Shown piece after piece: positions 1 to 39,625 of a DNA stretch of 39,625 nt. Made by a program: the position numbers and the translations under genes. The stretch is from contig JACNJF010000222.1 in NCBI GenBank assembly GCA_014382695.1, positions 1 to 39,625 on the forward strand. The letters are read 5' to 3'. Position 1 is the stretch's first letter. Each line of letters opens with the position of its first letter. The DNA comes from Gammaproteobacteria bacterium. Its GTDB lineage: Bacteria > Pseudomonadota > Gammaproteobacteria > GCA-001735895. The notes beneath the pieces are model-generated. The model searched no databases. It was not told where the DNA came from and worked only from the letters and a program-made list of their open reading frames with translations.

Positions 1-121
1 TGTTCTCACATATCTGTATTAGTTTGTTAAACTGCTTCATCGAAAAAAGCCCATCAACACCCGAAACCAGAATCATACCATTTATTGGCCGGATCGCATC
101 CCTAAGGGGGCGCTCTGACAC
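1..121 (-). CDS. Possible protein of unknown function, 3' part cut off by the window edge
   Basis: An open frame of 40 codons runs off the left edge. The likely start is GTG at 121, preceded by AGGG at 130-133 with an 8-base spacer; an in-frame stop lies just upstream. A second possible start is ATG at 76, without a clear ribosome binding site. The translation begins MSERPLRDAIRPINGMILVS and looks protein-like, with a hydrophobic strand, but I do not recognise a family. It is divergent from the plus-strand sugar transferase, with the shared control region at 122-204. The fragment is too short to separate a real gene from a chance frame. Confidence 0.3.
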   Translation of the reverse strand, partial: MSERPLRDAIRPINGMILVSGVDGLFSMKQFNKLIQICEN

Positions 122-142
122 TGGCTAAGCCCTAATAAATGG
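78..142. repeat. 9-bp perfect inverted repeat upstream of the sugar transferase gene
   Basis: CCATTTATT at 78-86 is repeated in inverse as AATAAATGG at 134-142, with 47 bases between. The match continues imperfectly inward (GGCC against GGGC, with one bulged base). The right arm lies just upstream of the TATAAT box at 163-168. It could be an operator pair, an RNA stem of the divergent transcript, or the remnant of an element end; the sequence does not decide. Confidence 0.4.
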
Positions 143-168
143 CACAAACATAAACGGCCCCGTATAAT
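140..168 (+). promoter_or_regulatory. Likely sigma70 promoter of the WcaJ-type gene
   Basis: A perfect TATAAT at 163-168 lies 36 bases before the TTG start at 205. The hexamer 17 bases upstream is TGGCAC at 140-145, a poor -35 match. Transcription would begin near 175 and give a leader of about 30 bases. The -10 is convincing and the -35 is weak, so the promoter may need an activator. Confidence 0.45.
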
Positions 169-204
169 CCACCCGTCTTAAGCAATATCTCTGCAGGCTG
201 CGTT

Positions 205-1599
205 TTGAACTACAAGGAATCCTCATCTTTCATTGTCTGGGCTCAGCGCGCTTTAGATGTTTTCATTCCGATCGCCATTCTGTACATTCTGGCATCTCTG
301 TATTCGGTAAACTGGTCGGATAAGTACCAGATTCTGGCGATACTCGGCGGTTTGCTGCTGGTGGTGTTCAATCAGAGCACCGGGGCCTACTCGCTATGGC
401 GCGGTTATGCACTGTTTTCCGGATTCCGGCTGGTGATTCAGGCCTGGGTGTTTACCTGGCTGGCCCTGCTCGCACTCACCTTTCTGTTCAAGGACAGCAG
501 TTACTATTCGCGTTTTGTGCTGACCGGCTGGGCCATCATTACGCCATTTGTACTGCTACTGTACCGTTTCATCTTGCGTAGTTTACTAGGTAAATTCCGA
601 ACCCAGGGCTGGAGCACACGCAAGGTCGCGATCCTCGGGGCTGGAATGCTGGGGCATAAACTGGCGACGACGCTGACAACGGCCAAAATGCTCGGCTATG
701 TTCCGGTCTGCTTCTATGATGATGACGTAAACCTGACGAATACTGCTTTCAATGGTATTCCAGTGTCTGGCACTATCGATGAGTTTCTAAAAACCAAAGG
801 GCTGGAAGATCAGTTTGATGAAATCTACATCACGCTGCCGCTACGCGCTGAAAAACGAATCAAGGAAATCCTGTATGTGCTGTCGGATAGCACCATTACG
901 GTTAAGTTTATTCCGGATTATTTCACTTTCGACCTGTTGCACTCACGCATTACCGATATCGCTGGCATCCCTATCATCAGTGTTTACGATTCGCCACTCA
1001 ACAATCTGACCAACAAGGTCTTCAAGAGGCTGGAAGATATCGTTCTTTCTATCATCATCATACTATTGATTTCTCCACTACTACTGATCATCAGCATTCT
1101 GGTGAAAACCACCTCCGAGGGACCTGTCATCTTCAAGCAGAAAAGATATGGTCTGAATGGCAAGGAAATTAATGTGTGGAAGTTTCGCAGCATGTACGCA
1201 ACGGAAGATGATGGCAGCGTGATTCAGGCCAAAAAGAATGATCGCCGAATCACCCCGATCGGAGCCTTCCTGCGTAAAACCTCGCTCGATGAGCTACCAC
1301 AGTTTTTCAATGCGCTATCCGGACGCATGTCGATCGTCGGCCCCAGGCCGCATGCCACCGCACACAACGAACAGCACCGCAAGCAGATTTCGCGCTATAT
1401 GCTGCGCCATACGGTTAAACCCGGCATTACCGGCTGGGCACAGGTCAACGGCTGGCGCGGCGAAACTGACACGCTGGATAAGATGGTGAAACGGGTTGAG
1501 TTCGACCTGTTCTATATCGATAACTGGTCAATCTGGCTGGATTTAAAGATCATCATGCTGACCGTGATTAAGGGCTTTATCAACAAAAACGCCTACTGA
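205..1599 (+). CDS. wcaJ: Undecaprenyl-phosphate hexose-1-phosphate transferase (WcaJ/EpsE-type polyprenyl glycosylphosphotransferase)
   Basis: This inner-membrane enzyme starts a repeat unit by moving a hexose-1-phosphate, glucose in characterised WcaJ proteins, from a UDP-sugar to undecaprenyl phosphate. The 464-residue length is normal for the family. The N-terminal half has about four hydrophobic segments (near residues 12-33, 42-60, 75-96, 105-125), followed by a nucleotide-binding-like stretch (VAILGAGMLG). The C-terminal catalytic domain begins near residue 272 with a further membrane segment and carries KFRSMY, DELPQF and SIVGPRP, the hallmark motifs of bacterial sugar transferases. 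The start is TTG; no in-frame ATG or GTG lies between the upstream stop (151-153) and this codon. The gene converges on the minus-strand O-antigen cluster and probably supplies its first sugar. The exact sugar cannot be read from the sequence. Confidence 0.9.
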   Translation: MNYKESSSFIVWAQRALDVFIPIAILYILASLYSVNWSDKYQILAILGGLLLVVFNQSTGAYSLWRGYALFSGFRLVIQAWVFTWLALLALTFLFKDSSYYSRFVLTGWAIITPFVLLLYRFILRSLLGKFRTQGWSTRKVAILGAGMLGHKLATTLTTAKMLGYVPVCFYDDDVNLTNTAFNGIPVSGTIDEFLKTKGLEDQFDEIYITLPLRAEKRIKEILYVLSDSTITVKFIPDYFTFDLLHSRITDIAGIPIISVYDSPLNNLTNKVFKRLEDIVLSIIIILLISPLLLIISILVKTTSEGPVIFKQKRYGLNGKEINVWKFRSMYATEDDGSVIQAKKNDRRITPIGAFLRKTSLDELPQFFNALSGRMSIVGPRPHATAHNEQHRKQISRYMLRHTVKPGITGWAQVNGWRGETDTLDKMVKRVEFDLFYIDNWSIWLDLKIIMLTVIKGFINKNAY

Positions 1600-1636
1600 G
1601 CCGCCGATAAAAAAGGATAGTAAAAGCCCAGCTTAT

Positions 1637-2761
1637 TCAGGCTAACGGTTGCTGATAACACAGCCGGAGTGTTTGCAGCATGTTGCTGATCTCGAATCTC
1701 TGCCGTGCATAGTCAAACGCCTGTTCCCGCATCTGCTCTAATTCACTGGTGCTCGACTGCAAGGCTTTTTCGATAGCCGCTTCCAGCGCCTGCACACTGC
1801 CGCTGTAATAACAGAAGGCATACTCTGCTGGCACCACTTCAGCAAGACCGCCGGCATTCGAAGCAATCAGCGATTTTTTCAGCATCATGGCTTCAACCGC
1901 GACATAACCAAACGACTCGAATAGCGATGGAATCAGCACGAAGTCGAGGGATTGCATGGTGCGATACACATCATCCACTTCGCCGTGCAGAAATATCCTG
2001 TCCGTCATTCCGCTTTGCTCAATGTCATCCCGCAGTGACTCGCGTAATGGCCCGTTACCATACAGGTGAAATTCAAACGCTCGACCTTTTGCGAGTAATG
2101 ACTGCACGGCCTGCAACGCCAGATGCGGCCCTTTTTCGTGACGCAAAATGCCAAAATATCCGATCCGCAGTGGCAGTCCTTCGATTCTGCCCGGTGCAGC
2201 TGCGGCCTGACTCTGATCGATCCACGCGATCCCATTGTAATTAACCCGCGTATTAACCGCCCCGCAGCCAAATTTGGCGGCAAACGAGTCGGCCGTGTAA
2301 TTCGATTCGAACAGCAGCAGATCGGTAAAGTGGCACAGAAAACGTTCCACCATTTTGTAGATAAAGCTTTCCATCCGGCTGAACATGCTATGCACCACAC
2401 CGCCATGCGGGGTATAGATGACGGCACAACCGGCGAGCTTGCCGCAGATTCTGGCATACAGCCCGCCCTTGGCTCCGTGCCCATGCACCAGATCAATATT
2501 ATGGCGGCGTATATAGCGGTAAATGCTCAGACAGTTTCGTAGATCGGAAAGCGCCGGCTTTTTAGAGATCTCGAGACAACGATGCTCCACGATGCGCTGT
2601 TCCAGTTCAGTGATTTCAATCTGATACTGGCGGTCACCCTGGTTTGAGCTGATATAGTAAAAATCAAAATCACTGTGCAGGCCGTTTAAAATATCATGCA
2701 CATGTTTACGAATCCCGCCCGCAGGATCGCCCACAATCTGTAATACACGTCTGTTAGCCAT
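1637..2761 (-). CDS. Glycosyltransferase family 4 (GT-B fold)
   Basis: A cytoplasmic or membrane-associated retaining glycosyltransferase that would add one sugar to the lipid-linked O-unit. Over 374 residues it shows the glycine-rich N-terminal donor loop (GDPAGGIRKHV, residues 11-21), the HGHGAKGG segment (93-100), the start of the second Rossmann domain (GYFGILRHEKG, 201-211) and the family's E-x7-E nucleotide-binding motif (E282 to E290). It is the last gene of the cluster; its ATG lies one base after the stop of the GT2 gene, so translation is probably coupled. I see no clear terminator before the convergent wcaJ end. Donor and acceptor are unknown. Confidence 0.88.
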   Translation of the reverse strand: MANRRVLQIVGDPAGGIRKHVHDILNGLHSDFDFYYISSNQGDRQYQIEITELEQRIVEHRCLEISKKPALSDLRNCLSIYRYIRRHNIDLVHGHGAKGGLYARICGKLAGCAVIYTPHGGVVHSMFSRMESFIYKMVERFLCHFTDLLLFESNYTADSFAAKFGCGAVNTRVNYNGIAWIDQSQAAAAPGRIEGLPLRIGYFGILRHEKGPHLALQAVQSLLAKGRAFEFHLYGNGPLRESLRDDIEQSGMTDRIFLHGEVDDVYRTMQSLDFVLIPSLFESFGYVAVEAMMLKKSLIASNAGGLAEVVPAEYAFCYYSGSVQALEAAIEKALQSSTSELEQMREQAFDYARQRFEISNMLQTLRLCYQQPLA

Positions 2762-2762
2762 T

Positions 2763-3776
2763 CTAAAACTTGACTCTTTTAACCAGCCCGGCCAGCCAGT
2801 TACTTTGCGGCAGCATGGTCAGCAGGCGACTAAACAGTGCCAGCACAAAAAATTTGGTATGGAAGCGAGATTCAAAAATCAGTCCCGCATTGCGTAGTAA
2901 AGCAACCGGTTGAAAGTCACGGTGACCCAGTATCACACGGTTCAAATTGGTATTCGCGCGATCCTTCATCAGTAAAAATCGGCGATAACGGACTAGCTGC
3001 GTACTCTGTTGTTCCGAAAAACCACCATTCTCGATAGCATCATCAAGTACCAGAAAATAATCATGATCGTCAATGCGCGCACGCGCCAGGTTAAACGAAA
3101 AGCTGACCGCTGAAACACGGTAGCGCATCAATGGCTGATTGATAAAGCCGAACATCCCCTGTTCGGTTAAGCGGAACCAGACATTAAAATCGGCCGCACT
3201 CTTAAACGCCTGACGGTTAAAGCGTTGTATATGATTTTTCAGGATAGGCGTTCTAAACAGCACACTGGGGCAGGTCACAAAGTTGCCGTATTTAAAGCAC
3301 AGATTGATCAGGCTAAATCGATCCAGCACAGACTCTTTCTGATCCGCCAGCTCCGGCGGCACCATTCTCAGCCCGGTCGCCGTATCGTTTTCATCGATCA
3401 GGCTGGCATGGGTTGAAACCGCAACCGCTTCCGGGTGACGCAACAGGAAATCGAGCTGCACGGCAATGATGCTATGTTCATACACGTCATCCGAATGAAA
3501 GATGGCGGCAAACTCGCCCTCAGCCGCTGCGATACAGGTGTTGAAGTTATCCTCAAGGGAAACGGTGGATTCACGGGTAAACAGCTGAATACGCGAATCT
3601 TGATCGATAAAACCCTGTACGACATCGCGCGTTGTATCGCTGGAGGCATTATCGAAAACCTTGATCAGCAGATTCGGATACGACTGGCTGACAATACTGT
3701 GCAGGGTCTGCGCAATCGTCAGCGCATTGTTGTAACAGGGAATACACACACATACCAATGGATCAGACATCGACAC
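2763..3776 (-). CDS. Glycosyltransferase family 2 (GT-A fold)
   Basis: A predicted inverting glycosyltransferase of 337 residues. The N-terminal fold is typical: VCVCIPCYNNALTIAQTL (8-25), the FDNASSDTT loop (41-49) and a metal-binding SDD (95-97). The C-terminal 100 residues are basic and lack clear transmembrane helices. The start overlaps the end of the flippase gene by 14 bases; a second ATG two codons in would also fit. Known abequosyl- and related dideoxyhexosyltransferases of Salmonella are GT2-type, so this is a candidate for transferring the CDP-dideoxyhexose. That assignment is inference. Confidence 0.85.
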   Translation of the reverse strand: MSMSDPLVCVCIPCYNNALTIAQTLHSIVSQSYPNLLIKVFDNASSDTTRDVVQGFIDQDSRIQLFTRESTVSLEDNFNTCIAAAEGEFAAIFHSDDVYEHSIIAVQLDFLLRHPEAVAVSTHASLIDENDTATGLRMVPPELADQKESVLDRFSLINLCFKYGNFVTCPSVLFRTPILKNHIQRFNRQAFKSAADFNVWFRLTEQGMFGFINQPLMRYRVSAVSFSFNLARARIDDHDYFLVLDDAIENGGFSEQQSTQLVRYRRFLLMKDRANTNLNRVILGHRDFQPVALLRNAGLIFESRFHTKFFVLALFSRLLTMLPQSNWLAGLVKRVKF

Positions 3777-5214
3777 CTCTGCGTTTGTACTGACGAAAAA
3801 TAATCAGTGCCAGGTACGAACCAGAGACACTACTAAACAGGAATGAAACGAGGATGCTCTCTGCCTTATCCCATAAAAAAAAGGCAACCACAGCCACCGG
3901 CAAAAGATAGATAATCAATTGGGCCAGGGCCTGCCAGGGGAAACTAAACGACAGTAGACGTCTGGCCGACCTGAGCATCAATAGCAGCGTAATTAGCCAG
4001 GATATGGTCAGCGCAGAAATTACCAGCCACTGCCAGTTGGTGGAATAGACCGCCACAAAACTGGCTACCGATGCGATCATCGCACCCCACAGATACGGCG
4101 AAATATTGCGTTGTGTCTGATATTCGCTATGCGCCGCATGACTCAGCACATTCGCTGATACTCGAAGAAACTCGATAAACAGGCCTGCCATCAAAAAAAT
4201 ATAGGCTGACAGGAAGCGCGGGTCAGCCAGTATCGACAATAGAAAGGGAGAGATCGCAATCAATACAAACAGCGCGCCACCAATCACCGGAATCGTATTA
4301 TTGATAAAACTCTGGAACAGCAGTGAGCGCTCCTGCTGCGTCTGGCACTGTGCCAGTCCCTTATAAAAGGGCGCATGAAAAACCTGCATGATGAGTGACT
4401 CAACAGCGCCGGCCAGACTGGTAGCCAGACCCAGGCCGAGCCCGATATAGGCGAGGTCTTCTGCACTCAGCGCACCCTCGATGATCAGCTTATAGGAATT
4501 TCCAAGTACCCAGAATAGCAGCGTAGCAGCGGCCAGCGGCAGGGAAAAGCTGGAAACGCCATTAATCGCACCCCATTTTAATGGTGAAAGTGTTAAATCT
4601 TCTTTATCGAGCACCCTTTTATAAAAATAGGCCAGTGCCAGTAAAAAACCGATCATCAGCCCGCCAATCTGGCCGCTAAACCAGTACAGGGCTGTGGCTT
4701 CGTAAACGAGCACAAAAACGCTGGAAAAAATCAGGTAGAGTGCCACTGAAATCAGGGTGAAAATCACAAACGCCTTGCGGTAATACAACAGGTTGAGCGC
4801 AGGTATCACCGTCTGGTTCCAGGTATTAAAATAAACAAACAGAAATAAAAGCAGCGAAAAATAAAACGTATCAATCGACTCACCCACACCGGCAACAGCA
4901 AGCAACGCTGGCACCAGCAAGGTCAACATCGAGACCGCCAGTACGTAGTAATTAAAGGCTAAAAAATTGCTCGCAATAGTCCCTTCGTCTTTCCAGCTAT
5001 TCAGCTTACGATTGATAAAGCTACCAACAGGATTGATCAGTGCCATACCAAAAAAGGAGGCGACAGAAATGATCAGAATCAGATGACCGATTTCATTATC
5101 CGGCAGATAAGTGGTAAACAGCCTGACCGCAATAAACAGCAACAGCATTTGCAGTAGCTTACCGGCGCCTAGTACCACCAGATCCGAGCGCAGGAATGAC
5201 GTTAAAGCGGACAT
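3763..5214 (-). CDS. wzx: O-antigen flippase, Wzx/polysaccharide transporter family
   Basis: A highly hydrophobic 483-residue protein with about 12-14 membrane helices and the basic loops expected of the MOP/PST superfamily. Wzx proteins move the completed undecaprenyl-linked unit from the cytoplasmic to the periplasmic face of the inner membrane. Family membership rests on the hydrophobic profile, the N-terminal pattern (a short amphipathic stretch, then LGAGKLLQMLLLF and a polar loop followed by INPVGSFINRKL) and the position among glycosyltransferases. The ATG directly follows the stop codon of the GT10 gene with no gap. With the Wzy-like gene at 10630 it points to a Wzx/Wzy-dependent pathway rather than an ABC export route; no wzm or wzt is seen. 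Confidence 0.85.
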   Translation of the reverse strand: MSALTSFLRSDLVVLGAGKLLQMLLLFIAVRLFTTYLPDNEIGHLILIISVASFFGMALINPVGSFINRKLNSWKDEGTIASNFLAFNYYVLAVSMLTLLVPALLAVAGVGESIDTFYFSLLLFLFVYFNTWNQTVIPALNLLYYRKAFVIFTLISVALYLIFSSVFVLVYEATALYWFSGQIGGLMIGFLLALAYFYKRVLDKEDLTLSPLKWGAINGVSSFSLPLAAATLLFWVLGNSYKLIIEGALSAEDLAYIGLGLGLATSLAGAVESLIMQVFHAPFYKGLAQCQTQQERSLLFQSFINNTIPVIGGALFVLIAISPFLLSILADPRFLSAYIFLMAGLFIEFLRVSANVLSHAAHSEYQTQRNISPYLWGAMIASVASFVAVYSTNWQWLVISALTISWLITLLLMLRSARRLLSFSFPWQALAQLIIYLLPVAVVAFFLWDKAESILVSFLFSSVSGSYLALIIFRQYKRRGVDV

Positions 5215-6222
5215 TTATGCAGTCACTTGCTGGACAATCGTTTGCACAAAAAACTCAATCGAAAACTCTTTCGCCGCGGTAGAACAGAGATAAGACTGGA
5301 TAGCATCCAGCCGCTCCAGGTATTCTTCATCGGTCATACCGATTAAGTATTGATAAAGATCTTCATAGCTGGAAAAATCCCGCCTGTCGACAAAGCATTG
5401 CGCAGGGACATGCTGCAGAATATTTCCGGCACCCCAGTAAACAGGGATACAGCCGGCAAAAAAGCAGTCGAATATTTTTTCCGTGATATAGCCCGGAATA
5501 TCTCTGGCGTTTTCAAAACAGATGGAAAAGCGGTATTGCTCCAGCAGACTTTTCTTTTCATCGATTCGCCCTCTATAGGAAGGATAGCGCTGTGCCAGTA
5601 GTTTCGTTAGCGGACCGATTCGGTTCAGTGCGCGCCAAAGTTTCGGGCCAGTAAAACGGTAGCGATCCCAGCCGATGCCATACAGATCGAATTGCTGTGG
5701 ATGGTTGTGTTCAAACCAGCGTATGGCCTCGACTCTTTTGCTATACAGCTCGAGGGGATGGTCAACTCGTTTATGCCCGGCAATCAGTGCACAGAATTTA
5801 TCTTTCTTTGCCAGATCCCGCTTAATCTGCTCAGGCAATTGAAAGGCAAAATTCATCTTGAAGTACTTTTTGTTATCCACAAAATCATCATGCCAGGTGA
5901 ATATTTTATTGAACGCCCGATGCCGCTCCAGCTGCCAGTTATTCGGGCGTATCAATTCACTTTCAAACAGGAGTAGATACGATTTTTGTACCGCATCTGC
6001 AGCAGGCAGGCGGGCGGGCATTTCATTGTAGATGACCAGTTCGGAATCTTCTGTAGAGTGAATATCGGAGGTCGCAAGATCAAAGCCGGATTCACCTAAC
6101 TTCTGTTTCAGTGCATAAAATGGTAGCAGGCAATTATCACGATTGGCGATGCGGTCATCCAGTGCAAACAGGCGGTTATTACGGTAGAAAGAGTCTGCGT
6201 TGACGATACAGGCTTTTTTCAT
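5215..6222 (-). CDS. GT10-type glycosyltransferase (alpha-1,3-fucosyltransferase family), possible colitosyltransferase
   Basis: The 335-residue protein carries the GT10 donor-binding signature at residues 236-264: FEN, then GYITEKIFDCF, then GCIPVYWG. A second GT10-like segment, RVEAIRWFEHN…FDLYGIGW, lies at about 163-185. Family members transfer L-fucose from GDP-fucose. Here the adjacent genes make GDP-4-keto-6-deoxymannose and then remove its 3-hydroxyl, so the real donor may be GDP-L-colitose (3-deoxy-L-fucose). That substrate switch is inferred from context. The ATG shares four bases with the end of the CgeB-like gene. No signal peptide is present; the enzyme should work at the cytoplasmic face. 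Confidence 0.82.
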   Translation of the reverse strand: MKKACIVNADSFYRNNRLFALDDRIANRDNCLLPFYALKQKLGESGFDLATSDIHSTEDSELVIYNEMPARLPAADAVQKSYLLLFESELIRPNNWQLERHRAFNKIFTWHDDFVDNKKYFKMNFAFQLPEQIKRDLAKKDKFCALIAGHKRVDHPLELYSKRVEAIRWFEHNHPQQFDLYGIGWDRYRFTGPKLWRALNRIGPLTKLLAQRYPSYRGRIDEKKSLLEQYRFSICFENARDIPGYITEKIFDCFFAGCIPVYWGAGNILQHVPAQCFVDRRDFSSYEDLYQYLIGMTDEEYLERLDAIQSYLCSTAAKEFSIEFFVQTIVQQVTA

Positions 6223-7214
6223 GAGAGCGCACGGATGACCTGTTCAATTCGATGGATATAACCGTGTTGTTGCAGGGCGCGCTGATGTCCTGCGACCTTT
6301 ATGGCTTCGCGTTCTTTATCATTTTCCTGTTCCAGATAATAACGAATCTGTAACGCGGCTTCCTCGACCGAGGAATAGCAACAGACCTCGCTACCGATCT
6401 GCAAGTAGTTTTCCAGTGTTGGCACATAGTCGGTTAACTGGAATCCTCCAAAGAATGGAATCTCAAAGTTTCGTGCCTTAATCTGGCTGGAAGCCTTACG
6501 CGACTTCAGCGCAGTTAAAAACGCACGTAGCGAACTAAACAGATAGCCAAAACTGAAGCTGGTACTATTTGAGATATTTAAATTTATCTTAGAGCACGCA
6601 AACAGCTCAGACATCTGCTGACTGCTGAGCGCGCCCTGCGGCCAGCCATGTCCGAAAGCAGACACCTTGATTCCCTGCCCGGCCAGCTGATTGATAAACC
6701 ATTTTCGATAGGGGTGATAGCCGCCGACAAAACTAACTTCATGGGTATAACTCTTCGCCTCGGGTGGCACTTCATGCTCATTGATCGCAGCCCACTGACT
6801 ATAGATCACATTGCTCTGACCGATGCGGTGATACTTTGGAATGGAAAACTTATCGGTGGTCACACACCAGCTAAAACAGGGCGCATACACTCTGGTAAAA
6901 CTTTTAAAACGCCACTGGTCATCCCCGAACCAGTTGATGGTTGTATACTTTGACTTCAGGTATTGTAAAGTCGCAATCGAAAACTGATCTCTGAACAGGC
7001 AGAAAAAAATCAGATCCGGCTTGATCGAATCCGCGCATTCACGGACGGCCGTTTGCAGCGCAGGAATGTCTTTTAGATAATCATCGTAATAAAAGGTAGA
7101 GACCTGATGCCCCAGCCGTTCAAATGATTTTTTGAAGCCATCCTGACCGATCGCATTGATTCCGCGTGACTTGATGCCATAGTCATACAAAAGATCAACA
7201 TACAGAATTTTCAT
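6219..7214 (-). CDS. Glycosyltransferase with CgeB-like C-terminal domain
   Basis: A 331-residue protein whose last 110 residues match the pattern of the CgeB/Glyco_trans_1_2 domain: a KARNFEIPFFGGF core, a TDYVP turn, E and YSS positions before EEAALQIRYYL, and a terminal HQRALQQHGYIHR stretch. The N-terminal half has alternating strands and helices (KPDLIFFCLFRD; INWFGDDQW) consistent with a GT-B nucleotide-sugar enzyme. It lies between colD and the GT10 gene with 4-base overlaps on both sides, so it belongs to the same transcript. It would add one residue of the O-unit. Donor and linkage are unknown. Confidence 0.78.
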   Translation of the reverse strand: MKILYVDLLYDYGIKSRGINAIGQDGFKKSFERLGHQVSTFYYDDYLKDIPALQTAVRECADSIKPDLIFFCLFRDQFSIATLQYLKSKYTTINWFGDDQWRFKSFTRVYAPCFSWCVTTDKFSIPKYHRIGQSNVIYSQWAAINEHEVPPEAKSYTHEVSFVGGYHPYRKWFINQLAGQGIKVSAFGHGWPQGALSSQQMSELFACSKINLNISNSTSFSFGYLFSSLRAFLTALKSRKASSQIKARNFEIPFFGGFQLTDYVPTLENYLQIGSEVCCYSSVEEAALQIRYYLEQENDKEREAIKVAGHQRALQQHGYIHRIEQVIRALS

Positions 7215-8389
7215 TTAAATCGATTTAGTAGCTGATTAAATTCGAGTAAGGTCGGTTTGATATCGAGCTGATGATTGCCGACAAAAAATCCATGGCTGTC
7301 GATAAATTCAGCGTTCTCGAGGGTTCCTGAAATTTCATAATCAAAATACTGAATCACGGCATTCTTGGCAAAATTACCGGTCACAATCGGACGGCACTCG
7401 ACTCCATTTTCGATCAGATAGGAGGTCAGTTTTTTTCTCTCGATTCCAGAGCCCTGTTTTATCAGCAGCGAAAATCCGAACCAGCTACTTTGCCCCGTTT
7501 CCTGCTGGATCGACAGAAAAGGATGGTCAGCGAATAGCTGCTGGAAATACTGTCCGTTTTCCCGCCGCACGCGGATAAACTCCGGCAACTTCTTTAACTG
7601 CTGTTTGCCGATGGCTCCGCTCATTTCGAGCGGGCGTACGTTATAACCGGGCAGGATAAATTTAAACGACTCTTCAAAAGGGTCATCACTTTTTTTGCCG
7701 GAAACCAGATTGTTATCGGGCAGGTTACGAGTCCAGCCATGCGCCCGCAGACACAGCAGAATGTGATACAACTCTTCATCATCGGTGAGTAGACAACCGC
7801 CTTCCATGGTCGCGATATGGTGGCTAAAAAAGGAGCTGAAGGAACCCATAACACCGAAGGTACCGGCCTGCTTTCCAGCGATTTCGGCACCCATCGATTC
7901 GCAGTTATCTTCCAGCAGGATAATATTGCGCTCAGCGATGAGTTTTTGGATTGCGCTAAAATCATTCGGATTTCCGAGCAGGTTGACCGCCAGAATCGCA
8001 CGCGTATCCGGCGTGATCGCCTGTGCCAGTTTATCCAGATCGAGATTCAGCGTGTTCCGGTTTATATCGACAAACTTCACCTTCAGTCCGTATTGCTGCA
8101 GCGGAAAGTAAGTGGTTGACCAGGATACTGCCGGTACGATGACTTCATCGCCACGCTTTAATCTCAACTTTTCATTGCGCGTATAAAACAGCGCTGCAAT
8201 CATCAGCAGATTGGCGGTCGAACCGGAACTCACCATCAACGCATATTGTGCCCCGAAATAGTCGGCAAACTGCTTTTCGTATTCGGCCACATGCTGACCC
8301 ATGGTAAACATATTGGAGTCGATCACCTTCTGAATCGCGGCTAACTCTTTGTCATCCCAGGTACTGCTGGCGAGTGGGTATTTGTTCAT
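7211..8389 (-). CDS. colD: GDP-4-keto-6-deoxy-D-mannose 3-dehydratase (ColD)
   Basis: ColD uses pyridoxamine phosphate and glutamate to remove the 3-hydroxyl of GDP-4-keto-6-deoxymannose, the committed step to GDP-L-colitose. The fold is the DegT/DnrJ/EryC1 aminotransferase type. The key point is at SFFSHHIATMEGG (residues 186-198): aminotransferases carry the PLP-binding lysine here, whereas this protein has histidine (H190), as in known ColD enzymes. The start (YPLASSTWDD), the PAVSWSTTYFPLQQYG segment and the HGWTRNLPDN segment resemble the Escherichia coli O55 protein as I remember it. Unlike RfbH it lacks the cysteine cluster for a 2Fe-2S centre. Its ATG overlaps the colC stop by four bases and its own stop overlaps the next start. 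Perosamine synthase is argued against by the missing lysine. Confidence 0.88.
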   Translation of the reverse strand: MNKYPLASSTWDDKELAAIQKVIDSNMFTMGQHVAEYEKQFADYFGAQYALMVSSGSTANLLMIAALFYTRNEKLRLKRGDEVIVPAVSWSTTYFPLQQYGLKVKFVDINRNTLNLDLDKLAQAITPDTRAILAVNLLGNPNDFSAIQKLIAERNIILLEDNCESMGAEIAGKQAGTFGVMGSFSSFFSHHIATMEGGCLLTDDEELYHILLCLRAHGWTRNLPDNNLVSGKKSDDPFEESFKFILPGYNVRPLEMSGAIGKQQLKKLPEFIRVRRENGQYFQQLFADHPFLSIQQETGQSSWFGFSLLIKQGSGIERKKLTSYLIENGVECRPIVTGNFAKNAVIQYFDYEISGTLENAEFIDSHGFFVGNHQLDIKPTLLEFNQLLNRFK

Positions 8390-9309
8390 TGCTTTATATG
8401 GCTCAGATAAAAATCATAGGTCTGTTGTATACCCGCGCTTAACTCGGTTTTATAACGCCATCCAAACTGTTTCAGGCGGCTGTCATCGATCAGCTTTTGC
8501 TTCATCCCTACCGGCTTCGACAGGTCATGCTTAAACTCTCCCTGATAACCGATCACGCGCGCGATCTGCTGATAGTATTGATTGATAGTGTAATCGTGCC
8601 CGAGTCCGACGTTGATGTTCTGCGGCATCTTTTCAAAATTCTCAATCGCATAAAAGATAAAGTCGGCCAGATCGGCGGCAAACATAAACTCTCTTCTGGC
8701 TTCACCATCACCCCAGATATCGATAGAGTCACTGCCCTGCTTTTTTGCCGTTGCGATCTTGTTGATCACGGCTGGAATCATATGCGAATGTTCGGGGTCA
8801 AACTTGTCATGAGGCCCGTAGATGTTGCAGGGAATCACGGTTTTATACAGCAACTGCTCATCTTCACGATGGATATATTCACACAGGCGGGTGCTCGACA
8901 CCTTGGCCAGCGCATAGCCTTCATTGGTCGGTTCCAGTTCACCCTGTAAAATCAGATCTTCCGATAAAGGATTCGCTGCGTTACGTGGATACATGCAGGA
9001 GCTGCTCAGATTCATCAAGCGTGGCACGCCGAGGGCATAGGCATTGGTCAGGATGTTCAGCCCCATCTGCATATTATCGACCAGAAACCTGACCGGATGA
9101 GCGATGTTGGCCTGGATACCACCGACCACGCCGGCCGCATGAATAATCATATCCGGTTGATGGCGTTCGATATAGTCATGAACAAGCAGACTGTCCAGCA
9201 GATTCAGCTCGCGACTGGCGGGACACAGAATGTCATGATCTGCCGCGCTGGCATGCTCCAGAATATTCCTGCCGACCATACCGTTTGAACCGGTTAGCAA
9301 TATCTTCAT
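8386..9309 (-). CDS. colC: GDP-L-colitose synthase / GDP-L-fucose synthase family epimerase-reductase (ColC/Fcl)
   Basis: An extended SDR enzyme of 307 residues. The NAD(P)-binding motif is TGSNGMVG (6-13). Catalytic positions of the Fcl family are present: S103 and C105 in LSSSCMYP, Y132 and K136 in GYALAK, and H176 in EHSHMIPA, so both epimerase and reductase activity are expected. With colD immediately downstream in a 4-base overlap, the likely substrate is GDP-4-keto-3,6-dideoxymannose and the product GDP-L-colitose; plain Fcl activity giving GDP-L-fucose is the alternative. I chose ATG 9309, ten bases after the gmd stop, because the upstream TTG at 9327 would add six residues before the nucleotide-binding strand and overlap gmd. 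Confidence 0.82.
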   Translation of the reverse strand: MKILLTGSNGMVGRNILEHASAADHDILCPASRELNLLDSLLVHDYIERHQPDMIIHAAGVVGGIQANIAHPVRFLVDNMQMGLNILTNAYALGVPRLMNLSSSCMYPRNAANPLSEDLILQGELEPTNEGYALAKVSSTRLCEYIHREDEQLLYKTVIPCNIYGPHDKFDPEHSHMIPAVINKIATAKKQGSDSIDIWGDGEARREFMFAADLADFIFYAIENFEKMPQNINVGLGHDYTINQYYQQIARVIGYQGEFKHDLSKPVGMKQKLIDDSRLKQFGWRYKTELSAGIQQTYDFYLSHIKQ

Positions 9310-9319
9310 AGCGGGTGTC

Positions 9320-10435
9320 TCACTCAAGCGTTACTGGAATATCGTGTCCGTGCAATTTCAACAGCGCATGACGGCGCGCAATCTTAAGATCTTCCAGCAC
9401 CATTTCCGCACACATTTCCTGCACCGTAATCTCCGGCACCCAGCCTAATTTTTGCTTCGCATTGGATGGATCACCGAGCAGTGATTCAACCTCGGTTGGA
9501 CGAAAATAGCGCGGGTCTATCTGAATCAGGACATCCCCAGTTTTGACTGCCGGAGCCTTATCGCCATCAACCGCAACCACCACGCCTTTCTCGTCCAGAC
9601 CTCTGCCACTAAACTCCAGCGTAATCCCGAGTTCAGCAGCCGACCACAGGATAAACTGGCGGACCGAGTATTGCACTCCGGTGGCGATAACAAAGTCTTC
9701 CGGACTTTCCTGCTGCAGCATCATCCATTGCATGCGCACGTAATCTTTCGCATGCCCCCAGTCCCGCAATGCATCCAGATTACCCAGAAACAGGTTTGTT
9801 TCGAGCCCCTGTGCAATATTGGCCAGGCCTCGGGTAATCTTGCGCGTCACAAAGGTTTCGCCACGGCGCGGTGATTCATGGTTAAACAAAATGCCGTTAC
9901 AGGCATACATGCCATAGGCTTCACGATAATTCACTGTAATCCAGTAGGCATACAGCTTGGCCACCGCATAGGGCGAGCGTGGATAGAAAGGGGTTTTCTC
10001 GGTTTGCGGGGTTTCCTGCACCAGACCATACAGCTCCGAGGTGGAAGCCTGATAAAAGCGGGTTTTCTTTTCCAGCCCGAGAAAGCGGATCGCCTCCAGC
10101 AGACGCAGGGTTCCATTCGCAACTACATCTGCAGTGTATTCGGGTGCTTCAAAACTGACCGCCACATGCGACTGTGCAGCCAGGTTATAAACCTCATCCG
10201 GCTCAATATCCTTGAGTATACGGGTCAGATTGGACGAATCGGTTAAATCACCATAATGCAACTTGAAGTGCGCATTCTTGATATGCGGATCCTGGAAAAT
10301 ATGATCGATGCGCTGCGTATTAAAAGATGACGCACGGCGCTTTATCCCATGCACTTCATAACCTTTTTCCAGTAACAATTCCGCCAGATAAGAGCCGTCC
10401 TGCCCTGTGATACCGGTTATTAATGCCTTTTTCAT
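9320..10435 (-). CDS. gmd: GDP-mannose 4,6-dehydratase
   Basis: Converts GDP-D-mannose to GDP-4-keto-6-deoxy-D-mannose, the branch point to fucose, colitose and perosamine. The 371-residue protein has the NADP-binding [10 protein letters not shown] (8-17), an RR pair after strand 2, the catalytic STSELYG (T132, E134) and YAVAK (Y156, K160), and the ending [21 protein letters not shown] typical of Gmd. The ATG follows a good AAAGGTG ribosome binding site. It is the first gene of the GDP-sugar module gmd–colC–colD. GDP-mannose could come from the phosphomannomutase at 24103 plus a manC not in this window. Confidence 0.96.
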
Positions 10436-10457
10436 ATTTCACCTTTACTATAAAAAA

Positions 10458-10485
10458 ATTCTACTTTACACCCGAGGGAAACCAA
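10458..10485 (-). promoter_or_regulatory. Possible internal promoter before gmd
   Basis: TAGAAT (10458-10463 read on the minus strand) lies 16 bases from TTGGTT (10480-10485), within the 194-base gap between wzy and gmd. The gap holds no other gene that I can see. This is the largest space inside the cluster, so a secondary promoter for the GDP-sugar module is plausible, but the -35 is weak. Confidence 0.3.
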
Positions 10486-10629
10486 ATAGCGGGGCTGTTC
10501 CAATAAGAAAAAGCGGATTCAATCAAGATATTTGCATCATCTGGCGAGGTGTTTTAAAGCCTGAAGACTGTCGGGGTTTATTATTTAGCTTTTATACCGC
10601 ATTGTAAACATCCTTTAGGACAACTGTAC

Positions 10630-11988
10630 TCAGGATTCCCTGGTTCCAACCCTGAGCGAGCGCTGGACAGAATTGAACGGCATGCACGAAGGTCGGGTAA
10701 TGTAGTTCTGGAAAGCCAATACAACAACATAGGCGAAAGCGATATAAAATAAATAATGCAGCAGGTTTTCAGTAATAGCACCAACCAGAAAACCGAATAC
10801 AAAAGAAATGAAAACCTTACTACCGAAATTAACATTAAAGATATTTACAGAACTATATCTGATCCAGTTTTTTATAAACGCTAACCATAGAAGTAAACCG
10901 ACCAGACCTGAGCTGTAGAATAAGGCGATATAGGAGTTATCAATCACTAAAGAATGAAAGCTACCAAAATCTCCATTCTGCACTCTTCCCATTCCAAACA
11001 ATAAACTGCTTAAATCAATTCCATCGGGGTCGAGCAATAAGCCCCAGTTTTGAAAGCGAATCAGCAGGTTTGTTGAATCAAAAACCTTCAAAACACTATC
11101 ACTAAAAATAAACCCAAAAATAACGATCGCTACGCTATAACGCCAGTTTTGCTTCATAAACTCAAATAGTTGGCTAACAATTTTCCCATTCGCATGAAAA
11201 TATAAAAGCGAAGCGAGAGACACCAGCATCATCAGGTAAACCGTCCTCGAAACAGTGAATAGAATCGCAATAAAAATGATCGTTGCCGCAACAACTGCAT
11301 ACCAGGGGTAGTGCTTTTTTAGCAGCATCCATTCCACAGAGATCAAAAAAGCCAGTATGCAAACAATTCCCGACTCGACTGGAGACCGAAAAAATCCCTG
11401 CGAACGATATAAACCATTGATTTGATCAAACTTCACCTGCGGAAAATATTGAGCTAAAAAAGCCCAGGCATCCGGAAAATGGCTATACACGGTTATTGAT
11501 GACAGCCAGATATCAGTAAATATAAATTGAAGAATGGATAAGATCGCTGACAGCAAAATAAACCCGATAAACCCAAATACGATTATCAATAAATGGTTAT
11601 TTTCTAGCTGGAAGTCATTCTTTGTAACAAGAATTAACAGCGGGACGACAAACAGAAATAAAGAATAATTATAAAGAAACGCCTGAATCGAAGAAAACAC
11701 ACCGACATTGGGTACGGATAAAACCATTAACACGATAAAGCTATAAAAAACCAGAAAAGCGAACTGGATTAGCAACGATTGCTTCTGTTTTTTTATCGAG
11801 AAATATTTCAGCAAAAACCCTCCTGCAAGCATTAACAGGATTGCCAGGCATCCTTTTATCCAGACCGGACCAATGATGACTTGTTTTAATAATATAAACT
11901 GGACCCAGACTAATGGCCCTGAAAAGAGGATTAGCGTAAAAAAGCTGAGCAACGCAATATTAGCAATATGTTTTGAAACCCTTTGCAT
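10630..11988 (-). CDS. wzy: O-antigen polymerase (Wzy-like), polytopic membrane protein
   Basis: The 452-residue protein has about ten to twelve hydrophobic helices and a large central periplasmic-type loop (about 165-200, around FPDAWAFLAQYFPQVKFDQ). TVSRTVYLMMLVSL and, later, a second polar loop containing DNSYIALFYSSGLVGLLLWL fit the O-antigen ligase/polymerase superfamily. Wzy joins undecaprenyl-linked repeat units in the periplasm. Placement inside the cluster favours polymerase over the ligase WaaL, which usually maps with core genes. The last 20 residues (after FQNYITRP) are polar and unlike the family. By eye the gene is more A/T-rich than gmd and rfbH, as is common for wzy genes acquired by transfer. 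Confidence 0.8.
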   Translation of the reverse strand: MQRVSKHIANIALLSFFTLILFSGPLVWVQFILLKQVIIGPVWIKGCLAILLMLAGGFLLKYFSIKKQKQSLLIQFAFLVFYSFIVLMVLSVPNVGVFSSIQAFLYNYSLFLFVVPLLILVTKNDFQLENNHLLIIVFGFIGFILLSAILSILQFIFTDIWLSSITVYSHFPDAWAFLAQYFPQVKFDQINGLYRSQGFFRSPVESGIVCILAFLISVEWMLLKKHYPWYAVVAATIIFIAILFTVSRTVYLMMLVSLASLLYFHANGKIVSQLFEFMKQNWRYSVAIVIFGFIFSDSVLKVFDSTNLLIRFQNWGLLLDPDGIDLSSLLFGMGRVQNGDFGSFHSLVIDNSYIALFYSSGLVGLLLWLAFIKNWIRYSSVNIFNVNFGSKVFISFVFGFLVGAITENLLHYLFYIAFAYVVVLAFQNYITRPSCMPFNSVQRSLRVGTRES

Positions 11989-12087
11989 AATTCTATTTCC
12001 ATTATTTGTCGAACTTAAAGTCCATTGCTAATGGAGTTATAATACTTGATTACCCATCGATAAAACAGGGGATTTCATTTAAACGTC
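11989..12087 (-). other. 99-base intergenic gap before wzy with a short palindrome
   Basis: TCCATT (12021-12026) and AATGGA (12030-12035) form a 6-bp stem with a three-base loop, about 35 bases upstream of the wzy start. On the minus strand no T-run follows, so it is not a standard terminator. A/T-rich hexamers next to it (TATTAT, TATAAC) may be an internal promoter, but I cannot find a matching -35. Confidence 0.25.
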
Positions 12088-12984
12088 TTAACCCTGAATT
12101 GTCGCATTCAATCCTGCCTCCAAATCAACTGTTGGCTGCCAACCTATCTTCATCAAGGCTGAGTTATCCACACAGAATTCCATCACTTCCCCTTCCCGGT
12201 AAGCAACAGCACCAAAATTCAGCTCTGTTAAAGACTCTCCAAACCTGTCTTCAAAGACTTTCATCAATAACTGGATAAATGACTTTACTGAGACCAGGCG
12301 ACCAGTTCCAACATCAAATTCATTAAACCCCACCAGATCTTGAGCTTTTTCCAGGGTGGTTAAGTAGGCCGATACAACATCGTCTATATAAATAAAGTCT
12401 CTTTTTTGCTCACCTTTGGTCAGCTTAATTTCTTCAACTTTTTCTTTAAGCTGAGAAATAACCCAGGACACAAACTTGGTGTCACCATCATTGGGCCCGT
12501 AAACATGTTCTAATTTTAAATTAATAACTCTTATTTTAGTGGATTGTTGCTTTAACCATTCTACAAACTGCTTTTTAGACAGTATGTAAACATTTAGATA
12601 TTTTTGCAGAACGCCATCGGTGTTGAAAAAAGTGTCGGTATTGAAAAAAGTGTCTACATTAAACTTTAGACTCGCATCTAAAAGCCTGAGGCCAAACATT
12701 AAATTACTATCGACAATTTGAGAAATGGGTTCACCAGATCTCCCATACTGACAAGCCGTATGGATCACCACATCAATATGTTGTTGCTCAAATGCTAAAT
12801 CCAGAGGACTCACATCCACATCGTAGCTGACGACTCGATTGAGTAATGATTCGATACGCCAGGTGTCAGAGGTGCTTCGTTTTAAAATAACAACTTTATG
12901 ACCTTGAGCCAATAGAGCCTCAAGCAGATAACTACCTAGAAACCCTGTAGCACCTGTCAGTAAAATAGTCTGGCTCTTTTTCAT
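12088..12984 (-). CDS. CDP-4-keto-3,6-dideoxyglucose 4-reductase (abequose/paratose synthase-like SDR), with internal 6-residue duplication
   Basis: An extended SDR of 298 residues. It has the NAD(P) motif TGATGFLG (10-17), the ACQYGRSGEP segment (77-86) shared with Salmonella paratose and abequose synthases, YILSK as YxxxK (Y133, K137), and LKLEHVYGPNDGDTKF followed by KRDFIYIDDV. In this family the reaction is NADPH reduction of the 4-keto group of CDP-4-keto-3,6-dideoxyglucose. Whether the product is CDP-abequose or CDP-paratose cannot be told. The segment DTFFNT occurs twice in tandem (111-116, 117-122) next to the catalytic threonine; family members should have it once. The ATG overlaps the rfbH stop by one base (TAATG). 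The gene is A/T-rich compared with rfbH. Confidence 0.83.
   Translation of the reverse strand: MKKSQTILLTGATGFLGSYLLEALLAQGHKVVILKRSTSDTWRIESLLNRVVSYDVDVSPLDLAFEQQHIDVVIHTACQYGRSGEPISQIVDSNLMFGLRLLDASLKFNVDTFFNTDTFFNTDGVLQKYLNVYILSKKQFVEWLKQQSTKIRVINLKLEHVYGPNDGDTKFVSWVISQLKEKVEEIKLTKGEQKRDFIYIDDVVSAYLTTLEKAQDLVGFNEFDVGTGRLVSVKSFIQLLMKVFEDRFGESLTELNFGAVAYREGEVMEFCVDNSALMKIGWQPTVDLEAGLNATIQG
12617..12652 (-). repeat. 18-bp in-frame tandem duplication inside the reductase gene
   Basis: TCGGTGTTGAAAAAAGTG (12617-12634) is followed directly by TCGGTATTGAAAAAAGTG (12635-12652), 17 of 18 bases identical. On the coding strand it repeats the six residues DTFFNT. The unit contains a run of six A/T bases that could favour slippage. 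The single difference is synonymous (AAC against AAT, both Asn). That argues against an assembly stutter and for a real, somewhat aged duplication. Confidence 0.9.
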
Positions 12985-14297
12985 TAAAAATTAACACCGA
13001 AAAACTCTTCAATTTTGCTGATGACATAAGCCAGCCGGGTTTCATCCAGACCGGGGAACAGGCCGATCCAGAAAGTCTGGTTCATCACCCTGTCAGTATT
13101 GGTTAGCTCACCCGCTATACGATATTGGCGTCCCTCAAAATAAGGCTGACGCGTCAGGTTCCCGGCAAACAGCAGGCGCGAACCTATTTTATGCTGGTCC
13201 AGATACTTTAACAGCTCAACCCGTTCAACCCCTGAGTCTTCGCGCAGGGTAATCGGGAAACCAAACCAGGATGGATCTGAGTTAGGCGTAGCCTCGGGCA
13301 GGATTAAAAAGTCTTCAACCGAAGCCAGACGTTGCTTCAGGAACGCAAAATTGTGTTTACGCTGACGGATTAACTCAGGCAGGCGCTCCAGTTGGGCCAC
13401 ACCACAGGCGGCCTGCATATCAGTGATCTTCAGGTTATAACCCAGATGCGAATAGGTGTATTTGTGATCGTAACCAGACGGTAAAGTACCGAACTGCTGT
13501 TCAAAGCGTTTGCCACAGGTGTTATCGCAGCCCGGATCGCAATAGCAATCACGTCCCCAGTCTCGAAACGATTCGACCAGCTTTTTGAGTTTTTTGGAGC
13601 GCGTAAACACGGCACCACCTTCGCCCATGGTGATGTGATGGGCCGGATAGAAGCTGAGTGTTGCAATATCGCCAAAGCTGCCCACCATCTGTCCGTTATA
13701 CTCGGTTCCCAGCGCATCACAGCAATCTTCAATCAGCCACAGATTGTGCTTATCGGTGAAGGCTTTAACCGCGTCGAGGTTATACGGATTACCCAGCGTA
13801 TGCGCGATCATGACGGCTTTTGTCTTCTCCGAGAAGGCCTGTTCTAACTGCGTCACATCGATATTGTAGGTCGGAATATCGACATCCACAAAAACCGGAA
13901 CCAGACCATTCTGCAGGATCGGATTAACCGTGGTCGGAAATCCGGCAGCAACGGTAATCACTTCATCGCCCGGCTTTAGACTGCGTTCACCCAGCGAGGG
14001 CGATGTCAATGCAGTCAATGCCAGCAGATTGGCGGATGATCCGGAGTTGGTGGTGAGTACATACGGCACCCCCAGAAACTGTCCCAGCTTCTGTTCAAAC
14101 TCCTTATTGAATCGACCGGTGGTTAACCAGCCATCCAGCGAGGCTTCGACCATCAACTGTAACTCGTAAGCCCCGAGAACCTTGCCGGAAGGCGGTATCA
14201 CCGACTCTCCGGCTACGAATTTCTTTTCCTGGTAGGCCTGTTCTGCATATTTTTCCACCAGTGAGGCTATCTCTTTTCTAATCTGCTGCTGCGACAT
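12984..14297 (-). CDS. rfbH: CDP-4-keto-6-deoxy-D-glucose 3-dehydrase (E1)
   Basis: RfbH (DdhC/AscC) removes the 3-hydroxyl of CDP-4-keto-6-deoxyglucose with pyridoxamine phosphate and a 2Fe-2S cluster, together with its NADH reductase. The 437-residue length is the family norm. The catalytic histidine that replaces the usual PLP lysine is H220 in [13 protein letters not shown]. The iron-sulfur cysteines lie in [16 protein letters not shown] (C251, C253, C257, C261). Then follow [20 protein letters not shown] and the C-terminal [11 protein letters not shown] segment, as in Yersinia and Salmonella. The gene is four bases downstream of rfbG and one base overlaps the reductase gene. This is the second histidine-type dehydratase of the cluster; the other is colD. 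Confidence 0.96.
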
Positions 14298-14301
14298 CGT
14301 G

Positions 14302-15375
14302 TTATCCGGTTGTGTTCATATATTCAGTGATTTGCTGCTGACATAAAGCTCTGCTGGGGACTCCTTCGCCATGTGCTTTATGCCAGATAACGATTTGCTT
14401 TAAGGCATCGGCCAGCACCCAGCGCGGACGCCATTTTAAACGCCCATGCGCGCGCGAACAATCCAGTTTCAGGTAGTTTGCTTCATGTGGATGAAGACCA
14501 TCATCGATGACCCAGCTTGAATCATCCCCCCATTGCGCCGTCATCGCCTGTACGATCCATTCGACCGGTCTGGCATCCTCTTCGGCCGGGCCAAAGTTCC
14601 ACGCATCGGCCCACTCTGAACCTTCTACAAACAGGCGCTGTGCCAGCATCATATATCCCGCCAGTGGTTCAAGCACGTGCTGCCAGGGACGGATTGCGTT
14701 CGGATTGCGGACGCGTACGGTTTCACCTTGCTGGAACGCGCGCACGATGTCAGGGATCAGCCGATCTTCGGCCCAGTCCCCGCCTCCGATCACATTGCCC
14801 GCACGCGCAGAAGCTATCGCGACTTTATGCTGCGCATATTGCTCAGCCGGGAAATAGGAGGCCCGATAGGAGGCAATCAGCAGTTCAGCACAGCCCTTAC
14901 TGCTGCTATACGGATCATGCCCGCCCATGGGGTCATTTTCGCGGTATCCCCACTCCCACTCACGATTCTGGTAACACTTGTCGGTGGTAATCATCACCCC
15001 CGCCCGCACACTGCCGCATGAGCGTATCGCTTCCAGAATATGCAGTGTTCCCATCACATTGCTGGCATAGGTTTCCACCGGTTCACGGTAGGAATAACGC
15101 ACCAGCGACTGCGCCGCCAGATGAAACACAATCTGCGGCTGATGCTGCTCAAAAATCGCTTTCATACTTTCCAGGTCCCGAATATCCGCACGCAGGCTGA
15201 TCATGCCATCGGCTACCTGCGCCTGCTGATACAGACTCGGGGTGGTGGGTGGATCGAGTGAAACCCCGACCACTTCGGCACCAAACTGCTGTAGCCAGAG
15301 TGACAGCCAGCTGCCCTTGAAACCGGTATGCCCGGTGATCAGCACCTTTTTGCCCTGCCAGAAAGCGGCATCCAT
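14302..15375 (-). CDS. rfbG: CDP-glucose 4,6-dehydratase
   Basis: Makes CDP-4-keto-6-deoxy-D-glucose from CDP-glucose, the second step of all CDP-3,6-dideoxyhexose routes. The 357 residues contain the NAD-binding [14 protein letters not shown] (15-28), [10 protein letters not shown] (84-93), the active-site TTDKCY (130-135) with [12 protein letters not shown] after it, and YSSSK (Y156, K160). I chose ATG 15375, which overlaps the rfbF stop as TAATG and has GGAG at the right distance; the N-terminus ([14 protein letters not shown]) then lines up with known RfbG. A GTG at 15390 would add five residues and overlap rfbF by 16 bases. Confidence 0.95.
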
Positions 15376-16145
15376 TACCAGGTTCTCCACGGGGCTTTAT
15401 TTTTCGCCCACAGGTTTTCCAGATATTGCTTATCACGCAGGGTGTCCATCGGCTGCCAGAAGCCTTTATGCTCAAACGACATCAACTGTCCCTCCTGGGC
15501 CAGCTGGTTTAACGGATACTGCTCCCAGACCGTGCTGTCTTCATCGATATAATCAATCACCTGTGGAGATAGCACAAAGAATCCGCCATTAATCATGCCG
15601 CCATCTCCCTGCGGCTTTTCCTGAAAGCTGACGACCCTATGATCTTCAATTTTCAGCGCACCGAAGCGACCGGGCGGATAGGTCGCGGTCAGGGTCGCCA
15701 GTTTTCCGTGCTGTCGATGGAACTCAATGGTTTTTGTAATATCCAGATCGGCAACTCCATCGCCATAGGTAAACAGAAACTCTTCTTCATCCCTGAGATA
15801 TTCAGCTACCCGCTTCAGGCGTCCCCCGGTCATGGTGTTCTCCCCGGTATCGACCAGTGTCACTTTCCAGGGTTCGGCACGTTTTTCATGCACTTCCATA
15901 CTGTTCATTGACATGTCGAAGGTGACGTCAGACTGATGCAGGAAGTAGTTGGCGAAGTACTCCTTGATCAGATAGCCCTTATAGCCACAGCAAATGATAA
16001 ATTCATGCACGCCATACGCTGAGTAGCCTTTCATGATATGCCAGAGAATCGGCTTACCGCCAATTTCGACCATAGGTTTCGGTTTTAGCCCGGTTTCTTC
16101 ACTCAGTCGTGTCCCAAGCCCACCAGCAAGTATCACTGCTTTCAT
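15375..16145 (-). CDS. rfbF: Glucose-1-phosphate cytidylyltransferase
   Basis: Joins CTP and glucose-1-phosphate to CDP-glucose, the first step of the CDP-dideoxyhexose pathway. The 256-residue protein has the nucleotidyltransferase signature [11 protein letters not shown] (8-18), the [16 protein letters not shown] sugar-phosphate segment, and [11 protein letters not shown] with a metal-binding aspartate. The length equals that of the Salmonella and Yersinia enzymes. It is 14 bases downstream of the reductase gene rfbI and overlaps rfbG by one base. Confidence 0.96.
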
Positions 16146-16159
16146 TTAGATATCCGTTG

Positions 16160-17170
16160 TTATTTATTCGGTTTATGTGCGGTAAAGGCGTCTGAAAAAA
16201 AGTGCTCCGCGAGCAGCCTTCTTCCAACAAACTCGGTTTTAGCGACCGTAATCATATCCGCAGAACCGCAGGCATAGACTTCAAAAGGCCGCAGATCGGA
16301 ATGATCATCCAGCACAGCCTGATGCACCAGACCGCGATGACCGCTCCAACCGGTGTCATCAGACGAGATGACCGGTGTATAACTGAAATTCTGGTATTTT
16401 TTGTGCCACTCATCGGGCAGTCCGCTATACAGGTGATCGACACTGGCAGCCCCCCAATAGAGATGTATTGAGCGTGTAGAGTGTTGCTCGAACAGGCGTT
16501 CGATCATGGCCTTGATTGGCGCAAAGCCCGTTCCACCCGCCAGAAAAATTATCGGGGCTTCGCTATCACGCACAAAAAAAGTACCATGCGGTCCTTCCAG
16601 TCGTAACAGGGTTCCCGGCTTCAGCTGATTAAAGACCAGATCACTGAAAACCCCATGTGCCAGTTGGCGGATGTGCAATTCAAGCCCAGCGCCCTGCGTA
16701 TTTGCACAGGCAATGGAATAACTACGGCGCAGCCCTTTCCAGATCAGATCGATATACTGTCCTGGTAGATAGTTAACAATCGAATCAGCGGGCAATCGTA
16801 GAGTTAGAATAGCAATATCGCTAGCAGGGAAACTGATGCTATCCACCTTACAGGGAAATAAAGCCGCCTTTATCCCATCTAGTTCTGGATACCAGTCAGA
16901 CTCAAGTTGAATATCTGAGTCTGCAGTCGCCACGCAGCTTAAGACATAGCCCTTGGCCAGTTCATCTGGAGTAATCCCGGCGCAGTTATCCGGGTGCGAG
17001 ATCTGTCCGCTCAGCACACGAGATTTACAGGATCCACAACTTCCATCCCGGCAACCATGAGCAAGGCTCAATTGTGACCTGGCCGCAGCGTCGAGAATAG
17101 TACTGCCTTCTGCTATCTCAAACTGTCGGTTACTGGGGGCCAGAGTGACTTTAAAGTTCACACCGACCAT
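16160..17170 (-). CDS. rfbI: CDP-6-deoxy-delta-3,4-glucoseen reductase (E3), ferredoxin-NAD reductase type
   Basis: Supplies electrons from NADH through FAD and a 2Fe-2S cluster to RfbH. The N-terminal plant-type ferredoxin domain has C40, C45, C48 and C79 (CRDGSCGSC, then VLSC). The FAD domain has RRSYS (148-152) and the NAD domain LAGGTGFAPIKAM (210-222) with YACGSADMI near the end. At 336 residues it fits AscD/DdhD/RfbI. It is the first gene of the cluster, so electron donor, cytidylyltransferase, dehydratase and dehydrase are co-transcribed in pathway-friendly order. The exact start is not certain; a GTG three codons in would also serve. Confidence 0.92.
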   Translation of the reverse strand: MVGVNFKVTLAPSNRQFEIAEGSTILDAAARSQLSLAHGCRDGSCGSCKSRVLSGQISHPDNCAGITPDELAKGYVLSCVATADSDIQLESDWYPELDGIKAALFPCKVDSISFPASDIAILTLRLPADSIVNYLPGQYIDLIWKGLRRSYSIACANTQGAGLELHIRQLAHGVFSDLVFNQLKPGTLLRLEGPHGTFFVRDSEAPIIFLAGGTGFAPIKAMIERLFEQHSTRSIHLYWGAASVDHLYSGLPDEWHKKYQNFSYTPVISSDDTGWSGHRGLVHQAVLDDHSDLRPFEVYACGSADMITVAKTEFVGRRLLAEHFFSDAFTAHKPNK

Positions 17171-17280
17171 ACCCAGAATATATTATAGCCATCCCGATCG
17201 AGGGAAATTGGTTCAAACGTGCACAAAGGCTTTGCCTCAACGATGAATAATAGTGGCTCAAAATTCATTTTCCCCGGTCA

Positions 17281-17288
17281 CTACTGCC
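17281..17288 (-). promoter_or_regulatory. Degenerate ops-like element in the cluster leader
   Basis: Minus-strand GGCAGTAG differs by one base from the GGCGGTAG core of the ops element, where RfaH is recruited to transcribing RNA polymerase. The bases after it (TGAC) do not match the GCGTG extension well. It lies about 55-60 bases downstream of the predicted promoter, inside the untranslated leader, which is where JUMPstart/ops elements sit. An eight-base near match is weak evidence. Confidence 0.28.
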
Positions 17289-17341
17289 ATGTTAAACCCC
17301 AACTTTTCATCATCAGAAGATCGTTATTATCAATAACAGGC

Positions 17342-17370
17342 ATTATAGAGAAAGTTCGGTCCAGATAAAA
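17342..17370 (-). promoter_or_regulatory. Likely main promoter of the O-antigen cluster
   Basis: Perfect TATAAT on the minus strand (17342-17347) with TTTTAT (17365-17370) 17 bases upstream. Transcription starting near 17335 would give a leader of about 165 bases before rfbI. The poor -35 and the flanking inverted repeat suggest regulation. A rival -10 (TATAAT, 17182-17187) would put the start almost at the rfbI ATG. Confidence 0.45.
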
Positions 17371-17377
17371 CGAACTT
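17352..17377. repeat. 7-bp inverted repeat over the promoter spacer and -35 region
   Basis: AAGTTCG (17352-17358) and CGAACTT (17371-17377) are exact inverse copies with 12 bases between. The half-sites flank the -35 hexamer of the predicted cluster promoter, one lying in the spacer and one just upstream. Position and symmetry suit a dimeric regulator; no regulator can be named. Confidence 0.45.
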
Positions 17378-17474
17378 ACCGCCTTATATACCAGCCTCAA
17401 CGCCACCTGGGTAAATATTCAGCCTGGGTATATTGAACTATAGACCCTGCTCACTCAGCGAAACCGAACTCTAT

Positions 17475-17500
17475 AAAAAAACCCCTGAATTCAGGGGCTT
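17475..17500 (-). terminator. Rho-independent terminator of ssb
   Basis: CCCCTGAATTCAGGGG (17482-17497) is fully self-complementary and forms a tight stem. On the minus strand it is followed by seven T residues (17475-17481). It lies about 35 bases beyond the ssb stop codon and separates ssb from the O-antigen cluster promoter. Confidence 0.9.
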
Positions 17501-17531
17501 AGTTACAATAATTAACAACTTATACGTATGT

Positions 17532-17999
17532 TTAAAACGGAATATCATCAAACCCGTCATCTACCGGAGGCTCTTCAAACTGGGAAGGCTTGGCAGCGGC
17601 AGTTCTTTGCTGTGGACTATTATAGTCAGAGGTTCCACCGGATGAATCGGCACGCCCGCCAAGCATTTGCATTTGCCCATTAAATTGATCCAGCACTATT
17701 TCAGTAGAGTATCGATCCTGACCTGCCTGGTCCTGCCATTTACGGGTCTGAATCTTGCCTTCAAAATATGCCTGAGAGCCTTTTTTCAGGTACTGAGCGG
17801 CAACTTCAGCCAGCTTGCCGAAGATAACGATACGATGCCATTCGGTTTTTTCAACATTCTCACCGGTGCTTTTATCTTTCCATGACTCGTTAGTAGCAAC
17901 CGTTAAGTTGGCTATAGCACTACCACCAGCAGTGTATTTAACCTCCGGGTCTTTGCCCAGGGTGCCCACGATGATTGCTTTGTTTACGCCTCTTGCCAT
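17532..17999 (-). CDS. ssb: Single-stranded DNA-binding protein
   Basis: SSB coats single-stranded DNA during replication, recombination and repair. The 155-residue protein opens with [20 protein letters not shown] and an OB fold of about 110 residues with [12 protein letters not shown] and [15 protein letters not shown] glycine-, glutamine- and serine-rich linker leads to the acidic tip DDGFDDIPF that recruits partner proteins. The start follows GAGG at a good distance. The gene is in the uvrA neighbourhood, as in many gammaproteobacteria, and ends in a strong terminator. I see no clear LexA box upstream. Confidence 0.97.
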
Positions 18000-18125
18000 A
18001 ATTTACCTCGGTGTTGATGCTATTTTTTTCAGTCGAGTAGTTTACTCTGTGTACCCCTAAGATGCGAGTGCATATTCCACTTCCATAGTTGCCAACGGTT
18101 GTTTATTGCGCTGTAGAAACCGGTC

Positions 18126-19088
18126 TTATTGAGTCAACTTGAAGGCATTAAAGAACTCTCGGCTAAACTGCTCCAGCTCACTCGCAGGAAGCTGATTAAT
18201 GCCTGCCGCGGCTTTTCTACCACCTCCCGAATGAAACTTCCGGCACAGTTCATCAGCGCCGGTTTTATTTTCCAGCGGGGCTCTTACGCTAACTCTGAAC
18301 TCATCTTCGCCCAGTGCGACCAGTACGGCATGGGCTCTTGCTGGATGAGCGTTTGCCAGATCATTAGAAAACACACCGTTCACCCGACGCGACCAGGGCT
18401 GATCCGGCATGATAAAAATTGCCCCCTGATCTCGTACTTCTACCGGTTGCAGGTCATGGGTCTGCTGCAGATCCTGCTGGTAGGCATGCAACAGTTTTTG
18501 ATAGTCATCGGTTGCAATAAAGTCGAGCGGGTTTTGATAAGGCTGGACCCGTGTATACAAATCTGCCGGGTGATACACCAGATCCTCCACGCTAAATCCA
18601 TACCCATTGTAATTGAGACAGGTTCCGAGCTGTTTGCAGGCTTCACGATCTACCTTGTTCATCCCTGTTTGATCGGCCAGGCTTTCTGCAGCAGCAAACA
18701 GGTTATCCCCATAAGCCCCGGTAATCGCCCAGGCATAAAACTGATTTTGCAGATAATGATTAATAATCAGGCTGGTGCAGGTATTAGCATCGGTGTCGAT
18801 ATGCAGCTCAAGCTGCGCCGAGTCGATAAGCTCACCGGCAAAGTGATGATCCGCGTAGAAAACCTGAGCGCCCGCATTGAGTGCCGCACGAACTCCTTCA
18901 CGATTTTTATCGAAAGATATATCCAGTGCGGTGATTTGATCATTCGCTTCGGCGTTGATCCTCGAAAACAGGTCGATTTCGCGTTTGATACCGGTTATGA
19001 GTGTACTCTGCAGAGGGTTTTTTAGACGTAGTTGTTGTAATGCGCAGATACCATCGGCATCTCCATTGAATATATCGTAGGCGGTCAT
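18126..19088 (-). CDS. DHH-family phosphoesterase, function unknown
   Basis: A 320-residue cytoplasmic protein of the DHH/DHHA1 group (relatives include RecJ, nano-RNases and cyclic-dinucleotide phosphodiesterases). The metal-binding motifs are NGDADG (8-13, D10 and D12), LDISFD (D56) and ADHH (79-82). The C-terminal HSGGGRKAAAGI (about 288-299) is the DHHA1 substrate-binding glycine loop. It has no membrane or signal segments. It lies 126 bases upstream of ssb in the same orientation, which may hint at a nucleic-acid role, but substrate cannot be assigned. A nearly full-length open frame on the opposite strand is a shadow. Confidence 0.85.
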   Translation of the reverse strand: MTAYDIFNGDADGICALQQLRLKNPLQSTLITGIKREIDLFSRINAEANDQITALDISFDKNREGVRAALNAGAQVFYADHHFAGELIDSAQLELHIDTDANTCTSLIINHYLQNQFYAWAITGAYGDNLFAAAESLADQTGMNKVDREACKQLGTCLNYNGYGFSVEDLVYHPADLYTRVQPYQNPLDFIATDDYQKLLHAYQQDLQQTHDLQPVEVRDQGAIFIMPDQPWSRRVNGVFSNDLANAHPARAHAVLVALGEDEFRVSVRAPLENKTGADELCRKFHSGGGRKAAAGINQLPASELEQFSREFFNAFKLTQ

Positions 19089-19161
19089 AGGTTAAAATTA
19101 TTGTTATTAAAGCGCTTATTTTAAGTGTTAGCAGCGCAATTTACGAGGTGAAATGCGGGTA

Positions 19162-19210
19162 ATAAAAAAGTGATGGCGGTAATTCTGCATGAGCCACCGC
19201 TATCACTTTC
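19162..19210 (-). terminator. Rho-independent terminator downstream of the ComEA-like gene
   Basis: On the minus strand AAGTGATAGCGGT pairs with ACCGCCATCACTT (12 pairs with one mismatch), followed by T-rich TTTTTTATT. It lies about 85 bases beyond the stop of the ComEA-like gene and insulates it from the DHH gene. Confidence 0.75.
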
Positions 19211-19293
19211 CAGAGGGCTAGTTAAAGCAGGAGGCATTAAATGAATGAAAGCCAGCGCTTTCCGATCCGGCTCATTCAATCTCCTGTATTGCG

Positions 19294-19554
19294 TTACTTA
19301 AGCAGGATATCCTTTTTATTTCTATCATAGGTGGAATGCCCAATACCCTTCACCAGAGTAACATCCTCCGCCCTGTTAAAGGGGCCGTTCTGGTCCCGAT
19401 AATTGACGATGGCCTGTGCTTTATGCGCGCCGATTCCATTCAGTGAACTGGCTATTTCAGTGGCGGACGCCGTATTGATATTAATCGGTGAAGCGCTAGC
19501 AAGCGATGACCAGAAAAGTCCGGCTGCGATGATGGTTATAGTTGATTGTTTCAT
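19294..19554 (-). CDS. Secreted ComEA-like helix-hairpin-helix DNA-binding protein
   Basis: An 86-residue precursor. Residues 1-22 form a signal peptide (lysine, then TITIIAAGLFWSSLASA) with a probable cut before SPININT. The mature part is one (HhH)2 unit: ININTASATEIASSLNGIGAHKAQAIVNYR and, after NGPFNRAEDVTLV, KGIGHSTYDRNK. Such small periplasmic proteins bind double-stranded DNA during natural transformation in several gammaproteobacteria; that role is inferred here. The start has a strong AAGGAG. No other competence gene is in the window. Confidence 0.85.
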   Translation of the reverse strand: MKQSTITIIAAGLFWSSLASASPININTASATEIASSLNGIGAHKAQAIVNYRDQNGPFNRAEDVTLVKGIGHSTYDRNKKDILLK

Positions 19555-19575
19555 AATGACTCCTTATTGATTCAA

Positions 19576-19621
19576 TTCCTGTTGAAAGTTCCTGTAGGTT
19601 CCTGACGGGTCGATTACCCGT
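19576..19621. repeat. Three TTCCTG direct repeats plus a 6-bp inverted repeat upstream of the ComEA-like gene
   Basis: TTCCTG starts at 19576, 19589 and 19599 (AGGAA-type boxes on the coding strand, 10 to 13 bases apart). Next to them ACGGGT (19605-19610) and ACCCGT (19616-19621) form a perfect stem with a five-base loop. The group lies in the 116-base gap between the MFS stop and the ComEA-like start. It may be a control region or a terminator remnant without a T-run; nothing more can be said. Confidence 0.4.
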
Positions 19622-19670
19622 TCCGATCAGATTAATGATTGGATAAAAAAATGCAAGTACCTACCGGCTT

Positions 19671-21023
19671 TTACTTTGCCATCAAGCGCTCCAGTGCCTC
19701 ATTATCGAACAGCTTTTTATCGATTTTTATATAGGCTATCTTGTCGTCCAGATACACCGTTAGCTCCTGCACCCCTGCCAGCTTTTCAACCTGCTGACGA
19801 AAATGAATGATGGATGGCTCATCGAAATTGCTCAGCGACACAATCCGTGAAGAAACTGGCTGCGGCTTCTGCATGAATAAAGCGACAAGCCACCATAGTA
19901 CGATCATGCCAGCCAGCTCAAGAAAGGCCGGCTTATGGGTGGCATACGCGAGCATCGATCCACCCAGCATGCCGCCCGCGAATGCGCCCAGAAATTGCGC
20001 GGTGGAAAACAACCCCATCGCGGTCCCTTTCATATCAGCGGGGGCAATTTTAGCGACTAGTGATGGTAGTGATGCTTCCAGAAAGTTAAAGCCCGCAAAG
20101 AACAGCATCAGCATCAGAAAAATAGCCGGGTAAGCGTGAAACTGCGACAACCCCAGCTCAGCCAGTCCGACACATAGAATACCGAGTAAAAACATCGGCT
20201 TCATCTGGCTCTTCTTTTCCGCAAATATAATCATCGGAACCATGATCAGGATGGACAGCACAAACACCGACAGATAGGTTTTCCAGTGTTCAGCAACGTC
20301 GACATGTAATTGATCACGCATCATCAGCGGGAACAGTACGAAGGTCGCCGCCAGTACCATGTGCAGCACAAACACGCCAAAATCGAGCCGTAACAATTCC
20401 CGGTTGGCTAACACCTTACCAATATCAGAGACCGAAAGCTGGGCATCCCGATGGAAGCTCTGCTGCTGCGGATTGGGCGTAACGAATAGCACAATCAGAA
20501 TACTACACACCGCCAGCACGGCGGTGATCCAGAAAATACCCGAAATCCCGACACTGGCGGCCAGAATCGGGCCTGAAATCATCGACACCATGAACGCCAC
20601 ACCGATCGACATACCAATAACCGCCATGATACGCATACGGATCTCTTCTCTGGTTAAATCGGCAGCCAGTGCCATCACCACGGCGGCGATCGCGCCCATA
20701 CCCTGCAATCCACGGCCAAAGATAATCTGTTGAATCGACTCAGCCAGTGCCGCCACCACACTGCCGGCGCAGAACAGTAGTAACCCGAGGATAATCATCT
20801 TCTTGCGCCCCACCCGATCCGACAGGAAGCCGAATGGCAATTGAAACAGTCCCTGAGTCAGGCCATAAACACCGATCGCGAGCCCGATCAACAGGGGGGT
20901 AGCGCCGGCATAGTCGGTCGCATATAAAGAAAAAACCGGTAATATCATGAATAAACCGATCATTCGAAAGGCATACACCAGAGCCAGCGAAAACGCCGCC
21001 TGTTTTTCGGTTTTAAGCATCAT
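19671..21023 (-). CDS. yajR: MFS transporter with C-terminal YAM domain (YajR-like)
   Basis: An inner-membrane drug:proton-antiporter-type transporter of 450 residues. About twelve helices are visible; the loop 2-3 signature appears as GFLSDRVGRKKMI (62-74) and the helix 5 region as SIGVAFMVSMISGPILAA. After the last helix a soluble tail of about 60 residues (VEKLAGVQELTVYLDDKIAY to the end) resembles the ferredoxin-like YAM domain of YajR. Substrate is unknown. The gene is divergent from uvrA across 139 bases, an arrangement shared by relatives where uvrA, this transporter and ssb are neighbours. Confidence 0.88.
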   Translation of the reverse strand: MMLKTEKQAAFSLALVYAFRMIGLFMILPVFSLYATDYAGATPLLIGLAIGVYGLTQGLFQLPFGFLSDRVGRKKMIILGLLLFCAGSVVAALAESIQQIIFGRGLQGMGAIAAVVMALAADLTREEIRMRIMAVIGMSIGVAFMVSMISGPILAASVGISGIFWITAVLAVCSILIVLFVTPNPQQQSFHRDAQLSVSDIGKVLANRELLRLDFGVFVLHMVLAATFVLFPLMMRDQLHVDVAEHWKTYLSVFVLSILIMVPMIIFAEKKSQMKPMFLLGILCVGLAELGLSQFHAYPAIFLMLMLFFAGFNFLEASLPSLVAKIAPADMKGTAMGLFSTAQFLGAFAGGMLGGSMLAYATHKPAFLELAGMIVLWWLVALFMQKPQPVSSRIVSLSNFDEPSIIHFRQQVEKLAGVQELTVYLDDKIAYIKIDKKLFDNEALERLMAK

Positions 21024-21038
21024 GAACTATCACAGTGA

Positions 21039-21071
21039 GGGTTATAAAAAAGCGTCATATTAGCATAACCC
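21039..21071. repeat. 7-bp inverted repeat in the yajR–uvrA divergent region
   Basis: GGGTTAT (21039-21045) and ATAACCC (21065-21071) are exact inverse copies 19 bases apart, just upstream of the transporter start. The arms fall where its promoter should be, so an operator is possible. No regulator gene is adjacent. Confidence 0.3.
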
Positions 21072-21111
21072 AGAGCCCTGTAGTCAGCCATCCGCGCTAT
21101 AAAAAACGGCA

Positions 21112-21135
21112 GATAATCTCAATCAGGTTTATAAT
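21112..21135 (+). promoter_or_regulatory. Probable uvrA promoter (-10 only clear)
   Basis: TATAAT at 21130-21135 lies 27 bases before the uvrA ATG. No good -35 is found 16-18 bases upstream. I looked for a LexA box (CTG-N10-CAG) in the whole 139-base gap and saw none, so SOS control of uvrA is not supported here. Confidence 0.4.
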
Positions 21136-21162
21136 ATTGGGTTTTTCTTAAGCGAACTATTT

Positions 21163-23991
21163 ATGGATTCGATCGTAATCAGGGGTGCGCGTACCCACAA
21201 CCTGAAAAATATTGACCTGACCCTCCCCAGAGACAAACTAATCGTCATCACCGGGCTATCCGGTTCCGGCAAGTCGTCACTCGCGTTTGACACCATTTTC
21301 GCGGAAGGCCAACGGCGTTATGTTGAATCACTTTCAACCTACGCTCGCCAGTTTCTGTCGGTGATGGAAAAACCCGATATCGATCATATCGAAGGGCTGT
21401 CTCCGGCCATCTCGATCGAACAGAAAACCACCTCACATAACCCGCGCTCTACCGTCGGCACGATTACGGAAATCTATGACTACCTGAGGCTGCTGTTTGC
21501 GCGTTCCGGAACGCCGCGCTGCCCTGAGCATAATATTACCCTCGAAGCCAGCACCATCAGCCAGATGGTTGACAAGGTACTGTCGCTGTCGCCGGATTAC
21601 CGCCTCATGTTGCTGGCGCCAGTAATCAGCAATCGTAAGGGTGAACATGTCCAGTTGCTCGAAAACCTGCAGCGCCAGGGCTTTCTGCGCGCCCGTATCG
21701 ACGGTGAAATCTATGAACTGGATGAACCACCAAAACTCGATCTGCGTAAAAAGCATAGTATCGATGTCATTATCGATCGTTTTAAAGTGCACGACGACCT
21801 CAGTTTAAGACTGGCCGAATCGTTTGAAACCGCACTCAACATGACCGATGGTATTGTGCATATTGCCTCGATGGATGGTACGGATGGATTTGAGCAAATT
21901 ACTTTCTCGGCCAATTTTGCCTGCCCACAGTGCGGTTACTCGCTCACCGAACTGGAACCACGCCTGTTTTCGTTTAATAGCCCGATGGGGGCCTGCCCGG
22001 AATGTGATGGTATCGGTACCATGCAGTTTTTCGATCCAGAACTGGTGGTAAAGTCCCCCGAACTTAGCCTCGCCGGTGGTGCCATCCGTGGCTGGGATCG
22101 GCGTAATGGCTACTATTTCCAGATGCTGTGCTCGCTCGCGAAACATTATAAGTTTGATGTCGATGCCCCGTTCCAGGATCTGGATAAAAAAATCCAGGAT
22201 GTCATCCTGAAAGGCTCCGATGAAGATGTTAAATTTGTGTTTAATAATGAGCGTGGCGACAAGCGCGTCCAGGTACACCCGTTCGAAGGCATCCTGCCCA
22301 ATCTGAAACGACGTTATCGTGATACCGACTCCAATGTGGTGCGTGAAGAGCTGGCCAAATATCTCTCCGATGCCGCCTGTCATAGCTGTCAGGGTGAGCG
22401 TCTGAATACCGCTGCACGTCATGTCTTTCTCGAAAACACCAACCTGCCGGATATCGTCAATCTACCGATTGGTGAGGCCCTCCACTATTTCAACCATCTC
22501 TCGATCGAGGGCAGCAAGGGCCAGATCGCCGAAAAAATCACTAAGGAAATCAAGGAACGATTAAGCTTTCTGGTTAATGTGGGTCTGGATTACCTGAGCC
22601 TAAGCCGCAGCGCCGACACCCTTTCCGGTGGTGAATCGCAACGTATCCGTCTCGCCAGTCAGATAGGTGCCGGACTGGTCGGCGTCATGTATATTCTGGA
22701 CGAACCTTCGATAGGACTGCATCAGCGTGACAACGATCGCCTGTTGCATACGCTGAATTTTTTACGCGACCTTGGTAATACGGTGATAGTGGTCGAACAT
22801 GATGAAGATGCCATCGCTTGCGCCGACTATGTCGTTGATATAGGCCCTGGAGCTGGCGTCCATGGTGGTGAGATTATCGCCGTTGGTACGGCTGCTGAAA
22901 TCGCTAACAATCCCGCTTCACTCACTGGTCAGTACCTGAGCGGCAAAAAATCGATCGCTATTCCAGCAAAACGGACACCCGTTGATATGGATAAGATGGT
23001 CGTTATAGAAGACGCCAGCGGCAATAATCTTAAATCGGTTAAGCTGGAGCTACCGGTCGGTCTATTTACCTGTGTTACCGGTGTTTCCGGTTCCGGGAAA
23101 TCCACTCTAATCAACGAAACTTTGTACAAGCTCGCTGCGATACACATCAATAAGAGCGCGTTGCATCCGGCCAGTCACGGTAAGGTTTCTGGTTTCAATT
23201 TTTTCGATAAGGTTATCGATATCAACCAGAGCCCGATTGGAAGAACACCTCGCTCAAATCCAGCAACCTATACTGGACTATTCACTCCGATACGTGAGCT
23301 TTTTTCCGGCACTCAGGAATCCCGCTCGCGCGGCTATAAACCCGGGCGCTTCAGTTTCAACGTCAAGGGCGGTCGCTGCGAAATCTGTCAGGGCGATGGC
23401 GTAAAAAAAGTTGAAATGCACTTTCTGCCGGATGTTTACGTGACCTGTGACGTTTGCAAGGGTAAAAGGTACAACCGTGAAACGCTGGACATTCACTATA
23501 AAGGCAAAAACATCCATCAGGTGCTGGAGATGACAGTAGAAGATGCGGTTGTATTTTTTAGTGCGATCCCGGTGTTAAAACGCAAGCTCGATACCCTGAT
23601 GGATGTCGGACTCAGCTATATAACATTGGGACAGAATGCGACCACCTTATCGGGCGGTGAAGCGCAACGTATCAAGCTTTCACGTGAGCTCTCCAAGCGA
23701 GACACCGGCAGCACCCTGTATATTCTGGATGAACCGACAACCGGTCTTCATTTTCACGATATCGAACAACTGTTAAAAGTGCTGCACCGGTTACGTGATC
23801 ATGGCAATACGATCACAGTGATCGAACATAACCTGCACGTGATTAAAACCGCAGACTGGATTATTGATCTGGGCCCTGAAGGTGGTGGCAAAGGCGGCGA
23901 AATCATCGCCACCGGAACTCCCGAACAGGTTGCCGAGGTAACAGCCTCCTATACCGGACAATATTTAAAGAAATTACTCACACGCAATTAG
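21163..23991 (+). CDS. uvrA: Excinuclease ABC subunit A
   Basis: The damage-recognition ATPase of nucleotide excision repair. The 942-residue protein has two ABC cassettes. Walker A motifs are GLSGSGKS (31-38) and GVSGSGKS (about 640). Signature motifs are LSGGES (about 486) and LSGGEAQ (about 828), each followed by an ILDEP Walker B. Zinc modules are visible at CPQC…CPEC (about 253-280) and CEIC…CDVC (about 738-765). The UvrB-interaction region lies between the first Walker A and signature. Length and motifs are complete. Confidence 0.99.
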
Positions 23992-24102
23992 CCGAACTAT
24001 TGGTTTAAAATAAGCGTTTTTAAGCCACCAAATAGATACGACTGAATTAACATCGATTAATGATTAAATCACCGACCAACCCCTGTAAGTAACGGAAATA
24101 AC

Positions 24103-25464
24103 ATGAAAAATAAAATAAGCTGTTTTAAAGCCTACGATGCTCGCGGCAAGGTGCCCTCCGAACTGAATGAGGATATCGCCTACCGAGTTGGTAGAGCCTA
24201 TGCCGAGTTTTTACAACCGCAACAGGTTGCCGTAGGTCGTGATGTACGGTTGACCAGTGAGGCACTTTTTGCAGCTTTAACCCGAGGCTTAATGGATAGT
24301 GGTGTAGACGTCCTCGATCTGGGTATTTGTGGAACCGAACAGGTCTATTTTGCGGCTTTCCACTTATCGCTAGATGGCGGCATTATGATTACCGCCAGTC
24401 ATAATCCGGTCGATTACAATGGCTTCAAGTTCGTACGTGAAAACTCTAAACCAATCAGTAGCGACAGTGGCCTTAACAAAATTCGTCAGATTGCCGAAGA
24501 GAACGTGTTTAAACCGGTTGATAAAAAGGGCAAGTTGATTGCTACCGATCTGTCAGAGTCCTATATTCAGCACCTGCTGTCTTATCTTCGATCAGTCAAA
24601 AATCTTAAGCCATTCAGGGTTGTCACCAATAATGGTAATGGAGTCGCCAGCCCGGTCCTTGACCTGCTGGAGAAGCATCTGCCATTCGAATTCATCAAAC
24701 TCCAGCATGACCCTGATGGACACTTTCCGAATGGCGTACCCAATCCCTTATTACCCGAGGGTCGCGCTCCAACCATCGACGCTATTCTGCAACATAAAGC
24801 AGATTTTGGTATCGCCTGGGATGGTGATTTCGACCGCTGTTTCCTGTTTGATGGCAATGGCCGCTTTATTGAAGGCTATTACATTGTCGGCCTGCTAGGA
24901 GCGCAACTATTACAGCAGAGTCCTGGCGAAAACATCGTACATGATCCTCGCCTGGTCTGGAATACACAGGAGCTGGCAAAAAAGTTTGGCGGACAGGCTG
25001 TACAAAGTAAGGCAGGACATGCCTTTATCAAAGAAAAGATGCGTGAAGTAAACGCTATTTATGGTGGCGAAATGAGCGCTCATCACTTTTTCAGGGATTT
25101 TGGTTACTGTGACAGCGGAATGATTCCGTGGTTACTGATTAGCGAAATAATGAGCGAACAGAATAAGTCGCTGGCACAACTGGTCGACGAACGCATTCAG
25201 GCCTATCCAGTCAGTGGAGAAATTAATATGAGCGTCACTGATAGCAGAAAAGTTCTGGATGCAGTGCTACAACATTTTGCCGGTCAGTCGTATCAGTTTG
25301 ACGACACCGATGGTATCGGTCTCAGTTTTGACACCTGGCGTTTCAATATTCGCAGCTCTAATACCGAGCCGCTTTTACGCCTGAATGTTGAATCCAGAGG
25401 CGACATTCAATTGATGGAGCAGAAACGCGACCTGTTAATCGGCCTGATTAAATCTTGCAGTTAA
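24103..25464 (+). CDS. manB: Phosphomannomutase (ManB/CpsG type)
   Basis: Interconverts mannose-6-phosphate and mannose-1-phosphate, the precursor of GDP-mannose. The 453-residue protein has the phosphoserine loop TASHNP (S99), the magnesium loop DGDFDR (about 240), GGEMSAHHFFRDF, and RSSNTEPLLRLNVESRG for phosphate binding. The CFKAYDARGK start and the DGDFDRCFLFD form match the enterobacterial CpsG branch more than AlgC. It could supply the gmd–colC–colD module, but it lies on the other side of uvrA and is transcribed alone. Phosphoglucomutase side activity is possible, which would also yield glucose-1-phosphate for rfbF. Confidence 0.93.
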   Translation: MKNKISCFKAYDARGKVPSELNEDIAYRVGRAYAEFLQPQQVAVGRDVRLTSEALFAALTRGLMDSGVDVLDLGICGTEQVYFAAFHLSLDGGIMITASHNPVDYNGFKFVRENSKPISSDSGLNKIRQIAEENVFKPVDKKGKLIATDLSESYIQHLLSYLRSVKNLKPFRVVTNNGNGVASPVLDLLEKHLPFEFIKLQHDPDGHFPNGVPNPLLPEGRAPTIDAILQHKADFGIAWDGDFDRCFLFDGNGRFIEGYYIVGLLGAQLLQQSPGENIVHDPRLVWNTQELAKKFGGQAVQSKAGHAFIKEKMREVNAIYGGEMSAHHFFRDFGYCDSGMIPWLLISEIMSEQNKSLAQLVDERIQAYPVSGEINMSVTDSRKVLDAVLQHFAGQSYQFDDTDGIGLSFDTWRFNIRSSNTEPLLRLNVESRGDIQLMEQKRDLLIGLIKSCS

Positions 25465-25472
25465 AAGCAGAC

Positions 25473-25505
25473 AAAAAAAAGGCCGGAATCTCCGGCCTTT
25501 TTTTA
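25473..25505. terminator. Bidirectional terminator between manB and rplQ
   Basis: GGCCGGA (25481-25487) pairs with TCCGGCC (25491-25497) across a three-base loop. A run of eight A precedes it and a run of seven T follows, so it can stop both the plus-strand manB transcript and the minus-strand alpha operon. Confidence 0.93.
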
Positions 25506-25519
25506 TTCTTTAACGAACC

Positions 25520-25885
25520 TTACTCAGCAGGTCTATCGACCAGCTCGACATAGGCCATAGGGGCCTTGTCACCAGTACGGAAGCCGCACTTAAGAATTCG
25601 CATATATCCACCTGGACGTTCCTTGTAACGCGGCCCAAGATTGGTAAACAGCTTACCGACCATCGCTTTATCACGAATCCGGCTGAAAGCCAAACGACGA
25701 TTAGCGACGCTATCTTCTTTAGCCAGAGTGATCAAAGGCTCGGCTACACGACGTAATTCTTTCGCCTTGGGCAGAGTTGTTTTAATAACTTCATGTTCAA
25801 ACAATGATACAGCCATGTTTTTAAACATTGCCTTACGATGTGAACTATTGCGGTTAAGTTGACGACCGCTTTTACGATGACGCAT
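25520..25885 (-). CDS. rplQ: 50S ribosomal protein L17
   Basis: L17 of the large subunit, 121 residues, with the standard start [20 protein letters not shown] and the ending [18 protein letters not shown]. Last gene of the alpha operon, 16 bases after rpoA, and directly before the terminator. Confidence 0.98.
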
Positions 25886-25901
25886 AGTATATAAACCTCA
25901 A

Positions 25902-26903
25902 TTAACTTGCTAACTTACTTTCATTTTCGATATTTGGTGGCGGCCAGTTTTCCAGACGCATACCCAAAGACAGGCCATATGAGGCGAGTACATCTTTAAT
26001 TTCGGTAAGAGATTTTTTGCCCAGGTTAGGAGTCTTCAACAGCTCAACTTCTGTGCGCTGAATCAGGTCACCTATGTAGTAAATATTTTCTGCTTTCAGA
26101 CAGTTAGCTGAACGTACCGTCAGCTCAAGATCATCGACAGGTCTTAACAGAATAGGATCGATCAACGATTCAGGCTCTTCAGGTTCTTCTTCTTCAGAAC
26201 CTTCAAGATTAACGAATACGGATAACTGATCTTTCAGAATACTACCCGCAATACGGATAGCCTCTTCAGGATCGACCGTACCGTTGGTTTCGATATCGAT
26301 AACCAGCTTATCCAGATCAGTACGCTGTTCAACACGTGCTGCCTCAACCGAGTAAGCAACCTTTAACACCGGTGAAAAGGATGCATCGATCTGCAGATGT
26401 CCCAGTGCATGATCTTCATCCGATACATTGCGCTGGTTTGAAGGCTGATAGCCACGACCTTTGATCACATGAATCTGCATGTTAAAGTCGATATCTTTGG
26501 TCAAATTGGCAATCACATAATCGGGATCGACAATTTCAATATCATGATCCAGCTGAATATCACCAGCTGTAACAGGACCTTTGCCTTTTTTGCTAATAGT
26601 AAGAGTGGCTTCATCACGGCTATGCATAACGATACCAACACCTTTCAGGTTCAGCATAATGTCAATGACATCTTCCTGAACACCCTCGATCGTTGTATAT
26701 TCGTGCAGAACCCCTTCAATCTTAACATCTACGATGGCGCAGCCTGGAACAGAAGAAAGCAGTATTCTTCTCAGTGCGTTACCCAGCGTATGTCCGAAAC
26801 CACGCTCCAAAGGCTCAATCGAAACCTTGGCATGGTAGGTATGTTGTTCTTCTACTTTAACCTGACGAGGTTTAAGCAGTTCTGACATTTTCATAGATGA
26901 CAT
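25902..26903 (-). CDS. rpoA: RNA polymerase subunit alpha
   Basis: Scaffold for polymerase assembly and target of activators and UP elements. The 333 residues divide into the dimerisation domain ([17 protein letters not shown] near the start), an acidic linker ([13 protein letters not shown]), and the DNA-binding C-terminal domain with [15 protein letters not shown] carrying the arginine that contacts UP-element DNA, then the helix-hairpin-helix [16 protein letters not shown]. The position between rpsD and rplQ is standard. Confidence 0.99.
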
Positions 26904-26917
26904 AGGTAATCCGTTAA

Positions 26918-27544
26918 TTATTTGGAGTAAAGCTCTACTACCAGGGATTCGTTAATATCAGCAGGTAATTCACTACGCATTGGTAACGCTTTATAGGTGC
27001 CTTCAAACTTGGAGTGATTGATATCAATCCAGTCAGCAAAGCCTGCTTGCTCAGCCAGAGTCATGGCCTCAACAATACGAACCTGTTTGCGCGACTTTTC
27101 ACGTACACTGATAATATCCGATGGCTTAACGCAAAAGGAAGGTACATTAACTGCTTTACCGTTAACCATGATTGCCTTATGGCTCACCAGCTGACGTGAT
27201 TCAGCACGTGTTGACCCGAAACCGATACGATAAACAACGTTATCCAGTCTGGATTCAAGTAATTGCAGCAAGTTTTCACCGGTTGAGCCTTTCAGGCGTG
27301 AAGCTTGCTTATAGTAGTTGCGGAACTGCTTTTCCAGCACCCCGTAAGTTCTTCTAAGCTTTTGCTTTTCACGTAACTGAACACCGTAATCCGATAGTCG
27401 GGGTTTACGAGTGCCCGCACCATGTTGTCCTGGTGGGTTCTCAATCTTACATTTTGTATCTAAGGAGCGACGTGATGATTTTAAGTTAAGATCAACACCT
27501 TCACGGCGCATTAATTTACATTTAGGTCCAATATATCTAGCCAT
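26918..27544 (-). CDS. rpsD: 30S ribosomal protein S4
   Basis: Early 16S rRNA-binding protein of 208 residues with the S4 RNA-binding domain at [14 protein letters not shown]…[14 protein letters not shown]. In enterobacteria S4 represses translation of the alpha operon by binding a pseudoknot around the rpsM start; the short rpsM leader here could do the same but I cannot confirm the fold. Confidence 0.99.
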
Positions 27545-27556
27545 GACTTACTCCGT

Positions 27557-27946
27557 CTATACCCGACGTTTTTTTGGTGGACGACAACCATTGTGTGGAA
27601 TGGGCGTTACATCATCGATTCTTAAAATTTTAAAACCAATAGAGTTCAGAGAACGTACAGCCGAATCACGACCGGGACCTGGACCTTTAACCATAACTTC
27701 CAGATTTTTCATACCCATTTCCTGAGCAAGGACACCAGCACGTTCTGCCGCTACCTGGGCAGCAAAAGGTGTTGATTTTCTGGATCCCCTGAAACCTGAA
27801 CCACCTGCGGTAGCCCATGACAGAGTATTACCCTGACGATCGGTAATGGTCACAATAGTATTATTAAAAGTAGCGTGGATGTGTGCAACACCATCCGATA
27901 CGTTACGTTTAACTTTCTTTTTTGTACGTGATGATTTATCAGCCAT
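27557..27946 (-). CDS. rpsK: 30S ribosomal protein S11
   Basis: Platform protein of the small subunit, 129 residues, with [20 protein letters not shown] near the start and the conserved ending [18 protein letters not shown]. Between rpsM and rpsD in the alpha operon, with gaps of 11 and 12 bases. Confidence 0.99.
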
Positions 27947-27957
27947 AGTAATAACTC

Positions 27958-28314
27958 TTATTTCTTAATTGGACGTCTAGGACCCTTACGCGTACGCGCA
28001 TTGGTCTTGGTACGCTGTCCACGTACAGGTAATCCACGACGATGACGGATACCTCTGTTAGTACCCAGATCCATCAGTCGCTTGATACTCATCGAGACTT
28101 CACGACGCAGATCACCTTCTGTTGCGAAAGCACCAATCTGATCACGAATCAAATCCAGCTGCTCTTCAGAAAGTTCACGGATCTTTGCTGCCGGATTGAT
28201 TCCAGTAGAAGTGCAAATTGCGGCCGAACGAGTTTTTCCAATACCATAAATGGATTGAAGTGCGATCACCGTATGCTTGTTATCGGGTATATTTACACCT
28301 GCAATACGAGCCAT
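27958..28314 (-). CDS. rpsM: 30S ribosomal protein S13
   Basis: Head protein of the small subunit contacting the P-site tRNA and L5, 118 residues. It starts [20 protein letters not shown] and ends with the basic tail [20 protein letters not shown]. First gene of the alpha operon, with AGGAG 11 bases before the ATG and its own promoter at 28361-28389. Confidence 0.99.
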
Positions 28315-28360
28315 AAAAACAAAGTCTCCTGAACTTAAAGCTGATTAAAAAAGGGCGCAG

Positions 28361-28389
28361 ATAGTAGCTGACAAACCTTTTAAAATCAA
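28361..28389 (-). promoter_or_regulatory. Alpha operon promoter
   Basis: On the minus strand TTGATT (28384-28389) and TACTAT (28361-28366) are exactly 17 bases apart, followed by a G/C-rich discriminator (CTGCGCCC), the type sensitive to ppGpp. It lies between rpmJ and rpsM as in Escherichia coli. The leader to rpsM would be about 40 bases. Confidence 0.65.
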
Positions 28390-28415
28390 TATTTGATTTA
28401 AACTATATTCTGAAA

Positions 28416-28529
28416 TTAACCCTGACGCTGTTTATGTCTTGGGTCTTTACAGATAATACGAACTGCTCCATTTCTGCGTATAACTTTACAGTTTTTACAC
28501 ATTTTCTTAACGGATGCTCTAACTTTCAT
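28416..28529 (-). CDS. rpmJ: 50S ribosomal protein L36
   Basis: A 37-codon gene. The protein starts [20 protein letters not shown] and ends with [10 protein letters not shown]. The zinc ligands C11, C14, C27 and H32 are all present, so this is the zinc-binding form. It follows secY by 13 bases at the end of the spc operon and precedes the alpha promoter. Confidence 0.97.
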
Positions 28530-28542
28530 AACAACACCTTAA

Positions 28543-29895
28543 TTAACGGACAACGCCGTTTTTGCCATAACCTTTAAAATTTGATTTCTTCATTAAACTA
28601 TCGTACTGATGACTCATTAAATGGGCCTGTACCTGCGCCATAAAATCCATCACCACTACAACAATAATCAACAAAGAAGTACCACCAAAATAGAAAGGCA
28701 CATTCCAAAATAGAATTAAAAATTCCGGTAACAAACAAACCAGAGTGATATACAGGGCACCCACTAATGTTAGTCGTGAAAGCACACTATCAATATAGGT
28801 TGCGGTCTGCTTCCCTGGACGTATACCGGGGATAAAAGCACCTGATTTTTTCAAATTTTCCGCGGTTTCTTTCGAATTAAAGACCAATGCCGTATAGAAA
28901 AAGCAGAAGAAAATAATTGCCGCAGCATAAAACATGACATACAAAGGCTGACCAGGAGAAAGCGTGGCAGAGATATCCTGTAACCAGCGCATTCCTTCCT
29001 GTTGACCAAACCAGCTACCTAACGTCGCTGGAAATAGAATAATACTGGAAGCAAATATCGGAGGTATAACACCGGCCATATTCAGCTTCAATGGTAAATG
29101 ACTACTTTGTGCAGCGTACATCTTATTACCCTGCTGACGTTTGGCGTAGTTTACCGTAATACGACGTTGCCCTCTTTCAACAAAAACAACAAATAGAGTA
29201 ACAGCGATAACTCCAACCATCAGAAACAGTATAATCAAAGGGTTTAATTCACCGGTACTGACCAGCTCAACCGTACCACCTATAGCCGAAGGCAGTCCTG
29301 CAACGATACCGGCAAAAATTAACACCGAAATACCATTACCAATACCACGTTCAGTAACCTGCTCACCCAACCACATCAGAAAAAGTGTACCAGTAACCAG
29401 AGTGACCGCAGCAGTAAACACAAAACTAACGCCGGGGTTTACCACTAATGCTTCAGATCCTGTACCCTGACTTTGTAGAGCAACCGAAATACCTATGGAC
29501 TGAAAAGTCGCCAATACAACCGTGAAATACCGGGTATATTGAGTAATTTTACGTTGTCCAGACTGTCCTTCTTTTTTTAGTTGTTCCAGTGTTGGCACTG
29601 CAACAGTCATCAACTGCATGATGATAGAGGCAGAGATATAAGGCATAACACCGAGAGCAAAAATTGACATGCGCTCAAGTGCACCACCTGAAAACATGTT
29701 GAACATGCCCAGAATACCTGTTTTCTGCTGATCGAACAGTTGTTGCATAACGGTTACATCTATACCTGGAACTGGAATAAACGTACCTATTCTAAAGACT
29801 ATCAAGGCACCAATGACAAAGAAAATACGCTTTCTTAATTCACTCAGACTACCGCCTGACAAACTGGATGCCAGCTGTGATGCAGACGTAGACAC
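28543..29895 (-). CDS. secY: Preprotein translocase subunit SecY
   Basis: Core of the SecYEG channel in the inner membrane. The 450 residues hold ten helices; the plug-region segment GIFGM-like ([21 protein letters not shown]), the [16 protein letters not shown] helix, and the C5 loop before GYGKNGVVR are clear. The start is GTG 29895, whose G overlaps the rplO stop (TAGTG), so translation is coupled to rplO. Confidence 0.99.
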
Positions 29896-30329
29896 TAGAT
29901 TTCTACCTTGCCACCAGCAGCTTCTATAGCAACCAGCGCGCCTTTAGTTACTTTAATACCCTTTAGCACGACTGCACGAGTAATTTCACCAGACATAAAC
30001 ACTTTTACCTGGCGAGTAAACTCAGGCACAACGCTTTCCTTAATCAGCAGGTCAAGATCGATTGTATCTGCCGACATAGACGATAATTCACTCAGACGAA
30101 CCTGGGCGGAATATTTAGTTTTTCTAGCCGTGAAACCAAATTTAGGCAGACGACGATGAATAGGCATCTGACCGCCTTCAAAACCGACCAGGCTAACACC
30201 ACCAGATCTTGATTTCTGACCTTTATGACCACGACCACATGTTTTACCGAGTCCACAGCCGATACCGCGTCCAACGCGCTTTGCAACCTTGGTTGAACCA
30301 GGAGCAGGTTTTAAAGTATTCAGGTACAT
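29895..30329 (-). CDS. rplO: 50S ribosomal protein L15
   Basis: Large-subunit protein of 144 residues with the glycine-rich basic stretch [20 protein letters not shown] and [18 protein letters not shown]. It overlaps secY by one base; its ATG is next to the rpmD stop. Confidence 0.99.
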
Positions 30330-30520
30330 TACTTTTCCTCGATACTCAACATATATTGAATCTTATTAATCATTCCGCGATTTTCAGGTGTATCCTGAAC
30401 TTCTACGGTCTGATGCATACGTCTAATTCCAAGACCAGATGCGCAGGCTTTATGCGCTGCAAGACGACCATTCAGGCTTTTAACCAGCTTGATAGTCACA
30501 GTATTATTTGCTTTTGACAT
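30329..30520 (-). CDS. rpmD: 50S ribosomal protein L30
   Basis: Short-form L30 of 63 residues: a beta strand ([12 protein letters not shown]), helix [18 protein letters not shown] and [16 protein letters not shown]. Four bases after rpsE and overlapping rplO by one base. Confidence 0.97.
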
Positions 30521-30524
30521 CTTC

Positions 30525-31025
30525 CTAACCCGTAATTTGTTCTACAGTTTTGCCGCGCTTGGCAGCAATCATTTCAGGAGTTTTCATATCCTGTAAACCA
30601 CGTATTGTTGCCCGAACCAGATTTATCGGATTACGAGATCCATTGCACTTTGCCAATACATTTCTAACGCCAGCGACTTCAAGTACCGCACGCATAGCTC
30701 CACCGGCGATTACACCAGTACCTTCTGATGCTGGTTGCATATGAACCTTGGCCGCACCATGACGAGCATTGATTGGGTAGTATAAAGTGCCATCTGTTAT
30801 GGCTACTTTAACCAGACTTGCGCGTGCTTTTTCCATCGCCTTTTGAATGGCCTGTGGTACTTCACGAGCTTTTCCGTAACCGAAACCGACTCGGCCATTA
30901 CCATCACCAACGACAGTTAAAGCTGTGAAACCAAATTGACGTCCACCTTTAACCACTTTTGCTACGCGATTGACAGCGACCAGCTTTTCGGTTAATTCAT
31001 CGTTTGAAACTTGAGCATCTGACAT
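30525..31025 (-). CDS. rpsE: 30S ribosomal protein S5
   Basis: Decoding-fidelity protein, 166 residues. It has the dsRNA-binding-like N-terminal domain ([19 protein letters not shown], then [16 protein letters not shown]) and the C-terminal half with [21 protein letters not shown]. In the spc operon between rplR and rpmD. Confidence 0.99.
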
Positions 31026-31053
31026 AACGTAATCTCTTTAAAATCCTAAAAAC

Positions 31054-31407
31054 CTAAAACTTAAGTCCTGCTTCACGTGCAGAATCGGCTAATGCCTTTA
31101 CGCGTCCGTGATACTTATAACCTGAACGGTCAAAAGCGACAGTTTCAACACCAGAAGCCTTTGCTTTTTCCGCAATAGCCTTACCCACAGCCTTAGCTGC
31201 TTCGGTATTACCGGTGTACTTAAGACCCTCAGCAATATCTTTATGCAGGGTTGATACCGAGGCAATAACCATTCCAGTTTCACCTGAAATAACCTGGGCA
31301 TAAGTATGACGAGGTGTACGATAAATCGTTAAACGATTAACGCCAAGCTCACTGATCTTCGCACGAGTTTTGCGAGAACGTCTAATACGTGATGATTTCT
31401 TATCCAT
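31054..31407 (-). CDS. rplR: 50S ribosomal protein L18
   Basis: 5S rRNA-binding protein of 117 residues, basic N-terminus ([18 protein letters not shown]), then [16 protein letters not shown] and the ending [20 protein letters not shown]. Six bases after rplF. Confidence 0.99.
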
Positions 31408-31413
31408 AGTAGT

Positions 31414-31947
31414 TTACTTCTTCTTCGCTTCTTTTCTGATGACAATTTCATCAGCATATTTAACACCCTTACCTTTGTAAGGCTCAGGCGGACGGTACGC
31501 ACGGATCTCGGCAGAAACCTGACCAACTTTTTGCTTATCACAACCAGAAATAATGATCTCTGTTTGACTTGGGGTTTCAATGTTTATCCCTTCAGGAATT
31601 TCATACGCAATTGGATGAGAAAACCCTAGAGAGAGATTCAGTACTTTTGGGGTGGCCTGGCCTCTATAACCAACACCAACCAGATTCAGCTTTTTTTCAA
31701 AACCCTGACTGACGCCCAGAACCAGGTTATTAGCTAAAGAACGCATAGTTCCAGCCATCGCCATATTTCCTGCCAGATCATTGGCTGGACTGAACGTTAA
31801 AACATTATCTTCATGCGCAAAGGATACGTTATCGTTAACGGTCATAGACAAAACACCTTTTGGCCCCTTAGCCGTAATAGTCTGGCCTGATACCGTCAAA
31901 CTTACACCTGATGGCATTTCAACAGGTTTTTTAGCAACTCTTGACAT
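31414..31947 (-). CDS. rplF: 50S ribosomal protein L6
   Basis: Large-subunit protein near the factor-binding site, 177 residues, with two homologous alpha/beta domains. Landmarks are MSRVAKKPVEMPSGV, GVGYRGQA and the C-terminal signature RAYRPPEPYKGKGVKYADE. Confidence 0.99.
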   Translation of the reverse strand: MSRVAKKPVEMPSGVSLTVSGQTITAKGPKGVLSMTVNDNVSFAHEDNVLTFSPANDLAGNMAMAGTMRSLANNLVLGVSQGFEKKLNLVGVGYRGQATPKVLNLSLGFSHPIAYEIPEGINIETPSQTEIIISGCDKQKVGQVSAEIRAYRPPEPYKGKGVKYADEIVIRKEAKKK

Positions 31948-31958
31948 AGTCTTTTACC

Positions 31959-32351
31959 TTAAACAACCGTACAGATAACTTCACCACCGTTTCCGGCGGA
32001 TCTTGCTTGCTTCTCAGTCATCATACCTTTTGAGGTAGAGATGATAGCAATACCCAGACCACCATTAACTGACGGAAGTTCATCTTTTGATTTAAAAATT
32101 CTTAAGCCTGGACGGCTTACTCTTTTAATTTGCTCAATTACTGGTTTGCCCTGAAAGTACTTTAACTCAATGAAAAGTTCTTTTTTAGCATCGCCACTTA
32201 CAGAATAATTTGCGATATAACCTTCATCTTTTAGCACTTTCGCAATACTCACTTTCTGAGTTGACGATGGCATTTTAACACTAATTTTAGTGGCATTCTG
32301 TGCATTACGAATGCGTGTTAACATATCAGAAACAGGATCTTGAAGACTCAT
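31959..32351 (-). CDS. rpsH: 30S ribosomal protein S8
   Basis: Central-domain 16S rRNA binder, 130 residues: [14 protein letters not shown] at the start and [20 protein letters not shown] near the end. In enterobacteria it represses the spc operon by binding near the rplE start; I did not establish that site here. Confidence 0.99.
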
Positions 32352-32363
32352 AACCGTACTCTC

Positions 32364-32669
32364 TTACCAACTCGCTTTGACTAAACCAGGAACATCACCA
32401 CGCATTGCTGCTTCACGAAGTTTTATTCTACTAAGGCCAAATTTTCTATAAAATCCGTGAGGACGTCCCGTCAGTTTGCAACGATTATGCTGTCTAACAG
32501 GCGCTGAATCTCGGGGCAATCTTTGTAATTTCTCAACAGCCAGCATCTTTTCTTCAAAAGGTGTTTCCGGATTACGAATCAGTTCCTTTAATACAGCACG
32601 TTTAGTAGCGTAAAGCGCAACCGTTTGGGTGCGTTTTAACTCACGTTGAATCATAGAAGTTTTAGCCAT
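32364..32669 (-). CDS. rpsN: 30S ribosomal protein S14 (long, zinc-free form)
   Basis: 101 residues, with [20 protein letters not shown] and the ending [22 protein letters not shown]. The short zinc-binding variant has four cysteines; only one cysteine is seen here, so this is the long zinc-independent type. Confidence 0.99.
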
Positions 32670-32681
32670 AAATCTTTACCG

Positions 32682-33224
32682 TTATTTATTCTTAAAAGGG
32701 AAACTGAATGCTGCCAATAAAGCACGTCCTTCATCATCAGTTGCCGCTGAAGTCGTGATGGAAATGTTTAATCCACGTATTTTATCGATCTTGTCATAAT
32801 CAATTTCAGGGAAAACGATCTGCTCTGTTAAACCCATATTGTAATTTCCACGACCATCAAAAGCCTTGGAGCTTAATCCACGAAAATCACGTACGCGAGG
32901 GATAGAGAAATTGATTAATCTATCCATAAATTCGTACATACGATCTCTACGTAGTGTAACCATGCAGCCAACCGGCCAGTCTTCGCGAATCTTGAAGCCT
33001 GCAACCGCTTTCTTGGACATCGTAATAACCGGTTTTTGACCTGTTATTAATTCCATATCACGGGTTGCATGTTCAACAATTTTCTTGTCACCAGCGGCTT
33101 CGCCAATTCCCATATTTAAAGTAATCTTGGTTACTTTTGGAATTTGCATCGCAGAAGCAAAGTTAAACTTTTCCTGCAACTGCTGCTTTACTGTATCGTT
33201 GTAAAATTTTTCTAATCTAGTCAT
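32682..33224 (-). CDS. rplE: 50S ribosomal protein L5
   Basis: 5S rRNA-binding protein of 180 residues, with [51 protein letters not shown] and [10 protein letters not shown]. Normal length and position between rplX and rpsN. Confidence 0.99.
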
Positions 33225-33236
33225 GATAGCTTACCG

Positions 33237-33554
33237 TTAAACATCTATAACTTCATTGTTAGACTTAAAATAACGAACTTTTCGGTTATCATCTAACGTT
33301 TTAATACCAACACGATCACCCTTTTCTGTAGCCGGGTTGAAGATCATGACATTTGACTGATGGATAGGTGACTCCATATCGATGATACCACCCGTTTCAC
33401 CCGCATTTGGATTTGGCTTAACGTGTTTCTTAATCATGTTAACACTTTCAACCAGTAGACGATTTTCATCTACTCGCTTAAGGACCGTTCCACGCTGACC
33501 TTTACTTCTGCCTGCGATAACGATGACTTCGTCACCTTTTTTAATCTTGTTCAT
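33237..33554 (-). CDS. rplX: 50S ribosomal protein L24
   Basis: Assembly initiator of the large subunit, 105 residues with a KOW motif at the start ([19 protein letters not shown]) and the following [20 protein letters not shown]. Seventeen bases after rplN. Confidence 0.99.
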
Positions 33555-33571
33555 GTTGATACCTTAAACTA

Positions 33572-33940
33572 TCAAAGCACTTCAGGTGCAAGAGAAATGA
33601 TTTTCATAAACTTCTCACCACGTAACTCACGAGTTACCGGCCCAAAGATACGTGTTCCTATTGGCTGCAGATTGTTATTCAGAATAACCGCCGCATTACC
33701 ATCAAATTTTATTAAAGAGCCATCGCCACGACGGACACCTTTAGCAGTGCGCACAACTACAGCATTGTAGACTTCGCCCTTTTTTACTTTACCACGAGGG
33801 ATTGCATCCTTGATGCTTACCTTAATGATGTCGCCGATGCCAGCATAACGACGGTGCGATCCACCCAGCACTTTTATGCACTGAACTTTCCGAGCACCGC
33901 TGTTATCTGCAGCAGATAAAACTGTTTGCATTTGTATCAT
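33572..33940 (-). CDS. rplN: 50S ribosomal protein L14
   Basis: 122-residue intersubunit protein, [20 protein letters not shown] at the start and [20 protein letters not shown] near the end. The 28-base gap from rpsQ is too short for a clear separate spc promoter. Confidence 0.99.
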
Positions 33941-33968
33941 GTTAGAACCCTACCGATCTCGTCTAAAC

Positions 33969-34229
33969 TTAGCTTGCCTTCTCAACTACCTTAACCAGAG
34001 TCCAGGACTTGGTTTTCGATATTGGACGGCATTCAGTAATCTGCACAGTGTCACCAATTGAACACTCATTATTTTCATCATGAATATGGAGCTTGGTCGA
34101 TTTCTTAACAAACTTGCCATATAAAGGATGCTTAACCTTTCTTTCAATCAAAACAGTTGCCGACTTGTCCATTTTGTTACTGGTAACAGAACCTGTCTGA
34201 GTTCTTACAATTTTTTCACCACTACTCAT
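33969..34229 (-). CDS. rpsQ: 30S ribosomal protein S17
   Basis: 16S rRNA-binding OB-fold protein, 86 residues from the chosen [23 protein letters not shown] and [21 protein letters not shown] prefer ATG 34229, with GGTGAG five bases upstream. A GTG at 34235 would add two residues and overlap the rpmC stop by three bases. Confidence 0.96.
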
Positions 34230-34231
34230 AA

Positions 34232-34444
34232 TCACTCACCAACTTTAGCGGAATTAGCGATCCGCTTTTCAGATATAACTGTTTGTACACGGGCAATATT
34301 TCTACGCACGATAGAAAACTGATTCGGACGTGCAGCCTGTCCGATTGCTCTCTGCATTCTTAAATTAAACTGCTCTTTATGAAGCGCGGTTAATTCGTCG
34401 CGTAATTCCTGATTGGATTTTGAACGTAACTCTTTAGCGTCCAT
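34232..34444 (-). CDS. rpmC: 50S ribosomal protein L29
   Basis: Helical protein at the peptide exit, 70 residues, [20 protein letters not shown] then [14 protein letters not shown]. The ATG overlaps the rplP stop by one base (TAATG). Confidence 0.99.
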
Positions 34445-34857
34445 TACATTACCTGCCTGATCACAAAATTAGTTTTGAAAGGTAGTTTTGCTGCAGCAAG
34501 CTTGAAAGCTTCGCGAGCAATTACTTCAGTGACACCTTCCATTTCATATAACATTTTACCTGGCTGAATCTTGCAAACCCAGTATTCAACGTTACCCTTT
34601 CCTTTACCCATACGAACTTCGAGGGGCTTCTTGGAAATCGGCACATCGGGGAATACACGAATCCAGATTTTACCACCACGTTTGATATGACGAGTCATTG
34701 CACGACGTGCAGACTCTATCTGGCGTGCCGTTAATCTTCCGCGCTCAACCGCCTGTAACCCATATTGACCAAAACTCACTTTGTTACCATTGGTAGCAAG
34801 GCCACGATTGCGACTTTTGAACTGCTTTCTAAATTTTGTACGTTTAGGCTGTAACAT
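34444..34857 (-). CDS. rplP: 50S ribosomal protein L16
   Basis: 137 residues, [40 protein letters not shown] and [20 protein letters not shown]. Located between rpsC and rpmC as usual. Confidence 0.99.
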
Positions 34858-34868
34858 AATTCAAACCC

Positions 34869-35549
34869 TTATTTACCTGATTTCTTCGAAGAGGAAGAAT
34901 TTTTAGCTTCAAGATCGAACACTTCACCTTTGTAGATCCAGACTTTAACGCCCAGGATCCCATAGGTTGTCAGGGCTTCCGCAGTACCATAGTCAACATC
35001 AGCTCTTAGCGTATGAAGAGGAACACGTCCTTCTCTATACCACTCGTTACGAGCAATTTCAGCACCATTCAAACGACCGGAGACGTTTATCTTGATACCT
35101 TCCGCACCGATACGCATTGCATTTGTGACCGATCTTCGCATCGCACGACGGAACATGACACGACGTTCGAGCTGCTGAGCGATACTTTCCGCTACCAGAT
35201 ACGCATCCAGTTCAGGCTTGCGTATTTCTTCAATATTTATCTTAACGTTGTTAGGATGAATATTGACCAACGCAGAAACTTCCATGCGCAGTTTTTCAAT
35301 ATCTTCACCCTTCTTGCCAATGATAATTCCAGGGCGCGCTGTATGCACAGTAACGACGATAGACTTTGCCGGTCTGGCGATACCAATTCTACTGATCGCT
35401 GCCTGAGATAACCTCTTCTTCAGAAACTTACGTATCTTTAAGTCTTCGAATAAGAAATCAGCATATTGACCAGTTTCAGCATACCAGTTTGATGTCCAAT
35501 CGGTGGCAATACCTAAACGTATACCAGTTGGATGTACTTTCTGTCCCAT
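34869..35549 (-). CDS. rpsC: 30S ribosomal protein S3
   Basis: mRNA-entry protein and helicase component, 226 residues with a KH domain ([19 protein letters not shown]) and the C-terminal domain [21 protein letters not shown] chose ATG 35549 ([13 protein letters not shown]), which has GAGG six bases upstream; the in-frame ATG at 35573 would add eight atypical residues and overlap rplV. Confidence 0.98.
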
Positions 35550-35559
35550 CAGTGCCTCT

Positions 35560-35892
35560 TCAACTATCTGCAACAGTCACAAAAATGTGACTAGTACGTT
35601 TTAAAATTCTATTACCACGCCCTTTAGCGCGTGCTCGCATACGCTTCATGCTTGGCCCCTGATCAACATAAATTGTTGATACTTTCAGCTCATCAATATC
35701 AGCGCCGTCATTATGCTCAGCATTAGCAATAGCAGATTCAATAACCTTGCTAACCAGCTCAGCAGCCTTCTTATTACTAAACTTCAGTACAGTCAGGGCC
35801 TTATCTACCGGTAGACCACGAACCTGGTCTGCCACAAGACGAACCTTCTGTGCCGAAATTTTCGCATTACGGTGTTTTGCAGATGTTTGCAT
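35560..35892 (-). CDS. rplV: 50S ribosomal protein L22
   Basis: Exit-tunnel protein, 110 residues: [20 protein letters not shown] and the tunnel hairpin [20 protein letters not shown]. Ten-base gap to rpsC and eight bases after rpsS. Confidence 0.99.
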
Positions 35893-35900
35893 AGCAATAT

Positions 35901-36176
35901 TTACCTTTTAGCCTTTTTATCGACAACATGGCCACGATAGGTTCTGGTCAGGGAAAACTCACCCAGCTTATGACCTACCATATTCTCATTCACCAGCACA
36001 GGAACATGCTGCTTACCATTATGTACTGCAATCGTTAATCCAACCATCTCAGGAATAACCATGGATCTACGTGACCAGGTCTTGATCGGACGTTTGTTAT
36101 TCGCTTCAGCTGCAGCAACAACCTTGTTAAACAGATGATGATCAACAAATGGACCTTTTTTTAGTGAGCGTGGCAC
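35901..36176 (-). CDS. rpsS: 30S ribosomal protein S19
   Basis: Small-subunit head protein, 91 residues, [39 protein letters not shown] and [12 protein letters not shown]. Six bases after rplB. Confidence 0.99.
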
Positions 36177-36182
36177 GATGGA

Positions 36183-37010
36183 TTACCTCTTATTTCTACG
36201 ACGTACAATTAACTTATCGGTACGCTTATTTGTTCTAGTCTTCTTACCCTTAGTAGGAAGTCCCCAGGGTGAAACAGGATGACGACCACCAGATGTGCGA
36301 CCTTCACCACCACCATGCGGATGATCAACCGGGTTCATAGCCACACCGCGTACGGTCGGGCGAACACCACGCCAGCGCTTGGCGCCAGCCTTACCAAGAG
36401 AGCGTAAGCTATGCTCACCATTACCAACTTCACCAAGTACAGCTCGACATTCTGACAACACTTTACGTGTCTCTCCAGAACGTAGGCGAAGAGTAGAGTA
36501 AGCACCTTCACGCGCCACAAATTGAGCAGAAGTGCCAGCAGAACGCGCAATCTGCGCACCCTTGCCAGGTTTTAACTCAACACAGTGAATGATAGAGCCG
36601 ACCGGGATATTACGTAAAGGCAGACAGTTACCAGACTTCATTCCGGCGTCATCACCTGAGCGCACAACATCACCTTCATTGACACCTTTAGGCGCAATGA
36701 TATATCGACGCTCACCATCCGCATACTTCAGCAGACAGATGTGTGAACTTCTATTAGGATCATATTCCAGTCTTTCAACCGTTGCATCGATACCATCTTT
36801 ATTTCGTTTAAAGTCAACGATTCTGTATCTTTGCTTATGTCCACCACCTTGATGACGAGTGGTGATACGGCCAGCGTTATTTCTTCCGCCAGACTTGGAT
36901 TTCTTTTCAACTAAACCTTCAAATGGACCACCCGTATGCAGACCCGGAGTTTTTACCGAGACTACAAAACGACGGCCTGGAGAGGTTGGTTTTGCTTTAA
37001 CAAGAGCCAT
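36183..37010 (-). CDS. rplB: 50S ribosomal protein L2
   Basis: Peptidyl-transferase-centre protein, 275 residues, with [39 protein letters not shown] (the functional histidine region) and the basic tail. Five bases after rplW. Confidence 0.99.
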
Positions 37011-37015
37011 TATTC

Positions 37016-37315
37016 TTAACCACCTACAGCTGCCAGGTCAATTTCATGACCCTGTTCAAGAGATACGTATGCCTTTTTCCAGTCACTACGCTTGCCCATA
37101 CGGACGCCCTGACGCTTGGACTTTCCCTTCACATTACAGGTACGGACCTTGGAAACCTTTACATTAAAGATCTTTTCGACAGCGGACCTGATTTCGTCTT
37201 TACGCGCATCGGTGGAGACCTTAAAGACATGCTGGTTAGCTTTATCGCCAACAATAGCCGCCTTTTCAGAGATATGAGGGCTTTTTATAAGCTGAAAAAT
37301 TCTATGATCATTCAT
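37016..37315 (-). CDS. rplW: 50S ribosomal protein L23
   Basis: Exit-site protein that docks trigger factor and SRP, 99 residues: [20 protein letters not shown], then [20 protein letters not shown]. Overlaps the rplD stop by four bases. Confidence 0.99.
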
Positions 37316-37917
37316 GACAAACGCTCCTCTAATCTCTTCAGTGCCGCCTGATCAACAACCACTTTTTCGTGACGTACCAGACTTAACGGATCAACAATGG
37401 CAACATCCATAACCATCAGTTGAGGAATATTTCTGGCCGCCAGATAAACCGACGAATCCAGGCCATCAGTCAACACCAGGCCACTTGTAACACCCAGATC
37501 ATTCATCCGAGATATCATTAACTTGGTCTTCGGCTCTGCCAGCTTCATCTCATCAACCACAATCAAACGATCCTGCCTGATTAACTCAGAGACAATGCTA
37601 CGCATACCGGCGCGATACATTTTCTTATTCAGCTTTTTGCTAAAGTCACGAGGACGCGCAGCAAAAGTTACACCACCGCTGCGCCATAGCGGACTACGAA
37701 TAGTACCCGCACGAGCACGACCAGTACCTTTCTGACGAAAAGGCTTGGCACCGCCACCACTCACATCCGAGCGAGTTTTCTGCGCCTTGGTTCCAGAGCG
37801 CGAAGCACTCATGAAAGACACAACTAACTGATGCACCAGTGTTTCATTAAATTCTGCAGCAAAAGAGTCATCCGAAACAGACACTTTTTCGCTGGAGTTA
37901 TGTATTGATATATCCAT
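37312..37917 (-). CDS. rplD: 50S ribosomal protein L4
   Basis: 201 residues. The extended loop that reaches the tunnel is [20 protein letters not shown], followed by [20 protein letters not shown]. In Escherichia coli L4 represses the S10 operon through its leader; here the candidate leader lies at 38565-38680, upstream of rplC rather than of rpsJ. Confidence 0.99.
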
Positions 37918-37931
37918 GACTCTACCTTCTC

Positions 37932-38564
37932 TTAACCTTTTGTCGTAGGCCGAATAATGACATTACCACTCTTTGAACCGGGAACCGCACCTTTGATGAG
38001 GACCAGATTACGCTCCACATCTATACGATAGATTTCCAGATTCTGGGTAGTCTGTTTGACATCACCCATATGGCCTGACATCTTCTTGCCTTTAAATACT
38101 CTGCCAGGCGTCTGGTTCTGACCGATTGACCCAGGCACACGATGTGAACGCGAATTACCATGAGTAGCATCCTGCATATGGAAGTTATAGCGCTTAATAA
38201 CACCCGCATAACCCTTACCAATCGTAGTCCCTTGTACGTCTACCTTCTGACCCTGTTCAAAAATATCAACCTTGATTTCAGACCCGAGCTGAATATCTTC
38301 AACCGAATCAACACGAAACTCCGTTGCGAAACGACCAGCTTCAACACCAGCCTTTCTATAATGACCAGCCATAGACTTGGTCACTCGATTAGGGCGTCGA
38401 GTACCTGTAACCACCTGAACAGCAGAGTAGCCATCGTTATCTACAGTCTTAAGCTGAGATACACGATTTGGCTCAATCTCAATAACAGTTACCGCAGTGG
38501 ATACACCGTCATCAGAGAAAACCCTGGTCATACCTACTTTTCGTCCAACTAAACCGAGAGACAT
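37932..38564 (-). CDS. rplC: 50S ribosomal protein L3
   Basis: 210 residues, [20 protein letters not shown], and the tip loop [20 protein letters not shown] holding the glutamine methylated by PrmB in relatives. The ATG has AGGGG six bases upstream. A 204-base gap with a promoter and two hairpins separates it from rpsJ. Confidence 0.99.
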
Positions 38565-38589
38565 TTCTAACCCCTAATCATAACTTCTG

Positions 38590-38610
38590 GAAATATCTTA
38601 TTGATATTTC
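38590..38610 (-). promoter_or_regulatory. Hairpin just upstream of the rplC ribosome binding site
   Basis: GAAATATC (38590-38597) and GATATTTC (38603-38610) pair perfectly with a five-base loop. It lies about 15 bases before the rplC Shine-Dalgarno. It is A/T-rich and not followed by a T-run, so it is more likely a control or stability element than a terminator. Confidence 0.45.
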
Positions 38611-38629
38611 ATGTTTTTTTAAAACTAAC

Positions 38630-38657
38630 GGCCTGATACAGAGAACCGTATCAGGCC
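38630..38657 (-). promoter_or_regulatory. Strong hairpin at the 5' end of the rplC leader (possible attenuator)
   Basis: GGCCTGATAC (38630-38639) pairs perfectly with GTATCAGGCC (38648-38657), loop of eight bases. On the minus strand it is followed by GTTAGTTTTAAAAAAA, an imperfect T-tract. It would lie within the first nucleotides of RNA from the promoter at 38670-38698. It may be a terminator for tuf–rpsJ readthrough, an attenuator, or an L4-binding structure. Confidence 0.6.
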
Positions 38658-38669
38658 GCGAGGGCGCGC

Positions 38670-38698
38670 ACTATAACAGAATATTTCTGATTAGTTAA
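38670..38698 (-). promoter_or_regulatory. Promoter between rpsJ and rplC
   Basis: TTAACT (38693-38698) and TATAGT (38670-38675) on the minus strand are 17 bases apart, with a G/C-rich discriminator (GCGCGCCC) directly after. Matches are 4 of 6 and 5 of 6. The discriminator is typical of ribosomal promoters under stringent control. It would drive rplC and the rest of the S10 operon. Confidence 0.6.
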
Positions 38699-38768
38699 GA
38701 ACTATTATCGAAATACTTTCTGTTTTTTGATGCGCTAAAACCCTCTTAACATATAACCTGTTCAAGCC

Positions 38769-39080
38769 TTAATTTAACTTAATCTGAACATCTACACCGG
38801 CAGCCAGGTCGAGCTTCATCAACGCGTCTACCGTCTTGTCTGTCGGATCAACTATATCCATCAGACGCTTGTGGGTACGTATCTCGTACTGATCGCGTGC
38901 ATCCTTGTTTACGTGAGGAGAGATCAAAATCGTGAAACGCTCCTTACGTGTCGGCAATGGAATCGGTCCCTTTACACGTGCTCCAGTGCGCTTGGCCGTA
39001 TCAACGATCTCAGCAGCTGATCTGTCGATCAGTCGATGATCAAAGGATTTCAGTCGAATTCTAATGTTTTGATTAGCCAT
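38769..39080 (-). CDS. rpsJ: 30S ribosomal protein S10
   Basis: 103 residues, [40 protein letters not shown] and [20 protein letters not shown]. Also NusE, partner of NusB in antitermination. It lies five bases after tuf and 204 bases before rplC, so it appears to be carried by the tuf (str) transcript rather than heading the S10 operon. Confidence 0.99.
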
Positions 39081-39085
39081 AATTA

Positions 39086-39625
39086 TTACTCAAGTATTTT
39101 AGCAACAACACCCGCACCAACAGTACGGCCGCCTTCTCTGATCGCAAAGCGTAGACCTTCATCCATCGCAATGGGGTTGATCAGCTTTACAGTCATTTTT
39201 ACGTTATCACCGGGCATAACCATTTCTACGCCTTCCGGTAAATCACACGCACCCGTTACGTCGGTAGTACGGAAATAAAACTGTGGTCTATAACCATTGA
39301 AGAATGGTGTATGACGGCCACCTTCATCCTTTGACAGGATGTAGATTTCAGCTTCAAATTTGGTATGCGGTGTAATCGATTTAGGCTTGGCCAGTACCTG
39401 ACCACGCTCTACGTCTTCACGCTTGGTACCACGTAACAGCAGACCTACGTTATCTCCTGCACGACCTTCGTCCAGCAGCTTGCGGAACATTTCAACGCCG
39501 GTACAGGTGGTTTTCTGAGTAACGCGGATACCCACGATTTCCAGTTCTTCACCAACCTTAACAATGCCACGCTCGATACGACCGGTTACTACCGTGCCAC
39601 GACCGGAGATTGAGAACACGTCTTC
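39086..39625 (-). CDS. tuf: Elongation factor Tu, C-terminal part (5' end beyond the window)
   Basis: The frame is open to the right edge ([20 protein letters not shown]), so the GTPase domain lies outside. What is seen is domains 2 and 3: [40 protein letters not shown], and [17 protein letters not shown], ending [16 protein letters not shown]-Tu brings aminoacyl-tRNA to the ribosome. The ATG-like codon near 39619 is not the true start. Confidence 0.98.

Follow-up and report, generated by a model that had tools for sequence, protein, structure and literature searches.

Where does control of the S10 block lie when rpsJ follows directly on tuf and is separated from rplC by a long spacer? The question is raised by one end of a 39,625-nucleotide stretch of DNA from a gammaproteobacterial genome of 4.0 Mb in 238 contigs; we refer to this whole stretch as the window. 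Its minus strand reads tuf, 5 nt, rpsJ, 204 nt, then rplC-rplD-rplW-rplB and onward, and both the sequence and the ORFs agree with the initial annotation on these two spacings (Table 1).

Table 1. Features of the tuf-rpsJ-rplC region, in window coordinates.
Feature	Position	Strand	Basis
tuf (EF-Tu), 3' part, runs past window edge	39086..39625	(-)	ORF in window; Pfam tuf in genus-mate L300
rpsJ (S10), 5 nt downstream of tuf	38769..39080	(-)	ORF; Pfam S10 in genus-mate
-35 element TTAACT	38693..38698	(-)	consensus scan; TTAAC at spacer 17 in 25/26 family loci
Extended -10 TGtTATAGT (TATAGT 38675-38670, TGn ahead)	38670..38678	(-)	scan; family conservation
G/C-rich discriminator GCGCGCC; predicted start near 38663	38663..38669	(-)	sequence; conserved in family
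P1, 14-bp 5'-proximal hairpin, then TAGTTTTAAAA	38628..38659	(-)	scan, family comparison, covariation, model R2 58.3 bits
Second hairpin GAAAUAUC-AAUAA-GAUAUUUC, genus-level only	38590..38610	(-)	folding, model R1, genus comparison
rplC Shine-Dalgarno AGGGG; predicted pairing with the leader's pyrimidine 5' end	38571..38575	(-)	sequence; folding
rplC (L3), first gene of proposed unit rplC-rplD-rplW-rplB-...	37932..38564	(-)	ORF; L3 family

By scanning for promoter consensus elements, we found TTAACT-17-TGtTATAGT-GCGCGCC in the gap, with hexamers matching the consensus at 4/6 and 5/6 positions. The general scan alone shows no excess of promoters (7 found against 12.1 expected), and this promoter is convincing because it is conserved in the family. 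Indeed, the -10 pattern is present in 25 of the 26 family loci, all 25 with TTAAC exactly 17 nt upstream and with the TG of an extended -10, and the one exception, L009, is recognised by R2, a covariance model of the promoter together with P1. The discriminator also recurs, as nCGCGG or GCGCGC, in other families. The promoter with a G/C-rich discriminator that had been annotated in this gap is thus present and kept among relatives. Judged from its elements, it would start transcription near 38663, and its discriminator may place it under stringent control.

P1 follows this promoter, starting at about +5, and consists of 14 pairs including two G-U, closed by a UUCU loop (local z -8.3). It had been described as a perfect 10-bp stem at the presumed RNA start; the stem is there, but it is longer and not perfect, and the RNA start is a predicted one. 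Dinucleotide shuffling of the gap gave a stem of at least 14 bp once in 2000 trials, so P1 is not due to chance. Downstream of the promoter it is kept in the family loci with compensatory changes, for instance U-A to C-G. In the alignment, 90.4% of the cells are paired, double-sided changes affect 37 cells where shuffles give 12.4, and G-U pairs persist; the covariation over the 23 sequences is 0.386, compared with 0.219 in shuffles. The stem therefore covaries across relatives, a check that the initial annotation had proposed. Across loci, the loops measure 3 to 9 nt and the stems about 12 to 17 bp, and in most lineages P1 begins about 10 to 13 nt after the -10.

The model R2 was built from 23 sequences, with the window among them. 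As a member of this training set, the window scores 58.3 bits (E 3.1e-14) and shows the complete arrangement, that is a -10, a G/C discriminator and a covarying hairpin of 12-17 bp about 10-13 nt further on, before rplC. In the window's genome R2 has this one strong match, the next (E 0.14) being the same site on the opposite strand; as a single-copy element, P1 was rejected as a dispersed repeat. Within the family, 26 of 41 genomes are matched at E<=1e-4. L3 could be found in 26 of 36 family genomes, whose assemblies are fragmented, and 25 of these 26 have an R2 match; the exception, G034, has a partial L3 match. At class level, R2 matches 39 of 232 genomes at E<=0.01. The promoter with P1 is also present in a cultured relative, Halothiobacillus neapolitanus. 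Each of the 23 best-scoring loci (E<=8.6e-5) falls in the rpsJ-rplC gap, and 12 come from genomes that did not contribute to the model; the 7 weaker loci that were fetched lie outside this gap, and weaker matches without a fetched locus were left unplaced. A model-free test, which looked in rpsJ-rplC gaps of 60-800 nt for a hairpin of 8 bp or more no further than 20 nt downstream of a -10, was positive in 9 of 34 gaps (2 of these 9 with another hairpin type) and in 9 of 29 gaps of two sets, where shuffles predict 0.2 and 0.15; for family gaps, the figure was 18 of 22 against 0.45 expected.

Pfam-checked genes of a genus-mate give a str unit rpsL-rpsG-fusA-tuf-rpsJ, located behind rpoC. At the rpoC-rpsL junction (L300:4981-5056; L325), a 15-bp hairpin lies about 11 nt beyond the -10 of the str promoter (TTGACA-17-TAAAAT) and has, in the window's genus, a T tract behind it. 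Hence the family's str promoter has a layout like that of the rplC-gap promoter and P1, with unrelated stem sequences. None of 15 family loci showed the same layout before rplK or rpsB, and 3 of 8 showed a weak form (an 8-bp case) before rplM. We therefore rejected it as a general mark of all ribosomal-protein promoters, even though it is present before rpsL. The place of rpsJ in the str unit, together with the conserved promoter that splits rpsJ from rplC, supports the earlier proposal that S10 would be made with EF-Tu and that L3, L4, L23 and the following proteins would be controlled separately. As read from gene order and conservation, rplC very likely has its own transcription unit behind this promoter, S10 being made from the str operon.

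Closer to rplC, the second hairpin has 8 bp, a loop AAUAA and a local z of -3.3. Stems of at least 8 bp occurred in 764 of 2000 dinucleotide shuffles of the gap, so that taken alone it is within chance. A hairpin with changed stems occupies the same place in the 5 genus loci and is not kept in the sister genus g2. The 8-bp stem reported before the ribosome binding site is thus real as a sequence feature, but finds little support beyond the genus. Folding also predicts that the pyrimidine 5' end of the leader pairs with the Shine-Dalgarno region, in 7 of 7 folded leaders of genera g1 and g2.

In the E. coli S10 leader, CCCAU-CAAUCGUA-AUGGG lies ahead of rpsJ, and a hairpin of this type, with a loop CAAYYGNA and a changing stem, is found in the rpsJ-rplC gap of many loci. 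Aligning 30 such hairpins (alignment A2; 26 from gaps and 4 from pre-rpsJ leaders) gave 93.3% paired cells and a covariation of 0.859 vs 0.362, where only the outer pairs count as independent evidence because the sequences were picked by the loop and at least 4 inner pairs. A model of this hairpin (R1) found 26 places in 25 of the 232 class genomes, 24 of them between rpsJ and rplC (12 in genomes outside the training set) and 2 elsewhere; the E. coli site scores 29.0 bits and the other leaders 23-39. Promoter, P1 and CAAYYGNA hairpin follow one another in this order in L151, L156, L161, L105 and L072.

Many gammaproteobacterial families, and Alcaligenes too, carry the attenuator-type hairpin (CAAYYGNA) in their rplC leaders (e.g. 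L161:720-749, L151:1226-1255, L146:5315-5344). In one Alcaligenes locus (L138), no rpsJ was found upstream; rplC comes after an ABC-transporter gene, with the hairpin directly before it. In Woeseiaceae and one like genome (L065, L066, L070, L076), the rplC leader is long and includes a promoter, a 5' hairpin and, according to R1, two CAAYYGNA-type hairpins in each case.

Another element occupies the gap in pseudomonads. Part of 23S rRNA domain I, presumably the L4 site, is nearly copied between rpsJ and rplC in Stutzerimonas and Pseudomonas (L116:2935-2989, L131:2936-2984), and Rfam assigns both stretches to bacterial LSU rRNA positions 330-384 (E 4e-6). By sequence, the mimic is also present in Marinobacter, Gilvimarinus, Porticoccus and others, the Marinobacter locus L113 having no match in the same Rfam scan; the list holds 14 pseudomonad-type gaps, 11 identified by pattern and 3 by eye. 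Matches to Plastid-psbJ-5 and Pxr in L015 and to ctRNA and Leu_leader in L116 and L131 did not reach the gathering scores, and we regarded them as chance.

Does L4 act at the window's own leader, as the initial annotation suggested? That L4-type hairpins and the 23S mimic sit in the same gap in many relatives, and that the second hairpin is kept in the genus, would fit with L4 binding this leader and controlling the rplC unit. Nevertheless, R1 scores the second hairpin (38586-38614) at 4.1 bits and detects nothing convincing at the rplC leader of 24 other loci. These R1 results led us to reject the idea that the second hairpin is a degenerate form of the E. coli type, though its loop CAAUAAG looks similar by eye. 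Moreover, Rfam detected no LSU rRNA match in the window, nor in L001 at E<=1, and the second hairpin is absent from g2. By these sequence searches, the window keeps the promoter and P1 without a recognisable L4 site; control by L4 at this leader appears doubtful, and the suggestion is not supported.

Taking our observations together, we consider it probable that a separate rplC transcription unit begins in the gap, with P1 as its 5'-terminal hairpin. The sigma-70 promoter, with its stringent-type discriminator, would start an mRNA that carries rplC and the downstream ribosomal-protein genes, while the upstream str transcript would supply S10. P1, which relatives conserve as an RNA at a nearly constant spacing from the -10, would fold some 5 nt behind the mRNA 5' end and is most likely a 5'-terminal mRNA hairpin. 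Its job would most likely be at this end, where it might shield the mRNA from 5'-end-dependent decay rather than bind L4, and it would perhaps also hold the pyrimidine 5' end close to the Shine-Dalgarno. With about 5 unpaired 5' nucleotides, such protection may be incomplete. Also, rplC may be reached by read-through from tuf-rpsJ.

The main rival takes P1 as an intrinsic terminator or attenuator, which would end str transcripts after rpsJ and attenuate the rplC transcript early, possibly assisted by L4 and NusA as in E. coli. A scan classed P1 as terminator-like with TAGTTTTAAA, a T tract follows it in the window's genus and strong tracts are found in several relatives (GTTTTTC in L147, GCTTTTTTT in L161). 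In addition, the like hairpin with its T tract at the rpoC-rpsL junction, together with the scarcity of the layout before rplK, rpsB and rplM, places it at junctions between units. However, the T tract is gone in the sister genus g3 (GCGTTCGAAA), L049, L162 and L191 while P1 and its distance from the -10 remain, and a plain terminator needs no fixed distance behind a promoter. Termination at P1 is thus possible but, in our view, rather unlikely; since it overlaps with the existence of a separate rplC unit, the likelihoods that we give to the two need not add up to certainty.

As a near-perfect inverted repeat directly downstream of a promoter, P1 might also be a DNA palindrome recognised by a transcription factor. 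Yet its loops and stems vary in length between loci, and double changes that keep G-U pairs favour an RNA over a DNA operator, which makes this reading very improbable. Even less credible is that ordinary spacer harbours chance hairpins with no separate unit: 8-bp stems are indeed common in shuffles and the general scan shows no promoter excess, but conservation across genera and families and the covariation speak against it.

How general the separate rplC unit might be can be judged from gene order across the class, in a tally that left out family records, repeats of the window and L141-L145 and whose two record sets may share genomes. In the 107 records with tuf no more than 400 nt from rpsJ, 52 rpsJ-rplC gaps measure at least 60 nt, and 38 records have at least one of the three elements in the gap. 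Gaps shorter than 60 nt were found in 10 of 11 records with tuf further from rpsJ and in 34 of 44 in which tuf was not seen. In E. coli, Serratia, Winslowiella and Sodalis, the attenuator-type hairpin is ahead of rpsJ, as is a weak promoter-P1 match in Alteromonas (L119, E 0.0015) and Pseudoalteromonas (L115, E 0.0028). The three elements are missing from most records in which tuf is linked but the gap is short, so the arrangement is common but not universal. These counts support the view that, across the class, S10-operon control elements (promoter, P1, attenuator hairpin, 23S mimic) stand before rplC when tuf adjoins rpsJ, and before rpsJ in E. coli, other Enterobacterales and, by the weak match, Alteromonas. 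Relocated S10-operon control, as proposed for this DNA, is therefore well supported for the class, except that the window itself has no recognisable L4 site.

The sister genus g3 has about 150 nt in its rplC leader that match a dispersed, MITE-like multi-hairpin repeat (L262:1501-1602; L263-L271), with many copies in other genomes and GGA in hairpin loops; Rfam had no match for it, and we rejected this extra leader as a ribosomal-protein-specific RNA because it matches the repeat. One of its hairpins is nearly invariant in 17 loci, which suggests that the repeat may have been captured for regulation. By eye, the str (rpsL) leader of another genome (G021; L301:190-520) appears to contain a reversed copy, and the window's own genome has three matches outside the window (G000:C130:55824-55927, G000:C214:2815-2917 and G000:C28:107-217).

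We tentatively propose, as a scenario that may well prove wrong, that control of the S10 block moved to, or was originally at, the rpsJ-rplC junction in many gammaproteobacteria with linked tuf and rpsJ. There, L4 would act through the attenuator-type hairpin or, in pseudomonads, the 23S-site copy, S10 thus being free of L4 feedback and governed by the str operon. In the window's lineage, the promoter and 5' hairpin would have been kept but the L4 site replaced, and g3 would have captured the repeat as a new leader. Our survey suggests that S10-block control should be sought before rplC, not rpsJ, and the open question of what controls the largest ribosomal-protein operon beyond the enterics becomes directly testable with simple reporters. 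If this holds true, S10, which is also active in transcription antitermination, would be uncoupled from the rest of its operon. Judged by title and abstract, none of the papers in the literature searched describes an rpsJ-rplC gap with a promoter, an L4-type hairpin or a 23S mimic; key older work lies outside that search and an earlier description is possible.

Compared with known systems, P1 resembles the 5'-terminal stabilising hairpin of ompA mRNA in being a strong stem near an mRNA 5' end, which for P1 is a predicted one. The 23S domain I mimic that we found in Pseudomonas, Stutzerimonas, Marinobacter, Gilvimarinus and others occupies the same gap upstream of rplC, where the window lacks an LSU-rRNA match; work by Stelzl in 2003 reportedly places an L4 site in the 23S rRNA region of the mimic. 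In Archaeoglobi, an L4 leader candidate upstream of rplC is listed with a question mark as its motif rating (Eckert et al. 2020, PMC7247131, Table 1); this archaeal candidate and the window's leader both precede rplC and are likened by position, not by sequence. The E. coli S10 leader, in which stem D is described as needed for L4 and stem E as the attenuator hairpin (PMC10578931), precedes rpsJ, unlike the window's leader, and has an E-type hairpin that the window lacks; conversely, R2 did not find P1 in the E. coli stretch. In both, a promoter heads the same gene block, the E. coli discriminator being GCGCGG. Finally, the hairpin with the loop CAAUCGUA, which from its position would correspond to stem E, has its attenuator-type counterpart in the rplC leader of the window's relatives.
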